From positions 818,501 through 882,500 of the forward strand of contig JAKVNF010000003.1 of NCBI GenBank assembly GCA_022483465.1: a DNA stretch of 64,000 bases, in the 5' to 3' direction. The notes beneath the pieces were generated by a model that saw only the letters and a program-made list of their open reading frames with translations, had not been told where the DNA came from and made no database searches. The stretch is from Lachnospiraceae bacterium (GTDB lineage: Bacteria > Bacillota > Clostridia > Lachnospirales > Lachnospiraceae). The position numbers were made by a program, and so were the translations under genes. Of this stretch, positions 1 to 64,000 are shown one piece after another. The number at the start of each line of letters is the position of its first letter. Position 1 is the stretch's first letter.

Positions 1-1855
1 CGTTCTGGTGGACAGCTACAAGAAGTGCACGGCGGATGAGAAGGTCTATCTGGACACCTACTTCGCCTCCGAGGTCTATCCGGTCCTGACCCCGATGGCA
101 GTGGACTCCTCCCGGCCCTTCCCGCTCATCCTGAACAAGAGCCTGAACCTGGGCGCGCTCTTAACCCGCAAGGAGAACGCGGGCCCCGGAATCTTAAGCC
201 ACACGAAGAAGGCAAGAAAGGCCTTAGACTCCGAGTCCGAGAACCTCGAGTTTGCCTGCGTGCAGGTGCCCGGCGTCCTGCCCCGGGTCATCACGCTCCC
301 CAAGGCTCCCGGTGCCACCGGCACAAGGATCCTGCTTTTGGAGACCCTGATCCGCGAAAACATGGACAAGCTCTTCCTGAACTACGACATCGTCTGTGCC
401 TTCCCGTTCCGCATCATGCGCAACGCCGACATGGACATCGATGAGGATGGAGCAGAGGACCTGCTTCGGGAGATCGAGAAACAGCTCAAGAAGAGAAAGC
501 GGGGCGACGCCATCCGCCTGGAGGTGGAGGAGGGCACGGACCCGCGCCTTGTCTCCATCCTGGAGGAGGAGCTGTCCCTGAACAAGAACGAGATCTTCTC
601 CATCGACGGCCCGCTGGATCTGACCTTTCTCTCCAAGGTGAGAAAACTCCCGGGATACGATGCCCTCCACGAGCACCGGTATCTGCCGCCGCAGGAGGTC
701 CCGGAGCTCCCCGCAGGGTGCGACATCTTTGCCCAAATCCGCAAGGGCGACATCTTCCTGCACCACCCCTACGAGACCTTCCAGCCGGTGGTGGACTTCA
801 TCGCCAATGCCGCGGTGGATCCGGACGTGCTCGCCATCAAGCAGACCCTGTACCGGGTCTCCGGCAACTCCCCGATCGTCGCCGCCCTCGCGAAGGCTGC
901 CGACAACGGCAAACAGGTGACCGTGCTCGTCGAGCTCAAGGCCCGGTTTGATGAGGAGAACAACATCGTCTGGGCCAGAATGCTGGAAAAGGCCGGCGCC
1001 CATGTCATCTACGGCCTGGTGGGCCTCAAGACCCACTCCAAGATCACCCTGGTGGTGCGCCGCGAAGAGGATGGAATCCGCCGCTATGTCCACCTGGCCA
1101 CCGGCAACTACAACGACATCACCGCAAAGCTCTACACCGACTGCGGCCTGATGACCTGCAAGGAGGCCTTCGGCGAGGACGCCACCGCCGTCTTCAACAT
1201 GCTCTCCGGCTACTCTGAGCCCCGCAGCTGGAACCGCCTGATCCTGGCACCCCTGTGGATGAAGGAGCGCTTCAAGGCCCTGATCGCCCGGGAGGCGGAG
1301 AATGCAAGGCAGGGAGAGCCCGCCCTCATTAAGGCGAAGATGAACTCCCTGTGCGATCCCGACATCATCGAGGCCCTGTACAAGGCCTCCGCTGCCGGCG
1401 TGAAGATCCAGCTCATCATCCGCGGCATCTGCTGCCTGAAGGTGGGGATCCCCGGGGTCTCCGAGAACATCACGGTGCGCTCCATCGTCGGAAACTTCCT
1501 CGAGCACTCCCGGATCTTCTACTTCGAGAACGCAGGAAAGCCTGAGATCTATGCGGGCTCTGCAGACTGGATGCCCAGAAACCTCGACCGCCGCGTGGAG
1601 ATCGTCTTCCCGCTGGAGGATGCCGAGGTCAAGAAGAAGGCGGAGCACATCTTGGACTTAGAGCTCGCCGATACCATGCAGGCCTCGATCCTGCAGCCCG
1701 ACGGAACCTACGAGAAGGTGGACCGCCGCGGCAAGGAAAAGATCAACTCCCAGCTCATCTTCTGCCAGGAGGCCGCCGAGGCCGCAAGGAAGGCCCGCCA
1801 GAGCACCCAGGACACGAGGCTCTTCGTCCCCGAGGAGCACGCCGAGGAGGAGTAA
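1..1855 (+). CDS. ppk1: Polyphosphate kinase 1, 5'-truncated by the window edge
   Basis: PPK1 transfers the gamma phosphate of ATP to polyphosphate, forming the phosphate storage polymer. The reading frame is already open at base 2 (codons GTT CTG GTG GAC), so the first roughly 100 residues lie outside the window; the visible part is about 615 residues and the family is near 700. Two phospholipase-D-like catalytic blocks are visible: LKTHSKI followed by YVHLATGNYND, and further on FLEHSRIFYF, carrying the two histidines expected for PPK1 (one is the autophosphorylated residue). The middle domain motif SEVYPVLTPMAVD is also typical. The C-terminus is a hydrophilic tail. A strong terminator follows 60 bases later, so it ends its transcription unit. 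Identification is secure; the start cannot be seen. Confidence 0.95.
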   Translation, partial: VLVDSYKKCTADEKVYLDTYFASEVYPVLTPMAVDSSRPFPLILNKSLNLGALLTRKENAGPGILSHTKKARKALDSESENLEFACVQVPGVLPRVITLPKAPGATGTRILLLETLIRENMDKLFLNYDIVCAFPFRIMRNADMDIDEDGAEDLLREIEKQLKKRKRGDAIRLEVEEGTDPRLVSILEEELSLNKNEIFSIDGPLDLTFLSKVRKLPGYDALHEHRYLPPQEVPELPAGCDIFAQIRKGDIFLHHPYETFQPVVDFIANAAVDPDVLAIKQTLYRVSGNSPIVAALAKAADNGKQVTVLVELKARFDEENNIVWARMLEKAGAHVIYGLVGLKTHSKITLVVRREEDGIRRYVHLATGNYNDITAKLYTDCGLMTCKEAFGEDATAVFNMLSGYSEPRSWNRLILAPLWMKERFKALIAREAENARQGEPALIKAKMNSLCDPDIIEALYKASAAGVKIQLIIRGICCLKVGIPGVSENITVRSIVGNFLEHSRIFYFENAGKPEIYAGSADWMPRNLDRRVEIVFPLEDAEVKKKAEHILDLELADTMQASILQPDGTYEKVDRRGKEKINSQLIFCQEAAEAARKARQSTQDTRLFVPEEHAEEE

Positions 1856-1916
1856 CCGGTAAGGGAAGCAACAGGCAGAGGCGGACAGAAAAAGTCCTCA
1901 CAACAGAACATCCAAC

Positions 1917-1967
1917 AAAAAGAAGCGGTGGGAAGCTGCAAGCGCAGTGCTCCCACCGCTTCTTTTT
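1917..1967 (+). terminator. Rho-independent terminator of ppk1
   Basis: A 17-bp perfect inverted repeat (1917-1933 with 1951-1967, core GAAGCGGTGGGA/TCCCACCGCTTC) ends in TTTTT. The A-run on the other arm makes it potentially bidirectional. Confidence 0.9.
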
Positions 1968-2513
1968 GCGTGGAAGAAGACAGGGCAAGACCAAACGCTG
2001 CTGAGAAAGGCAGGAATACAGCAGGAGAGGGGCAGCGGAAGAGAGGAGGGAAAAGGAAGGAGATGGTGGACAGGGAGGGGAGAGAGAAAGGAGGATATGC
2101 AGCAGAAGAGGAAAGACAGGGAAGCCGGAGAATGAGGGAAGGGCACAGGGTAGAAGAACAGGGAGGGAAGGGAGCAGAGGCATGAGATGACTTGTTTGGT
2201 CAAATTTTTTGATCAAAACAGTCAAGCAATAATGGCATCGCGGGCCAGGAATAAAGCCGAGGCATCGACGCAGGCACGCTCCGGATCCTCCGCATGGGGA
2301 TGCGGAAAGGGCCGGCTGAGGGGACTGCAGCCTGGAAGCGTAGGGAAAAGAGTTCAGGACGGTTCCTGGATGCTGCATCAAAAGAACGGCGGAACACCGG
2401 GAAATCTATCACAATTTCAGCAGAAGAAAATCATATGGCAGGGACATAATGTGGAATATCTGCTCAAATACATTGCATATATTGTCATCTGGACGGGTAT
2501 TTCATTTTCTATA
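1968..2513. other. Non-coding gap with a purine-rich tract
   Basis: No convincing gene is seen between the ppk1 terminator and the insertion sequence. From about 1975 to 2185 the plus strand is almost entirely G and A (runs such as GGGAGGGGAGAGAGAAAGGAGG), after which the composition becomes ordinary. A short inverted repeat (TTTGGTCAAA/TTTGATCAAA) lies at about 2196-2219. Small open frames here have no ribosome site and the low-complexity Glu/Arg/Gly content expected from the base bias, so they are not called. Confidence 0.5.
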
Positions 2514-2530
2514 CTGGAGAGTTGAAAGTT
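2514..2530 (+). repeat. Left terminal inverted repeat of the IS
   Basis: CTGGAGAGTTGAAAGTT, the exact reverse complement of 4672-4688. Confidence 0.9.
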
Positions 2531-2620
2531 TGACTTGAAAAAGCGCAAACGTCTCCAGCTCTTTTAAAAGTAGTGTTATTGCTTCTATTGTAAAAGCTAA
2601 GTTATTGCTTGCTTTTTCGC

Positions 2621-4063
2621 CTATGAGACCAGGTCTTCATCCGAATAGTGGGCCTGCAGTGCAGAAATATACCGGGTTAGGAAGGACTCCGGCCTCGAGA
2701 GCAAACTGCCCAAAAATGTGTGGCGCAGATAGTACAACAACGTAGCTTCTGAGATGTACCCATCTCTCTGTGTCCTCACATACCGGAAGTCCTGTATCTT
2801 CCTGACGTCCTGGATCCGATACGTCATCAGCTGAACAAGCCCCATGGCGATCTCTGCAAACAGAACGAAGCGCTCTATCGCGTCGACGGTATTCAGGATC
2901 TTCTTCTGCGCTGCCGGATCCTTTACATGGCTGAGACGATCAGGCTCATCTTTCTTCTTGAAGTGGTTGAGCTTCGCAATGCTTCTGGTCCAGAAGTGGT
3001 ACCCGAAGCCTCCAAAGCGTTGCTTGAATTCGCGGAAGAATTCTTCAATCGAAAATCTGTATGCGTACAGTGTAATGATGAGATTGGGCGCATACTTTTC
3101 GGTGCATACAAGGATTCCCCGCTTGGGGCCTCCATCATCTTCGTACTCTACGAGGACAAAGCGGAGCTCCTGGTAAAGCTTTGTTCCCCAGAGAAGATCC
3201 AGATACATATGGCGCACGGTCCGTTTTCTCCCGTAAAGGTACATGACCTCGGTCTCGAAATGACTTTTCTTCGAATCAAACAGGTCGTTCAGTTTGACGG
3301 GTGTTCCCTTCTTACGGGGGCGGCCGCGGGTTTTCCGGAGTGTCGGGATTGGCTGGCGGTAAGCGATGACATTCCTCTTTGCTTTGGTGATGATGGCAAT
3401 CCGATTGCCTCCATCTGACGAGTTCAGCTCATTCATCGCGCTGATGGCAGGTACAGTCAGGAAGTAACGGTCCAGGATCAGAAAGCTTCTTCCCAGTGTC
3501 CTGGCGGCATCATAAGCGTTACGGATGATCTGAACCACATGGCTTTCTGCACTGATGCCGCTGTTCTCCCAGCCTGCAGCATCTCGAAGTCCGTCCTGAA
3601 TGCTCATGTGGAGTGGCAGGCACAGGTGATGCTGTTTGGTGCCAATGAGGACGCCGATGGCGCCAAACATGTGGCCGAAGAGGTACTCTCCCTTGGAGGA
3701 ATCTTCCGACTCCTGATGAAGCTTCTTTACTCCCGGCATGTATCTTGCTTCCTTGGACTGCTTGACTCCACCACCTATGAGAATCGTACGGCCGTCTGCC
3801 AGGAGAAAGTTTGCCGAGTCACGGACAAAACGATACCACGCCAGCCTCACCATCTGCGTCTGATAGGCTGATGAATGGAAAAAGTGGATAAGCGTGTCGT
3901 AGCATCCATGGTTCAGTGACAAAGCCCGGATGGTTGAAGTTACTCCGAGGTGATCCTCCCTCAGGATAAACATGAGGATGACAAGGACGAACCAGCGGAA
4001 AGCCCTCTCCTTGAAGAAGCAGGAGCGGAACGACTGCAGCGACTTTTCCAGATATTCGGCCAT
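2621..4063 (-). CDS. DDE transposase of the IS (probably inactive)
   Basis: A 480-residue transposase of the IS4-like DDE superfamily. The second catalytic Asp is seen in FLILDRYFL (about residue 200) and the glutamate in the YREK-like helix IEEFFREFKQRFGG (about residue 345). The segment ILIGGGVKQSKEA followed by YMPGVKKLHQESE, FGHMFG corresponds to the block where relatives, as I recall them, read GDGVKQSKE; here the expected first Asp is Gly (codon GGT, one transition from GAT). No clear ribosome site precedes the ATG; the gene starts 50 bases after the end of the upstream small gene and may be translationally linked to it. Family call is good; loss of activity is inference from the missing Asp. 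Confidence 0.85.
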   Translation of the reverse strand: MAEYLEKSLQSFRSCFFKERAFRWFVLVILMFILREDHLGVTSTIRALSLNHGCYDTLIHFFHSSAYQTQMVRLAWYRFVRDSANFLLADGRTILIGGGVKQSKEARYMPGVKKLHQESEDSSKGEYLFGHMFGAIGVLIGTKQHHLCLPLHMSIQDGLRDAAGWENSGISAESHVVQIIRNAYDAARTLGRSFLILDRYFLTVPAISAMNELNSSDGGNRIAIITKAKRNVIAYRQPIPTLRKTRGRPRKKGTPVKLNDLFDSKKSHFETEVMYLYGRKRTVRHMYLDLLWGTKLYQELRFVLVEYEDDGGPKRGILVCTEKYAPNLIITLYAYRFSIEEFFREFKQRFGGFGYHFWTRSIAKLNHFKKKDEPDRLSHVKDPAAQKKILNTVDAIERFVLFAEIAMGLVQLMTYRIQDVRKIQDFRYVRTQRDGYISEATLLYYLRHTFLGSLLSRPESFLTRYISALQAHYSDEDLVS

Positions 4064-4113
4064 GAGTTGTCAGCCGCGTGGCACAAACCCTGGAGAGCAA
4101 TGCTTTTCTAGTG

Positions 4114-4560
4114 TCAATGGTACTTTCTGAAAAAGGACTCCAGATCAGCCTTGAACTTCACAACTTCTGCACGGTATGCGTCTGCCTGACTTCGAGCCTT
4201 TGCCAGTTCCGCCTGTGTTTCAAGAAGCTGACGTCGGCATTCCTCATATTGATAGCGGAGATCATCAGAGTTTTGTGAACCTGATCCAGAGGCCTTTGGT
4301 GCTGATGAAGCAGTGGTAACTGCAACAGTAGTGCTGTCTGGCTGGACTTTGCGCTTTCTGCCTCTTCCGGAGGTAGGAATGATTTCGCCTGTATCCGGGT
4401 CGAGTTTGCCAATCAGTTTACGCTTCGAGCGAGGCTGTTTGATGTCCTTACGCCAATAGCTTACATTGTCATAAACATACGTTGTTCCATTTTTGGTTTT
4501 TTTGTAAATATAGCCCACGCGGCACCTACATAGTGGTATTGTATCATATTCACTATTCAT
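4114..4560 (-). CDS. Small IS-encoded accessory protein with C-terminal coiled coil
   Basis: A 148-residue protein. Its N-terminal part (KKTKNGTTYVYDNVSYW, then KRKLIGKLDPDTGEIIPT) resembles the N-terminal module found at the start of many single-chain DDE transposases, including the transposase at 62380 in this window. It is followed by a Ser/Ala/Thr-rich linker and a coiled coil (about residues 100-145, ELAKARSQADAYRAEVVKFK). It lies upstream of the transposase on the same strand inside the same terminal repeats. The ATG at 4560 has no visible ribosome site; a GTG at 4518 directly before the conserved part is an alternative start. I infer a DNA-binding or regulatory partner of the transposase. 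Confidence 0.65.
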   Translation of the reverse strand: MNSEYDTIPLCRCRVGYIYKKTKNGTTYVYDNVSYWRKDIKQPRSKRKLIGKLDPDTGEIIPTSGRGRKRKVQPDSTTVAVTTASSAPKASGSGSQNSDDLRYQYEECRRQLLETQAELAKARSQADAYRAEVVKFKADLESFFRKYH

Positions 4561-4603
4561 AGCGCTACTACAAAATAGTGACCATTAGTCATTCATTTAC
4601 CAC

Positions 4604-4609
4604 TATAAT
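4604..4609 (+). promoter_or_regulatory. Possible outward-facing -10 box in the IS right end
   Basis: A perfect TATAAT lies about 80 bases inside the right end of the IS, pointing into the sortase/pilin genes. No good -35 box is seen at the expected distance, so this is weak. Confidence 0.25.
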
Positions 4610-5640
4610 TGTACCATCCGCGTGTCTATTTGTCGTCAAAATGGAGTTGCTTTATTCACTTACAAAGGGAGAACTTTCAACTCTCCAGGAATAATAGAAA
4701 GAAAAAGAAGAGTTCGAACATTATCAACCTCATTCTTATTCTGGTTTTGCTTGCAGGAATCTCCTTGATGCTGTATCCCTCTGTTTCAGACTGGTGGAAT
4801 TCCTACCATCAGACAAGAGCGGTCGCAAGCTACGTGGAGAAGACAGCGGATATGACGTCGGAGGAAAATGACCAGATATTTGCTGCCGCACAGGAATACA
4901 ACAAACGACTGGCTACATCCAAGCAGGACTATGAGCTGACCAAGGAGCAGGAGAAAGAGTATTACAGCCTCCTGGATGTCACCGGTACCGGAATCATGGG
5001 ATACATCAAGATCCCGGAGATCAACGTGGAGCTTCCGATCTACCATGGAACCTCTGATACTGTTCTGGAGATAGCGGTAGGCCATATCGAGTGGTCCTCC
5101 CTCCCCGTAGGAGGAGAGAGCACCCACGCAGTGCTCTCCGGTCACCGCGGCCTTCCGTCTGCAAAGCTCTTTACGGACCTCGTGGACCTCAAGGAAGGTG
5201 ACACCTTCACCCTGAACATCCTGGACCGGACACTGACCTATGAAGTGGATCAGATTCGCACGGTCCTCCCGAATGAGCTGGGAGATCTCCAGATCACAGA
5301 CGGAAAGGACTACTGTACCCTGGTCACCTGTACCCCCTACAGCGTCAATACCCACAGGCTTCTGGTCCGCGGGCACCGCATTGCGAATGCTGCCGACAAC
5401 GTTCGTGTGGTGGAAGAGGCAAGGAAAGTAGATCCTGTAATGGTGGCACCGTTTATCGGGGCATTCATCGCTATCGTTCTGCTGATCTGGCTGTTTACGA
5501 GCACCCATTCCTCAAAGAAGGATCGGGAGTTCATGGAGGAGTTCCGGAAACTTGCCATAGGAACTGACAGGGATGAGAATGAGAGCGATTTGGCATCGTC
5601 CGAACCTGACGATGCTGTTCGCAAGGAGGGAGGGAAGTGA
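4609..5640 (+). CDS. Class C-type (pilin) sortase with IS-altered 5' end
   Basis: Sortases cleave an LPXTG-type signal and link surface proteins or pilin subunits. The frame has a transmembrane segment (SNIINLILILVLLAGISLML), a sortase domain with the catalytic His in VLSGHRG, the catalytic Cys in TLVTCTPY and the Arg in RLLVRGHRI, then a second C-terminal membrane segment (APFIGAFIAIVLLIWLF). Two membrane segments around the domain are typical of pilin-polymerising class C enzymes. The frame runs back through the IS end (4689 is the junction) to a TTG at 4609, with no ribosome site; the native start appears to have been removed or displaced by the IS. The pilin gene follows one base after the stop. 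Function is secure; expression and true start are uncertain. Confidence 0.85.
   Translation: MYHPRVYLSSKWSCFIHLQRENFQLSRNNRKKKKSSNIINLILILVLLAGISLMLYPSVSDWWNSYHQTRAVASYVEKTADMTSEENDQIFAAAQEYNKRLATSKQDYELTKEQEKEYYSLLDVTGTGIMGYIKIPEINVELPIYHGTSDTVLEIAVGHIEWSSLPVGGESTHAVLSGHRGLPSAKLFTDLVDLKEGDTFTLNILDRTLTYEVDQIRTVLPNELGDLQITDGKDYCTLVTCTPYSVNTHRLLVRGHRIANAADNVRVVEEARKVDPVMVAPFIGAFIAIVLLIWLFTSTHSSKKDREFMEEFRKLAIGTDRDENESDLASSEPDDAVRKEGGK
4672..4688 (+). repeat. Right terminal inverted repeat of the IS
   Basis: AACTTTCAACTCTCCAG, the exact reverse complement of 2514-2530. Confidence 0.9.
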
Positions 5641-5641
5641 A

Positions 5642-6802
5642 GTGAAAAATAGCAGGCCATTATCCATACCCCATCTATTGATGACACTTGTGCTGCTGCT
5701 TGTCCTATCCTGGAATGGGGGAATTCCCTCCGTTGCAGCACAGAGTAAGACGGGCAGCATCACCGTCCAGTATGAGGTACCAGGCACGGCAGTTCACCTG
5801 TACCGGGTGGGAGACCTTATAGACGGCACAACCTGCAGAAAGACCGAGAAGTTTGCAAAGTATGCTGTGGAGATCAATCATCTCGATGATACAGCCTTTG
5901 CAGATCTCGGAGGAACGCTAGCAGCCTATGTGCGTGCGGACAGCATCCAGCCGGATGCCTCCGCAAAGATCGAGAGCGGCGCTGCCTCCTTTCAAGGGCT
6001 GTCCTACGGTCTCTATCTGATCATCGCCGACAACGCGGATTATAACGGCTATCATTACTACGCCGCTCCTGCGCTGATCTATGTTCCCTACATCGACAAG
6101 GACGGAACCGCAGTCACCGATGGCACCGCAGCGCTCAAGTACACGAAGGAGAAGATCCCGGAGGAAACCCCTCCGACTCCTCCGACAACACCCCCAACGA
6201 CGCCGCCAACTACACCGCCAACTACGCCTCCCGCAAAGCCGGTCTATAAGAGCGTCTCTGTCTACAAGGTCTGGCAGGACTCTCAAAATTCAGATGGCAG
6301 CCGTCCCGCCAGCATCACAGTGCAGCTGATTCGGGATAGCGCGGTAATCGATACGCGGGAATTAAGTGACGGCAACAACTGGATGACCCAGTGGAATGAT
6401 CTCCCCGCAGGCCACAGCTATACCGTTGCAGAGGCGAATACTCCCTCCGGCTACACGGTGAGCATGGCACAGTCCGGGAACAACTTTGTGATCACAAATA
6501 CCCATACGCCGCCGGCGACACCGCCTAAGAAAGAGGAGACCCCTCCTGGGGGAAATACTCCGCCTACAGGCTCCAGTGAGACGCCGCCCGAGGGATCCAC
6601 AGATTCCAGGGATTCTGATGTCATGGGTGCCAACAGAGGTCGGTCCGGCTCCGGTTCCGAGGGACCTGGGGGAGATGTCCATGGCGCCAACAGAGACCGC
6701 ATCCCGCAGACCGGTGCACAGTGGTGGATCGTGATCTACACGGCATCCTGCGGATTGTTCTGCCTTGTCATCGGTCTCTGGAGGAGACAGAAGGCGGACT
6801 GA
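5642..6802 (+). CDS. Sortase-anchored pilin/adhesin with Cna_B domain
   Basis: A 386-residue surface protein. The GTG start at 5642 is chosen because it follows AAGGAGGGAGGGA closely and begins a clean signal peptide (basic start, then LLMTLVLLLVLSW, cleavage near SVAAQ). Two SpaA/Cna-like beta domains follow: an N-terminal one with SFQGLSYGLYLI and a second with VSVYKVWQDSQNSDGSRPASITVQLI (split motif KVW ... VAE ... ITNTH, the residues expected to make an internal isopeptide bond). They are joined by a PTTPPTTPP linker. A Pro/Gly-rich stalk containing the repeated motif DVMGANR / DVHGANR leads to the sorting signal IPQTG, a membrane helix and a basic tail (RRQKAD). IPQTG is an LPXTG variant. 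It is the likely substrate of the flanking sortases. Confidence 0.9.
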   Translation: MKNSRPLSIPHLLMTLVLLLVLSWNGGIPSVAAQSKTGSITVQYEVPGTAVHLYRVGDLIDGTTCRKTEKFAKYAVEINHLDDTAFADLGGTLAAYVRADSIQPDASAKIESGAASFQGLSYGLYLIIADNADYNGYHYYAAPALIYVPYIDKDGTAVTDGTAALKYTKEKIPEETPPTPPTTPPTTPPTTPPTTPPAKPVYKSVSVYKVWQDSQNSDGSRPASITVQLIRDSAVIDTRELSDGNNWMTQWNDLPAGHSYTVAEANTPSGYTVSMAQSGNNFVITNTHTPPATPPKKEETPPGGNTPPTGSSETPPEGSTDSRDSDVMGANRGRSGSGSEGPGGDVHGANRDRIPQTGAQWWIVIYTASCGLFCLVIGLWRRQKAD

Positions 6803-7031
6803 TCGCAGCTTCATCAAAGAAACGACAGCATACTGGAACTGCACTTGCAGGAAAGGGAATGCACACACGCATTTACTTTTTCTGGAGCAGCAGTTCCAGT
6901 TTGTGATACCAGGAGATCTCCCCGTGCGGCTGCCATTCCCTGAGAATGATCAGACACACAGGGACAGCGGCAGCAGAAAGAGGCAGGAACGAACGGTGCA
7001 GAGGAAAGAAGACAGCAATAACAAGGGAAAA

Positions 7032-7976
7032 ATGAAGGAAGATGCCGAGGAAGAGAGCAGCAGATCCTCTGACTCCAGAGACAATGCCGCTGGGAATGCT
7101 GACAGTGCGGATCGGAATGTCTCCAACGGGTCGCAGCGCGGAAAGGAAAGCGGCGATCCGTCTCCGCTCTGCAGCAAAGAGGAAAATGAAAAGGTATTGC
7201 TTTCCACAAGCAGCGCCAAAGAGGAAATCCCCCGCAGAAGCCATAAAAAGAGACAAGGGCAAGGGGGCCGGCATAGAGGAAGCGTCTGGATTCTTCTCGG
7301 GATCCTGCTGATCTCTGCGGCGCTTTGCATGACAGCCTACAACCTTCTGGAAGAGCGGCGCGCCGATGCAGCGATCGATCAGGCAGCCTCTGCACTCGAT
7401 GCTTATTACGAGGAGCAGGCATCCACAGAGAGCGGGGGCAGCGAGGATTCGGAAGCTCCCGTGGATTCGGAAAAAGAGGCAGAGGAGCGAAAGGAACTGG
7501 AGGAGCTCCTGGCAGACCGGGACATGCCGACGGTCACAATCGACGGGGAGGAGTATATCGGCGAACTCTCGGTTCCAAGCCTGAACCTGAAGCTCCCGAT
7601 CCTTGCAGAGTACGCATATGAAAAGCTGAACATCGCCCCCTGCCGCTACAGCGGAACGGTCTATCGAAATGACATGGTCCTCGCAGGGCACAACTACGCC
7701 CGCCACTTCAGCCCCCTGCGTTACCTTGCGCCCGGCGCAGAGATTGACTTTACGGATGCGGAGCACAACCGGTATCAGTATGAAATCACAAGTATTGAGA
7801 TCCTCCAGCCCACTCAGCTCAATGTGCTGCTGGATAAGGATGACGGAGACTGGGACCTCTCCCTGTTTACCTGCTCGATTGGCGGAAGGACAAGGCACGT
7901 GATCCGCTGCAGCAGAATCGAGCAGTCGGCCGGAGAAGAGAGTTCCGGGCAGGAAGTTACGGACACGGAAGACTGA
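7032..7976 (+). CDS. Second sortase of the pilin locus
   Basis: A 314-residue sortase with one N-terminal membrane segment (VWILLGILLISAALCMTAYNLL) after a long, charged, probably cytoplasmic leader rich in Ser/Asp/Glu. The catalytic His is in LAGHNYARHF and the Cys/Arg pair in LFTCSIGGRTRHVIRC. It lacks the second C-terminal membrane helix seen in the first sortase, so it may be the enzyme that attaches the finished polymer to the cell wall rather than the polymerase. The frame is open further upstream (to about 6765), but ATG 7032 is the first start with a fair ribosome site (AAGGGA) and gives a sensible N-terminus. It lies 229 bases after the pilin gene. Confidence 0.82.
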   Translation: MKEDAEEESSRSSDSRDNAAGNADSADRNVSNGSQRGKESGDPSPLCSKEENEKVLLSTSSAKEEIPRRSHKKRQGQGGRHRGSVWILLGILLISAALCMTAYNLLEERRADAAIDQAASALDAYYEEQASTESGGSEDSEAPVDSEKEAEERKELEELLADRDMPTVTIDGEEYIGELSVPSLNLKLPILAEYAYEKLNIAPCRYSGTVYRNDMVLAGHNYARHFSPLRYLAPGAEIDFTDAEHNRYQYEITSIEILQPTQLNVLLDKDDGDWDLSLFTCSIGGRTRHVIRCSRIEQSAGEESSGQEVTDTED

Positions 7977-8010
7977 CACAGCAGAAAATCAAGGAAAGAG
8001 GAATTCTTAC

Positions 8011-8424
8011 ATGGAAATCGATGAGAAGAAACTGCGGAAATTAAACCGAGAGCAGCTGCTCGAACTCTTGTTGGAGATGAGTGAAGAGAAAGACAGGCTC
8101 CAGGAACAGCTCGATACCACCCGGGCAGCACTGGAAAAGCGTGATACCATCATGAAAGATGCCGGCAGCATCGCAGATGTCGCTGCAAAGATCACCGGAA
8201 TTCTGGATAAGGCACAGGAGACTGCAGATCTCTACCTGGAGAGCGTAAAAAAGGCCTATCCGCTCCCGGACCCGGATCCCGCTGACTGGGACAAAAATGA
8301 GGACACAGAGGAAGATCTCAAGGAGCCGAATGATGATCTTGCACACTGGGAAGGAGATGCTGCTTCAAAGGTGACAGAGGGGGCACTCAATAAGCAGGAA
8401 GAGGAGCCTTCTAATACAGATTAA
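8011..8424 (+). CDS. Small acidic coiled-coil protein of the pilin locus
   Basis: A 137-residue soluble protein, not assigned to a named family. Residues 1-50 form a charged coiled coil (KLRKLNREQLLELLLEMSEEKDRL), followed by an amphipathic segment (SIADVAAKITGILDKAQETADLYLESVK) and an acidic, Pro/Asp-rich disordered tail. It starts 35 bases after the second sortase with GGAAAGAGG upstream, so it probably belongs to the same operon. Similar short coiled-coil proteins accompany sortase genes in related Clostridia to my recollection, but no function is known to me. Confidence 0.7.
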   Translation: MEIDEKKLRKLNREQLLELLLEMSEEKDRLQEQLDTTRAALEKRDTIMKDAGSIADVAAKITGILDKAQETADLYLESVKKAYPLPDPDPADWDKNEDTEEDLKEPNDDLAHWEGDAASKVTEGALNKQEEEPSNTD

Positions 8425-9127
8425 GCCATTCATGCTGGAGGGAATATCGCGGCATGGTTCCATGCAGAACTGCATTTCCAGGGGTTAGCTGTCAACGGAT
8501 AACCTGCATTGTGCAAGACCGTACACAGAGCGCTCCCACGCTGTCTGCCCTCCCCTCCAGCGAAGCGGAACAAGCACAGAATCCCAGATGCCCGGGAGCG
8601 GAGCAGGTGGGTACTGGAAATAGCTGCGACGCATCACTTGAACTTCGAGGGTGGGAGAGGAGAGGGCAATCTCGTTCCCTCCAGGTCGAATGGTCTTCCT
8701 GCTGCTTTCCGCAATTGATCCATCATCCTTCATGGCGATGCACCTACTGATCTGGCCCCTCGGCACAGAACATCTGCTATCGAGTTGCCTCGGTCATCGC
8801 TTCTGAATAAGATCTCCGCGCGGCCCCGCTTACCCTGCCCCTCCGAAAGTGCCGGAAGAATAGCATACCGATCATCAAAGACCGTTCCCGCTCTCAGGAG
8901 CCCGAAGAAAGGCGCAGTCGATAGCTTTACCGAGAAGAACAGAAAGAGCCCGGCATCCGCCTGATCCAGCGGTTCGCCGGGCTCCTTGCCTGGGCATGAT
9001 TCATGAGTAGAACTGCCCCCCAGAGCCGTTGCAGCACATTGATTTTTCATGATGCGCAGCGGTAACGTTCCCCCTGTGCCAGAGTCCTTTCCCCAAAACT
9101 GTCATCGATGCAGACGCATCTGTGCAG
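8425..9127. other. Long gap with no supported gene
   Basis: No frame in either direction has a convincing start, ribosome site and protein-like composition across these 703 bases. A hairpin lies at 8947-8985. The region may hold decayed DNA downstream of the pilin operon. Confidence 0.5.
8936..8985 (-). terminator. Possible terminator hairpin, minus strand
   Basis: GAGCCCGGC (8947-8955) pairs with GCCGGGCTC (8977-8985), with further internal pairing CCGC/GCGG. Read on the minus strand it is followed by TTTCTGTTCTT, so it could end transcription coming from the minus-strand genes to the right. Confidence 0.45.
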
Positions 9128-9334
9128 TCAATTCTCAAACCCAAGAAGTTCCCTCGCCTGTTCCCTTGCCTCGGCAGCAGACAGAGAGGGATTCTGTTTC
9201 CGAAGATTTTCAGCAACAGTTGCGAAACTCTTCCTGTTTACTTCCTCGGTTACGACAGCAGCCGCTTTTCCCCAGGTCTCCCTGATCGCCTTGTCCACGG
9301 CGTCTTTCTGGTATTCCTCCATTACGGTACACAC
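9128..9334 (-). CDS. Small hypothetical protein, possibly the tail of a degraded nuclease gene
   Basis: A 68-residue, helical, charged frame starting at GTG with AAGGGGG nine bases upstream. The sequence MEEYQKDAVDKAIRE and SAAEAREQARELLGFE is reminiscent of the C-terminal tails of Rpn/PD-(D/E)XK recombination-promoting nucleases, so it may be a leftover 3' end rather than a full gene. No catalytic part is found upstream. Low certainty. Confidence 0.35.
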   Translation of the reverse strand: MCTVMEEYQKDAVDKAIRETWGKAAAVVTEEVNRKSFATVAENLRKQNPSLSAAEAREQARELLGFEN

Positions 9335-9592
9335 AGCGCTTCCCCCTTTCTGATTGCCCTCCTGCCTGATTCAACACGCAGGAGGCCTTCTGTTCCTCCC
9401 CATGTGCAGGATCAGATCCTCCCTTCAAATGAAGCGGAGAGCCGCTGCATTTGGAGTCTGCACGGGTTTCCCCGTCTCTATGGCTGCCGGATCAAAGCGA
9501 ACGCACATCAGAAAACTGTCCCGCGCAACTGCACTACCCAAAAGAGTAGTGCTCCATTCTGTGCTTTGATTGTCCTCTGAAAACTCCTGCCC

Positions 9593-11311
9593 TTACAGCC
9601 GGTTCAGGATCGGCACCAGGCCATCATGGTCGTTGTCGGTGCCGGTGATCACTGTGGCAGCTTCTTCGATCTGCGGAGCACCATCCAGGCCGTTGAGCAT
9701 GCCGATGCCAACGCCCGCCGCCGCGAGCATCGGCACATCGTTGGGCGCATCCCCTGCAGAGATGGCATTCTTCCGGTCAATTCCCAGGTACCGGCAGAGA
9801 TAGATCAGAGAGTTTCCCTTGGTCGCCCGGATGGGATCGATCTCCAGATAGTTGGCATTGGACATCAAAAGGTTCAGTGCCCCCGGATAGGCGGCATCCA
9901 GTTCCTTCGTAAACGCCGGGATCTTCCCCCTGGGATCCTCCAGATCGATCACCAGGCACTTGCAGGGCTCCTCCGAGAGCACAACCTCCGGATGCTCCCC
10001 GACCAGGGCATTCTCCCGGACCGCCATCTTGACCGCCCTCGTGTAGAAAGCGGTCTCCTTTGTGGCCTGCGGCGTGACGATGGCATCCCGGTCGTAGGTC
10101 TGGATGTAGAGATGGTGCTTTTTCGCCAGGGCAAAGGCGGTGCGGACGATGTCAAAGGAGAGGGTCTCCCGGAAAAAGGTCCGCTCCTTGTCGCAGTCAT
10201 AGAGCTCCGCTCCGTTGTATCCCGACAGGAACATGTGGGGATAGGAGAGGCGAAGGCGCTCCGCCAGGCCCTTCACATCGCTCATCGCCCGCCCGGAGGA
10301 GAGGACAAAGAGGTTGCCCCGGTCGTAGACAAAGGCGTCCAGTGCCTCCCTCGTTGCGGGGGAGATGTCCTTCTTCGAGGTTCCCAGGGTCCCGTCAAAG
10401 TCCCCGAAGAAGATCTTTGCCTGATCGGGAATGCCGTGCTTTTTGCGCTTGATCGCGGCAAGAAGCGCGTAGGGGACGTACAGGTGCCCGTAGCCGGTGC
10501 CCAGCTCCAGTCCCGGCTTGTTCGTGCCGTGAAAGTCGGAGCCGCCGGAGTAGAGGAGCCCGTACCGATCCGCCAGGGCCATCGCCTCCTGCGTCTCCTC
10601 GGGGCCGTGCTTGCAGTAGTAGACCTCGATTCCCAGAAGTCCCGCTGCCTTGAGGCGCTGCACCAAAGCTTCCAGGCCCTCCGACCCCAGGTGGTACTCA
10701 AAGGGATGGGCAAGGATCGGAATGCCCCCGAACTTGCGCAGAAATCCCACCGCCTCCTCGGGCGTGATCTTCTCCCGGGGAATGAAGTAGGGGCAGGTGT
10801 CCCCGATCAGGTGGGAAAAGGCGTAGTCGATGGAGGAGATATAGTGGGTGTCGTACAGATACCGTGCGATGTTGGCCCTTGTGATGACCGCTCCCGGGTT
10901 TGCCGCGGCCACCGCCTCATAGGAGATCGGGATCCCGTCCGCTGCCATTTTGGCGCACATCTTCTGGTTCCGGATTTCCCGCTCCTTCGTGAACTTCTGG
11001 ACCTCCTTTTGAAAGTCCGGGTTCTCGTAGTCGTAGTAGAGCCCCACGATGTGGACATCCTTCCCCTGGTACTCGGTGGACATCTCAATGCCCGGGACGA
11101 CCTCGATCCCGGTGCCGCGGGAAGCCTCCATCGCCTCATCGATGCCGTTCACGCTGTCGTGGTCCGTCAGGGCAAAGGCCGCAAGGCCCTTCTCTTTCGC
11201 CAGGGCAACGAGCTCAGTTGGTGTAAAGGTCCCGTCGGACCTTGTGGAGTGGACGTGCAGGTCCACGGGTCTCTCATACAGGGGATCGGAAAATTCTGCT
11301 GCCTCTCTCAT
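9593..11311 (-). CDS. PHP-domain phosphoesterase fused to a Cof-type HAD phosphatase
   Basis: A 572-residue two-domain protein. Residues about 15-280 are a PHP domain of the YciV/RNase AM-like type, with metal ligands in DLHVHSTRSDGT, LTDHDS, ILAHPFE and GSDFHG. Residues about 300-572 are a Cof-like HAD phosphatase: DFDGTLGTSKK (nucleophile Asp motif DxD-like), SSGRAMSD, KGNSL and AGDAPNDVPMLAAAG. Such PHP enzymes remove phosphates from short nucleotides or from sugar/nucleotide substrates; HAD Cof enzymes act on small phosphorylated metabolites, so one substrate may pass through both domains. The ATG has a strong upstream AAGGGAGG. It is downstream of the ABC-F gene on the same strand, separated by a terminator. 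Each domain is clear; the joint substrate is unknown. Confidence 0.88.
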   Translation of the reverse strand: MREAAEFSDPLYERPVDLHVHSTRSDGTFTPTELVALAKEKGLAAFALTDHDSVNGIDEAMEASRGTGIEVVPGIEMSTEYQGKDVHIVGLYYDYENPDFQKEVQKFTKEREIRNQKMCAKMAADGIPISYEAVAAANPGAVITRANIARYLYDTHYISSIDYAFSHLIGDTCPYFIPREKITPEEAVGFLRKFGGIPILAHPFEYHLGSEGLEALVQRLKAAGLLGIEVYYCKHGPEETQEAMALADRYGLLYSGGSDFHGTNKPGLELGTGYGHLYVPYALLAAIKRKKHGIPDQAKIFFGDFDGTLGTSKKDISPATREALDAFVYDRGNLFVLSSGRAMSDVKGLAERLRLSYPHMFLSGYNGAELYDCDKERTFFRETLSFDIVRTAFALAKKHHLYIQTYDRDAIVTPQATKETAFYTRAVKMAVRENALVGEHPEVVLSEEPCKCLVIDLEDPRGKIPAFTKELDAAYPGALNLLMSNANYLEIDPIRATKGNSLIYLCRYLGIDRKNAISAGDAPNDVPMLAAAGVGIGMLNGLDGAPQIEEAATVITGTDNDHDGLVPILNRL

Positions 11312-11329
11312 TGCAGCCTCCCTTCTTCG

Positions 11330-11367
11330 AAAAAAAGTACTCCGCTGCCGGCAGGGCAGGGGAGTAC
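11330..11367 (-). terminator. Terminator of the ABC-F gene
   Basis: GTACTCC(G)CTGCC (from 11337) pairs with GGCAG(G)GGAGTAC (to 11367). On the minus strand it is followed by a run of seven T. Confidence 0.8.
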
Positions 11368-11386
11368 CTCATGATCATAACAAAAC

Positions 11387-13042
11387 TCACGAATCCTGTG
11401 CGTCCTCTTCCTCGTCCGCAGACAGATCCGCCACATAGACGGTGCGCTTTCTCGCATCCTGATCCGCCTCGAGGTAGTCATCGTAGGTGGATTCCTTGTC
11501 GATGATGTGGCCGTCCGGCAGGATCTCGATGATGCGGTTTGCGGTGGTCTGCACCACCTGGTGGTCACGGCAGGCGATGAGCTCCACCCCCGGGAACTTG
11601 ATCATGCCGTCGTTTAAGGCGGAGATGGACTCCATATCCAGGTGGTTTGTCGGCTCATCGAAGATCAGGCAGTTGGCGCCGGAGATCATCATGGAGGAGA
11701 GCTGGCAGCGCACCTTCTCACCTCCGGAGAGGATGCGGACCTTCTTGACGCCGTCCTCGCCGGGGAAGAGCATTCTGCCGAGGAACCCTCTGACATAGGT
11801 GGCATCCTTGATCTGGCTGTACTTCGTGAGCCACTGGGTGATGTCCTCGTCGGTGTCAAAGAGCTCGGTGTTGTCCTTCTTGAAGTAGGCCTGGCTGGTC
11901 GTCACGCCCCACTTGTAGCTGCCCTCATCCGGCTCCATGTTGCCCATGAGGATCTCGAAGAGCGCGGTCTTGGCCTGCTCCTGGGAGCCCACAAAGGCGA
12001 TCTTGTCGTCGTGCTTCATGACAAAGGAGACGTCGTTGAGCACCTTGACCCCGTTGATCGTCTTGGAGATGTGGTCGACGGTCAGAACCTCGTTTCCGAT
12101 CTCGCGGTCGGGCCTAAAATCGATGTAGGGGTACTTTCTCGAGGAGGGCTTGATCTCATCGAGCTCGATCTTCTCCAGAGCGCGCTTTCTCGATGTTGCC
12201 TGCTTGGACTTGGAGGCGTTGGCCGCGAAGCGGGAGATGAACTCCTTGAGTTCCTTGATCTTCTCCTCCTTCTTCTTGTTGGCCTCCTTCATCTGCCGGA
12301 TCATCAGCTGGGAGGACTCATACCAGAAGTCGTAGTTGCCGGCATAGAGGGTGATCTTGCCGTAGTCGATGTCCGCGATGTAGGTGCAGACCTTGTTCAG
12401 GAAGTACCGGTCGTGGGAGACCACGATGACCGTGTTCGGGAAGTTGATGAGGAACTCCTCGAGCCAGGAGATGGCATCCAGGTCCAGGTGGTTTGTGGGC
12501 TCATCCAGAAGCAGGATGTCCGGGTTTCCGAACAGGGCTCTGGCAAGCAGCACCTTGACCTTCTGGGCGCCGTTTAACTCACCCATCTTTTTGTAGTGGA
12601 ACTCGTCCTCCACGCCCAGGCCGTTTAAGAGGGACTCCGCGTCGGACTCTGCCTCGTAGCCGCCGAGCTCAGCGTACTCGCTCTCGAGCTCTGCCGCCTT
12701 GATGCCGTCCTCATCGGAGAAGTCGGGCTTGGCATAGAGCGCGTCCTTTTCCTTTCCGATCTCGTACAGATGCTTGTTGCCCTGGACGACGGTGTCGAGG
12801 ACCACCTGGTCGTTGTACTTCTCCTGGTCCTGCTCCAGGAAGGAGAGGCGCTGGCCGGGCGTCATGGAGATCGTGCCGTTGGTGGTGTCGAGCTGACCGG
12901 AGAGGATCTTCAAAAACGTGGACTTTCCCGCGCCGTTGGCACCGATGATACCGTAGCAGTTGCCCTCCGTGAACTTGATGTTGACATCCTCAAAGAGCGC
13001 CTTCTTGCCGACTCTGTAGGTGACGCCGTTCGCCTGAATCAT
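11387..13042 (-). CDS. ABC-F family ATPase with degenerate second P-loop
   Basis: A 551-residue soluble protein with two ATP-binding cassettes and no membrane part, the ABC-F layout (ribosome-associated translation factors of the EttA/YkpA/YbiT type). Domain 1 has GANGAGKST, signature LNGAQKVKVLLARA and LLLDEPTNHLD. The interdomain linker contains the long basic helix pair (EANKKKEEKIKELKEFI, then SKSKQATSRKRALEK). Domain 2 has signature LSGGEKVRCQL and LIFDEPTNHLD, but its P-loop reads VGSQEQAKTAL rather than GxxGxGKT, so ATP binding in this half may be altered. The last 30 residues form an acidic tail. The ATG is preceded by AGGAGG. It ends in its own terminator. Role as a translation factor is inferred from the family. 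Confidence 0.92.
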   Translation of the reverse strand: MIQANGVTYRVGKKALFEDVNIKFTEGNCYGIIGANGAGKSTFLKILSGQLDTTNGTISMTPGQRLSFLEQDQEKYNDQVVLDTVVQGNKHLYEIGKEKDALYAKPDFSDEDGIKAAELESEYAELGGYEAESDAESLLNGLGVEDEFHYKKMGELNGAQKVKVLLARALFGNPDILLLDEPTNHLDLDAISWLEEFLINFPNTVIVVSHDRYFLNKVCTYIADIDYGKITLYAGNYDFWYESSQLMIRQMKEANKKKEEKIKELKEFISRFAANASKSKQATSRKRALEKIELDEIKPSSRKYPYIDFRPDREIGNEVLTVDHISKTINGVKVLNDVSFVMKHDDKIAFVGSQEQAKTALFEILMGNMEPDEGSYKWGVTTSQAYFKKDNTELFDTDEDITQWLTKYSQIKDATYVRGFLGRMLFPGEDGVKKVRILSGGEKVRCQLSSMMISGANCLIFDEPTNHLDMESISALNDGMIKFPGVELIACRDHQVVQTTANRIIEILPDGHIIDKESTYDDYLEADQDARKRTVYVADLSADEEEDAQDS

Positions 13043-13437
13043 GCTTACCTCCTAAACCGCACCCCGGCGGGTGCGGCAAAACCAAATCTACCTTAAATAG
13101 TGCGAAATTTCCGGGAACCCTCAAGGAATGATAACAGAAAATTCCCATTTCGCAAGGCTGGATTGCCCGGAGTGCGGCCAAAGCGGGAAAAACCTCCACG
13201 CACCCTTCCCCGGCGCCGGGTGGGTTTTCCCGGATGCTTTCCCAAAGTTAACATCGCTTTCTCTCAATCTCTGCTACAATGCACGGGGCATGTGGCAAGT
13301 GCGCGCTTTTCGGCCGTCCGGATCGGCCGAAACCCGCCCGCAAAAACAGTCAAAAATCACCAGATTGCAGACATATTGTGGCGGGCGGGAAGAAAGCATG
13401 TTAAACTGATTCCGGAGAAATCGGAGATTTTTACAAT
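13043..13437. other. Divergent intergenic region
   Basis: This 395-bp gap separates the minus-strand ABC-F gene from the plus-strand phosphodiesterase gene and must hold promoters for both. An AT-rich block (ATATTG, TTTTTACAATATG) lies just before 13438. No reliable gene was found; open frames here lack ribosome sites and have a composition unlike proteins. Confidence 0.5.
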
Positions 13438-14271
13438 ATGAGAATCGGAATTTTGATCCTGGCTGCACTGGCAGCGCTGTATCTGTACTGCATCATGCCA
13501 AGGATGTTCCACCGCCCGGACATGGCGCCGCTCCGGAGCCGGTATTTTGCCCACCGGGGGCTGCACGACATCGCCCTCGGCATCCCGGAAAACTCCCTCC
13601 CCGCCTTCCAGCGGGCCGTGGATCAGGGATTTGGCATTGAGCTGGATCTGCACCTGACCAAGGACGGGGTCCCGGTGGTATTTCACGACTTCCACTTAAA
13701 GCGCATGACCGGAGAGGAGGGGGACGTGGAGGACTACACCCTCAAGGAGCTGCGCTCCTTCCGCCTTGCCGGAACGAACGAGCAGATCCCGACCCTCTCG
13801 GAGGTTCTTACCCTGGTGGACGGAAAGGTGCCGCTCCTGATCGAGTACAAGACCGAGTCCCCTGACATCCGGGTCTGCCCGGTCTCGGAGGAGCAGCTTA
13901 AGTACTACCACGGCTCCTACTGCGTTGAGAGCTTCAACCCGATCGCGATGCGCTGGTACAAAAAGCACCGGCCGGATATCGTGCGGGGACAGCTCTCGGA
14001 CAAGATGCTGCACTACAAGCAGTTCCGCACGGCAAAGCTCTTTCTGGGGGCGCTGTGCCTGCAGGGGATGGTCACCAACGTCTTCTCCCGGCCGGACTTC
14101 ATCGCCTTCGACATCAAATTCAAAAACCTCTCGCGCTTTCTCGACCGGAAGCTCTTTGGCTCGGTGTCCGCAGGCTGGACGGTGAAGAGCCGGGAGGAAC
14201 TCTGTCAGGCGCGGCACTCCTACGACGTCTTCATCTTTGAGGACTTCGTTCCGGACCGCAGCGCCTCATAA
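13438..14271 (+). CDS. Membrane-anchored glycerophosphodiester phosphodiesterase
   Basis: GDPD enzymes hydrolyse glycerophosphodiesters to sn-glycerol 3-phosphate and an alcohol. The 277-residue protein has an N-terminal membrane anchor (ILILAALAALYLYCIM), then the GDPD fold: AHRGLHD ... PENSLPAFQRAVDQGFGIELDLHLTKDG split over two short motifs (HRG, ENS, ELDLH) and VVFHDFHLKRMTG, the standard catalytic and metal residues. KVPLLIEYKTE is the later conserved Glu-Lys block. It is shorter in the C-terminal part than many relatives but complete. No clear ribosome site is seen before the ATG. It stands alone before ppdK. Confidence 0.9.
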   Translation: MRIGILILAALAALYLYCIMPRMFHRPDMAPLRSRYFAHRGLHDIALGIPENSLPAFQRAVDQGFGIELDLHLTKDGVPVVFHDFHLKRMTGEEGDVEDYTLKELRSFRLAGTNEQIPTLSEVLTLVDGKVPLLIEYKTESPDIRVCPVSEEQLKYYHGSYCVESFNPIAMRWYKKHRPDIVRGQLSDKMLHYKQFRTAKLFLGALCLQGMVTNVFSRPDFIAFDIKFKNLSRFLDRKLFGSVSAGWTVKSREELCQARHSYDVFIFEDFVPDRSAS

Positions 14272-14287
14272 TTCCCACGCATCCTGT

Positions 14288-14312
14288 GCGGGCATCAAAA
14301 GGGGATGCCCGC
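14288..14312 (+). terminator. Hairpin between the GDPD gene and ppdK
   Basis: GCGGGCATC pairs with GATGCCCGC around a 7-base loop, but no T-run follows, so it is a weak terminator or an mRNA structure. Confidence 0.35.
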
Positions 14313-14376
14313 CTGGAAAACATACTTACATGGCCGCCCGGACAGGAAACCCGCGCGGTCAGGAGGAGGAAAAAGA

Positions 14377-17022
14377 ATGAGCAAACGAGTGTACAAGTTT
14401 GAGGAGGGCAACGCGGGGATGCGTGCCCTTCTCGGCGGCAAGGGCGCAAACCTCGCCGAGATGACGAACCTGGGCATGCCGGTCCCGCCCGGATTCACGA
14501 TCTCCACAGAGGCCTGCACCGACTACTACAACGACGGCAAGGACATCAATGAGGACACCAAGAAGCAGATCTTCGATGCCCTGGCCTGGCTTGAGGGCGT
14601 GCGCGGCAAGAAGTTCGGTGATGAGAACGATCCGCTTCTGGTGTCCGTGCGCTCCGGTGCACCGGTCTCCATGCCCGGCATGATGGACACGATCCTGAAC
14701 CTGGGCCTGAACGACGTCTCCGTGGTCGGCTTTGCCAAGAAGACCGGCAACCCCAGATTTGCCTATGATTCTTACCGCCGATTCATCCAGATGTTCTCCG
14801 ACGTGGTCATGGGACAGCCCAAGACCCTCTTCGACGCCATCCTGGAGGAAGAGAAGAAGAGCCACGGCTATGTCTATGACACCGAGCTCAAGGCAGAGGA
14901 TCTGCAGAACGTGATCGCCCGCTACAAGGAGCTGTATAAGGAGCAGCAGGGCGAGGAGTTCCCGCAGGACCCCAAGGTCCAGCTGATGGAGGCCATCAAG
15001 GCCGTCTTCCGCTCCTGGGACAACCCCAGAGCCAACACCTACCGCCGGATGTACGACATCCCCTATGAGCTGGGCACGGCCGTCAACGTCCAGTCCATGG
15101 TCTTCGGAAACATGGGCAACACCTCCGGCACCGGCGTCGCCTTCACGAGAAACCCTGCCACCGGCGCCAAGGGCATCTTCGGTGAGTACCTGATCAACGC
15201 CCAGGGCGAGGACGTCGTCGCCGGCATCCGCACCCCGCAGCCCATCACCAAGCTCGCAGAGGACCTGCCCGCCTGCTATGAGGAGTTCATGAAGCTCGCC
15301 AAGGGCCTCGAGAACCACTACAAGGACATGCAGGACATGGAGTTCACCATCGAGGATGGACACCTGTACTTCCTGCAGACCAGAAACGGCAAGCGCACTG
15401 CCCAGGCTGCCATCCAGATCGCCTGCGATCTGGTGGACGAGAGTATGATCGACGAGAGAGAGGCTGTCCTTCGCATCGAGCCCCAGTCCCTGGATCAGCT
15501 CCTGCACCCCGGCTTTGATCAGGACAAGTTAAAGCTCGCCACCGAGATCGGCCAGGCTCTGCCCGCCTCCCCGGGCGCTGCTGCAGGCCGTGTCTACTTC
15601 AACGCAGAGGATGCGGTTGCGGCACACGCAGCCGGCGCAAGAGTCGTCATGGTCCGTCAGGAGACCTCTCCGGAGGACATCGACGGCATGCACGCCGCAG
15701 AGGGCATTCTGACCATGCGCGGCGGCATGACCTCCCACGCAGCGGTGGTTGCCCGCGGCATGGGCACCTGCTGCATCTCCGGCTGCGGCGACATGAGCGT
15801 CCATGAGAAGGAGAAGTACTTCACGCTCGGCGGACACACGATCCACGAGGGAGACTACATCTCCCTGGACGGCTCCACCGGTAAGATCTACCTCGGGGAC
15901 ATCCCCACGGTGGAGGCCACCATTTCCGGCAACTTCCAGCGCATCATGGACTGGGCCGACAAGTACAGAAGACTGCAGGTGCGCACCAATGCGGACACCC
16001 CGGCAGACGCTGCCAACGCCGTCCGCCTCGGCGCAGAGGGCATCGGTCTGACCAGAACCGAGCACATGTTCTTCAACCCGGACCGCATTCCGAAGATCCG
16101 CAAGATGATCCTCTCCGACACCACCGAGGAGAGAGAGGCTGCCCTGAACGAGCTGATCCCGTTCCAGAAGGGCGACTTCAAGGGTCTGTACAAGGCCATG
16201 GAGGGAAGACCGGTCACAATCCGCTTCCTGGATCCGCCGCTGCATGAGTTCGTTCCCAACACCGAGCCCGAGATCGAGGGCATGGCAAAGGAGATGAGTC
16301 TCTCCGTAGAGGAGGTCAAGAGAAGATGCGATGACCTCAAGGAGTTCAACCCGATGATGGGCCACAGAGGCTGCCGTCTCTCCGTCACCTTCCCGGAGAT
16401 CGCAAGGATGCAGACCCGTGCGGTCATGGAGGCAGCCATCGAGGTCAACCAGGAGGAGGGCTACCACATCGAGCCCGAGATCATGGTTCCTCTGGTCGGC
16501 GATGTGAGAGAGCTGCGCTTTGTCAAGAACGTGATCTGCGAGACCGCTGACAAGGTCAAGAAGGAGATGAACTCCGACATCCGCTACCACATCGGCACGA
16601 TGATCGAGATCCCCCGCGCGGCACTCCTTGCCGACGAGATCGCCGAGGAGGCTGAGTTCTTCAGCTTCGGCACCAACGACCTGACCCAGATGACCTTCGG
16701 CTTCTCCCGTGACGATGCCGGCAAGTTCCTGGCGGACTACTACAAGTCCAAGATCTACGAGCAGGATCCCTTCGCGCATCTCGATCAGAACGGCGTGGGC
16801 CAGCTGATCCAGATTGCCGTGGAGAAGGGCAGAAAGACCAGACCCGATATCCACCTCGGCATCTGCGGTGAGCACGGCGGTGATCCGGCTTCCATCGAGT
16901 TCTGCAACCGGGTCGGCCTGACCTATGTCTCCTGCAGCCCGTTCCGTGTCCCGATCGCCCGCCTTGCGGCAGCCCAGGCACAGATCAAACTCGAGCGCGA
17001 GCAGGCAAAGGCCAAGGCATAA
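14377..17022 (+). CDS. ppdK: Pyruvate, phosphate dikinase
   Basis: PPDK interconverts ATP + phosphate + pyruvate with AMP + PPi + phosphoenolpyruvate and is common in anaerobic Clostridia, where it can work in the glycolytic direction with PPi. The 881-residue length is normal. Visible parts: N-terminal nucleotide-binding domain (LGGKGANLAEM, PPGFTI, SVRSGAPVSMPGMMDT), the phosphohistidine domain with GGMTSHAAVVARGMG (catalytic His), and the C-terminal TIM-barrel PEP domain with GLTRTEHMFF, FGTNDLTQM and GICGEHGGDP (catalytic Cys). ATG 14377 is chosen because AGGAGGAGGA lies 6 bases upstream and the frame matches the conserved start KRVYKFEEG. A strong terminator follows, so it is monocistronic or ends a two-gene unit. 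Confidence 0.97.
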   Translation: MSKRVYKFEEGNAGMRALLGGKGANLAEMTNLGMPVPPGFTISTEACTDYYNDGKDINEDTKKQIFDALAWLEGVRGKKFGDENDPLLVSVRSGAPVSMPGMMDTILNLGLNDVSVVGFAKKTGNPRFAYDSYRRFIQMFSDVVMGQPKTLFDAILEEEKKSHGYVYDTELKAEDLQNVIARYKELYKEQQGEEFPQDPKVQLMEAIKAVFRSWDNPRANTYRRMYDIPYELGTAVNVQSMVFGNMGNTSGTGVAFTRNPATGAKGIFGEYLINAQGEDVVAGIRTPQPITKLAEDLPACYEEFMKLAKGLENHYKDMQDMEFTIEDGHLYFLQTRNGKRTAQAAIQIACDLVDESMIDEREAVLRIEPQSLDQLLHPGFDQDKLKLATEIGQALPASPGAAAGRVYFNAEDAVAAHAAGARVVMVRQETSPEDIDGMHAAEGILTMRGGMTSHAAVVARGMGTCCISGCGDMSVHEKEKYFTLGGHTIHEGDYISLDGSTGKIYLGDIPTVEATISGNFQRIMDWADKYRRLQVRTNADTPADAANAVRLGAEGIGLTRTEHMFFNPDRIPKIRKMILSDTTEEREAALNELIPFQKGDFKGLYKAMEGRPVTIRFLDPPLHEFVPNTEPEIEGMAKEMSLSVEEVKRRCDDLKEFNPMMGHRGCRLSVTFPEIARMQTRAVMEAAIEVNQEEGYHIEPEIMVPLVGDVRELRFVKNVICETADKVKKEMNSDIRYHIGTMIEIPRAALLADEIAEEAEFFSFGTNDLTQMTFGFSRDDAGKFLADYYKSKIYEQDPFAHLDQNGVGQLIQIAVEKGRKTRPDIHLGICGEHGGDPASIEFCNRVGLTYVSCSPFRVPIARLAAAQAQIKLEREQAKAKA

Positions 17023-17054
17023 GCGCCTGACTGAAATTTTCAAACCATAAGTAC

Positions 17055-17090
17055 AGACAGCCCCCTCCGAGGTTCGGAGGGGGCTGTCTT
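17055..17090. terminator. Bidirectional terminator after ppdK
   Basis: A 16-bp perfect stem, AGACAGCCCCCTCCGA (17055-17070) with TCGGAGGGGGCTGTCT (17074-17089), loop GGT. It also lies downstream of the minus-strand remnant at 17101-17505. The T-run is short. Confidence 0.8.
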
Positions 17091-17100
17091 AGTTTGTCCG

Positions 17101-17505
17101 CGTCTTGAAATTTTGTTCCCATTACCGGGCGCAGGGGGGCCGGGATGTTCCGGGTCAGGCAGTGAATGCCGCCGCCCAGCACGTTCAGGGCAAAGGCATC
17201 GATCGGGATGACCCGCCGGCCCGGGAAGCAGGACTCCAGCACGGCCTTTGCCTGGGCGTCCTTTTCCCGGACCTTTTCGGAGGAGATCCCCTCCCGGCAG
17301 TACTTCTGCATCAGCACCTTGCCGTTGGTGACCAGGAAGCTGGTATAGCTGATCCCGGGGATCCCGTGGCAGCGCCCCACCTCCTGCGGAAGGGGGCTCC
17401 CGGCATACATTCCCGGCCCCGCGCCAGAAGGCGGCAAGTTCCGATTCCGGGTGGGCCTTGATGTCCATCTCCAGGTACTCATGCTCCATCACCGACGACA
17501 AACAG
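17101..17505 (-). pseudogene. Remnant of an agmatine deiminase-type gene (frameshifted C-terminal part)
   Basis: Two minus-strand frames together encode the C-terminal end of an agmatine deiminase/peptidyl-arginine deiminase family protein: first EHEYLEMDIKAHPE, then in another frame GISYTSFLVTNGKVLMQKY, VIPIDAFALN and LGGGIHCLTRNIP. The last motif carries the family's catalytic Cys region (GGGIHC). The change of frame is between about 17385 and 17440, and the N-terminal two thirds of the gene are absent, so it is a decayed remnant. It lies between ppdK and a membrane protein gene, on the opposite strand to ppdK. Confidence 0.8.
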
Positions 17506-17557
17506 GAACGGCTCTATGAGGTGCAGGCAAGAATCCGGACATCCTGACGCGTCTTCC

Positions 17558-17956
17558 CTAAATCAGAAGCAGCCCCAGCACGCCGCCCAGAAAGCACCCC
17601 CAGAACAGGGCATCCAGCCGGCTGATCCGTCTGCCGTAGGTGTCCCGGTCCCAGATGCCGCTGCGCACCAAAATGTCCGTCAGATAGAAGCTGATGCTCC
17701 CCCAGAGGGCGAGGACAAAGAATAAAACCGAGAGCTTTTCCGAGTGGAGCGCCGCCTGCACTGCGATCAGGTCCTCCCCCGAAGAGACCGCCGCGGAGTA
17801 GGCGACGAGGAGCACCCCCACCGCCAGAGACAGGAGCGTCACCCCGCACAGAAGGCGCACCGGATCCAGCAGTGCCTTCCAGAGCGCCGAATGCCGCAGC
17901 TTTTCCGGCACTTCCAGCTCCCACTTGTTCTCCCGGTGAAAAAAGTATTCAAACAT
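17558..17956 (-). CDS. Small membrane protein of unknown function
   Basis: A 132-residue protein with an amphipathic N-terminus (MFEYFFHRENKWELEV) and three or four hydrophobic segments (LLCGVTLLSLAVGVLLVAY, LSVLFFVLALWGSISFYL, ALFWGCFLGGVLGLLLI). The start at 17956 has an excellent ribosome site (AAAGGAGG). I recognise no family. It is transcribed away from the AAA+ gene at 18173, with about 215 bases between the two starts. Confidence 0.75.
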   Translation of the reverse strand: MFEYFFHRENKWELEVPEKLRHSALWKALLDPVRLLCGVTLLSLAVGVLLVAYSAAVSSGEDLIAVQAALHSEKLSVLFFVLALWGSISFYLTDILVRSGIWDRDTYGRRISRLDALFWGCFLGGVLGLLLI

Positions 17957-18129
17957 GCCGCACCTCCTTTGTGTTCTGTGACCTCTGACAGAGCGCATCG
18001 TACCACACCTTCCCGAAGGGCGTCGTACATCAGAATGTACCAAACGGGAAAAACTTATCCTCTGCAGAAAATCACATTTATCGAAAGCGTATTCTCCGGC
18101 ACTTTCTTTTCCTGCGCCCCCAAGTCCGC

Positions 18130-18135
18130 TATAAT
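18130..18135 (+). promoter_or_regulatory. -10 box of the CbbX-like gene
   Basis: TATAAT 38 bases before the ATG at 18173. The -35 region (around 18107) is weak. Confidence 0.5.
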
Positions 18136-18172
18136 AGAGAGACCACAAAACAAGCCGGGAGGTTGCAGCGGC

Positions 18173-19363
18173 ATGGAACTCACCTTTGACGTCCCCGGGG
18201 ACGGACAGGACAAGAACAAAAAGACGAAAGCACCGAAGGAGCCGGGCGCCCGGGATCTGTCCTCGCTCTACAGGGATCTGTACGGGAGCGAGGAGAGCAG
18301 CAAAAAGGCGCTGGAAGAGGCCCAGGAGGCGCTCTCTGCGATGCAGAAGACCTTCCTCGCCGGGGAGGCCAAAAACCGAAAGACCGCCGAGGAGATCTAC
18401 CGGGAAGTGGAGCGGGACTTTGGCGCCGCCCCGGGGACGCTCTCCGGAAAGACCAAAGGGGAGGCCCCCGCGGCCCAGGCAGCGCCCTCCGAGAAAGCGC
18501 AGGAGCCGCATCCGGAAGAGGAGGCCGCGCCCCCGAAGACCGATCCCATGGACGATCTCAACAGCCTGATCGGCCTTGCCTCCATCAAGCACGACGTGAA
18601 GGAGCTCTATGACTTCACCCGGGTGCAGAAACTCCGGGAGGACGCGGGCCTTGCCACGGTCCCCGTCTCCAAGCACCTGGTGTTCACCGGCAATCCCGGC
18701 ACCGGCAAGACCACGGTGGCGCGGATTCTGGCGCGGCTCTACAAGAAGATCGGCGTCCTGTCCCGCGGACAGCTCGTCGAGTGCGACCGCTCGGGGCTCG
18801 TGGCGGGATATGTGGGACAAACCGCCGTGAAGACCAGAAAGAAGATCGAGGAGGCGATGGGCGGCGTCCTGTTTGTCGACGAGGCCTATACCCTCGCGAA
18901 GGGCGGGCAGGAGAACGACTTCGGCCAGGAGGCCATCGACACGATCCTGAAGGCCATGGAGGACCACCGGGATGATTTCATCGTGATCGTGGCGGGATAC
19001 ACGGAGCCCATGGAGCGGTTTATCAACGCAAACCCCGGCCTTCGCTCCCGGTTTAACAAGTACATCGAATTCCCGGACTACACGGACGAGGAGCTCATGC
19101 AGATCTTCGCGGCGGACTGCAAAAAGTACCAGTACACCTGCGGGGCGGGTGTAGAGGAGGGCGTTGCCAAAGAGCTCTCCCGGCGCCGCGCGGCCGCCGG
19201 TTCCAACTTCGCCAATGCCCGGGAGGTGCGGAATCTGTTTGAGGAGATCGTGACCAACCAGGCAGGCCGCGTTGCCAGGATGGAACACCCGGACCGGGAG
19301 GCCATGCAGACGATCCTTGCAGAGGACCTCACGGACCCGGAAGATCCTCACAGCCAGGTATAA
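18173..19363 (+). CDS. AAA+ ATPase of the CbbX/SpoVK type
   Basis: A 396-residue protein. The first 130 residues are charged, Ala/Glu-rich and probably disordered or helical. The AAA+ module follows: LNSLIGLASIKHDVKEL, Walker A GNPGTGKTTVARIL, the pore-like block GYVGQTAVKTRKKIEEAMGG in short form (YVGQT), Walker B VLFVDEAYTLA, sensor 1 VIVAGYTEPM, arginine finger region NPGLRSRFNKYIEF and sensor 2 NAREVRNLFE. This is the CbbX/SpoVK family, which remodels partner protein complexes; in spore formers SpoVK acts in sporulation, but here no sporulation genes are adjacent. ATG 18173 is chosen for the GGGAGG upstream and the TATAAT box. The gene is followed 36 bases later by the MEMO gene. Confidence 0.88.
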   Translation: MELTFDVPGDGQDKNKKTKAPKEPGARDLSSLYRDLYGSEESSKKALEEAQEALSAMQKTFLAGEAKNRKTAEEIYREVERDFGAAPGTLSGKTKGEAPAAQAAPSEKAQEPHPEEEAAPPKTDPMDDLNSLIGLASIKHDVKELYDFTRVQKLREDAGLATVPVSKHLVFTGNPGTGKTTVARILARLYKKIGVLSRGQLVECDRSGLVAGYVGQTAVKTRKKIEEAMGGVLFVDEAYTLAKGGQENDFGQEAIDTILKAMEDHRDDFIVIVAGYTEPMERFINANPGLRSRFNKYIEFPDYTDEELMQIFAADCKKYQYTCGAGVEEGVAKELSRRRAAAGSNFANAREVRNLFEEIVTNQAGRVARMEHPDREAMQTILAEDLTDPEDPHSQV

Positions 19364-19399
19364 ACGAGGGAGCGGATTCGCCCCCGGAAAGGAGAAAAG

Positions 19400-19668
19400 A
19401 TGTCAGTTGTCGGCGGCATTATGGTACCGCATCCGCCCCTCATCCTGCCGGAAGTCGGCAGGGGAGAGGAAAAGTGCATTGAAACGACCAGGAAGGCCTA
19501 TGAGAAGGCCGCGGAGTTTGTCCGCGAGCTTGCGCCGGAGACGATTGTCCTCTCCTCCCCGCACAGCATCATGTACGCGGACTACCTGCACATCAGCCCG
19601 GGGGCGGGGACCAGCGGCGACATGGGCCGGTTCCGGGCGGGACAGGTGCGGCTTTCGCGGGAGTCTCA
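19400..19668 (+). pseudogene. 5' part of a fused MEMO-AMMECR1 gene, split by the IscB element
   Basis: Encodes the N-terminal 89-90 residues of a MEMO domain (VPHPPLILPEVGRGE, SSPHSIMYADY, GDMGRFRAGQVRLS), a fold related to class III extradiol dioxygenases with metal-binding histidines in the PHPPL and SPH motifs. GGAGAAAAG precedes the ATG. After 19668 the frame enters the mobile element and meets TAA at 19670-19672. Joining 19668 directly to 21538 gives ...RESHYDEPLAK..., which is the expected continuous family sequence and yields a 466-residue MEMO-AMMECR1 protein. The gene is therefore intact except for the insertion. Confidence 0.92.
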
Positions 19669-20090
19669 CTAACCCCACGGCAAGCCGTGGGGGTTGTGTG
19701 GCAACACAGCCCCATCGGCCTAACGTGAGGACTGCAGCACCATCGCAGTCCTGAGTGAGTAGCCTCACGCCTGTCCAAAAACCTTCGGATTGCGGATGGG
19801 CTACGTTGTCAGCAAATTCGGCAGATCAGTTCCGGCTTGTCTGCTCGTGAACACAGGCACCAGTGGATGCTCTCACAAGTCCACTGCTCTGCGGTGTGTC
19901 ACTAAACATTTCTGAGGGTAGGAGGAGTGTGATACACAACAAACTGCTGACAACATTGGCGATGTGGACCCGCCGAACGGGGCTTCTTCCTCCGGGAAGG
20001 AGCCTCCTGTAGGCAGAACCCCGTGTATGCCTTCCCTGAGGAGACACAGCACGGGAAGCCGTAAGGCACCGTAACGATTGTTTGATTTTC
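19653..20090 (+). ncRNA. Predicted omega RNA (HEARO RNA) of IscB, with guide at its 5' end
   Basis: The 440 bases between the element's left end and iscB contain no gene but many nested helices: CCCCACGG/CCGTGGGG (19673-19692), GGACTGC/GCAGTCC (19729-19751) inside CGTGA/TCACG (19724-19769), CAGTGGA/TCCACTG (19861-19886), ACGGGG/CCCCGT (19977-20024) enclosing TTCC-TCCG-GGAA, and CTTCCC/GGGAAG (20031-20058). It is known that IscB works with a structured RNA encoded just upstream (HEARO, renamed omega RNA) whose 5' end reads into flanking DNA as guide. The last 16 flanking bases, 19653-19668, would be that guide. Exact 5' and 3' ends are inferred. Confidence 0.8.
19673..19692 (+). repeat. Left subterminal hairpin of the IscB element
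   Basis: Perfect 8-bp stem with loop CAAG, four bases inside the left edge. It would also be the first helix of the omega RNA scaffold. Confidence 0.85.
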
Positions 20091-20108
20091 AGAAAGGAGG
20101 CATCAGTT

Positions 20109-21479
20109 ATGCTGACCTATGTACTGGCTGCAGACGGCTCACCGCTGATGCCGACCTACAACATCAAAAAGGTGAGACAGATGCTCAAAGGCGGCAGAGC
20201 AGTCATTGCAGGCCACAAGCCGGGATTTACAATCCGGCTGACCTACGCTCTGCCGGATCAGAAAACGCCGCATACGCAGAAGGTCGAACTCTGCGAGGAT
20301 ACCGGCTATCAGCATATTGGTGTCTCCGTAAAGAGCGCAAAGCATGAGTTTGTCCATCTGCAGGTCGATACACTTGCAGATGAGAAGCAGCATCACGATG
20401 CACAGAGACGGTACCGCAAGAGCAGACGTGGCCGTCTTCGGTATCGTGAAGCGAGGTTCGACAATCGCACGCACTCCAAGAAGCCCGGATGGCTTGCACC
20501 CTCACTTCAGCATAAAGCGGATATCCATGTGCGTCTTGTATCCACGTTCCAAAAGGTACTGCCGATTCGTGATGTATACCTTGAAGTGGGGACATTCGAC
20601 ACACAGGTTCTCGAGGCAAAGGAAAAGGGCCTGCCAATTCCGGAAGGATCAGACTATCAGCATGGAGTCCGTTACAGCATTGCTACGCTTCGTGAAGCGG
20701 TATTTTATCGTGACGGCTACAAATGCCAATGCTGCGGTAAGGGGATCGAAGATGGACGGATTCTGCGTGTGCACCATGTTGGTTACTGGAAAACACCCTC
20801 CGATCATACAGACCGGTTGGGCAACCTGATTACGGTCTGCACGAAATGCCATACGGCGGCAAACCACAAAAAAAGTGGCAAACTATATGGCTGGAAGCCG
20901 AAGATGAAACCTCTGACTGGCGCAGCGTTTATGAACACCGTGCGGTGGAAAATTGTGCAGGCTGTCAAAGACTTGGATTCTGGGTTGACTGTGCATACCA
21001 CGTATGGAGCATATACAAAGCTGTCACGTCGGGATCACTCCCTTGCCAAGACGCATGCAAATGATGCCTATTGTATGGGAGCGTTTCAGCCGGTGCACAG
21101 AGCGGCGGAACAGCTTCTGAAAAAGAGACGCCGCAATAATCGCGTTTTATCGAAGTTTTATGACGCGAAGTATATTGATATCGGGGATGGTGTCAAAAAG
21201 TCCGGATCAGATCTGTCCTGTGGCAGAACAAACCGTTCAGAGCCTCGAAATGGGAAAAAGAACTTTCGGATCTTTCGTGGCAAAAAGGTAAGCAAAGGAC
21301 GTATCGCCGTTCGAAAGCAGCGATATCCGATTCAGCCGGGAACACAGGTAATGTATAAAAAGCATACCTATGTTGCAGTTGGAACACACAACAACGGCAC
21401 AGCGGTTGTACTGAATTCAGGCAAAAGCGTATCTGTCAGTAAGCTGCGGATATTGCATCATGCCGGAGCTTTTATTTGA
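20109..21479 (+). CDS. iscB: IscB RNA-guided nuclease (OMEGA system)
   Basis: IscB is the compact ancestor of Cas9 and cuts DNA guided by an omega RNA. The 456-residue protein shows the full layout: N-terminal PLMP domain (SPLMPT, residues 11-16), RuvC-I with D64 in CEDTGYQHIGVSV, arginine-rich bridge helix (residues 100-120, RRYRKSRRGRLRYREAR), RuvC-II with E159 in VYLEVGTFD, an HNH domain with C206-xx-C209, H222-H223, N239 and C244-xx-C247, RuvC-III with H316 and D319 in KTHANDAYCMG, and a C-terminal target-recognition part ending in a short beta domain. All expected catalytic residues are present. ATG 20109 is chosen over upstream starts because AGAAAGGAGG is 8 bases before it and it places PLMP normally. 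No transposase accompanies it. Very likely functional on sequence grounds. Confidence 0.93.
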   Translation: MLTYVLAADGSPLMPTYNIKKVRQMLKGGRAVIAGHKPGFTIRLTYALPDQKTPHTQKVELCEDTGYQHIGVSVKSAKHEFVHLQVDTLADEKQHHDAQRRYRKSRRGRLRYREARFDNRTHSKKPGWLAPSLQHKADIHVRLVSTFQKVLPIRDVYLEVGTFDTQVLEAKEKGLPIPEGSDYQHGVRYSIATLREAVFYRDGYKCQCCGKGIEDGRILRVHHVGYWKTPSDHTDRLGNLITVCTKCHTAANHKKSGKLYGWKPKMKPLTGAAFMNTVRWKIVQAVKDLDSGLTVHTTYGAYTKLSRRDHSLAKTHANDAYCMGAFQPVHRAAEQLLKKRRRNNRVLSKFYDAKYIDIGDGVKKSGSDLSCGRTNRSEPRNGKKNFRIFRGKKVSKGRIAVRKQRYPIQPGTQVMYKKHTYVAVGTHNNGTAVVLNSGKSVSVSKLRILHHAGAFI

Positions 21480-21499
21480 GAAAGGGGGACGGCGCTCCT

Positions 21500-21519
21500 C
21501 CCCGCTGCAAGCGGCGGGG
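21500..21519 (+). repeat. Right subterminal hairpin of the IscB element
   Basis: Stem CCCCGCTG/CGGCGGGG (one G-T pair) with loop CAAG, 18 bases before the right edge. It mirrors the left hairpin in stem length and loop. Confidence 0.85.
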
Positions 21520-21537
21520 TTTCCGCGCCTGTATTCA

Positions 21538-22669
21538 TTATGACGAGCCTCTTGCAAAGAGGATCGCAGATCTCTCTGAAAAGGCGGATCTGCCCGCCGG
21601 CTTTCTCGGCGAGCGGGACCCCTCCCTTGACCACGGGACGCTGATCCCGCTGTATTTCATCCTGCAGAAGTACACCGACTTTCGCCTGGTGCGCCTTGGC
21701 ATCTCCGGCATCTCCCTGGCGGACCACTACCGGATCGGCATGCTGATCCAGCAGGCCGCTAAGGAGCTGAACCGCCGGGTGGTCTATGTCGCCTCCGGCG
21801 ATCTCTCCCACAAGCTCAAGGCGTCCGGCCCCTACGGCTTTGCCAAGGAGGGCCCGGAGTATGACAAGCGGATCATGCAGGACTGCGGAAGCGGCAGCTT
21901 CGGGAACCTTCTCACCTACGATCCCGTCTTTCTGGACAAGGCGGCCGAGTGCGGCCACCGCTCCTTTGTCCTGATGGCCGGCGCCCTGGACGGCCTCTCC
22001 GTGGAGGCAGCAGAGCTCTCCCACCAGGATGTCACCGGCGTCGGGTACGGGGTCTGCACCTTTCGCGTGACGGGAGAGGACCCGAGCCGGCACTTTCTTG
22101 CGCAGTACGAGAAGAACGAGCGGGATGCGCTGGCGGCAAAGCGGGCGGGGGAGGATCCTCTGGTCGCCCTCGCGAGAAAAACCATCGAGCAGTTCGTGAC
22201 AGACCGCACGGTGCCGGACGAAAAGGATCCTACGCTCTCCCTGCCGGAGGAGCTCCTGCACACCCGGGCGGGCGCCTTTGTCTCCCTGCACGAGGCGGGA
22301 GAGCTGCGGGGCTGCATCGGGACGATCCTTCCCGTGCGGAAAAACCTGGCCCAGGAGATCATCGAGAACGCGGTGAGCGCTGCCACCAGGGATCCCCGGT
22401 TTTCGCCGGTCCGGAAAGCGGAGCTCCCGTACCTGGAGATCAGCGTGGATGTGCTGGGAGAACCCGAGGACATCCCCGATGCGGGCGCGCTGGATGTTCG
22501 GCGCTACGGCGTCATTGTGGCAAAGGGCAGGAAGCGGGGCCTGCTGCTTCCGGATCTTCCCGGCGTCGACACGGTGGAAGAGCAGATCCGCATTGCAAAG
22601 AAAAAGGCCGGCATCCCGGAGGACGAGGCGGTACAGTTGCAGCGCTTCGAGGTAGTCCGGCACACGTGA
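21538..22669 (+). pseudogene. 3' part of the fused MEMO-AMMECR1 gene
   Basis: Continues the MEMO domain (YDEPLAKRIADLSEKADL, YVASGDLSHKLK, VLMAGALDGL) and then an AMMECR1 domain (LARKTIEQFV, LRGCIGTILP, AATRDPRF). Together with the radical SAM gene that follows 30 bases later this is the AmmeMemoRadiSam set, here with the first two parts fused. The frame is open back into the element to TTG 21476, which overlaps the iscB stop, so an N-terminally truncated product (AMMECR1 plus most of MEMO, lacking the first metal ligands) could in principle be made. The AMMECR1 half is undamaged. Confidence 0.92.
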
Positions 22670-22699
22670 CAAGTTTGATTATTGGGAGGGGGAGAGCAC

Positions 22700-23548
22700 A
22701 TGGCAAATGAGCGTTTGGTGTGTCCCGTATGTTTCCGGCACTGCGCGCTGTCGGAGGGGGAAAAGGGATACTGCGGGGCGAGGCAGGTGCAGAATGGAAA
22801 GCTGGTCGATGCCTCCTACGGGCGGCTGACGGCGCTCGCCCTGGACCCCATCGAGAAGAAGCCCCTCGCCCGGTTCCACCCGGGGAGCATGGTGGTCTCG
22901 GTGGGGAGCTTTGGCTGCAACCTGAACTGTCCCTTCTGCCAGAACCATGAGATCTCCCGGAAGACGGACGCCTTCGGGACCACCGGGGTGTCCCCTGCGC
23001 AGCTCCTTGCCATCGTAGAGGAGACCCAAAAGAAGGACCCCCGCACCATCGGCGCCGCCTACACCTACAACGAGCCGATGACCTTCTACGAGTATGTCCG
23101 GGATGCGGCAAAGCTCCTGCACGAACACGGCTACTGCAACGTGCTGGTCACCAACGGCACCGCGGAGCAGGGACCCCTGGCGGAGATCCTGCCCTACATC
23201 GACGCCATGAACATCGACCTCAAGTCCGCGGATGCCTGGACCTACCAGGAGATCCTGGGCGGATGTCTCTCTGAAGTAGAGGCGTTTATCCAAAGGGCCG
23301 CCGTGTCCTGCCACGTGGAGGTCACCACGCTCCTCGTCCCCGGGATCAACGATTCCGAAGAGGAGGTGCGCAAAATTGCCTCCTTCCTGCGGGAGGTGGA
23401 CGGGAAGGGGGAGATTCCGCTCCACCTCTCCCGGTTCTTCCCCCGCTATCGGATGGAGCACACCCCGGCGACCGATGTCGCCTTCATCTACCGGATGCGG
23501 GACGTCGCCGGGACTTACCTGAAGTACGTCTACACCGGCAACTGCTAG
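22700..23548 (+). CDS. amrS: AmmeMemoRadiSam system radical SAM enzyme
   Basis: A 282-residue radical SAM protein. The iron-sulfur motif is CNLNCPFC (CxxxCxxC) at about residue 73, preceded by an N-terminal Cys-rich part (CPVCFRHCALSEGEKGYC) and followed by TYNEPMTFYEY, LVTNGT and NIDLKS, all typical of the family related to pyruvate formate-lyase activating enzymes. ATG 22700 follows GGGAGGGGGA. Its steady partners are the MEMO and AMMECR1 domains encoded just upstream. The system is widely conserved but its reaction is, to my knowledge, not established. The IscB insertion upstream may reduce its expression. Confidence 0.92.
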   Translation: MANERLVCPVCFRHCALSEGEKGYCGARQVQNGKLVDASYGRLTALALDPIEKKPLARFHPGSMVVSVGSFGCNLNCPFCQNHEISRKTDAFGTTGVSPAQLLAIVEETQKKDPRTIGAAYTYNEPMTFYEYVRDAAKLLHEHGYCNVLVTNGTAEQGPLAEILPYIDAMNIDLKSADAWTYQEILGGCLSEVEAFIQRAAVSCHVEVTTLLVPGINDSEEEVRKIASFLREVDGKGEIPLHLSRFFPRYRMEHTPATDVAFIYRMRDVAGTYLKYVYTGNC

Positions 23549-23557
23549 GAGTCTGCC

Positions 23558-25474
23558 ATGCTGCTTGAAATCAGGGACGGATCGGTGAGCCAGGGCGGCG
23601 TGCCGATCCTCACCCACTTTGACTTCTTTGTCCGCGGAACGGAAAAGATCGCCGTCGTCGGCCGAAACGGCGCCGGCAAGACGACCCTCCTCGATGCCAT
23701 TCTGGGGAAACTCCCCCTGGAGGTCAACGAGAAAAACCCCGCGTCCCACTATCAGAAGAGCCGCCGCTTCACGATGGGCTTTCTGTCCCAGTCCGCAGTG
23801 GAGAACCCGGAGGAGACCGTGGAGCAGTACGCCCTGCGGCGAGCACTGCGGCAGGCGGGAGAGGGCGATCTCTACGACAAGGCGCGCTACGACTTTGAAC
23901 TGCGCTTTGCCAGGGCCTTCACCGGCTTTGGCTTTCCCCTGACCGATAGAACCAAGCCCCTCGGCGCCTTCTCCGGCGGGGAGCAGACCAAGATCTCGCT
24001 CATCGGGCTCCTCCTGGAGGCACCGGACCTTCTGGTGCTCGATGAGCCCACCAACCACCTGGACCTGTCCAGCGTCCAGTGGTTGGAGGAGGACCTTCGC
24101 AACTACCCGGGCGCCGTGATCGCGGTCTCCCACGACCGGTACTTCATCGACCAGTTCGCGGACGTCGTCTGCGAGGTGAGCGGCGGGAAGGTCGCAAGGT
24201 ACGCGGGCGGCTACACCGCCTACCGGGAGGAGAAGACCAAACTCCTTGCCCGGCAGAAAAAGTCCTACGAACAGCAGCAGGAGGAGCTGGAGCGCCTGAA
24301 CCGGCTCATCGTCCAGTTCCGAAACAAGCCGCGAAAGGCCGCCTTTGCAAGAAGCCGGGAGACCCTGATCCGGCGCATGGAACTGCTCCCAAAGCCCGAG
24401 CCGGACGATGCGGTGATCCACACGGAGGAGATCGTGCCGGCGCGCCCCGGCGCCCGGTGGGTGGCCGCCTGCAAGGACCTGGTCTTTGGCTATGACAAGC
24501 CCCTTGCCACCTTCACCTTCCGCCTCCGGCGGGGGCAGAAGATCGGCATCCTGGGGCCCAACGGCACCGGCAAGACCGCCCTGGTGCGCACGATCGCAGG
24601 CCTTCTTCCGCCCCTGAAGGGGGAGCTTCGGATCGGCGAGCATGTGGACCTCGCCTTCCTGGACCAGTTCAGCGCAAGGATTACCTCCGAGGAGACCGTA
24701 ATCGACTACTTCCACAACGCCTTCCCCGCCCTGACCATGAAGGAGGTGCGGCAGATCCTCGCGGGGTATCTTTTTTACGGGGATGACATGGGAAAGAAGG
24801 TTGGGAGCCTTTCCGGCGGGGAAAAGATGCGCCTTTGCCTTGCGAAGATCCTGCAGACCAAGCCCAACTTCCTCATCCTGGATGAGCCCACCAACAACAT
24901 GGACATCCCGGCCAAGGAGACCCTGGAGTCGATCTTTCGCCAGTACCGGGGGACCATCCTGTTTGTCTCCCATGACCGGTACTTTCTGAGCCGGGTGGCG
25001 GACGCCCTCCTGATCTTTGATCCGAAGGCCCCCGGCATCTCGTACTACCCCTCGGACTACGCCCACTACGCCGCGAGGCAGGAGCGTGTCTTATCCGGCC
25101 TTGCCCCGGACCTTGCAAGGAGCGCCGAGAACCAGGCGCTCATCGAGACCCTGCGGGCCGTGCCGAAGAAGGAGACCGGGATGCTGCGGCAGATCCCGGA
25201 GGAGGAGCAGGCCTTTGACTGGCGCTTCTTCCTGCTGGAGGAAAAACTCCATGGGGCAGAGGAGACCTTCTCCCGTGACTGCGAAGTCTTGGAGACTGTC
25301 CCCGAAACGGAAGAAGCCTGGGCGGAAGCGCTGCAGAAGGAGGAGCCCCTGCTATCACAGCGGGAGCAGGACCGGGATGCCTGGACCGAGGGGCTTCTTG
25401 CCTGGTACGACATCTACCTCGAGCGGGAGGCCTACCGCGCCGCAAAGGCCGGGCATGATTTAACGCAGATTTAA
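23558..25474 (+). CDS. ABC-F family ATPase
   Basis: A 638-residue protein with two intact ATP-binding cassettes and no membrane segments. Domain 1: GRNGAGKTTL, FSGGEQTKISL, LLVLDEPTNHLD. Domain 2: GPNGTGKTAL, LSGGEKMRLCLAKIL, FLILDEPTNNMD. The interdomain helices are basic (LARQKKSYEQQQEELERLNRL in part, then KPRKAAFARSRETLIRRME). The C-terminal 100 residues are an acidic helical extension. ABC-F proteins act on ribosomes, either as translation factors or as antibiotic-resistance factors; the sequence alone does not separate these here. It starts 10 bases after the radical SAM gene and may be cotranscribed with it. Confidence 0.9.
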   Translation: MLLEIRDGSVSQGGVPILTHFDFFVRGTEKIAVVGRNGAGKTTLLDAILGKLPLEVNEKNPASHYQKSRRFTMGFLSQSAVENPEETVEQYALRRALRQAGEGDLYDKARYDFELRFARAFTGFGFPLTDRTKPLGAFSGGEQTKISLIGLLLEAPDLLVLDEPTNHLDLSSVQWLEEDLRNYPGAVIAVSHDRYFIDQFADVVCEVSGGKVARYAGGYTAYREEKTKLLARQKKSYEQQQEELERLNRLIVQFRNKPRKAAFARSRETLIRRMELLPKPEPDDAVIHTEEIVPARPGARWVAACKDLVFGYDKPLATFTFRLRRGQKIGILGPNGTGKTALVRTIAGLLPPLKGELRIGEHVDLAFLDQFSARITSEETVIDYFHNAFPALTMKEVRQILAGYLFYGDDMGKKVGSLSGGEKMRLCLAKILQTKPNFLILDEPTNNMDIPAKETLESIFRQYRGTILFVSHDRYFLSRVADALLIFDPKAPGISYYPSDYAHYAARQERVLSGLAPDLARSAENQALIETLRAVPKKETGMLRQIPEEEQAFDWRFFLLEEKLHGAEETFSRDCEVLETVPETEEAWAEALQKEEPLLSQREQDRDAWTEGLLAWYDIYLEREAYRAAKAGHDLTQI

Positions 25475-25540
25475 CCGGAATCTCATTTGATTTACATCCG
25501 GGCGCGCTACCCTGTCTCTCAAAAGGGGAGGTGTTCCCGG

Positions 25541-25777
25541 ATGAGAAAGATGAATCGGAAAAGTCAGGTGCAGTGTGCGCAGGATGCGGTGTTTGCGGGT
25601 GCGGCCCGCGGTGTGCTGCCGGGGCTGATCCTCGGCCTTGCCGCCTTTTTGCTCCTTGCGCTGGTTCCTGCCGCGCAGGGCACAGGGATGGCCGCGGCGC
25701 TTGCCTCCTGCCTGTTTGTCGGCGCCGTGCTCGGCGCGCTGGCGGGCTTGGTACGGGCGTTCTGCCTGCTGCCCTGA
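25541..25777 (+). CDS. Small membrane protein of unknown function
   Basis: A 78-residue protein with two Ala/Leu-rich membrane helices (GVLPGLILGLAAFLLLALV and ALASCLFVGAVLGALAGLV) after a short polar N-terminus. AAAAGGGGAGG lies 10 bases before the ATG, and a strong terminator follows. No family recognised. Confidence 0.65.
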   Translation: MRKMNRKSQVQCAQDAVFAGAARGVLPGLILGLAAFLLLALVPAAQGTGMAAALASCLFVGAVLGALAGLVRAFCLLP

Positions 25778-25811
25778 TGGAGCGAATCGAGATAGAAGAG
25801 TGGTCATTGGG

Positions 25812-25853
25812 ATCTGCCCGGTGCGGCTTTGGCCGCAGCCGGGCAGATTTTTT
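25812..25853 (+). terminator. Strong terminator
   Basis: ATCTGCCCGG(T)GCGGC pairs with GCCGC(A)GCCGGGCAGAT around TTTG-type loop, followed by six T. Ends the transcript of the small membrane protein gene. Confidence 0.9.
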
Positions 25854-25861
25854 CGGCCAAA

Positions 25862-25896
25862 AAAGAGATCTCATCCAAAACGGATGAGATCTCTTT
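25862..25896. terminator. Bidirectional terminator
   Basis: AAAGAGATCTCATCC (25862-25876) pairs perfectly with GGATGAGATCTCTTT (25882-25896). It serves the converging minus-strand ACT gene. Confidence 0.85.
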
Positions 25897-25939
25897 CAAA
25901 ATCCGTGTCCGGCGCACCGGCCGGTTTGGTGATTCTGAT

Positions 25940-26344
25940 TTACAGGAGCTTGTAGCCCTTCCAGGTCAGGCTCTCCTCCAGGCCATCCGCCACCTCGGTG
26001 TGGAACACTGCGATCGGGTTTGCCTTGCTCCGGGAGAAGGAGATGTAGACGTAGTCCACGTTGACACCGGCTGCGGAGATGTCGCTGAGAAGTCCGTTCA
26101 GGCTTCCCGGGGTATCCTGCATGTCCACGGCGTAGACGCTGTCCACGTGGACCAGATATCCCTTTCCCTTCAGGATGTCATAGGTGCGCTCCGGGTCATC
26201 CACCAGCATGCGGATGATGCCGTACTCACCCGAGTCGTTGATGATCATCGCCTCAATGTTGATGTTCTCGTCCTTCAGGATGCCCGTGAGCGTGGACAGG
26301 GATCCCTTTTTGTTCTCCGCAAAGATGGAGATCTGCCTGATCAT
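25940..26344 (-). CDS. Double ACT-domain regulatory protein
   Basis: A 134-residue protein built of two ACT domains: residues 1-65 (ISIFAENKKGSLSTLTGIL, INIEAMIINDSGEYGIIRMLV) and 70-134 (YAVDMQDTPGSLNGLLSDI, VNVDYVYISFS). ACT domains bind amino acids or similar ligands and control enzymes. Stand-alone double-ACT proteins of this type are common in Clostridia, where they are annotated only as amino-acid-binding proteins. It is transcribed alone, and its neighbours give no clue to its ligand. Confidence 0.88.
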   Translation of the reverse strand: MIRQISIFAENKKGSLSTLTGILKDENINIEAMIINDSGEYGIIRMLVDDPERTYDILKGKGYLVHVDSVYAVDMQDTPGSLNGLLSDISAAGVNVDYVYISFSRSKANPIAVFHTEVADGLEESLTWKGYKLL

Positions 26345-26419
26345 TCTGCTTCCTCCTTGTGCTCTTCTGACATGATCCCAGAAAGTATAGCACCAGGCGG
26401 GCCGGCAAAGAAGGATTTT

Positions 26420-26671
26420 TCAGCAGGAGAAGCGAAGTCCGTAGAGACCGCCCATTGCCTTGTCGATCTCATTGCGCATGCCAAGGCACGCATCGGCCTC
26501 GTTGGCAAAGTGCAGGGCCCCCACCTTCTCCTTCCGGCTGCCGAAGTAGACCGAAAAGCCGTCCTTCTCCTCCTCGAGGCAGATCCGGTTTTTGTGCCCG
26601 CCCTTCAGGCTGTACAGCTTTCCCGGGACCCGGTGCTCCTTCAGATACGCTGCAAGTTCTTTCCTGGTCAT
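26420..26671 (-). CDS. Small conserved-looking hypothetical protein
   Basis: An 83-residue soluble protein (TRKELAAYLKEHRVPGKLY, ICLEEEKDGFSVYFGSRKEK, LHFANEADACLGMRNEID). The ATG is preceded by AAAGGAGGCAACC. The sequence looks like a compact alpha/beta domain, but I do not recognise the family. It stands alone, 75 bases upstream (on the minus strand) of the ACT gene. Confidence 0.7.
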   Translation of the reverse strand: MTRKELAAYLKEHRVPGKLYSLKGGHKNRICLEEEKDGFSVYFGSRKEKVGALHFANEADACLGMRNEIDKAMGGLYGLRFSC

Positions 26672-26793
26672 GGTTGCCTCCTTTCGCGTGTTGGCGCTTT
26701 TTAAACCGTTTTAAGTAGTTTTTGATACTACATGTAGTGTATCACATCTCTGCTTCCTGTCAACAGGAAGCGCACAAATTGCCAGAGGGTGTC

Positions 26794-26827
26794 AAAAATC
26801 CCGGACAGCAAGGCTGCTGCCCGGGAT
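26794..26827 (-). terminator. Terminator of the FMN enzyme gene
   Basis: On the minus strand ATCCCGGGCAGCA pairs with TGCTGTCCGGGAT and is followed by TTTTG. One unpaired base in the stem. Confidence 0.75.
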
Positions 26828-26882
26828 CTCCCGTCGGAAATATGATGCTGATCTGGCACGCAGGAACCAGGTCTTTGCCTCT

Positions 26883-27923
26883 TCAGAAGGAGACGTACTT
26901 GGAGGTCGGCTGGAACAGGCAGTTCTTCGTGATCTCCTTTAAGGAGGAGACGCCGCACATCTTCATCGTGTCGGCCAGCTCCCTGCCGATCTTCTCCGTG
27001 TAGAGGGCAACGCCCTCCTTCCCGCCGCCGTAGACGGCCGTGACATAGGGCCGCGCGATGAGGACCGCATCGGCGCCCAGCGCCAGGGCGCGGAAGACAT
27101 CGAGGCCCGTGCGGATGCCGCCATCCACCAGGATCATCATGTCCCCCTTCACCGCCGCGGCGATGTCCTCGAGGACCTCCGCCGTGGAAGGGGTGCCGTC
27201 CAGAACCCGGCCGCCGTGGTTGGAGACCACGATGGCGGAAGCGCCGGCCTGCTTGGCATCCAGGGCGCCCTGTACGGTCATGATGCCCTTGACGATAAAG
27301 GGCTTGCCCACCATCTGGATGATGTCCTTGAGCTCGAGCACCGTCTTGCTGCCCGCCGGGGGCGTGAGACCCTGCAGGAACGGAAGCCCTGCGGCATCCA
27401 CATCCATCGCGACGGCGATGGAGCGGGAGGCGCGCACCAGGGCGAACTTGTTCCGCAGCGTCACCGCATCCCAGGGCTTGACGGTCGGCACACCCACGCC
27501 GTCATTGGCCTCGATGGCCCGGGTGGCCGCCTTCATGACCTCGGCATTGGTGCCGTCGCCGGTGAAGGCGCAGATCCCCGCCTCCTTCGCGGCGCTGACC
27601 AAGATGTCATTGTAGGAGATGTCGTTGAGCTGATCCCCGTAATGGAGGTTGACCGCCCCCACGGGGCCCGCGAAGATCGGGTAGCGCATATGGCAGCCGA
27701 AGAACGTAAACGACGTATCCGGCGTCTTGTTCTCGGCGATTGTGTTCATATTGATGCGGACCTTCTGCCAGGCATCAAAGTTGCGGATCGCCACATCCCC
27801 GGATCCCTTGGCACCAGGTCCCGGGATCTGGTTGGTACATGCCCTGCCGTTGCACACCGGACATGCCTTGCACCAGGGGCCGATCTTGCCCCGTGCGGAC
27901 TCCAACAATTCCTGATATGTCAT
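26883..27923 (-). CDS. FMN-dependent alpha-hydroxy-acid oxidising enzyme
   Basis: A 346-residue TIM-barrel flavoprotein of the lactate oxidase/glycolate oxidase/isopentenyl-diphosphate isomerase-like group. Visible: FAGPVGAVNLHYGD near the N-terminus, KPFIVKGIMTVQGALDAKQAGASAIVVSNHGGR in short motifs (IVKGI, VSNHGGR: Lys and His of the active site), ILVDGGIRTGLDVFRALALGADAV as VDGGIRTG, and VLIARPY. An unusual N-terminal cluster, WCKACPVCNGRACTNQIPG, carries four Cys. It lies alone between its terminator and the groESL region. Likely reaction is oxidation of an L-2-hydroxy acid such as lactate, but the exact substrate is not visible. Confidence 0.85.
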   Translation of the reverse strand: MTYQELLESARGKIGPWCKACPVCNGRACTNQIPGPGAKGSGDVAIRNFDAWQKVRINMNTIAENKTPDTSFTFFGCHMRYPIFAGPVGAVNLHYGDQLNDISYNDILVSAAKEAGICAFTGDGTNAEVMKAATRAIEANDGVGVPTVKPWDAVTLRNKFALVRASRSIAVAMDVDAAGLPFLQGLTPPAGSKTVLELKDIIQMVGKPFIVKGIMTVQGALDAKQAGASAIVVSNHGGRVLDGTPSTAEVLEDIAAAVKGDMMILVDGGIRTGLDVFRALALGADAVLIARPYVTAVYGGGKEGVALYTEKIGRELADTMKMCGVSSLKEITKNCLFQPTSKYVSF

Positions 27924-28180
27924 GTTTTTTCCCTCCTGTACCTTGCTCCCTCAATCGGCGCAAAAATCTTGATTTTCCCGCCGGAATCATTATAGCACCG
28001 AAGGAAGATTAAACAATTCGAATGGAAGGATTCCGGGCGGGGGGCGATTGGCGGCGTATTGAGAAATCGTAAACAATTCGTGAAATCTTCCTTTCCGTTC
28101 CCGAGTTAGGGAATTTGAGATAATAAGAGATATCACGAGTATACACGAGGATAAATCAGGATATCTACCTGCAGATATGT

Positions 28181-28209
28181 TTGCAATCACCCCCCGCAGA
28201 ACTTAATAT
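28181..28209 (+). promoter_or_regulatory. groESL promoter
   Basis: TTGCAA (28181-28186), 17-bp spacer, TAATAT (28204-28209). It lies immediately before the CIRCE operator. Confidence 0.75.
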
Positions 28210-28221
28210 ACCATACAGATG

Positions 28222-28248
28222 TTAGCACTCAAGTTGAATGAGTGCTAA
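28222..28248 (+). promoter_or_regulatory. CIRCE operator for HrcA
   Basis: TTAGCACTC-N9-GAGTGCTAA, a perfect match to the CIRCE inverted repeat. HrcA binds here and represses groESL until heat or protein damage inactivates it. The site covers the likely transcription start. Confidence 0.97.
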
Positions 28249-28300
28249 CAATGAAGAGGATACGAATTGAAACGTACCATTCGTTCAGGAGGTGTATATC

Positions 28301-28600
28301 ATGAAGTTAGTTCCGTTGGAAGACAGAGTCGTCTTAAAGCAGCTTGAGGCGGAGACCACAACCGCATCCGGAATCGTCATCCCCGGTGCCGACAAGGAGA
28401 AGCCCCAGCAGGCGGAAGTCCTTGCCGTTGGCCCCGGAAAGACCACCGAGGAGGGCAAGCTCATCCCGATGAACGTCAAGGTCGGCGATAAGGTTGTCTT
28501 CTCCAAGTACAGTGGAACCGAGGTCAAGCTCTCCGACAAGGAAGATGACAAGGTCACCATCGTGAGACAGAGCGACATCCTCGCCATCATTGAGGACTGA
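28301..28600 (+). CDS. groES: Co-chaperonin GroES
   Basis: The 99-residue lid of the GroEL chaperonin. The N-terminal [14 protein letters not shown], the mobile loop around [18 protein letters not shown] in short form (SGIVIP) and the C-terminal DILAII are standard. ATG 28301 is chosen because AGGAGG lies 9 bases upstream and the KLVPLEDR start is conserved. It is the first gene of the CIRCE-controlled operon; groEL follows after 80 bases. Confidence 0.97.
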
Positions 28601-28623
28601 GCATCACCGTTACAACTGAATAG

Positions 28624-30374
<1,751 letters not shown>

Positions 30375-30544
30375 GTCGTTTGTTCAAGCATGCTGAGAAA
30401 CATTCCGGAGCGATGGTGGGTTCCCATTTCTTCAGATCCTGATGGCAGGTTTGTCTGAACATCTTCCCCAGAGCATATGACACATACCGCCGGGTGAACG
30501 CGCAGCATGATTTCGATCTGTGTCCCCCGCTTCGCGACTGCGCA

Positions 30545-30573
30545 TTGACATCTTTTCCGGAGCAAGGTATCAT
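30545..30573 (+). promoter_or_regulatory. Promoter of the ATPase/TOPRIM gene pair
   Basis: TTGACA (30545-30550), 17-bp spacer, TATCAT (30568-30573), 35 bases before the ATPase ATG. It gives the module its own expression. The remaining part of the gap 30375-30607 shows no gene. Confidence 0.7.
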
Positions 30574-30607
30574 AGCTTCGTAAATCACGATTTTATGGGG
30601 AGTGATA

Positions 30608-31702
30608 ATGATCATACTGGATGTCACGTTAAAGCATGTTTATGGATTTGACGATTTCCATATCAATTTTTCCTATCCGAGAAAACTATCCACGTCTCTT
30701 CTTGGCGATGAGACGTTGAAGGGAAGAGATCGCTTTCGTTATAAAAAAGCGGTTATTCTGATGGGTACAAATGCCACTGGCAAGACCAGCCTGGGCAGGG
30801 CACTGTTGACCATATTCCGATCGGTGAGGGAAGCAAATGAAGCGGTGCTGCGCGATCTGGCATCAGGGAATGCCGCAGCTGAATTTCAGGTGGATTTTGT
30901 GAATGAGGGATATACGCTGCAGCGTCTTTCCGGTACCGTAGAGCACGAGAATGTAGACATTCACTATTTTTCCGCTGATATCGCGGAAACGGATTCTTAC
31001 GAAATGACTGCGGCAAAGCTTCGGGACAGAACAGAAGAAGTGAATGGCAGTTTTAAGCGCCTGAGAAAAATGGTCGGAGCACCTGCTTATCGTTTTGCAT
31101 ATCCTGAAATTGAGAAGTCTCTCAAAGTGTCAGGAATCGATCAGAAAGAACTGCTCAAAACGCTTCGCGCTGTGATCGGGACACTCGACCCTACCCTTAC
31201 GGATATTTCGATTGCCCGCGATTTAAAAGACTCTTTTGTAATCCGGCGAAGAGGCGAGGAAATCATCATTCAGGAAGGAAAACTCCTGAACCGGGATCTT
31301 CTGTCGAGCGGAACCGCAGAGGGCATTGATGTTGCTATTTTTTTAGCTTCCATGCTTTCCCATAAGAACTGTTTTTATTACTGCGATGAGCATTTTTCAT
31401 ACATAGAGAGCGACATCGAGAAGAGAATATTCGGGCTGATGGTAGAGCGGCTGGAAGGAGACAGCCAGTTGATTTTCACGACGCACAACACCGATATGTT
31501 GAACCTGAATCTTCCAAAACACACATTTGCCTTCATGAAGAAAGAAATCGATGCCGGGAAATACATCGTCTCTGTCACCTTTGCCTCTGACATTCTGAAG
31601 AGGAATACGGATTCCATCAAGTGCGCAATGGAGAACGATATTTTTGATTCCCTGCCAGACGACACACTACTGGATAGTCTGGAGGTTGAGACAGATGACT
31701 AA
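30608..31702 (+). CDS. ABC/SMC-like AAA ATPase of a probable defence module
   Basis: A 364-residue soluble ATPase of the AAA_21/OLD-like class. Walker A is GTNATGKTSLG (about residue 55), the signature-like block LLSSGTAEGIDVAIF (about 235), Walker B FYYCDEHFSY and the switch histidine IFTTHNTDML. Between them lies a long insertion (residues 70-230) replacing a coiled coil. ATG 30608 has GGGGAG 5 bases upstream; a GTG at 30602 is possible. It overlaps the next gene by 8 bases, so the two are translationally coupled. Paired ATPase + TOPRIM proteins of this architecture occur in abortive-infection systems such as AbiL and PARIS; that link is by layout, not by close sequence matching. Codons are AT-richer than in neighbouring genes. 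Confidence 0.8.
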   Translation: MIILDVTLKHVYGFDDFHINFSYPRKLSTSLLGDETLKGRDRFRYKKAVILMGTNATGKTSLGRALLTIFRSVREANEAVLRDLASGNAAAEFQVDFVNEGYTLQRLSGTVEHENVDIHYFSADIAETDSYEMTAAKLRDRTEEVNGSFKRLRKMVGAPAYRFAYPEIEKSLKVSGIDQKELLKTLRAVIGTLDPTLTDISIARDLKDSFVIRRRGEEIIIQEGKLLNRDLLSSGTAEGIDVAIFLASMLSHKNCFYYCDEHFSYIESDIEKRIFGLMVERLEGDSQLIFTTHNTDMLNLNLPKHTFAFMKKEIDAGKYIVSVTFASDILKRNTDSIKCAMENDIFDSLPDDTLLDSLEVETDD

Positions 31703-32219
31703 TCGAAAGTATTACTATTTCGTGGAAGGGCAATGTGAAGAAAAGCTGGTAAAGGCTCTTAAATTGAATCCGGCATTATTGATGCCTGGAAAAGTCAAAA
31801 TATTTAATGTTGTGCAGAATATAATTTCTCTTTCGATTTTGATGTCTATCGAGCCCGGGAGTGCTGCAGTTCTGATATTTGATACAGATAAAGCTGAGAC
31901 AGATCATCTGAAATCGAATATCAATTCCTTGAAGAAACGCTGTTCCGGAGTTGATGTTCTCACAATCCTGCAGGTATTAAATTTCGAAGATGAGATAGAA
32001 CGAGCTACAGATGTGAAAAATGCGGAAAACCTCACGAAAAGCAAGACGGTAGAGGATTTTAAAAGCACTGTCAACCGAATAAAAGATGTCGATTTTCGAA
32101 GGATGTTAGAGCGTCACCGTCTTGACATGAATGAACTCTGGGAAAAAAGCCGCCCGAAGCGTTCCGATTCATTGCGCAGGACGCAAAGAAGATTAAAACC
32201 TGAACACAGGATTCCATAG
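31695..32219 (+). CDS. TOPRIM/RloB-like partner protein, probable C-terminal frameshift
   Basis: A 174-residue protein whose N-terminus KYYYFVEGQCEEKLVKAL carries the first Glu of a TOPRIM-type nuclease site and whose LIFDTDKAETD carries the DxD pair. LQVLNFEDEIERAT may be the later RloB-type core. GGAGG lies 10 bases before ATG 31695. The frame as read ends in a basic tail (RPKRSDSLRRTQRRLK) that looks unnatural, while the -1 frame after the A6 run at 32143-32148 reads KPPEAFRFIAQDAKKIKT and stops at 32201-32203, a much more protein-like end. A one-base loss in the A-run, or slippage there, is therefore likely. Function as effector nuclease of the ATPase is inferred. Confidence 0.7.
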   Translation: MTNRKYYYFVEGQCEEKLVKALKLNPALLMPGKVKIFNVVQNIISLSILMSIEPGSAAVLIFDTDKAETDHLKSNINSLKKRCSGVDVLTILQVLNFEDEIERATDVKNAENLTKSKTVEDFKSTVNRIKDVDFRRMLERHRLDMNELWEKSRPKRSDSLRRTQRRLKPEHRIP

Positions 32220-32276
32220 CAGAACACTCTGAGAAAGAGGAAGGAAGCCGCACCAGGACCGCTGATATGAGAAAAA

Positions 32277-32384
32277 CCGCTCCCGCACAGCCCGGCGCAG
32301 GCATGGACTATTGATGCCCACTGACTAAACCAAACAGTCCGTATCCAAAAGATCCGGAGGCAGTCTCTGCCTCCGGATCTTTTT
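32277..32384 (+). repeat. Direct repeat, copy 2: displaced groEL tail plus terminator
   Basis: Repeats the last codons of groEL (encoding [11 protein letters not shown] and stop, out of context), the short trailer and the perfect terminator stem (32348-32363 with 32367-32382, TTTTT). It also ends transcription of the ATPase/TOPRIM pair. Confidence 0.9.
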
Positions 32385-32498
32385 GCGATTCACTCCGTGA
32401 AGGGCAGTCTGCAGGATCGATTCTGTACTCCCCGCGCGGCGCCTTCTAAGATGTTCCTGCAGGCATAAACAAGGTCATCATCAAACAGGAGGAGCCAA

Positions 32499-33570
32499 AT
32501 GAAATCATCGAAACTTGCTGCAGGCCTTGCCGCCGCGGTGCTCGCCGCGGGCACCGTTTTGGCAGGATCTTTCCCCGCCCTTGCGGCCGAGGCGCCGCTC
32601 TCGATTGCCGATCAGGGGTATTTTTCCGCGGGAGGCTTGACGATCACCTCCGATGGCACCTTTGATCCCTCCAACCAGTGGGAGGAGACCGGCGCCGGGC
32701 AGACGGCCCGCGTCGATCACGCCAACGTCTACTACCAGGTGCCGGAGGAGGAGACGAGACTCCCCATCGTCTTTTGGCACAGCTGCGGCCAGTCCCGGAT
32801 GGGCTGGATGACCACGCCGGACGCAGGAGCGGGCTGGTCAGATCCGTTTTTGCGGGACGGCCACGCGGTCTACCTCATCGATGCGCCCCACCGGGGCGAG
32901 GCAGGTGCCACTTCCCGTGCCGGCACCATCTCCACCAAGACGCTGGATCAGCGGTGGTACACGCAGTTTCGCATCGGCCGCTGGGAGAGCGGAACTTCCG
33001 TGGTCAACCCAGGTTCCCAGGTTCCCAATGCCCCCGCCTCCCTCGACCAGTTCTTCCGCCAGATGACGCCGGATACCGGGATGACCTCCGACATGGGCGC
33101 GGACTTTGACAACGACCTGGTCGCAAGGGCCCTGGCCGCCACAGTGGACGAGGTGTACGCGCGGACCGGAAAGAATTCGATCGTCATCACCCACTCCCAG
33201 GGCGGCGGCCCCGGCTGGACCGCGGCGGAGTACACCGACCACATGGCGGCCATCGTGGCGATTGAGCCGGGCGGGGCGCCGTCGGCAGACAGCGCTAAGT
33301 TCCAAGAAGATTCCGATCGCCTTCTTCTATGGCGATGACATCGACAACGGCGATCCCACCATCCCCGCCACCACCATGTGGCAGATGATGCGCCAGTCGG
33401 GCCTGGACTTTTGCGCCAACGATTGAAATGCCGGCGCCCCCTGCACCTTCTACGATCTGCCAAAGCTCGGCATCACGGGCAATGACCGCTTCATGTTCGA
33501 GTACCTGAACAACGCACAGATTCAGGACGTGGTGGAGGACTGGATCCGCACGAACGTCAGCGCCTCCTGA
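32499..33570 (+). pseudogene. Secreted alpha/beta-hydrolase gene with a frameshift and an internal stop
   Basis: Starts well: AGGAGG upstream, signal peptide (LAAGLAAAVLAAGTVLAG, cleavage near ALAAEA), then an alpha/beta-hydrolase with the nucleophile motif THSQGGGPGW and IVAIEPGG. At 33301-33303 TTCC appears to be TTC plus one extra C: the frame then goes wrong, while the next frame continues correctly (KKIPIAFFYGDDIDNGDPT, MWQMMRQSGLDFC). A TGA at 33424-33426 interrupts this second frame, after which APCTFYDLPKLGITGNDRF and VVEDWIRTNV complete the fold up to 33570. Relatives are secreted esterase-like proteins. With two lesions the gene is probably dead; a sequencing error could explain one of them. 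Confidence 0.85.
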
Positions 33571-33590
33571 TTTTCCACAGGATGTCCCAT

Positions 33591-33633
33591 CACCCCGCCC
33601 GGGGGCCGAAACGGCACCGGGCGGGGTGGTTTT
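33591..33633 (+). terminator. Terminator after the hydrolase pseudogene
   Basis: CACCCCGCCCGG (33591-33602) pairs with CCGGGCGGGGTG (33617-33628), followed by GTTTTC. Confidence 0.85.
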
Positions 33634-33666
33634 CGTCGTCCTGCGGGGCGCAAAGGGCGTGCATTC

Positions 33667-33696
33667 TTGTCATTCCTGCCGCCTCTGTGCTATAGT
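33667..33696 (+). promoter_or_regulatory. Promoter of the rel gene
   Basis: TTGTCA (33667-33672), 18-bp spacer, TATAGT (33691-33696), 55 bases before the start codon. Confidence 0.6.
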
Positions 33697-33751
33697 GCAT
33701 ATTTGGTAAAGTTTATCCATTGCAAAGTATAGACGGATTTTTGAGAGCAGT

Positions 33752-36127
33752 ATGTCAGAAGATAAGACCAAAATGGAATTTCTGCCGGACAGACAAAGCG
33801 ACACGCTGGGCAATGTTGCGCCGTCTGCAAAGCGGGAGGTCCCCGCGGCCCCCGCGGAGACACAGCTTGACGACGGCCATATTGAAAAGCTGGCGGAGTA
33901 TCTCTCCCCCGAGGACCTGTACAAGGATCTGATCGAGCGGGTGCGCAAGTATCACCCCTCGGATGATATCAGCCTGATCGAGAAGGCCTACCGGGTGGCC
34001 GCCAAGGCCCATGAGGGGCAGAAGCGCAAATCCGGGGAGCCCTACATCATCCATCCGCTCTACGTCGCCATCATTCTGGCCGACCTGGAGATGGACCAGG
34101 AGACGATCGCGGCGGGGCTCCTCCACGACGTGGTGGAGGACACCATCTGCACCAAGGAGGAGATCGAGCAGGAGTTCGGCCCGGACGTCGCCCTTCTGGT
34201 GGACGGCGTCACCAAGCTGCAGAAGATCAAGCTCTCCGCCGACTACCCGGACAAGACCGCGGCCCAGCAGGAGATGCAGGCGGAGAACCTGCGCAAGATG
34301 TTCCTTGCCATGGTCAAGGACATCCGGGTCATCCTGATCAAGCTCGCCGACCGCCTTCACAACATGCGCACCCTCCAGCACCAGCCGCCGGAGAAGCAGA
34401 AGCGCATCGCCCAGGAGACCCTGGACATCTACTCGCCGATCGCATCGCGCCTGGGCATCAGCAAGATCAAGGTCGAGCTGGATGATCTGTCCCTCAAGTA
34501 CTTAAAGCCCGACGTCTACTACGACCTGGTGGACAAGGTGGCAGAGCGCAAGTCCGAGCGCGAGAAATTCGTGCAGGAGATCGCCACCGAGGTGCGCGAG
34601 CACATCGCCCAGGCCGGGATCGAGGCCAAGGTCGACGGGAGAGTCAAGCACTTCTTCAGCATCTACAAAAAGATGGTGAACCAGGGCAAGACCCTGGACC
34701 AGATCTACGACCTGTTCGCGGTGCGCATCATCGTCAACACCGTCAAGGACTGCTACGCCGCACTGGGCGTCATCCACGAGATGTACAAGCCGATTCCGGG
34801 CCGCTTCAAGGACTACATCGCGATGCCCAAGCCCAACGGCTACCAATCGCTCCACACCACGCTGATCGGCAAGACCGGCCAGCCCTTCGAGATCCAGATC
34901 CGCACGTTTGAGATGCACCGCGAGGCGGAATACGGTATCGCGGCCCACTGGAAGTACAAGGTGGCCTCCGACGGCAAGCACATCGACACCAGCGAGCAGG
35001 AGAAGCTCACGTGGCTTCGCCAGATCCTCGAGTGGCAGCAGTCCATGTCGGACAACAAGGAGTTCATGAAGCTCTTAAAGAGCGACCTGGACCTGTTCTC
35101 CGACAGCGTCTACTGCTTCACCCCCAACGGCGAGGTGAAGAACCTCCCCGCGGGCTCCACGCCGATCGACTTCGCCTACGCGATTCACTCCGCCGTGGGC
35201 AACAAGATGGTGGGTGCCCGGGTCAACGGCAAGCTCGTCAACATCGACTACAAGATCCAGAACGGGGACCGGGTGGAGATCATCACCTCCCAGAATTCCA
35301 AGGGACCGTCCCTGGACTGGCTGAACATCTGCAAGAGCGCCTCCGCCAAGAGCAAGATCAACCAGTGGTTCAAGAAGGACCAGAAGGAAGAGAACATCAT
35401 CCGCGGCAAGGAACTCTTTGCCGCCTATCTGAAGACCAAGGGCCTGAACCCGGCAGACCTGGTCCGTCCCGAGTACGAGGCCGTCGTCCTGCAGAAGTAC
35501 GGCTTCCGGGACTGGGACGCTGTCATGGCGGCCATCGGCCACGGCGGCCTCAAAGAGGGCCAGGTCGTCAACAAGCTCCAGGAGCTGTACGAGAAGGACC
35601 ACGCCGCCCATCTGACCGACGAGGAGATCCTCGCCCAGGTGGCGGAGAACGCGGGCCACGTGCACCCCGGCAAGGGCTCGCCCATCACCGTGCGGGGCAT
35701 CCACGACGTGGCGGTCCACTTCGCCCACTGCTGCAACCCGGTGCCCGGGGATGAGATCGTCGGCTTCGTGACACGGGGCCGGGGCATCACCATCCACCGC
35801 ACCGACTGCTACAACGTCATGGCACTGCCGGAGAGCGACCGGGCACGGCTCATCGACGCCGAGTGGGAGTCCGGGAACGAGGACGCCGCCTTCGAGGCGG
35901 AGATCTCGATCTACGCCTCCGACCGGGCGGGACTTCTCTCCGATGTGTCCAAGGTCTTCACGGAGCAGAATATCAGCATCATCAGCATCAACACGCGGAC
36001 CAACAAGCAGGGCTTCGCGACCATGAGCGTCTCCTTCCACGTCAGCGGCAGGGAGGAGCTCAACGAGATCGTGAGCCGCCTGCGGCAGATCCGAAACGTC
36101 ATCGACATCACCCGGACCAACGGGTGA
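33752..36127 (+). CDS. relA: Bifunctional (p)ppGpp synthetase/hydrolase, Rel type
   Basis: A 791-residue long RSH protein controlling the stringent response. Order: HD hydrolase domain (residues about 60-215; HPLYVAIILADL, GLLHDVVEDT, LADRLHNMRTL), synthetase domain (about 260-400; RVKHFFSIYKKM, YDLFAVRII, GRFKDYIAMPKPNGYQSLHT, FEIQIRT), TGS domain (about 425-490; VYCFTPNGEVKNLPAGSTPIDFAYAIH in part), helical/zinc-finger region (VHFAHCCNPVPGDEIVG) and C-terminal ACT domain (FEAEISIYASDRAGLLSDVSK in part). The hydrolase HD residues are intact and the synthetase has the RFKD motif typical of bifunctional enzymes, so it should both make and destroy ppGpp. The metallo-hydrolase gene follows after 13 bases. 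Confidence 0.96.
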   Translation: MSEDKTKMEFLPDRQSDTLGNVAPSAKREVPAAPAETQLDDGHIEKLAEYLSPEDLYKDLIERVRKYHPSDDISLIEKAYRVAAKAHEGQKRKSGEPYIIHPLYVAIILADLEMDQETIAAGLLHDVVEDTICTKEEIEQEFGPDVALLVDGVTKLQKIKLSADYPDKTAAQQEMQAENLRKMFLAMVKDIRVILIKLADRLHNMRTLQHQPPEKQKRIAQETLDIYSPIASRLGISKIKVELDDLSLKYLKPDVYYDLVDKVAERKSEREKFVQEIATEVREHIAQAGIEAKVDGRVKHFFSIYKKMVNQGKTLDQIYDLFAVRIIVNTVKDCYAALGVIHEMYKPIPGRFKDYIAMPKPNGYQSLHTTLIGKTGQPFEIQIRTFEMHREAEYGIAAHWKYKVASDGKHIDTSEQEKLTWLRQILEWQQSMSDNKEFMKLLKSDLDLFSDSVYCFTPNGEVKNLPAGSTPIDFAYAIHSAVGNKMVGARVNGKLVNIDYKIQNGDRVEIITSQNSKGPSLDWLNICKSASAKSKINQWFKKDQKEENIIRGKELFAAYLKTKGLNPADLVRPEYEAVVLQKYGFRDWDAVMAAIGHGGLKEGQVVNKLQELYEKDHAAHLTDEEILAQVAENAGHVHPGKGSPITVRGIHDVAVHFAHCCNPVPGDEIVGFVTRGRGITIHRTDCYNVMALPESDRARLIDAEWESGNEDAAFEAEISIYASDRAGLLSDVSKVFTEQNISIISINTRTNKQGFATMSVSFHVSGREELNEIVSRLRQIRNVIDITRTNG

Positions 36128-36140
36128 GAAGGGAAGGGCC

Positions 36141-36785
36141 ATGGCAGAGGCAAAGGTGAGCATCGGAGGCTACATCGTCGGCATGATCCAGACCAACGTC
36201 TGGTTTCTCCACCGGGAGGGGCGCTCCGACTGCGTCCTGACCGACCCCGCCGACGAGGGCGCAAAGCTCTACGCGGCGCTTCAGAAGCAGGGCCTGCAGC
36301 TTGCGGCGATCCTGCTCACCCACGGGCACTTTGACCACATCGGGGGGCTCGACGCCCTCCGGAAAGCCTCCGGCGCGAAGGTCTACGCCTGCGAGAAGGA
36401 GGCGCACCTGCTCTCGGATCCCAACGACAACCTCTCCGCCTCCTACCATCGCCCCACCACCGTCAAGCCGGATGTCTGGGTGCGGGAGGGGGATGTGATC
36501 CGGGAGGCCGGCATGGACTTTCGGGTCATCGAGACCCCGGGCCACACCGAGGGGTCCTGCTGCTACTATCTCCAGGACACCGGCGCTGCCCCGATCCTCC
36601 TTGCGGGGGACACCCTCTTTGAGGAGTCCGTGGGGCGCACCGACATGCCGACGGGCTCCATGAGCGCCCTGGTCCGGAGTGTGAAGGACAAGCTCTTTGT
36701 CCTGCCGGAGGACACCCTCGTCTTTCCCGGCCACGGCCCCACCACCGACATCGGCCATGAGAAGCAGTACAACTGCCTCGTGTAG
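36141..36785 (+). CDS. Metallo-beta-lactamase fold hydrolase (glyoxalase II-like)
   Basis: A 214-residue protein with LLTHGHFDHIGGLDAL (HxHxDH metal motif), ETPGHTEGSCCYYL and LLAGDTLFEESVGRTD, ending VFPGHGPTTDIGHEK. This is the small single-domain YcbL/GloB-like group of hydroxyacylglutathione hydrolase relatives, which cleave thioesters or related bonds. GGAAGGG precedes the ATG. It forms an operon-like cluster rel - this gene - hemZ, an order I recall from other Clostridia, but a terminator-like hairpin separates it from hemZ. Confidence 0.88.
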   Translation: MAEAKVSIGGYIVGMIQTNVWFLHREGRSDCVLTDPADEGAKLYAALQKQGLQLAAILLTHGHFDHIGGLDALRKASGAKVYACEKEAHLLSDPNDNLSASYHRPTTVKPDVWVREGDVIREAGMDFRVIETPGHTEGSCCYYLQDTGAAPILLAGDTLFEESVGRTDMPTGSMSALVRSVKDKLFVLPEDTLVFPGHGPTTDIGHEKQYNCLV

Positions 36786-36820
36786 CAATCAGAAACAGCC
36801 AGGACAGGTCCATAAAAGGC

Positions 36821-36854
36821 AAGTCGCACCCCGGCACCCCGGGATGCGGCTTTT
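36821..36854 (+). terminator. Terminator-like hairpin before hemZ
   Basis: AAGTCGCACCCCGG pairs with CCGGGATGCGGCTT (one mismatch, one wobble), loop CACC, then TTTTG. Confidence 0.65.
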
Positions 36855-36887
36855 GCGCGTCCGGACCTGTCCCATGGGAGGTACCTT

Positions 36888-38399
36888 ATGTACATCTGTA
36901 TGGAAAACCGGGATCTCTACCGCTATGAGGTCCACTCGCTCATCAAGGCCTTCTACCCCCGGGAGGAGGTGAAGGTGCTGGTCGAGGGGGATCCCCATGG
37001 GGAGAAGATCCTGCGGGAAAATCCCGATATCGCCATGCGCCTTGCCTTTGCGCCGGAGGGGATCACCCTGACCCTCGCCAGGGAGGACAGAACCTTTTTC
37101 AAGCAGGCCGCCCCGGGGACCGATGATGCGGTCAAGGGCCCTGCCTGCAAGGAGGACGTCAAGCACCTGCTCTACGACAGCCTGCGGGAGGTGACCGGGC
37201 AGGATCTTCCCTGGGGAGACCTCATCGGAATCCGCCCCACCAAGATCGCAACCGCGGCCCTGCAGGAGGGGCTCTCGGACGAGGAAACCGTCCAAAGGAT
37301 GATGGAGGAGCACCGCTGCTCGAAGGAAAAGGCAGAGCTCTCCGTCGGCATCGCCAAACGGGAACGGGAGATTCTCGACTCCCTCCACCACGGGGACGAC
37401 GGGTACAGCCTCTACATCGGCATCCCGTTCTGTCCGACGACCTGCCTCTATTGCAGCTTCCCCTCCTTCAACCTGGACCTCTGGAAGGACAGGACGGGAG
37501 AGTACCTCGACTGCCTCGAGAGGGAGATGGAAGCGGGGGCGAAGATCATGGCGGGCAAGCACCTCGACACCGTCTACATCGGGGGCGGCACCCCGACATC
37601 GCTCTCTGCCAAAGAGCTGGACCGCCTCCTTGGCGGCATCGAGCGGCATTTTGACCTCTCGGAGTTGACGGAGTTCACGGTGGAGGCCGGGCGCCCGGAC
37701 AGCATCACGAAGGACAAGCTGGAAGCCCTGGCCGCCCACCAGGTGACAAGGATCAGCGTGAACCCCCAGACCATGAACGAGAAGACCCTGCGCGTCATCG
37801 GAAGGGCCCACACGGTGCAGCAGACCGTCGATGCCTTCCAGCTGGCAAGGTCCCTTGGCTTTTCCAATATCAATATGGACATCATCCTGGGCCTTCCCGG
37901 CGAGGGAGAGGAGGAGGTGCGCCACACCCTGGAGGAGGTCAGAAAGCTCCATCCCGACTCCCTGACGGTCCACAGCCTTGCGATCAAGCGGGCCTCCCGG
38001 CTTCGCCGCATCATCGACGAGAAGGGATATCCGGTCCTTCTCAATACGAAGGAGATGATGGACCTTGCCGCGGACGCCGCCGCAGAAATGGGCATGGTCC
38101 CCTACTACCTCTACCGCCAGAAGAACATGTCCGGCAACTTCGAGAACACGGGCTTTGCGGTGCCGGGCAAGTACGGGATCTACAACATCGCCATCATCGA
38201 GGAGTGCCAGTCGATCCTCGCCCTGGGCGCAGGCTCCATCTCCAAGCGGGCCCTGCCGGGCGAAGGCGGCAGGGGTCTTCGCCTCGAGCGCTGCGACAAC
38301 GCCAAGGAAGTGGACGTCTACATGGCCAACCTGGACGAGATGATCCGCCGCAAACAGGCCCTCTGGGGAGCGGCGCCAGATGCGCCATTAACTGAATAA
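36888..38399 (+). CDS. hemZ: Coproporphyrinogen dehydrogenase-like radical SAM protein HemZ
   Basis: A 503-residue radical SAM protein. The N-terminal 170 residues are the HemZ-specific extension (GDLIGIRPTKIATAALQEG is characteristic). The iron-sulfur motif is YIGIPFCPTTCLYCSF (CxxxCxxC), followed by TVYIGGGTPTSL, EFTVEAGRPDSI, RISVNPQTMN and NINMDIILGLPGE. The C-terminus contains YYLYRQKNMSGNFENTG. The family is annotated as oxygen-independent coproporphyrinogen III oxidase, but real haem synthesis by HemZ is doubtful in many Clostridia. No other haem gene lies in the window. GGGAGG precedes the ATG. Confidence 0.9.
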   Translation: MYICMENRDLYRYEVHSLIKAFYPREEVKVLVEGDPHGEKILRENPDIAMRLAFAPEGITLTLAREDRTFFKQAAPGTDDAVKGPACKEDVKHLLYDSLREVTGQDLPWGDLIGIRPTKIATAALQEGLSDEETVQRMMEEHRCSKEKAELSVGIAKREREILDSLHHGDDGYSLYIGIPFCPTTCLYCSFPSFNLDLWKDRTGEYLDCLEREMEAGAKIMAGKHLDTVYIGGGTPTSLSAKELDRLLGGIERHFDLSELTEFTVEAGRPDSITKDKLEALAAHQVTRISVNPQTMNEKTLRVIGRAHTVQQTVDAFQLARSLGFSNINMDIILGLPGEGEEEVRHTLEEVRKLHPDSLTVHSLAIKRASRLRRIIDEKGYPVLLNTKEMMDLAADAAAEMGMVPYYLYRQKNMSGNFENTGFAVPGKYGIYNIAIIEECQSILALGAGSISKRALPGEGGRGLRLERCDNAKEVDVYMANLDEMIRRKQALWGAAPDAPLTE

Positions 38400-38452
38400 A
38401 GTGTTGCAACAGTATTGACTTTTTGAAGAATCACGACAAGATAATTCAAACG

Positions 38453-38481
38453 TTGCATGAACTTTGCAAAATTGGTATATT
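38453..38481 (+). promoter_or_regulatory. Promoter P1 upstream of topA
   Basis: TTGCAT (38453-38458), 17-bp spacer, TATATT (38476-38481). Confidence 0.6.
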
Positions 38482-38657
38482 GATAGTGCAGACCGCGCCG
38501 GAGCGCACCGGAAGGGCCCCCGTTTTGGGACCCGTTGGAGATTCCGGGAAAACCATTTCACTTCTCTGTCCCCGATCGGGGAGGAGACATCCCCCGGTCA
38601 TTCGGCTTTGTGCATGAAAACCTTTGCAAAAAAAAGCGTGAATTGTCTGTTTTTTGC

Positions 38658-38686
38658 TTGCACAAATCTGCTCTTTAAGATATGCT
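38658..38686 (+). promoter_or_regulatory. Promoter P2 of topA
   Basis: TTGCAC (38658-38663), 17-bp spacer, TATGCT (38681-38686), 51 bases before the ATG. Confidence 0.6.
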
Positions 38687-38737
38687 AGTGTCCGCATTAA
38701 GCGGACCATCCGCATTCTTACCGATAAGGAGATTTCC

Positions 38738-40876
38738 ATGGCTAAATACCTGGTAATCGTGGAGTCACCTGCCAAGGTGAAAACCATCAAGAAGTTCCTT
38801 GGCCCCAAGTATGACGTGGCCGCCAGCCAGGGTCACGTGCGGGACCTTCCGAAGTCCCGGATGGGCATCGACATTGAGCACGATTACGAACCACAGTACA
38901 TCACCATCCGCGGGAAGGGCGACCTTCTCGCTGATCTTCGGCGCAGAGCCAAAAAAGCGGACCGGGTCTATCTCGCAACGGACCCTGACCGCGAGGGAGA
39001 GGCCATCTCCTGGCACCTGATGGCAGCCCTCAAGCTGGACCCGGAAAAGGTCAGCCGCATCACCTTCAATGAGATCACAAAGAGTGCCGTCACCGAGTCC
39101 CTCAAGCACCCCCGGGACATCGACATGAACCTGGTGGACGCCCAGCAGGCAAGACGCGTCCTCGACCGGATGGTCGGATACGAGATCTCCCCGCTTCTCT
39201 GGAAAAAGGTCAAGCGGGGCCTCTCCGCGGGGCGCGTCCAGTCAGTCGCGCTGCGCATGATCGCAGACCGGGAGGAGGAGATCTCCTCCTTTATCCCCGA
39301 GGAGTACTGGACCCTGGATGCGGTGCTGGATGCCTCCGGCGAGAAAAAGCCCATCACCGCCCACTACGCGGGACCGGCTGACAAGAGCAAGGATGCCGGG
39401 ATCAAGAACAGCGCCGAGGCAGAGGCGCTCCGGAAGGCCCTGCAGGGCGCTTCCTATGAGATCTCGGAGATCAAGACCAGCACCAGGGAGCGCAAATCGC
39501 CGCTTCCCTTCACCACCTCCACGCTCCAGCAGGAGGCCAGCAAGGCGCTGAACTTCTCCACCCAGAAGACTATGCGCATCGCCCAGCAGCTCTATGAGGG
39601 CATTGAGCTCAAGGGCCAGGGCTCGGTGGGTATCATCACCTACTTGAGAACCGACTCGACGCGCATCTCCGAGGAGGCCATGGCGGCTTCCTCCGACTAC
39701 ATTCAGACGACCTACGGGGCAGAGTACTTGGGCCCCGCACAGCAGAAGAAGACCTCCGCGAAGATCCAGGACGCCCACGAGGCGATCCGCCCGACGGACA
39801 TCGCGAGGACCCCGGATTCCATCAAGGACTCCCTGGACCGTGACCAGTACCGGCTCTACAAGCTGATCTGGAAGCGCTTTGTGGCGAGCCGGATGGCCGG
39901 GGCAAAGATTGAGACCACCCAGGTGCGGATCACCGCCACCGCGGCGGACCACACCGCCTACCTCTTCACCCTGCCCTGTTCGCGGATTGCCTTCGACGGC
40001 TTTCTGAAGGTCTACGCGCCGGCGGACGAGGAGGAGAAGGACACCGTCCAGGTGAAGGGCCTGACAAAGGACACGGTGCTCTCCCTCGAGAAGCTCGAGG
40101 CAAAGCAGCACTTCACCCAGCCCGTCGCCCACTACACCGAGGCCTCCCTCGTCCACGCACTGGAGGAGCAGGGGATCGGCCGGCCCTCTACCTACGCGCC
40201 GACCATCACGACGATCCTGTCCCGCCACTACGTGACCAAGGAGAACAAGAACCTGTACATGACCGAGCTCGGCGAGGCCGTGAACGGAATCATGAAGAAG
40301 GAATTCCCCTCCATCGTGGATCCCGGCTTTACCGCCAACCTGGAATCTCTCCTGGACGGCGTGGCCGGCGGCACCGTGAAGTGGAAGACCGTCATCGAGA
40401 ACTTCTACCCGGATCTGGACGAGGCCGTCCAGCGGGCCAGCAAGGAGCTGGAGAAGATCACGATTCAGGACGAGGTGACCGACGAGATCTGCGAGAAGTG
40501 CGGCCGCCACATGGTCATCAAGTACGGTCCCCACGGAAAGTTCCTGGCCTGCCCGGGATTTCCGGAGTGCCGCAACACCAAGCCCTATTTCGAGAAGATC
40601 GGCGTCGCCTGCCCCAAGTGCGGCAAGGACATCGTCATCAAGAAGACCCGGAAGGGGCGCAAGTACTACGGGTGCATGGGCAATCCCGAGTGCGACTTCA
40701 TGACCTGGTCCCGCCCCGTCAACATCCGCTGCCCGAAGTGCGGCAGCATCATGCTGGAGAAGGGCAGCAAGCTAATCTGCTACAACGAGGACTGCGGCTA
40801 CGTGATGAACAAGAGCGACGTCCCCAAGGAAGAGGAAACTGCCGCGGCAGGAGATTCCGCCGCGAAAGAAGCATAA
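38738..40876 (+). CDS. topA: DNA topoisomerase I
   Basis: Type IA topoisomerase that relaxes negative supercoils. The 712-residue protein starts with the TOPRIM domain (LVIVESPAKVKTIKKFL; DPDREGEAISWHL), followed by the catalytic core with the active tyrosine in YLRTDSTRIS and the gate motif GRPSTYAPTI. Three C-terminal zinc ribbons carry four Cys each (CEKCGRHMV ... CPGFPEC; CPKCGKDIV ... CMGNPEC; CPKCGSIML ... CYNEDC). ATG 38738 is chosen because AAGGAG lies 7 bases upstream and the frame begins MAKYLVIVESPAK. It is followed by codY, as in a compressed Bacillus-type order. Confidence 0.97.
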   Translation: MAKYLVIVESPAKVKTIKKFLGPKYDVAASQGHVRDLPKSRMGIDIEHDYEPQYITIRGKGDLLADLRRRAKKADRVYLATDPDREGEAISWHLMAALKLDPEKVSRITFNEITKSAVTESLKHPRDIDMNLVDAQQARRVLDRMVGYEISPLLWKKVKRGLSAGRVQSVALRMIADREEEISSFIPEEYWTLDAVLDASGEKKPITAHYAGPADKSKDAGIKNSAEAEALRKALQGASYEISEIKTSTRERKSPLPFTTSTLQQEASKALNFSTQKTMRIAQQLYEGIELKGQGSVGIITYLRTDSTRISEEAMAASSDYIQTTYGAEYLGPAQQKKTSAKIQDAHEAIRPTDIARTPDSIKDSLDRDQYRLYKLIWKRFVASRMAGAKIETTQVRITATAADHTAYLFTLPCSRIAFDGFLKVYAPADEEEKDTVQVKGLTKDTVLSLEKLEAKQHFTQPVAHYTEASLVHALEEQGIGRPSTYAPTITTILSRHYVTKENKNLYMTELGEAVNGIMKKEFPSIVDPGFTANLESLLDGVAGGTVKWKTVIENFYPDLDEAVQRASKELEKITIQDEVTDEICEKCGRHMVIKYGPHGKFLACPGFPECRNTKPYFEKIGVACPKCGKDIVIKKTRKGRKYYGCMGNPECDFMTWSRPVNIRCPKCGSIMLEKGSKLICYNEDCGYVMNKSDVPKEEETAAAGDSAAKEA

Positions 40877-40953
40877 ATCAATCAACCGGGAAACCCACCA
40901 GGGCAGCAGCAAGCGCCCCGGCACAACGTGAACCAAGATAGAGAGGTTAGGAA

Positions 40954-41757
40954 ATGAGTACGAACCAGAGCAACGTTCAATTACTGGACAAGACAAGAAA
41001 GATCGAAAAACTGCTGCACAACAACCACACCGGGAAGGTCGTCTTCAACGACATCTGTCTCGTCCTGAGCGACATCCTCGACTCCGATGTGCTGGTCCTC
41101 TCCCGCAAGGGCAAGGTCCTGGGCGTGGCAGAGAAACCCGCTGAGGAGATCGCCCCGATCCAGGCCATGATGAAGGACAACCTGGGCGAGTTCATCGACG
41201 GCGCCCTGAACGAGCGGCTCCTTTCCGTCCTCTCCACCAACGAGAACTTAAACCTCACGACCCTGGGCTTTGACGGCGAGGATGCCCGCCACAACGTGAT
41301 CATCAGCCCCATCGAAATCGCCGGTGAGCGCCTCGGAACGGTCTTCATCTACAACTCCGGCCGCTCCTATGAGATCGATGACATCATCATCTGCGAGTAC
41401 GGCACCACCGTGGTGGGCCTGGAGATGCTGCGCGCCGTGTCCGAGGAGTCCGCAGAGGAGAACCGCAAGACCGCGATCGTCAAGAGCGCCATCTCCACTC
41501 TTTCCTACACGGAGATTCAGGCCATCCTCCACATCTTCGAGGAGATGGACGGCAAGAAGGAGGGGATCCTCGTTGCCTCCAAGATCGCCGACAAGGCGGG
41601 CATCACCCGCTCCGTCATCGTCAATGCCCTGCGCAAGTTTGAGTCCGCAGGCGTCATCGAGTCCCGGAGCTCCGGCATGAAGGGAACCTACATCAAGGTT
41701 CTCAACGATGCCGTCTACAAGGAGCTGGATGAGATGCGCGACAAGGTCTTCGCCTGA
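40954..41757 (+). CDS. codY: GTP- and branched-chain-amino-acid-sensing repressor CodY
   Basis: A 267-residue global regulator that binds DNA when GTP and branched-chain amino acids are plentiful. N-terminal GAF domain (residues 1-160; LLDKTRKIEKLL, VFNDICLVLSDIL, FGTVFIYN-like LGTVFIYN) and C-terminal winged helix (EGILVASKIADKAGITRSVIVNALRKFESAGVIESRSSGMKGTYIKVLN in short motifs: ASKIADK, ITRSVIVNALRK, ESRSSGMKGT). The helix-turn-helix is almost identical to that of well-studied relatives. AGAGAGGTTAGG precedes the ATG. A terminator ends the unit 20 bases later, separating it from rpsB. Confidence 0.96.
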   Translation: MSTNQSNVQLLDKTRKIEKLLHNNHTGKVVFNDICLVLSDILDSDVLVLSRKGKVLGVAEKPAEEIAPIQAMMKDNLGEFIDGALNERLLSVLSTNENLNLTTLGFDGEDARHNVIISPIEIAGERLGTVFIYNSGRSYEIDDIIICEYGTTVVGLEMLRAVSEESAEENRKTAIVKSAISTLSYTEIQAILHIFEEMDGKKEGILVASKIADKAGITRSVIVNALRKFESAGVIESRSSGMKGTYIKVLNDAVYKELDEMRDKVFA

Positions 41758-41778
41758 GTTCCTGACCGCGAAGGACAT

Positions 41779-41824
41779 CTCCCCCGCACGCAGCCGCAAT
41801 TCGGGCTTGCATGCGGGGGATTTT
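41779..41824 (+). terminator. codY terminator
   Basis: ATCTCCCCCGCA and TGCGGGGGAT pair around an inner stem; TTTT follows. The -35 box of the rpsB promoter is embedded in its descending arm. Confidence 0.8.
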
Positions 41825-41836
41825 GTGTGCTAGAAT
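41807..41836 (+). promoter_or_regulatory. rpsB-tsf promoter
   Basis: TTGCAT (41807-41812), 18-bp spacer, TAGAAT (41831-41836). The roughly 170-base leader that follows contains GC-rich hairpins (CCCCGAGACGGGG near 41910) and may carry autoregulation by S2, which I cannot prove. Confidence 0.6.
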
Positions 41837-42011
41837 ACACAGGCTGTGCAGACAGCGCAGTGAAACGGACACACCCAAATTACCACATATTCCCAGCAGG
41901 TGCCGTTGCCCCGAGACGGGGTGGCATGGTCCGAAAGCCGGCCGATGGCCGACTCTGCGAAAGGAGTATGGAAGGCCGGTCAACCCGGCACAAAACAAAC
42001 GGAGGTTTATT

Positions 42012-42791
42012 ATGAGCGTAGTAACCATGAAAGAACTGCTGGAAGCAGGCGTGCACTTCGGTCACCAGACCCGCCGCTGGAACCCCAAGATGGCTCCTTA
42101 CATCTTCACGGAGCGCAACGGGATCCACATCATCGATCTGCAGAAGTCCGTGGTCAAGGTAGACGAGGCCTACAAGGCAGTCTTCGAGATCGCTGAGCAG
42201 GGCGGCACCATCCTGTTCGTCGGCACCAAGAAGCAGGCACAGGATGCGGTCAAGGCTGAGGCCGAGAGATGCGGCATGTACTATGTCAACCAGAGATGGC
42301 TCGGCGGCATGCTGACCAACTTCCGCACCATCCAGTCCCGCATTGAGCGTCTCAACAAGATCAACCAGATGGAGCAGGACGGCACCTTCGATGTCCTTCC
42401 CAAGAAGGAAGTTGCCAAGCTCAAGAAGGAGCAGGACAAGCTCGAGAAGAACATCGGCGGCATCAAGACCATGGAGCACATCCCGGATGCCATCTTCGTC
42501 ATCGATCCCAAGAAGGAGAAGATCTGCGTCCGCGAGGCACATGCCCTGGGCATCACCCTCATCGGCATTGCAGATACCAACTGCGATCCGGATGAGCTCG
42601 ATTACATCATCCCCGGCAACGACGACGCCATCCGCGCCGTGAAGCTCCTCTGCTCCAAGATGGCAGACGCTGTCATCGAGGCAAAGCAGGGCGAGGAGAA
42701 CACCAATGCAGCAGATGCAGCCAGCCAGGACGCTCTGGCCGCTGAGTCCGCAGCCGCAGAGGCAGAGCAGGCAGCAGAGGGAACCGTCTGA
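42012..42791 (+). CDS. rpsB: 30S ribosomal protein S2
   Basis: A 259-residue protein of the small ribosomal subunit: [27 protein letters not shown] (first motifs [21 protein letters not shown]), [27 protein letters not shown] and [14 protein letters not shown] lies 8 bases before ATG 42012. The C-terminus has an Ala/Glu-rich tail longer than in many relatives. It is cotranscribed with tsf, the usual pairing. Confidence 0.97.
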
Positions 42792-42834
42792 GTTCCCACA
42801 GGAACACTAACCCATTTGTAAGGAGGACGAACCC

Positions 42835-43782
42835 ATGGCAATCACAGCAGCTCAGGTCAAGCAGTTAAGAGAGCTCACCGGTGCAGGCATCATGGAGTGC
42901 AAGAAGGCACTGACCAAGACCAACGGCGATATCGACGCCGCTGTCGAGGAACTCCGGAAGGCCGGCGCCGCAAAGGCAGAGAAGAAGGCAAACCGTATCG
43001 CAGCAGAGGGTCTCTGCTACGTTTCCCAGAAGAATGAGAAGGAGGCAGCTGTCGTCGAGGTCAACTCCGAGACCGACTTCGTCGCTTCCAACGCAAAGTT
43101 CCAGGCCTTTGTGCAGAAGGTCGCAGATGCCGCCGTGGAGACCAAGGCGACTGATCTTGAGGGCTTCCTGGCCGACAAGTGGCCGGAGGATCCTTCGGAG
43201 ACCGTCAAGGACGCGCTCGTCAACATGATCGCCGTCATCTCCGAGAAGCTCTCCATCCGCAGATTCGAAAAGGTTACCGCCGAGAACGGCATCGTCGCCT
43301 CCTATGTCCATGGCGGCGGCAGAATCGCTGTCCTGGTGGAGGCTGACACCGATGTCGTCAACGACGAGATCAAGGAGGCAGTCCGGAACGTGGCCATGCA
43401 GGTCGCTGCCCTGTCCCCGAAGTATGTCCGCGCTGAGGAGATTCCGCAGGCTGACCGCGACCACGAGAAGGAGATTCTCATGGCCCAGGCCGTCAATGAG
43501 AACAATGCCCTTCCCGAGGAGAAGAGAAAGCCCGAGGCCATTCTCGAGAAGATGCTCATCGGAAGACTGAACAAGGAGTTCAAGGAGGTCTGCCTGGACG
43601 ACCAGATCTACGTCAAGGCAGAGGACGGAAAGCAGTCCGTCAAGCAGTACCTCGATGCCGTCGGCAAGAAGAACGGCGCCAAGATCTCCATCCGGAGATT
43701 TGTCCGCTTTGAGACCGGCGAGGGCATGGAGAAGAGAGAAGAGAACTTCGCAGAGGAGGTTATGTCCCAGATCAAGCACTGA
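42835..43782 (+). CDS. tsf: Translation elongation factor Ts
   Basis: Exchanges GDP on EF-Tu. The 315-residue protein starts ITAAQVKQLRELTGAGIMECKKAL in family form (LRELTGAGIMECKKAL), with SETDFVA and the dimerisation region; C-terminal SIRRFVRFETGEG is present. AAGGAGG precedes the ATG, 43 bases after the rpsB stop. A terminator follows. Confidence 0.97.
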   Translation: MAITAAQVKQLRELTGAGIMECKKALTKTNGDIDAAVEELRKAGAAKAEKKANRIAAEGLCYVSQKNEKEAAVVEVNSETDFVASNAKFQAFVQKVADAAVETKATDLEGFLADKWPEDPSETVKDALVNMIAVISEKLSIRRFEKVTAENGIVASYVHGGGRIAVLVEADTDVVNDEIKEAVRNVAMQVAALSPKYVRAEEIPQADRDHEKEILMAQAVNENNALPEEKRKPEAILEKMLIGRLNKEFKEVCLDDQIYVKAEDGKQSVKQYLDAVGKKNGAKISIRRFVRFETGEGMEKREENFAEEVMSQIKH

Positions 43783-43811
43783 TCGGGGCTGCCACAGCGA
43801 AGGATCATCAG

Positions 43812-43845
43812 ACGGACGCGCGGAGGCACCGCTGCGTCCGTTTTT
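43812..43845 (+). terminator. rpsB-tsf terminator
   Basis: ACGGACGC(G)CGG pairs with CCG(CT)GCGTCCG(T), then TTTTT. Confidence 0.85.
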
Positions 43846-43981
43846 CGTTCTCCTCTAAACTTTCTGTGAAATCCTCCGGTCCCCGGTACCATCCAGGGAA
43901 AAGATCGCATACAATATACCTGCCGGATCCCTCCGGCATGCGAACCGGGTGAAGAGGCGCTTCATCCGGACAAGGAGTGAA

Positions 43982-44659
43982 ATGATATTCAAGAGAATCA
44001 ACGAAAACACAGTGAACTGCCACATCTCCAAGGAAGACCTGCAGGAGAGCGGAATCCGCATCGACGATCTGCTGATGCAGAAGAAGGAAACCCTGCAGAA
44101 CCTCCGGGATGCGGTGCAGCGGGCCGCGGTGCAGGAGAACTTCACGCTGGATGGCCACTTCAACACCATGCAGCTCGCGGTCCTGCGGGACAGCTCCATC
44201 TCCCTGACCCTCTCCCAGGAAAGGGCAATCCCGGATTCCCTCTTCTCCAACGCGGGAAAGGAGCTCCTGGACGCCGCCCGGGCCAACTGGACCGGAGAGA
44301 ACCGGGAGAGCGAAGAGGAGACCGGGGGGGCAGAGTCTGCCCCGACGGGCGGGGGCCTGCCGGACACGGTCTACTTCTTCCGCGACATGGAGGAGGCAAT
44401 CCGCACCGCTTCCCTGATCCGGGATGAGGACGCCGAGAAGGTCTCCTCGTCCCTCTACCGGGACAAGAAGTCCGGGCGGTATTTCCTCCTGCTGCAGCAG
44501 AAGGAGGGCGCCGGGGAGGAGGGCTTTGCCCACATCACCCTGGTGCTCAATGAGTTTGCCAAGAAGGCCATCAGCAGTTCCCAGGAGATCGCCTTCAGGA
44601 AGGAGCACGCAGAGTGCATTCGGAAGGATCAAGCACTGACCGACCTGAAGAAGCTGTGA
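43982..44659 (+). CDS. MecA-like adaptor protein
   Basis: A 225-residue protein with the layout of MecA, which hands substrates to the ClpC protease in Gram-positive bacteria. The N-terminal domain (MIFKRINENTVNCHISKEDL, then ESGIRIDDLL) matches the start of the family, and an acidic linker (ESEEETGGAESAP) leads to the C-terminal ClpC-binding-like domain (DTVYFFRDMEEAIRTASLI, RYFLLLQQKEG). AAGGAGTGAA precedes the ATG. The next gene overlaps its end by four bases, so they form an operon. No clpC is in the window. The assignment rests on layout and N-terminal motifs and is good but not certain. Confidence 0.75.
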   Translation: MIFKRINENTVNCHISKEDLQESGIRIDDLLMQKKETLQNLRDAVQRAAVQENFTLDGHFNTMQLAVLRDSSISLTLSQERAIPDSLFSNAGKELLDAARANWTGENRESEEETGGAESAPTGGGLPDTVYFFRDMEEAIRTASLIRDEDAEKVSSSLYRDKKSGRYFLLLQQKEGAGEEGFAHITLVLNEFAKKAISSSQEIAFRKEHAECIRKDQALTDLKKL

Positions 44660-45369
44660 GGCTGAACCGATACCTGGCCTCCTGCGGTGTCTGCTCCCGC
44701 AGGGAGGCGGACCGGCTGATCGAAGAGGGCGCGGTCACCGTGGATGGGGCCGCGGCCGTCCCGGGCATGCTGGTCACCGGGCGGGAGAAGATCCGCGTCC
44801 GGGACCGGGTGGTCCGGGGACAGGACCGGAAGGTCGTGGTCGCCTGGTACAAGCCGGTGGGGGTCACCACCACGGAGCGGGATCCCCATGCCAAGAAGAC
44901 GGTGGGAGATGCCTTTTCCTATCCCGTCCGGCTCACCTACGCGGGGCGCCTGGACCGGGACAGCGAGGGACTCCTGCTCATGACCAACGACGGGGACCTG
45001 ATCGAGGCAATGATGCGGGGCTCCGCGGGCCACGAGAAGGAGTACGTGGTGCGCACCACGGCCCGGATTCAGGACGTTCAGCTTTCCCGGATGGCAGAGG
45101 GCATCTACCTGAAGGATCTGGGGGTAAAGACCCGGCCATGCAAGGTCCGGCGCCTCGGGGACCACTCCTTCGACATCGTGCTGACCCAGGGCCTCAACCG
45201 GCAGATCCGCAGGATGTGCCAGGCGGTGGGCCTCCACGTGCAGACGCTAAAGCGCGTGCGGGTACTGAACATCACCCTGGCGGGCCTTCGCCCGGGCATG
45301 CAGAAGACGATCGAGGGGAAGGACCTCGAGGACCTCTACCGCGCGGCGGGACTTGCCCCGCGGCAGTGA
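44656..45369 (+). CDS. RsuA/RluB/RluF-family pseudouridine synthase
   Basis: Converts uridine to pseudouridine in ribosomal RNA. An S4 RNA-binding domain (RLNRYLASCGVCSRREADRLIEEG in short motifs) is followed by the catalytic domain with YAGRLDRDSEGLLLMTNDGD (catalytic Asp in GRLDRDS), KEYVV and LTQGLNRQIRRMC. GTG 44656, which overlaps the mecA-like stop as GTGA, gives the family-type start VRLNRYL; ATG 44614 in the same frame would add 14 residues. A terminator follows. Confidence 0.9.
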   Translation: MRLNRYLASCGVCSRREADRLIEEGAVTVDGAAAVPGMLVTGREKIRVRDRVVRGQDRKVVVAWYKPVGVTTTERDPHAKKTVGDAFSYPVRLTYAGRLDRDSEGLLLMTNDGDLIEAMMRGSAGHEKEYVVRTTARIQDVQLSRMAEGIYLKDLGVKTRPCKVRRLGDHSFDIVLTQGLNRQIRRMCQAVGLHVQTLKRVRVLNITLAGLRPGMQKTIEGKDLEDLYRAAGLAPRQ

Positions 45370-47520
<2,151 letters not shown>

Positions 47521-47537
47521 TTCCATGATTCCAAAAT

Positions 47538-47577
47538 AAAGCGGACAGAAGATCGGAAAGGATCCCTGTCCGCTTTT
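47538..47577. terminator. Terminator between ligA and the converging ATPase gene
   Basis: AAAGCGGACAG (47538-47548) pairs with CTGTCCGCTTT (47565-47575), then TT; usable from both sides. Confidence 0.85.
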
Positions 47578-47583
47578 TGCATC

Positions 47584-49266
47584 TCAGTTTCTCAGACCCC
47601 GGTACCGGTTCACCGCTGCCAGGATCTCGGCGCGCCTTGGCAGCGCGAGGAAGGGAACGCCCCGTCCGCCCTCATAGAGGACGGAGAGCCCCTCCTTCCG
47701 GAGCCTGTCGGAGAGGGCCGCCACGGCCTTGGCGATCCCGGTCTTTCCGTGAAAGTCCCGGCGCTCGAGAAGAAGGAGGCACCTTGCGATCGCCTGGGTC
47801 TGCCCCTCCGAGACGAGCTGCTCCACAAGGTGCAGGTCCACCTCCTCCCGCCCAAGGAGAAAGCCGTCGGTGCCGTCCGCCCGGATCTTGGTCCTGGGAT
47901 CCAAAAGTGCCGGATTCTGCGCAGGGGTGCGCCGCGCCCTCGGCCCGCCGGGGAAGGGAAGGGGCGCCCGCACCACTCCCGCCGCGATCTTTTTTGCCTT
48001 TTCGGTGATGTCCGACACCCGGTAGTGATCGAGAAGGAGCACCGTGTCCGCCGCGGCAAAGTAGGCGCCAAAGCTCCCCGCTGCCAGGATCACCGAGATG
48101 CGAAGCGTCTCATACATGCCCCGGATTCGGTCGATGAGGGGCGTGATGGGCTCATGGGGCACCGCCTGCTCCATCAGCGCATCCCGCATCAGGAGGTTCG
48201 TCGCGCTGGTGTCCTCGTCGAGAAGAAGGACGTTTGCGCCGCCCTCCGCGGCCTCGGCAATCGCCGCTGCCTCCGAGGTGGAGCCGCTGGCGTTCTCGGT
48301 GGAGAAGAGCCGGCTGTCGGCACCGCCCGGCAGATCCGAGAGAAACAGGGAGATGTCGTCGCAGAAGACGCTCCTTCCATCCTCCGCCCGGACCTTCACC
48401 GCCGTGTCATCGGTCACGACGAGCTCCCGCCCATCCCCGGGGGCGTGGTTGTAGACGCCAAGGGAGAGGGCGGAAAGGAGCGTGGACTTTCCGTGGTACC
48501 CGCCTCCCGTGATCAGCGTGATCCCCCTGGGAACCCCCATGCCGGTCACCTCTCCCCTATGGGGGAGGACCGCGGTGACGCGAAGGGATGCGGGCGAGGA
48601 GAAGGGGACGGCGCCCCTCATGGGCTCCCCTAAGATCCCGTTTTTGCGCGGCAGGATGGCGCCGTCCGCCACAAAGGCGGCAAGGTTCTTCTCCCGAAGA
48701 AAAGCGCGCAGCGCCGCCTGATCCTCCGCAAGGTCGCAGGCGGCGGTCAGGGCTTTCCCGTCCAGGGCGTCATAGACAAGAGATGACCGCACGAGGTCCG
48801 GGATGGCATGGAGGCAGAGCTTTTCCATGGCCCCTGCATCGATCCTTCGCCCGTTGGCGGGAAAGCCCGCGCGGAAGGAGACCGTGACATCCCCCGCTTC
48901 GCTCACCTGCACATGGGACCTTGGCAGCACCTCCTGGGTGGGCCTTGGAAAGACGAGCTCCCCGCTCTTTCCGGAGCCGAGGCGCCCGGAATACGCGCCG
49001 GCCCCTGCGGCAAACTGCCGCGCCAGGGCATCCTCCAGGGCAAGGCGCCTTGTCCCGTTCTCAAAAAGGTCCTTCGGGAAACGGGCGGTCTTTGCGGGGA
49101 CCAGAACCCGCAGACTCGAGGGGGCGGCAAAGGGATCCCCCTGCACGTGGTCGACAAAAAGGACATACCCCGGCATCTGCCAGCTGCCGGCAAGGTCCCG
49201 GTAGGCAGGATATCCCCTGCCGTCCATCCGATGCAGGGCATCCCGAAACTGTTCCAGTGTCTTCAT
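47584..49266 (-). CDS. Predicted ATPase of the ABC class (COG3044 type)
   Basis: A 560-residue protein of a conserved but uncharacterised family. The N-terminus has MDGRGYPAYRDLAG and GYVLFVDHVQGDPFA, the P-loop is ITGGGYHGKSTLLSAL (about residue 255), the signature-like segment STSEAAAIAEAAEGG and Walker B NVLLLDEDTSATN. No membrane segments are seen. The family is widespread in Clostridia and its role is unknown to me; an action on RNA or DNA has been suggested by the fold only. It lies convergent to ligA and divergent from metA. Confidence 0.85.
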   Translation of the reverse strand: MKTLEQFRDALHRMDGRGYPAYRDLAGSWQMPGYVLFVDHVQGDPFAAPSSLRVLVPAKTARFPKDLFENGTRRLALEDALARQFAAGAGAYSGRLGSGKSGELVFPRPTQEVLPRSHVQVSEAGDVTVSFRAGFPANGRRIDAGAMEKLCLHAIPDLVRSSLVYDALDGKALTAACDLAEDQAALRAFLREKNLAAFVADGAILPRKNGILGEPMRGAVPFSSPASLRVTAVLPHRGEVTGMGVPRGITLITGGGYHGKSTLLSALSLGVYNHAPGDGRELVVTDDTAVKVRAEDGRSVFCDDISLFLSDLPGGADSRLFSTENASGSTSEAAAIAEAAEGGANVLLLDEDTSATNLLMRDALMEQAVPHEPITPLIDRIRGMYETLRISVILAAGSFGAYFAAADTVLLLDHYRVSDITEKAKKIAAGVVRAPLPFPGGPRARRTPAQNPALLDPRTKIRADGTDGFLLGREEVDLHLVEQLVSEGQTQAIARCLLLLERRDFHGKTGIAKAVAALSDRLRKEGLSVLYEGGRGVPFLALPRRAEILAAVNRYRGLRN

Positions 49267-49405
49267 TCCGTCACACCTCCCTACGCAAAGCGATTCCGTC
49301 CCCGGGGGACGAAACCCCGAATCTGTCCATCGACAGGCAAAAAAGCGGTTTGCGATAATGATTCTGTGTCATTGTAACAGAATCCAGAGAAAGAAGGCGA
49401 TGTGC

Positions 49406-50323
49406 ATGCCAATCAAGATCCAGGACGATCTCCCTGTCCGGGAGATCCTTGAGGACGAGAACCTGTTCCTTGTGAATGAGGACCGGGCGGCCCACCAGGA
49501 CATCCGGCCGCTCCAGATCTGCATTCTGAACCTGATGCCCAAGAAGGAGGACACGGAGCTCCAGCTCCTGCGCATGCTCAGCAACACCCCCCTGCAGCTG
49601 GACATCACGTTCCTGCGCGTCTCCTCCCACAAGGCGGTGCACACCTCCTACAACCACCTGCACAAGTTTTACTACCGCTTCGACGAGGTCCGGGACCGGA
49701 ACTTCGATGGCCTGATCATCACCGGCGCCCCGGTGGAGAAGCTCCCCTACCAGGAGGTGGACTACTGGGACGAGCTCTGCGAGATCATGGAGTGGTCCAA
49801 GACCCACGTGCAGTCCACCTTCCATATCTGCTGGGCTGCCCAGGCGGGGGTGTACTACCACTACGGCCTGGACAAGGTCATGCTCCCGCAAAAGCTCTGC
49901 GGCGTCTACCGCCACAAGGTGTTCCACCGCAGGGACCCCCTGGTCCGCGGCTTTGACGACTACTTCTACATTCCCCACTCCCGGTACACCGAGGTGCCCG
50001 CACAGAAGATCCACGACTGCGCGGACCTGAAGGTCCTTGCGGAGTCGAAGGAGGCAGGGGTGCTTCTGTGCACCGCAAGGGAGGGCCGGCAGGTCTTCAT
50101 CTTCGGCCACGGCGAGTACGACCGCTACACCCTGCGGGACGAGTACGAGCGGGATCTTGCGGCAGGCCTTGCACCGGCGCTTCCCGTCCACTACTTCCCG
50201 GAGGACAACCCGGAGAACAAGCCCGACCTCAAGTGGCGCTCCGCCTCCCAGCTTCTCTACAGCAACTGGATCAACTACTACGTCTACCAGGCAACTCCCT
50301 ACCACATCGAGGAGATCCGCTGA
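49406..50323 (+). CDS. metA: Homoserine O-acyltransferase MetA
   Basis: Acylates homoserine at the start of methionine synthesis. The 305-residue protein begins MPIKIQDDLPV and has RPLQICILNLMPKK, the nucleophile Cys in FHICWAAQAG, GVYRHKVFHR and the late FGHGEYDRYTL. Its GAPVEKL segment has Glu where succinyl-CoA-specific enzymes have Gly, which by established work on Bacillus enzymes points to acetyl-CoA as donor. ATG 49406 fits AGAAGG spacing better than ATG 49400. It stands alone, with a terminator after it. Confidence 0.95.
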   Translation: MPIKIQDDLPVREILEDENLFLVNEDRAAHQDIRPLQICILNLMPKKEDTELQLLRMLSNTPLQLDITFLRVSSHKAVHTSYNHLHKFYYRFDEVRDRNFDGLIITGAPVEKLPYQEVDYWDELCEIMEWSKTHVQSTFHICWAAQAGVYYHYGLDKVMLPQKLCGVYRHKVFHRRDPLVRGFDDYFYIPHSRYTEVPAQKIHDCADLKVLAESKEAGVLLCTAREGRQVFIFGHGEYDRYTLRDEYERDLAAGLAPALPVHYFPEDNPENKPDLKWRSASQLLYSNWINYYVYQATPYHIEEIR

Positions 50324-50330
50324 TTGTCGG

Positions 50331-50361
50331 CGGCAAGCGCAGCTGCGCTTGCCGTCTTTTT
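50331..50361 (+). terminator. metA terminator
   Basis: CGGCAAGCGCAG/CTGCGCTTGCCG, a continuous palindrome (50331-50354), followed by TCTTTTT. Confidence 0.85.
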
Positions 50362-50431
50362 GTTTCCCCCCTCTCTGTCCCCCTATGTTAAAATGGCTCC
50401 AGATGCAACAACGTAAGAAAGGCGGTGTCCC

Positions 50432-51520
50432 ATGGGTGCAACCCACTGCAAACCTGTATTCATCGACGCGAGCGCGCTGCTGGTGACGAGCTACTACGGC
50501 AACCTCCCCAAGTCCATCCTCTTTGAGAAGGACCCGGAGAAGAAAAAAGAGCACTACGACGAGATTCTGCACACGAAGGACGGGCAGTACACCAACGCGG
50601 TGATCCCGATGGTCTCCGTGATCCTGAAGATCCTGGAGACCCAGCACCCGTCCCACCTGCTCTTTGCCTTTGACCGAACCCGGGACACGTTCCGCAGAAA
50701 GAAGTTCGAGGCCTACAAGGCGCAGCGCGCCGAGACCCCGGACCCCTTAAAGCAGCAGTTTGCCTCCATGGAGACCCTCCTCCAGACGGCGGGCTTTGTG
50801 ACCCTCTCCTCCGACACCTACGAGGCGGACGACATCGTGGGGAGCGCCGTGGAGGTGGTGCAGAAGGCCCTTGCCAGGGACGGCGCCTGCCCCACCTGCT
50901 ACATCTGGACAAAGGACCACGACTACCTGCAGCTCTGCTCCGACACCTGTAGGATCTGGCTCGCCCAGACCTCCCAGGACAAGGCGGACGCCCTGAACCT
51001 TGCCCACTACGGCTGTGCCTCGAGGGACATGAACCTGCCTGACAAGACCTTCCTTGTGACCCCCGGGGTTTGCCGGGAGGAGTACGGCGTTTCGCCGTCC
51101 CAGATCCCGGACCTCAAGGGCATCCAGGGCGATCCCAGCGACAACATCCCCGGCGTGAAGGGAGTCTCCAGCGCGGCGATCCCGCTCCTCAACGAGTACG
51201 GCACCCTGGAGGAGATCTACGCCGCCCTGGACGATGCCGCAGACAAGGCGGGAGAGGCCGCCCTCAAGGCCTTCTGGAAGGAGGACCTGGGGATCACAAG
51301 AAGCCCCGCAAAGGCGCTTCGCGCAAGCCGGGAGATCGCCTTTTTGTCCCGGGATCTGGCGACGATCCGGAGGGAGGCGCCTTTGGGACTTACCGAGGAG
51401 GCGCTCCGGATCGAGGTGAACCGGGATCTTTGCGAGAGACTCAAGAAGGCGATGGCGCCGCTGGAGCTCAAAAAACTCGCAAAGCGGGTGGATGAATGGG
51501 AGAAGACGCTCCCGGCATGA
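50432..51520 (+). CDS. Stand-alone 5'-3' exonuclease (PolI N-terminal type)
   Basis: A 362-residue FEN/5' nuclease that removes RNA primers or flaps. Intact catalytic features: KPVFIDASALLVTSYYG, LLFAFDRTRDTFRRKKFEAYKAQR (motifs FDRTRDTFR, YKAQR), TYEADDIVGSAV (EADD cluster), WTKDHDYLQL and LKGIQGDPSDNIPGVKGVS (GDPSDNIPG, helix-3-turn-helix). The domain is normally the N-terminal part of DNA polymerase I; here polA at 53746 has only a decayed copy, so this gene probably supplies the activity. AAGAAAGGCGG precedes the ATG. It begins a tight run of genes through coaE. Confidence 0.92.
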   Translation: MGATHCKPVFIDASALLVTSYYGNLPKSILFEKDPEKKKEHYDEILHTKDGQYTNAVIPMVSVILKILETQHPSHLLFAFDRTRDTFRRKKFEAYKAQRAETPDPLKQQFASMETLLQTAGFVTLSSDTYEADDIVGSAVEVVQKALARDGACPTCYIWTKDHDYLQLCSDTCRIWLAQTSQDKADALNLAHYGCASRDMNLPDKTFLVTPGVCREEYGVSPSQIPDLKGIQGDPSDNIPGVKGVSSAAIPLLNEYGTLEEIYAALDDAADKAGEAALKAFWKEDLGITRSPAKALRASREIAFLSRDLATIRREAPLGLTEEALRIEVNRDLCERLKKAMAPLELKKLAKRVDEWEKTLPA

Positions 51521-51539
51521 GGGGAGGAAACGTAAGATC

Positions 51540-52412
51540 ATGGCAGCGCTGACCGTGACAGTCCTTGTGGACAACGACCACCGGACGAAAGAAGAGCGGG
51601 AGAGCACCCCGCCAGCCCTCTCCTGTGAGTGGGGCCTCTCGCTGTGGCTCTCCTATGCGGGAGAGGACGGCGCGCAGCACCGGCTCTTACTGGATGCGGG
51701 CTCCAAGGGAGGCTTTGCGGAGAATGCCTCGCGCCTTGGGATTCCCCTGGAGGATGCCGAGTACCTCGTCCTCTCCCATGCCCACTACGACCACACGGAC
51801 GGGGCGGATGCCTTCCTTGCCAAAAATCAGACCGCAAAGATCTGCCTGGCAAAGAAGGCGATGCACCGGCGCTGCTACAGCACCGGGCAAGGCGGCGCGC
51901 CCCGCTACATCGGCATCCGGGAGGGCCTCCTGGATGCCTGCCGGGAGCGCCTCGTCCTCACCGAGGGCATCACAGAGCTTTTCCCCGGCGTGACCCTGGT
52001 TCCCCACAGCGGCGGAGATCCCACCCGGATCGCCAGGCGGCAGGGGCTCTGGCAGATGACCCCGGAGGGCCGCCTGCTGCCGGATCACTTTGACCACGAG
52101 CAGAGCCTGGTGGTCCGAACGGACAGGGGACTTACCATCCTCTCCCCCTGCTCCCACACCGGGATGGCGGCCATCACCAGGGAGGTGGGAGAGGCCTTTT
52201 GGGGGGCGCGCATCCACGCCTTTGTGGGCGGGCTCCATCTCTTCCGCCTGGATGAGGAGGAGACAAGGCGCGAGGCAGAAGTTCTCAAAGCCCTGCCCGT
52301 AGATATCATCTATACCGGCCACTGCACGGGGGAGGCGCAGACGAAAATTCTGGCGGAAGTTCTGGGGGCAAAGCTCCACCCCTTCGGGAGCGGCTCCGTC
52401 TTTACGACGTAA
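51540..52412 (+). CDS. Metallo-beta-lactamase fold hydrolase
   Basis: A 290-residue protein with LVLSHAHYDHTDG (HxHxDH), DHEQSLVV, CSHTGM and FVGGLHLF, ending YTGHCTGEAQ. This pattern matches the group related to 7,8-dihydropterin-6-methyl phosphate-linked enzymes (ancient MBL proteins of pterin metabolism); the exact substrate is unknown. GGGGAGGAAA precedes ATG 51540, 19 bases after the exonuclease stop. Confidence 0.85.
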   Translation: MAALTVTVLVDNDHRTKEERESTPPALSCEWGLSLWLSYAGEDGAQHRLLLDAGSKGGFAENASRLGIPLEDAEYLVLSHAHYDHTDGADAFLAKNQTAKICLAKKAMHRRCYSTGQGGAPRYIGIREGLLDACRERLVLTEGITELFPGVTLVPHSGGDPTRIARRQGLWQMTPEGRLLPDHFDHEQSLVVRTDRGLTILSPCSHTGMAAITREVGEAFWGARIHAFVGGLHLFRLDEEETRREAEVLKALPVDIIYTGHCTGEAQTKILAEVLGAKLHPFGSGSVFTT

Positions 52413-52460
52413 GGGAAGCAGGGGAACAACAGTCCATCCAAAGAGGAGAAGGAGGAACAC

Positions 52461-53333
52461 ATGCAGTACACAATCCGAAACGAACACATGCAGGCTGTGA
52501 TCGATTCCCTGGGGGCGGAGCTGGTCAGCCTTCAGCTGGACGGCCACGAGTACCTCTGGCAGGGGGATCCCGCCTTCTGGCGCGGCCACGCACCGGTTCT
52601 CTTCCCCTTTGTGGGGCGGCTCCAGGGCGGCACCTACACCCTGCACGGGACCGAGTACGCCCTGCGCATCCACGGCCTGGCAAAGTACTATGACTTCACC
52701 CCCGAGAAGGAGGAGAAGGATGCCCTGACCCTGTCCCTGTCTGCCAACGAGGAGACGAGGGCCCAATACCCCTTCTCCTTCCGGTTTCTGGTGACCTACC
52801 GCCTGGAGGAGCGCCGCCTTGCCATCACCTTCCGCGTGGAAAACGAGGGGGCGGAGATGATGTACTTTGGCCTTGGCGGACATCCCGGATTCCGGGCACC
52901 CATGGAGGAGGGAGAGGACTTTACGGACTGCTACCTGGAGTTCTCCGAGGCCTCCCATCCCGATCGGGTGCTGTTCTCCGACGGCGTCCTGACCCTGGGA
53001 AAGACCGAGCCCTATCCCCTGGAGGAGGGAAAGATCCTGCGCCTGCACCACGATCTCTTTGACCACGACGCCGTGGTGCTGACCGACATGCCCTGGACCG
53101 TGTCCTTAAAGAGCACCAAGTCCAGCCGCAGCGTCACCGTGTCCTACCCCGGCATGCCCTACGTGGGCTTTTGGCACGCAGTGAAAAAGCCCGCCCCCTA
53201 TGTCTGCATCGAGCCCTGGGTGAGCCTTCCGGGACGGGACGGCATCACCGAGGACTTCGCCGCGATGTCCGGCCTGCAGCGCCTTGCCCCCGGCAAAACC
53301 TATGAGAACGACTGGAGCATCGCGCTGACATGA
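52461..53333 (+). CDS. Aldose 1-epimerase family protein, LacX-like
   Basis: A 290-residue beta-sandwich protein. MQAVIDSLGAELVSLQLDG and EYLWQGDPAFWRGHAPVLFPFVGRL (short motifs EYLWQGD, LFPFVGR) and FGLGGHPGFR are typical of the LacX branch of aldose epimerases, which interconvert sugar anomers or bind sugars. GGAGAAGGAGG precedes the ATG. It overlaps the next gene by four bases (ATGA). Confidence 0.88.
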   Translation: MQYTIRNEHMQAVIDSLGAELVSLQLDGHEYLWQGDPAFWRGHAPVLFPFVGRLQGGTYTLHGTEYALRIHGLAKYYDFTPEKEEKDALTLSLSANEETRAQYPFSFRFLVTYRLEERRLAITFRVENEGAEMMYFGLGGHPGFRAPMEEGEDFTDCYLEFSEASHPDRVLFSDGVLTLGKTEPYPLEEGKILRLHHDLFDHDAVVLTDMPWTVSLKSTKSSRSVTVSYPGMPYVGFWHAVKKPAPYVCIEPWVSLPGRDGITEDFAAMSGLQRLAPGKTYENDWSIALT

Positions 53334-53731
53334 AGGACAACGGCATCACCGAGGTCCCGGCGTTTTTGGACCACATCCAGAAGGAGGAGGAAGCGGAGGC
53401 CACCGTGGAGGCCACCGTCCACAAGGACTTTGAGCGGCAGATCCCGGCCTTTCTGCAGGACACCCTCTCCAATGCCGAGCTGGACGCCTTTTTAAACCAC
53501 CTCTCCGGGTGCCCCGCCTGCGAGGATGAGCTCTCCATCCAGTACCTGGTCTACGCCGGCATGCCCCGGCTCGAGACCGGCGAGACTTTCAACCTCCAGC
53601 GGGAGCTGCACGACTACGTGGCGCTGGAGAACCAGCGCCTGCACCGGAGGCGGGAGCTGGCGGCGGCCGCCTTCCTCCTGGAGCTTGGCGCCATGGCGGC
53701 GGTGGCCCTGGGATACCTGTTTTTGCTCTGA
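53330..53731 (+). CDS. Membrane protein with anti-sigma-type zinc-finger motif
   Basis: A 133-residue protein. The core NAELDAFLNHLSGCPACEDEL contains the H-x3-C-x2-C pattern of zf-HC2 anti-sigma domains, and the C-terminus is a single membrane helix (AAAAFLLELGAMAAVALGYLFLL in part). No sigma factor gene is adjacent, so its partner is unknown. It sits between the LacX-like gene (4-base overlap) and polA (14 bases), so it is part of the polA operon. Assignment as an anti-sigma-like regulator is inference from layout. Confidence 0.7.
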   Translation: MKDNGITEVPAFLDHIQKEEEAEATVEATVHKDFERQIPAFLQDTLSNAELDAFLNHLSGCPACEDELSIQYLVYAGMPRLETGETFNLQRELHDYVALENQRLHRRRELAAAAFLLELGAMAAVALGYLFLL

Positions 53732-53745
53732 GCGAAAGGATATGC

Positions 53746-56409
53746 ATGTTGGAACGGATACTGTTTGAGGAACACTCCATACTGGCGCGGGCCTTTGCCG
53801 AGACCGCAGACCTTGCCGACGGAAGCGCGGCGGCGCGGGAATTTCAGCGCCTGTTCTTTGCCCTGCTGGAACAGCACCCGGGGGCGGCGCCCCTGATTCT
53901 AAAAGCAGGCAAAGCGCAGGAGGCGTCCCTTCGCCCCGCAGAGCTTGCCGGCGCCGGGGCCCTTCTGGATGCCTGGTTTGCCGCATCCGACCTTCCCGTC
54001 GTCCGCACGGATGCACCGGCACCTGCTGCCGTCAGGGCGCTCCTGGATCAGGCAGACAAGGCCGGGGAGGCGCTTCTTCCCGTCACCGCAGACCCCGCGC
54101 TTCTTTGTCTTGCACAAGGGTCCCAGCGCGTTCTTCTTCTCGAAAAGGAGAACGGGGTTCTTACCCCGAAGGCCTGGGAGGAGGGCGCTGTCCGGGAGGC
54201 CTTTGGCGCAGCGGGAAGCGTTCTCCCCGCCGCCCTGACCCTGAAAAAGCGCCTCGGCCCCCACAGGGCCAAGGCACTTCTTGCGGCCTATGGGACCCCG
54301 GAGGGGATCCGGGCGCATCTTTCCGAGATCCCGGGCGCGCACGCAAGAGACCAGCTCTCCGAGATCCTCTCTGACCCCGCCTTTTCCGATGCGGAGACGC
54401 CGCTGCCCGACCTTGTCCTCCCCGGCGCTTTGGTGCCGGATCTGGAGAAGCTCAGGACTGCTGCCGCCCTGGAGCAGGGTGCGGAGAAGACCGAGGAAAA
54501 GAAGATCACGGAGGAGATCCTCCGCACCCGCGAGGAAGCAGAAAGATACTTTGCAAGGGCCATGGAGGCGATTGGGAAGGGCCAGACCGTGGGCGTTCTT
54601 CCCCTCTTTGACACGCTGCGCTTTGGCAGTGTGGGGCCGCTTCTTGGCGCTGCCATCGCCCTCTCGGAGACCGAGAGCGCCTTTCTCCCGGTGTCCGGGA
54701 CAGAGGGGGAGGACGGCACGGTCCTCCCGGAGGGCCAGCTCTCCCTGTTCCCCGCGCCGGCACCGAAGGCGCAGCAGGAGACTTCCCTCACCGCCGCGTT
54801 TCTCATCGGGCACCTCGCAGCCCTGCGCCATGCGGCGGCCGGGCACAAGGGCGCTCCCCTTGCGGTCTTTGGCCTGCAGAAGCAGTTCCCGTTCTTTGGG
54901 GTGAAGGGGGAGGAGTTTGCAGACGGCATTCACCTGCACGGCTTCTTTGACTGCCTGATCGGCGCCTATCTGATCAACCCCTTAAAGAACGACTACGCGC
55001 CGAGAGACCTCGGCGCCGAGTACCTCTCGGATGACACCCTGCCGGAGGAGAAAGTCTTTCTCGCCAAGCGGCGCTGGTCCGAGGTGCTCTCTGCGGATGA
55101 GGCGGGAACCGCCTCCTACGTGCAGCACGCTGCCAGGATCCTTGCGGGGAGCGCCCCGAAAATCCAGGCACGCCTTGCAAAGGAGGAGATGGCGGATCTC
55201 TACGAGAACATCGAGCTCCCGCTCACCTTCGTGCTCTACGACATGCAGCGGATCGGCATCCGGGTCCTGCCGGAAAAGCTCAAGGCGTACGGGGATCAGC
55301 TGACCGGCCGCATCGAAGAGCTCGACCGGACCATCCACGAGCAGGCGGGGGATCCCGACTTCAACATCGCCTCCCCCAAGCAGCTGGGAGAGCTATTGTT
55401 CGACCGCATGCACCTGCCGGGCGGGAAAAAGCTCAAGTCCGGCTGGTCCACCTCCGCGGACATCCTGGAAAAGCTCGCCCCGGATTATCCTCTGGTTGCA
55501 AACATCCTGGAGTACCGGGCCCTCACGAAGCTCAAGTCCACCTACGCGGACGGGCTGGCGGAGTTCATTGCGCCGGACTCCCGGATCCACACGACCTTCC
55601 ACCAGACGATCACCGCGACGGGCCGCATCAGCTCCACGGATCCCAACCTGCAGAACATCCCGATGCGCACCCCTCTGGGGCGGGCCATCCGCAAGGTCTT
55701 CCTGCCCCGGGAGGGCTGGAGCTTTACGGACTCGGACTACTCCCAGATCGAGCTTCGGATCCTGGCCTCGATGTCCGGGGACGAGGCCCTGATCGAGGCC
55801 TACCGGGGCGGCCGGGACATCCACCGGATGACCGCCTCCAAGGTCTTCAACACCCCCTTCGACGAGGTCACCGACCTGCAGCGGCGCAACGCCAAGGCGG
55901 TCAACTTCGGCATCGTCTACGGGATCTCGAGCTTCGGCCTCTCCCAGGGACTCTCGATCTCCCGGCAGGAGGCCGCGGCCTACATCGACCAGTACTTCAA
56001 GATGTTCCCGGGGATCAAGACCTTCCTCGATTCCCAGGTGCAGTTCGCAAAGACCAACGGCTACTCCGTCACCATGATGGGGCGGCGCCGGCCGATCCCG
56101 GAGCTCAGGGAGGGCGGCTACCAGCGCCGTCAGTTCGGTGAGCGGGTCGCCATGAACGCGCCGATCCAGGGGACCGGGGCGGACATCATGAAGAAGGCCA
56201 TGATCCGGGTCTGGGAGATGCTCCACAGGGAGCACCTCTCCTCTGAGCTCATCCTGCAGATCCACGATGAACTTTTGATCGAGACCGCCCCCGGCGAGGA
56301 GGAGAAGGTGGAACAGATCCTCCGGGAGGGCATGATGGGCGCCGCGCAGCTGAAGGTGGCGCTGGAAGTCGACTGCCACCGGGGCAGCGACTGGTACGAG
56401 GCAAAGTGA
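53746..56409 (+). CDS. polA: DNA polymerase I with inactive 5'-nuclease and 3'-exonuclease domains
   Basis: An 887-residue family A polymerase. The C-terminal polymerase domain (about residues 480-887) is intact: TATGRISSTDPNLQNIPMRTPLGR in short motifs (TATGRIS, PNLQNIP), DSDYSQIELRILA (motif A), RRNAKAVNFGIVYGIS (motif B, K-NFG) and QIHDELLIE (motif C). The N-terminal 280 residues still align in order with a 5' nuclease (FEEHSILARAF for the usual DGNSILNRAF, VTADPALL for VTGDRDLL, RAKALLAAYGTPEGI for the helix-hairpin region), but the acidic metal ligands are gone. The middle proofreading domain also lacks its DxE residues, as in Bacillus. Nearly full-length, so decay is by substitution, not deletion. 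Confidence 0.95.
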   Translation: MLERILFEEHSILARAFAETADLADGSAAAREFQRLFFALLEQHPGAAPLILKAGKAQEASLRPAELAGAGALLDAWFAASDLPVVRTDAPAPAAVRALLDQADKAGEALLPVTADPALLCLAQGSQRVLLLEKENGVLTPKAWEEGAVREAFGAAGSVLPAALTLKKRLGPHRAKALLAAYGTPEGIRAHLSEIPGAHARDQLSEILSDPAFSDAETPLPDLVLPGALVPDLEKLRTAAALEQGAEKTEEKKITEEILRTREEAERYFARAMEAIGKGQTVGVLPLFDTLRFGSVGPLLGAAIALSETESAFLPVSGTEGEDGTVLPEGQLSLFPAPAPKAQQETSLTAAFLIGHLAALRHAAAGHKGAPLAVFGLQKQFPFFGVKGEEFADGIHLHGFFDCLIGAYLINPLKNDYAPRDLGAEYLSDDTLPEEKVFLAKRRWSEVLSADEAGTASYVQHAARILAGSAPKIQARLAKEEMADLYENIELPLTFVLYDMQRIGIRVLPEKLKAYGDQLTGRIEELDRTIHEQAGDPDFNIASPKQLGELLFDRMHLPGGKKLKSGWSTSADILEKLAPDYPLVANILEYRALTKLKSTYADGLAEFIAPDSRIHTTFHQTITATGRISSTDPNLQNIPMRTPLGRAIRKVFLPREGWSFTDSDYSQIELRILASMSGDEALIEAYRGGRDIHRMTASKVFNTPFDEVTDLQRRNAKAVNFGIVYGISSFGLSQGLSISRQEAAAYIDQYFKMFPGIKTFLDSQVQFAKTNGYSVTMMGRRRPIPELREGGYQRRQFGERVAMNAPIQGTGADIMKKAMIRVWEMLHREHLSSELILQIHDELLIETAPGEEEKVEQILREGMMGAAQLKVALEVDCHRGSDWYEAK

Positions 56410-57038
56410 TGCGGATCATCGGCGTGACAGGGGGCGTTGGCTCCGGAAAATCGGAGCTGCTCCGCTACATTGAAACCCACTACCGGGCATATGTCCTGCG
56501 CTCGGACGAGGCGGCCCACGCGGTCTCCCTCGTCCCCGGGGGAAGCGTCTACCCGCAGCTCGTTGCGCTGCTCGAAGCGGGAAATCAGGCAAAGGGCGCT
56601 TCGGATCATCCCCTGCTTCTTCCCGACGGCACCATCGACCGAAAGGAGATGGCAGCGCGGATCTTCGGGGACCCCGAACTTCTGTCAGGGGTGAACGCCC
56701 TCGTCCACCCCGCGGTGCGCGTCTACATCGAAGAGGCGATCCAAAAGGCCGCCGACGCCAAAGTCTACGACTACTTTTTCCTCGAGGCAGCGCTTCTGAT
56801 CGAGGAGGGGTACCGAAAAGTCGTGAACAGCATGTGGTACATCCATGCGGATGAGGCGGTGCGGCGCCAGCGCCTTGCCAAGAGCCGGGGCTACTCCAAG
56901 GAAAAGACCGATGCCATCATGAAGAGCCAGCTCTCCGAGAGAGAATTTTACGAAAACGCGGACGTGGTGATCGACAACTCCGGGAGCCTTGCGGATGCCT
57001 TTCGCCAGATTGATGCGGCGCTGGCAAACATGGTATAA
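56409..57038 (+). CDS. coaE: Dephospho-CoA kinase
   Basis: Last enzyme of coenzyme A synthesis: phosphorylates dephospho-CoA. A 209-residue P-loop kinase with GVTGGVGSGKSELL, RSDEAAHAV, LLIEEGYRKV and RRQRLAKSRGYS. It starts within the polA stop (TGATG), so it is translationally coupled. The usual lid and CoA-binding residues appear present. Confidence 0.92.
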   Translation: MRIIGVTGGVGSGKSELLRYIETHYRAYVLRSDEAAHAVSLVPGGSVYPQLVALLEAGNQAKGASDHPLLLPDGTIDRKEMAARIFGDPELLSGVNALVHPAVRVYIEEAIQKAADAKVYDYFFLEAALLIEEGYRKVVNSMWYIHADEAVRRQRLAKSRGYSKEKTDAIMKSQLSEREFYENADVVIDNSGSLADAFRQIDAALANMV

Positions 57039-57099
57039 TTCGGCCCGGTAACCAATCACAATTGACAAAGATCGCGGCAGCGCGCCGCGGAAGGAAAAC

Positions 57100-57894
57100 A
57101 TGATATTTCAGAGTTTCGCATCGGGCTCCTCCGGGAACTGCATTCTCGTGGGGTCCGATTCCTGCAGGATCCTGGTGGACTGCGGCATCTCGAGAAAGCG
57201 CACCATGGACGCCCTGGCAGCCCAGGACATGACCCTGGAGGATCTGGACGGGATCTTCCTCACCCATGAGCACACGGACCACATCCAGGGGCTGCCCATG
57301 ATCGCGAAGAAGACCCGGATGCCGATCTACGCAACCCGGGGCACCATCGAGGCGGTACAGAAAAAGCTGGGGGACGCCATCGATCCCCAGCGGTTTGTGA
57401 CCGTACAGGCCGACACCCCCGTCACCGTCGGGGACCTCACCGTCAACCCGATGAAGATCAGCCACGACGCCGCCGAGCCCGTGGGCTACCGGATCTTCGG
57501 GGAGGGGAAGAAGGCCTGCGTCTGCACGGACCTCGGCTGCTACGACAACTACACCGTGGACTGCCTGCAGGACGCCGATGTGCTCCTTCTCGAGGCAAAC
57601 CACGACGTCAACATGCTGCAGGTGGGGCCCTATCCCTACCGGTTAAAGCAGCGGATCCTGGGGAACCTGGGCCATCTGTCCAACGTCTCCTCGGGAGAGC
57701 TCTTGACCAAAGTTCTGAACGACCACTTAAAGGCCGTCTTCCTGGGCCATCTGTCCCAGGAGAACAACTATCCGGACCTCGCCTTTGAGACCGTGCGCCT
57801 CGAGGTCATGGAGTCCACCGGAGACTACCGCGCAGAGGATCTGCCGATTTCCGTCGCATCCCGGCAGCAACCCACCGCCGCCGTCGAGTTCTGA
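57100..57894 (+). CDS. walJ: YycJ/WalJ-type metallo-hydrolase
   Basis: A 264-residue MBL-fold protein of the WalJ/YycJ group, thought to be a 5'-3' exonuclease linked to cell-wall and replication control. Features: FASGSSGNCILV, FLTHEHTDHIQGLPM (HxHxDH), ISHDAAEPVGYRI, DLGCYDN, LLLEANHDVNML and LGHLSQENN. In Bacillus it sits with the WalKR system; here no such genes are near, so the name rests on sequence. GGAAGGAAAAC precedes the ATG. Confidence 0.88.
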   Translation: MIFQSFASGSSGNCILVGSDSCRILVDCGISRKRTMDALAAQDMTLEDLDGIFLTHEHTDHIQGLPMIAKKTRMPIYATRGTIEAVQKKLGDAIDPQRFVTVQADTPVTVGDLTVNPMKISHDAAEPVGYRIFGEGKKACVCTDLGCYDNYTVDCLQDADVLLLEANHDVNMLQVGPYPYRLKQRILGNLGHLSNVSSGELLTKVLNDHLKAVFLGHLSQENNYPDLAFETVRLEVMESTGDYRAEDLPISVASRQQPTAAVEF

Positions 57895-57911
57895 GTACAA
57901 AGGAGAAAATC

Positions 57912-58190
57912 ATGCAGGAGAGAGCCATCATCACCGTCGTCGGCAAAGACACCGTCGGCATCATCGCAAAGGTCTGCACCTTCCTGGCGAAGGAGCAGAT
58001 CAACATCCTCGACATCTCCCAGACCATCGTCCAGGGCTATTTCAACATGATGATGATCGTCGATGTCACCAACCTGGGGAAGCCCTTCGGCGACATGGCC
58101 GAGGAGCTGGCCGGAATGGGACAGAAGGAGATCGGCGTCCAGATCAAGGCGCAGAAGGAAGAGATCTTCGACAGCATGCACCGCATCTGA
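57912..58190 (+). CDS. ACT domain protein (UPF0237)
   Basis: A 92-residue single ACT domain: [37 protein letters not shown]. It always travels with the UPF0210 gene that follows, here 19 bases later; the pair probably works as regulator plus enzyme. Function unknown. Confidence 0.93.
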
Positions 58191-58209
58191 GACCGGACAG
58201 GGAGAAGAC

Positions 58210-59574
58210 ATGATCAACATCCATGAAGTAGAAGAGACCAACCAGATGATCGAGAAGGAGAACCTCGATGTCCGCACCATCACGATGGGCATCAGCCTGC
58301 TCGACTGCATCGATTCCGACCTCGCCACACTGAAGAAGAACATCCACGAGAAGATCTACCGCTGCGCGAAAGACCTGGTCCGGACGGGGGAGGAGATCTC
58401 CCGGGACTTCGGCATTCCCATCGTCAACAAGCGGATCTCGGTGACCCCGATCGCGCTGATCGGTGCCTCCGCCTGCCACTCGGAGGCGGATTTCGTGGAG
58501 ATCGCAAAGGAGCTCGACGCCGTGGCAAAGGAGGTCGGGGTCAACTTCCTCGGCGGCTACTCCGCCCTGGTGTCCAAGGGCATGACCCCGGCAGATGAGC
58601 TGCTCATCCGCTCCATCCCCGAGGCACTTGCCGAGACGGACGTCCTGTGCAGCTCCGTGAACCTCGGCAGCACCAAGACCGGCATCGACATGGACGCGGT
58701 GCGCCTGATGGGCAGCATCGTCAAGCAGACCGCCGAGCGCACGAAGGATGCGCCCCTCAACGCCTGTTCCAAGCTCGTCGTCTTCTGCAACGCCCCGGAT
58801 GACAACCCCTTCATGGCAGGTGCCTTCCACGGCGTGACCGAGGGGGACGTGGTGCTGAACGTGGGCGTCTCCGGGCCCGGCGTCGTCAAGAAGGCCCTGG
58901 AGAGCTGCCACGGGCAGTCCTTCGAGGTGGTGTGTGAGACCGTCAAGCGCACCGCCTTCAAGGTGACCCGGGTGGGCCAGCTCGTCGCAAGAGAGGCATC
59001 GAAGCGCCTGGGCCAGCCCTTTGGCATCATCGACCTCTCCCTGGCACCCACCCCTGCCATCGGCGACTCCGTCGCCGACATCCTCTGCGAGATGGGACTG
59101 GAGCAGGCGGGTGCCCCCGGCACCACCGCTGCCCTGGCCCTGCTCAATGACCAGGTCAAGAAGGGGGGCCTCATGGCAAGCTCCTACGTGGGCGGCCTCT
59201 CCGGCGCCTTCATCCCGGTGTCGGAGGACCAGGGCATGATCAACGCAGCAGCCGCCGGTGCCCTGACCATCGAGAAGCTCGAGGCCATGACCTGCGTCTG
59301 CTCGGTGGGTCTGGACATGATCGCCATCCCGGGCGACACGAAGGACACCACGATCGCCGGCATCATCGCCGACGAGATGGCCCTGGGCATGGTGAACGCC
59401 AAGACCACTGCCTGCCGCCTGATTCCGGTGCCCGGAAAGGGCGTCGGGGACACGGTGGAGTTCGGCGGGCTCCTGGGCCATGCACCCATCATGCCGGTCA
59501 ACACCTTCTCCTGTGATGAGTTCGTGAACCGCGGCGGCCGCATCCCGGCACCGGTTCACAGCTTCAAGAATTAA
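58210..59574 (+). CDS. UPF0210/DUF711 family protein
   Basis: A 454-residue protein of the PFL-like fold group DUF711. Motifs: [61 protein letters not shown] and [13 protein letters not shown]. The family is conserved and always next to the UPF0237 ACT gene, but its reaction is unknown. GGGAGAAGAC precedes ATG 58210. Confidence 0.92.
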
Positions 59575-59604
59575 AATCAAAACGCAATACGGGGGTACAA
59601 AAAG

Positions 59605-60594
59605 ATGGCAATCGAAAAGACACTGGATGTGACAGCACTCGGCGAGCTCCTCGTCGACTTCACGCAGAACGGGGACTCTGCCCAGGGAAATCCGCTCTTT
59701 GAGGCAAACCCGGGCGGCGCGCCCTGCAACGTGCTCTCGATGCTCGCCCGCCTCGGCCACAAGGTCAGCTTTGTGGGCAAGGTCGGAGAGGACATGTTCG
59801 GGCGGATGCTTCGGGACCGGGCGGCAGAACAGGGGATTGACATGTCGGGCCTGAAGATGGACAAGGAGGTCCACACGACTCTCGCCTTTGTCCAGAAGCT
59901 CCCCAACGGGGACCGGGACTTCTCGTTCTACCGCAAGCCCGGCGCAGACGTCTGCCTCACCGCCGCGGAGGTCCGGGAGGACCGGCCGCTGATCGAGGGC
60001 GCACGCCTGTTCCACTTCGGAACCCTCTCCATGACGGATCCCGCCGTGGCCGAGGCGACCAAAGAGGCCCTTCGGATCGCGAAGGAGGCGGGGGACCTTG
60101 TCACCTTTGATCCCAACTACCGGGAGCCCCTGTGGGAGAGCGAGGCGGCCGCCAAGGAGGCCATCGCCTTCGGCATGTCCCAGTGCGATGTCATGAAGAT
60201 CTCCGACAACGAGATCGAGCTCATGACCGGCACCACCGACATCGAGAAGGGCGTGCGGCAGCTCCAGGAGACCTACAAGATCCCGCTGATCTTTGCCACC
60301 CTCGGCAAGGACGGCGCCATGGCCTTCCATAGGGACAAGAACCTCTGCGTGCGCAAGGCGGGCTTTGTCAACGAGAAGACCATCGAGACGACCGGCGCCG
60401 GAGACACCTTCTGTGCCTGCGCCCTCCACTACGTGCTCACCTACGGCCTGGACGGCCTGGGGGAGAGGGAACTCACCGAGCTCCTCACCTTCGCCAATGC
60501 CGCCGCTTCCCTCATCACCACGAGAAAGGGCGCGCTGGCCGTCATGCCCACCAAGGAAGAGGTGGAGGCTTTCCTGAAGGAGCGGGGAGAGTAA
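59605..60594 (+). CDS. PfkB-family carbohydrate kinase, fructokinase-like
   Basis: A 329-residue ribokinase-like enzyme. ALGELLVDFTQNGD, NPGGAPCNVLSMLARLG, FVGKVGEDMFGRML, DPNYREPLW and ETTGAGDTFCACALHY (catalytic Asp in GAGD) match fructokinases. No sugar transporter is adjacent, so the substrate is inferred from sequence only. It ends in a terminator. Confidence 0.9.
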   Translation: MAIEKTLDVTALGELLVDFTQNGDSAQGNPLFEANPGGAPCNVLSMLARLGHKVSFVGKVGEDMFGRMLRDRAAEQGIDMSGLKMDKEVHTTLAFVQKLPNGDRDFSFYRKPGADVCLTAAEVREDRPLIEGARLFHFGTLSMTDPAVAEATKEALRIAKEAGDLVTFDPNYREPLWESEAAAKEAIAFGMSQCDVMKISDNEIELMTGTTDIEKGVRQLQETYKIPLIFATLGKDGAMAFHRDKNLCVRKAGFVNEKTIETTGAGDTFCACALHYVLTYGLDGLGERELTELLTFANAAASLITTRKGALAVMPTKEEVEAFLKERGE

Positions 60595-60620
60595 GCAGCC
60601 CGGGTTCCATCCGATTTTCA

Positions 60621-60660
60621 TCCTGGCGTGCGAGACAAGAGCGCGTCAGGATTTTATTTT
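60621..60660 (+). terminator. Terminator after the sugar kinase gene
   Basis: TCCTGGCG pairs with CGTCAGGA (60621-60628 with 60644-60651, one wobble), followed by TTTTATTTT. Confidence 0.7.
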
Positions 60661-60744
60661 TCTGCAGCCGTTGATATACCGACAGACAATCCGCCGGGCG
60701 CCCGATGCGATGCCATCCGGGTCAGGCGGGGAAAGGGCAGAGAT

Positions 60745-62265
60745 ATGCTGGAAGTTCTCCTGAGCTGGGCGGTGATCTTTCTGACAACCTATGGGGTGGG
60801 AGAGGGGGGAGCCCGGATCCTGCACCGGCACCTGCCCGCCTCCCCGGCATTGGCATCGCGCATCACGCCAAAGCTCGTCCTGGGCCTTGTCGTCCTGACC
60901 GTGTACAGTGAATTCTTCAGCCTCTTTGCCGGGGTCGGCGCCCTCTGCCACCTTTTGGTGATCGGCGGGCTGGTGGTCTTCCTCCTTCGAAGCAAAGCCC
61001 TCCGGGGTGCCTACCGGCACTGCTTTTCGCAGTTTCGGGATATCCTGAAGACCCACACGGGGCTCGTCCTTCTCGCCATCGTGCTGATCATCGCCTTCTA
61101 CAGCTCCCGGGGCACCTTCCACACGGACACCGGCATCTACCACGCGGCGGCGATCCGCTTCATCGAGCGCTGCGGCGTCATCAAGGGCCTTGCCAACCTC
61201 CAGCTCCACTACGGCTACAACAGCGCCTACCTGGTCCTGTGCGCCTTTTTCTCCTACGCCTGGCTCCCTGGGATCGGCGCCAACGCCGGCGGGACCCTGG
61301 CCCTCCACACGCTGACAGGCTTTCTCGCCTGCTTTGCCAGCTGCTATGCCGCTCTGGGCCTTCGGCACTGGAAGGCCCACCGCCTTCACCTCGCGGACGC
61401 GGCCCGCATCGCCCTGCTCCTCTATGTCCTGACCAACGCCTGCGGCCTGATGTCCCCGGCGACGGACTACGGGACCCTGCTCTTTTCCCACCTGCTTCTT
61501 TGCTTCTGGCTGGATGTGGTGGAGGAGCGGGCGGAAAAGGGCACTGCGGGGGACAGGCGCCTTCGGGACAACTCCTACGGGTACCTCTGCGTCCTGGCCC
61601 TGTTTCTCGTGAGCATGAAGCTCTCCGCCGCGGCGATGGTCCTGCTGGTCCTCTACCCGCTGGTGCGCCTGATCAGGACCCGCCGGGGAAAGGCGGTCCT
61701 GGCCTTCCTTCTTCTTGGCTTTGTGTCCTTTGTCCCGTTCCTGATCCGGAACGTGATCCTCTCCGGGTGGCTGTTCTACCCCTTTGAGGCGATCGACCTC
61801 TTCTCGGTCCCCTGGAAGGTCCCGGTGGCGTACTCCCTGGTGGACTCCGCCCAGATCAAGGTCTGGGGGCGCTGCCTCTACGACATCACCAAGGTGGACC
61901 TGCCGATGCGGGAGTGGATTCCCGTCTGGTGGGATGGCCAGTACGACTACGACCAGATGCTGCTCTACGCCCTGATGGCCAGCGTCCCGATGTCTGTCAT
62001 CGACCTCCTCCTGCTCCGAAAGAACCGGATCCGGCTCCGGGATCACCTGGACGCGGTCCTGCTCGCCATCTCCTTGTACGTCTCGGTGGGAGTCTGGTTT
62101 GTCACCGCGCCCTTTGTCCGATATGGGCTCGCCTTCCTCCTGACCACGCCCCTTCTCTCGGTGTCGCTCTTTTTCTCCCTCCTTCGGGGAAAGCGCTCCT
62201 TCTGGAAGGCGCCGGGGATCTATATCCCAAAATCGCAAAATTTTTTACTAGGCGTCCTGGGATGA
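60745..62265 (+). CDS. Polytopic membrane protein, 3' end probably lost to an IS
   Basis: About 506 residues with ten or more membrane helices (for example EVLLSWAVIFLTTYGVG, LLVIGGLVVFLLRS, GLVLLAIVLIIAFYSSRG, AVLAFLLLGFVSFVPFLI). FHTDTGIYHAAAIRF and LQLHYGYNSAYLVL after the third or fourth helix are typical of the LIC_10190-type family, related by layout to glycosyltransferase-like integral membrane proteins. ATG 60745 has GGGAAAGGG upstream. The C-terminal residues after about 62230 (PKSQNFLLGVLG) are encoded by AT-rich DNA unlike the rest and run into the IS region, so the gene is probably truncated by the insertion. Confidence 0.75.
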   Translation: MLEVLLSWAVIFLTTYGVGEGGARILHRHLPASPALASRITPKLVLGLVVLTVYSEFFSLFAGVGALCHLLVIGGLVVFLLRSKALRGAYRHCFSQFRDILKTHTGLVLLAIVLIIAFYSSRGTFHTDTGIYHAAAIRFIERCGVIKGLANLQLHYGYNSAYLVLCAFFSYAWLPGIGANAGGTLALHTLTGFLACFASCYAALGLRHWKAHRLHLADAARIALLLYVLTNACGLMSPATDYGTLLFSHLLLCFWLDVVEERAEKGTAGDRRLRDNSYGYLCVLALFLVSMKLSAAAMVLLVLYPLVRLIRTRRGKAVLAFLLLGFVSFVPFLIRNVILSGWLFYPFEAIDLFSVPWKVPVAYSLVDSAQIKVWGRCLYDITKVDLPMREWIPVWWDGQYDYDQMLLYALMASVPMSVIDLLLLRKNRIRLRDHLDAVLLAISLYVSVGVWFVTAPFVRYGLAFLLTTPLLSVSLFFSLLRGKRSFWKAPGIYIPKSQNFLLGVLG

Positions 62266-64000
62266 CCCCATTAAAATGCCAATAAACGTTGGAAATAAGG
62301 CATAAAATGACATTGCAACCTCTGCCAAATGCAAGTATAATAACTGTTAGATATTATACTAGCAATTCAGAGGGCGGCCATGTACAGCAATACAGATGTA
62401 CTCGTTAAAACTCCGAAATCAAGCGACAAGGGAACTATCCATATCCTCACCACAGGTTATGTCTTGCTCGCCACAGAGTATCATTGGGACTCTGAGAAGC
62501 GGTGTCCTGTCGACAAGCGGATCTCAATCGGAAAAATTGTCGATGGTGATCGCTCTCATATGCATCCAAACAAGAACTATGAGCGGTTCTTCGGTCCCAT
62601 CGATGCCGAGGTGAACCGACAGAAGGACACCTTCGGCACAAAGGCCCGTAAAGCTGCCGGCAAAACGGATTCGAAGCTCTCCTTTGGGCCGTACCTGGTT
62701 CTAAAGGCGGCCGCAGAGCAATCCGGATGCTATACCGCTCTGACACGGGTCTACCCTGAATATGAGCGGAAAATCATTGCATTGGCCGTCTACTCCATTG
62801 TTGCGGAAAGTTCAACTGCCCAGATGTTTCCCGGTTGGTGTTTTGATCACTACTGCGGTCTGGATCGTGTCATCGACGACAGTGAAGTCAGCGGCCTATA
62901 CCGTCTGATCGGGTCAGATGAGGGAAATATCAATGTGTTCTTCCGGATTTTCCGGGAAGAATACGAGAAACGATTTCCCCGAAAGGACAGCAATCGGGTC
63001 ATTGCCTTTGACTCCACCAATCAAAACACCCAGTCTGAGAATGAAGATCTTGCTGAGTTCGGAAAAGCCAAGACCGATTTTGGCCTGAAGATCATCAACA
63101 CGGCTATGTTTGTGGATGAAGAGACCGGTATTCCTATGTGGTATGAACACTACGACGGTTCTCTCCTGGATAAGGTGCAGACGTCCTTCTCATTGAAAAA
63201 GATCGTGGATGCAGGATACCAAAAGCTGTTCGCAATGTTCGATCGAGGATACTTTTCAGAGGACGTCATCAAAGCTCTCCGGAACGTAAAGGATCTGGAA
63301 TATGGTGTCCTCTGCCCAGACAATGTCAACTGGGTAGATGAGCTCATCAAAGATCATGGAGCGGAGATCCGCGGAAAGCAGAAATACCTGACGACGGAGC
63401 CCAACGTATTTGGAAAGCGGTACCCGGTAACAGTGGCTGGAAAGGCTTGCTTTGCCTACCTCTTCTTTGATCACTCCCGGGAATTTGATGAGGAACAGTC
63501 CATAAGGAGCACTATTTCCTATTACTTCAATGAGGCCTCCAAGAGAAAACGCTACACGGAAAAGATGGCGCAGGACTACGCTCCAAAAGGGATCATTGTC
63601 GTTAAAAAGGCCGATCCGGAAACAGGGAAGAACTTCACCATCCTGGAGGACACTGAAATGATCCAGACGATGGTCGATCGTGCCGGATTCCTTGTTCTCG
63701 TCAGTGATACTGAAATGACGGCATCCGAGGCAATCCGGATTATCCGGCGACGTGATGTTGTGGAGCACGTCTTCGAATCCATCAAGCGGCACTTTGATCT
63801 GTCGGTCACATACACCCACTCCGTCAAGACATATCGGGGGAAGATGTTCGCGGCCTTTATCGCAAGCATTCTCTTTGCCACGCTGACATGGGATTTGAGG
63901 GAAGTGCTTCACGATAAGACCAGTGCAACCATCGCCTTCGAGATGATGGAGCTAAACAAGTATAAGGTGGAACTGCAGTCTGATGGCAGTTGGTATCCGT
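62230..64000 (+). mobile_element. Second insertion sequence (DDE type), runs off the window
   Basis: Base composition drops sharply at about 62230, inside the 3' end of the membrane protein gene, and a transposase gene starts at 62380. The left end is not fixed: I found no terminal repeat because the right end lies outside the window. Confidence 0.7.
62380..64000 (+). CDS. DDE transposase (IS1634-like), 3' end outside the window
   Basis: The frame is open from ATG 62380 to the last base (540 residues). The N-terminal module (TIHILTTGYVLLATEYHWDSEKR in part, then VDKRISIGKIV) resembles the small gene of the IS at 2514-4688, here fused to the catalytic part. Catalytic residues: Asp in VIAFDSTNQNT, Asp in AMFDRGYFS and Glu in VVEHVFESIKRHFDL (YREK-like). 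GAGGGCGG is a weak ribosome site. It appears intact as far as visible, unlike the transposase at 2621. Confidence 0.85.
   Translation, partial: MYSNTDVLVKTPKSSDKGTIHILTTGYVLLATEYHWDSEKRCPVDKRISIGKIVDGDRSHMHPNKNYERFFGPIDAEVNRQKDTFGTKARKAAGKTDSKLSFGPYLVLKAAAEQSGCYTALTRVYPEYERKIIALAVYSIVAESSTAQMFPGWCFDHYCGLDRVIDDSEVSGLYRLIGSDEGNINVFFRIFREEYEKRFPRKDSNRVIAFDSTNQNTQSENEDLAEFGKAKTDFGLKIINTAMFVDEETGIPMWYEHYDGSLLDKVQTSFSLKKIVDAGYQKLFAMFDRGYFSEDVIKALRNVKDLEYGVLCPDNVNWVDELIKDHGAEIRGKQKYLTTEPNVFGKRYPVTVAGKACFAYLFFDHSREFDEEQSIRSTISYYFNEASKRKRYTEKMAQDYAPKGIIVVKKADPETGKNFTILEDTEMIQTMVDRAGFLVLVSDTEMTASEAIRIIRRRDVVEHVFESIKRHFDLSVTYTHSVKTYRGKMFAAFIASILFATLTWDLREVLHDKTSATIAFEMMELNKYKVELQSDGSWYP

What the first reader, a model, noticed from the sequence alone, without database searches (positions are those of the whole stretch)
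19669..21537. IscB (OMEGA) element inserted in an AmmeMemoRadiSam gene, with exact-excision scar readable
Seen: iscB with all RuvC and HNH residues, CAAG-loop hairpins at both ends, TCA at both edges, and a host gene whose frame (..RLSRESH-YDEPLAK..) is exactly restored if 1,869 bp are removed. Known: IscB is the RNA-guided nuclease ancestral to Cas9 and is carried by IS200/IS605-like elements. Inference: this is a recent, possibly active element without its own transposase, and the fused MEMO-AMMECR1 protein has been lost by its insertion.
Basis: partly seen in the sequence, partly recalled or inferred. Interest (0 to 1): 0.92.

Follow-up and report, generated by a model that had tools for sequence, protein, structure and literature searches.

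The report
Cas9-ancestor jumping gene in MEMO gene
A mobile DNA element carrying IscB, the RNA-guided DNA cutter related to the ancestor of Cas9, sits in a bacterial gene; it is a known kind of element, its exact insertion point needed a small correction, and its copies seem to land unusually often just in front of the start codons of genes.

Summary
The finding is real, but its edges and its "scar" need correcting. The window holds a complete HEARO/omega-RNA plus iscB element without its own transposase, inserted in a MEMO(LigB)-AMMECR1 gene beside a radical-SAM gene. The element is 19665-21539 (1,875 bp), not 19669-21537. CTCAC is identical in 10 of 10 left ends in the genome, lies in the first helix of the Rfam HEARO model, and flanks differ before it. 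The junction reads RLSRE|YDEPLAK. 13 of 13 right ends are followed by ATGA. Six of seven full-length iscB copies are open with all catalytic residues; dS 0.07-0.17, pooled dN/dS 0.155: selected, not evidently recent. The genome has 38 Y1-transposase matches; neither end of the element lies beside one. New here: copies favour translation starts (5 of 10, or 4 of 10 strictly, vs 41 of 520 ATGA sites; p=0.0005 or 0.006), with a weaker parallel signal in 170 other HEARO sites (32 of 170 vs 9.4%). Verdict: new member of a known kind.

The parts
19665..21539 (+). Whole IscB/HEARO (ISC-type) element, 1,875 bp, no tnpA
   Evidence: 10 of 10 left ends identical from C19665 on, at most 7 of 10 in any of the 30 columns before it; right end before ATGA; empty sites in relatives
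19645..19664 (+). Host DNA expected to be copied as the 5' guide of the omega RNA (about 16-20 nt)
   Evidence: Inference from the known layout, guide 5' of the scaffold (PMC9640706, passages); flanks differ from copy to copy
19665..19974 (+). HEARO / omega RNA scaffold, left end of the element
   Evidence: RF02033, 92.3 bits, model 1-211 of 211
19673..19692 (+). Left CAAG-loop hairpin
   Evidence: sequence
20109..21479 (+). iscB, 456 aa, PLMP, RuvC and HNH motifs with catalytic residues present
   Evidence: NF040563 265.6 bits; Pfam RRXRR and HNH; matches IscB chains in the PDB; residues
21491..21529 (+). Right-end outer stem GGCGC..GCGCC around the CAAG-loop hairpin 21500-21519
   Evidence: sequence; predicted fold
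21540..21543 (+). Target tetranucleotide ATGA, presumed TAM
   Evidence: ATGA follows 13 of 13 right ends in this genome
19400..19664 (+). Host gene, 5' part: MEMO/LigB N-terminal part
   Evidence: Pfam LigB 33.1 bits, profile 3-62 of 269
21540..22669 (+). Host gene, 3' part: rest of LigB/MEMO plus AMMECR1
   Evidence: Pfam LigB profile 92-268, AMMECR1 158.5 bits; TIGR04335
22700..23548 (+). AmmeMemoRadiSam radical SAM enzyme, next gene
   Evidence: TIGR04337 240.3 bits, cut-off 220

Best explanation
A nonautonomous ISC-type transposon of the IS200/IS605 superfamily carrying an OMEGA system. A Y1 transposase made elsewhere would move it as single-stranded DNA and insert it directly 5' of ATGA without target duplication (the site and the lack of duplication are shown, the transposase is inferred). 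Transcription from the host flank through the left end would give an omega RNA whose 5' guide is the last 16-20 nt of host sequence; IscB would then cut an unoccupied allele that has this sequence followed by ATGA, so that repair from the occupied copy restores the element (inferred from published IscB and TnpB work). The insertion split the only MEMO-AMMECR1 gene found in this genome (shown).
For: Family and RNA matches; sharp left end in 10 copies, ATGA after 13 of 13 right ends; CTCAC pairs within helix 1 of the RNA model; uninterrupted MEMO genes in relatives fit the corrected ends; catalytic residues in 7 of 7 full-length copies, 6 of 7 without a stop; pooled dN/dS 0.155. This guide has 7 and 3 mismatches in 20 to the same site of the two nearest relatives, the second of which lacks ATGA, so it fits its own species' empty allele best. 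IsrB, a relative, cut targets with TTGA and ATGA TAMs (PMC9581776, passages).
Against: No transposase with matching ends was found, so mobilisation is unproven. The IscBs whose TAMs I read have other ones (NNRR, NTAAA; passages). There are no expression or cleavage data. No genome of the same species with an empty allele was seen. The HEARO score is below the curated cut-off in the genome-wide scan.
Confidence: 0.9

Rival explanations
1. Immobile relic: the family no longer moves, copies decay, and iscB persists by chance or as a domesticated nuclease.
For: No matching transposase found; broken copies: two interrupted by 1,214-bp insertions (one typed as IS1595 family), one by about 260 bp, one with an internal stop, remnants without a left end and one right-end-only remnant.
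Against: Six of seven full-length copies are open with every catalytic residue, and pooled dN/dS is 0.155, so the protein was under selection while the copies diverged.
Confidence: 0.25
2. A seamless intervening element that is removed from RNA, as IStrons are, so that the host gene still works.
For: The reading frame of the host gene is restored by exact removal, and the element carries a large structured RNA.
Against: HEARO is the only Rfam family at gathering threshold in the window, no intron family; frame restoration is expected for any insertion without target duplication; about half of the copies lie before start codons, where no splicing would be needed.
Confidence: 0.03
3. The start-codon preference, if real, is only survivorship: insertions occur at any ATGA, and those just 5' of a start codon are lost less often.
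For: At least four of ten copies lie inside genes, so a start codon is not required. RTGA is itself a start codon plus A, and the excess in other HEARO elements is modest.
Against: Nothing direct; among the ten copies no site in noncoding DNA away from a start was recognised, with one site unresolved. Numbers are small.
Confidence: 0.6

Closest known systems
ISC transposons / IscB OMEGA systems (OgeuIscB, OrufIscB)
   Same: PLMP, RuvC and HNH motifs, omega RNA upstream of iscB, no tnpA in the element, insertion beside a short fixed motif without target duplication
   Different: 456 aa, a distant match to OgeuIscB (94.6 bits); presumed TAM ATGA instead of NNRR or NTAAA (passages)
HEARO RNA (RF02033) and HEARO nucleases (PMC9755519)
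   Same: RNA family match; only a few HEARO nucleases lie with a TnpA gene (passage)
   Different: left end reads CTCACTAACCCC where other HEARO elements read GTCAACTACCCC; the left-end pattern was in this genome only among 392 genomes sampled from the order, with three further copies in two genomes of the genus
IsrB (PMC9581776)
   Same: NTGA-type TAM, ATGA accepted (passages)
   Different: IsrB nicks the non-target strand and has an HNH linker in place of HNH (passages); this protein has HNH

Membership tests
IscB | Match to the curated IscB model | tested here: met
   NF040563 265.6 bits vs cut-off 175
IscB | RuvC and HNH catalytic residues and PLMP motif | tested here: met
IscB | RNA-guided double-strand cleavage | not testable with these tools
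   needs protein and RNA
HEARO / omega RNA | Match to RF02033 over the whole model at the element's left end | tested here: met
   92.3 bits, model 1-211; 75.9 bits, under the cut-off of 83, in the genome-wide scan
ISC transposon (IS200/IS605 superfamily) | Fixed ends with subterminal hairpins, insertion next to a fixed 4-bp site, no target duplication (definition recalled from Kapitonov 2016, not read here) | tested here: met
ISC transposon (IS200/IS605 superfamily) | Mobilised by a Y1 transposase acting on its ends | tested here: inconclusive
   38 Y1_Tnp matches in the genome; 26 of these loci compared, none shares the ends; right ends are 7 kb or more from any of the 38
IStron / self-splicing element | Group I intron in the element | tested here: not met
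   HEARO is the only Rfam match at gathering threshold in the window
AmmeMemoRadiSam system (host genes) | AMMECR1, MEMO/LigB and radical SAM genes together | tested here: met
   TIGR04335 139.8 (cut-off 99), TIGR04337 240.3 (cut-off 220), Pfam LigB; TIGR04336 only 21.4, below its cut-off 26, on the 3' part alone

The most novel reading that the evidence does not exclude
HEARO/ISC elements exploit translation starts: their target and presumed TAM, RTGA, is a start codon plus A, so insertions accumulate between Shine-Dalgarno and ATG; the guide then consists of ribosome-binding-site sequence, and the right-end hairpin may bridge the displaced Shine-Dalgarno to the start codon so that the gene stays translatable, as the right-end remnant before an ilvB-like gene suggests.
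Probability: 0.27. Interest if true: 0.6.

Novelty: new member of a known kind. Interest (0 to 1): 0.4.

Why it matters
It gives one genome with ten left-ended copies of one IscB family, sharp ends, intact and broken nucleases, and uninterrupted sites in relatives, enough to read the target rule (ATGA) and so predict the TAM of an untested IscB. If the start-codon preference holds, it would help explain how these elements spread with little harm and why an RTGA target was kept.

Tried and rejected

Shared ends with resident IS200/IS605 elements: ten tnpA loci were searched with both ends; three multi-copy groups and two single loci were inspected. That covers 26 of the 38 Y1_Tnp matches; six more were fetched but not analysed, six not fetched. 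Ends differ (for example TTTAA..GTTCAC). One weak resemblance: read on the bottom strand, the right end begins AATGAATACAGG, and one IS200-like group begins AATGAAACAG. Too short to claim.

Same left end elsewhere: 0 of 391 other genomes sampled from the order and 0 viral contigs, so the wider comparison used the GTCAACTACCCC left end.

Sense orientation: in the wide set there is no significant bias (24 sense vs 18 antisense at 100 codons, p=0.44; 17 vs 9 at 150, p=0.17; 158 sites). Not claimed.

Start-codon tests that came out weak: one of the five own-genome cases, C1:780k, has an IS1595-type end 158 bases into the right flank, so only about 52 of its 89 codons are native; without it the count is 4 of 10, p=0.006. 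With open frames of 85 codons or more and no Shine-Dalgarno requirement, 5 of 10 vs 154 of 520, p=0.14. In the wide set, control windows 15, 25, 35 and 44 nt further upstream gave 9, 23, 16 and 17 of 170 against 32 at the site. The background includes RTGA sites inside the elements. Right ends could be placed by a regular expression, made, in only 14 of 90 wide sites, three of them on one contig and at least one (L167) possibly a chance match: 3 of 14 have Shine-Dalgarno plus ORF (background 3.4%, p=0.01), 8 of 14 a 90-codon ORF (background 19%, p=0.002) and 6 of 14 also a short upstream frame (background 6.2%, p=1e-4). In relatives, the located starts of peptidase T genes are not ATGA (four loci with an ATG start), so the target there is not conserved.

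Literature: searches listed, by title and start of abstract, no paper on IscB or HEARO insertions at start codons. Kapitonov 2016 and Weinberg 2009 are not held and may have noted it.

Changed after checking: the C1:780k case, the list of tnpA loci, gene names (now), and the probability of the novel reading from 0.3 to 0.27.

Full report
What is there. The window lies at G000:C3:818501-882500 of a 4.3-Mb, four-contig genome. At 20109-21479 is an open reading frame of 456 aa that matches the curated IscB model at 265.6 bits (cut-off 175) and Pfam RRXRR and HNH; in the PDB its best matches are HfmIscB (6e-29) and other IscB chains, OgeuIscB at 94.6 bits. Counterparts of the RuvC residues D61, E193, H340, D343 and of H247 in HNH of OgeuIscB (PMC9640706, passages) are D64, E159, H316, D319 and the HH pair 222/223, by motif and by the alignments. 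Upstream, 19665-19974 matches HEARO RNA RF02033 over the whole model (92.3 bits); the genome-wide scan scored it 75.9, under the cut-off of 83.

Ends. Ten copies in this genome have a left end. Every column from CTCAC onward is identical in 10 of 10 (15 columns), while the 30 columns before it reach at most 7 of 10. CTCAC pairs with GTGAG in the first helix of the HEARO model. A search with the right end found 13 distinct places: the ten copies, two remnants without a left end, and one right-end-only remnant. All 13 are followed by ATGA; the base before ATGA is T in 11, C in one and G in the right-end-only remnant, while the last base of the left flank varies. The element is therefore 19665-21539 and the target N|ATGA. 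The terminus itself varies slightly (TGTATTCATT, TGTATTATT, TTAATTCATT, TGTATTCATC).

Empty sites. A protein query made of the two host halves matched 34 of 61 genomes, this one included. In the two nearest, DNA aligns through the corrected joint, one without a gap over 492 bases, the other with its nearest gap 8 bases past the joint. The insertion has split the gene whose two halves are its only matches in this genome.

Age and state of the family. IscB has 19 matches in this genome: seven full-length copies (one with an internal TAA), two copies interrupted one base apart by 1,214-bp insertions (transposase of one typed as IS1595 family), one interrupted by about 260 bp, remnants, and a diverged second IscB lying in two frames. 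Among the seven full-length copies pairwise dS is 0.07-0.17 and pooled dN/dS 0.155. The nuclease has been selected while copies diverged; that this insertion is recent is not shown.

Transposase. [quoted passage not shown] The genome has 38 Y1_Tnp matches. The element's right end is at 13 places and its left-end pattern at 10; the right ends are at least 7 kb from every tnpA match, and 26 of the 38 loci were compared without finding the same ends. Which transposase moves it is open.

Where it lands. Of the ten left-ended copies, four lie inside genes with the frame nAT-GAn open on both sides: this MEMO gene, an AAA_14/DUF4143 gene, a GGDEF gene and an unnamed gene. Five lie directly before ATG-A of an open frame, with a Shine-Dalgarno 3-11 nt upstream once the element is left out: an M20 peptidase (peptidase T by my reading), a glycosyl hydrolase family 36 gene, a DUF308 gene, an unnamed gene and one gene that an IS1595-type end cuts after about 52 codons. 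For these five, that the two flanks belong together rests on spacing alone. The tenth (C3:401k) has a Shine-Dalgarno in the left flank, a hexapeptide transferase fragment at the right and no Pfam match at the left; it may be rearranged. By the criterion, 5 of 10 are starts against 41 of 520 ATGA sites of the window, p=5e-4; dropping the cut gene, 4 of 10, p=0.006. A right-end-only remnant lies before an open thiamine-pyrophosphate enzyme gene (ilvB-like); in two of seven relative loci, those whose start I located, this gene has a Shine-Dalgarno directly before ATGA. In 170 distinct left flanks of other HEARO elements (176 matches, four dropped for short flanks, two as duplicates; one has Ns near the site), a Shine-Dalgarno lies 3-11 nt before the element in 32, against 9.4% of 20,727 RTGA sites of the same DNA, p=1e-4.

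How it probably works. Shown: fixed ends, target, intact nuclease and RNA match, selection on the protein, split host gene. Inferred: single-stranded excision and insertion by a Y1 transposase in trans; a guide made of the last 16-20 host bases; cleavage of empty alleles followed by ATGA; recopying by repair. The guide of this copy has 7 and 3 mismatches in 20 to the homologous site of the two nearest relatives, the second of which lacks ATGA, so it should act best on empty alleles of its own species.

Known or new. Known: IscB, HEARO, nonautonomous ISC elements, insertion beside a short motif (the ATGA/GTGA site of HEARO is recalled from Weinberg 2009, and ISC elements from Kapitonov 2016; neither is held). 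New here: the corrected junction, the ATGA-flanked family in this genome, and the excess at translation starts, which no title or abstract start listed by searches reports. Of papers I saw passages of PMC9755519, PMC9581776, PMC13180657 and PMC9640706 only.

Noticed in passing
L008 2650-3863 and L009 (C3:648k, C1:1025k): Two iscB copies are interrupted by 1,214-bp insertions one base apart, with AATGGGAA-like repeats beside them, one typed as IS1595 family: perhaps two independent hits of a preferred site. GGCGTTAG ends also appear inside several tnpA copies.
   Followed up: partly
L011 2100-2359 (C3:368k): An insert of about 260 bp with inverted ends (GGCCCTTTCA..) and an 8-bp repeat GTATTTTA sits in an iscB copy; it looks like a small nonautonomous element.
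   Followed up: no
L082 (C2:611728-611781): Right-end-only remnant between a Shine-Dalgarno and the start codon of an ilvB-like gene; the stem GGCGC..GCGCC would hold the two close together and the Shine-Dalgarno is predicted mostly unpaired. In the window copy the matching GGGGG is only about half unpaired.
   Followed up: partly
L006 (C3:401k): Flanks of this copy may not belong to one gene, and part of its right hairpin is inverted: perhaps a rearranged copy.
   Followed up: partly
L320 1544-3053 (C1:1307-1309k): A second, diverged IscB (30 and 40% identical in two pieces) lies in two overlapping frames, so probably frameshifted.
   Followed up: partly
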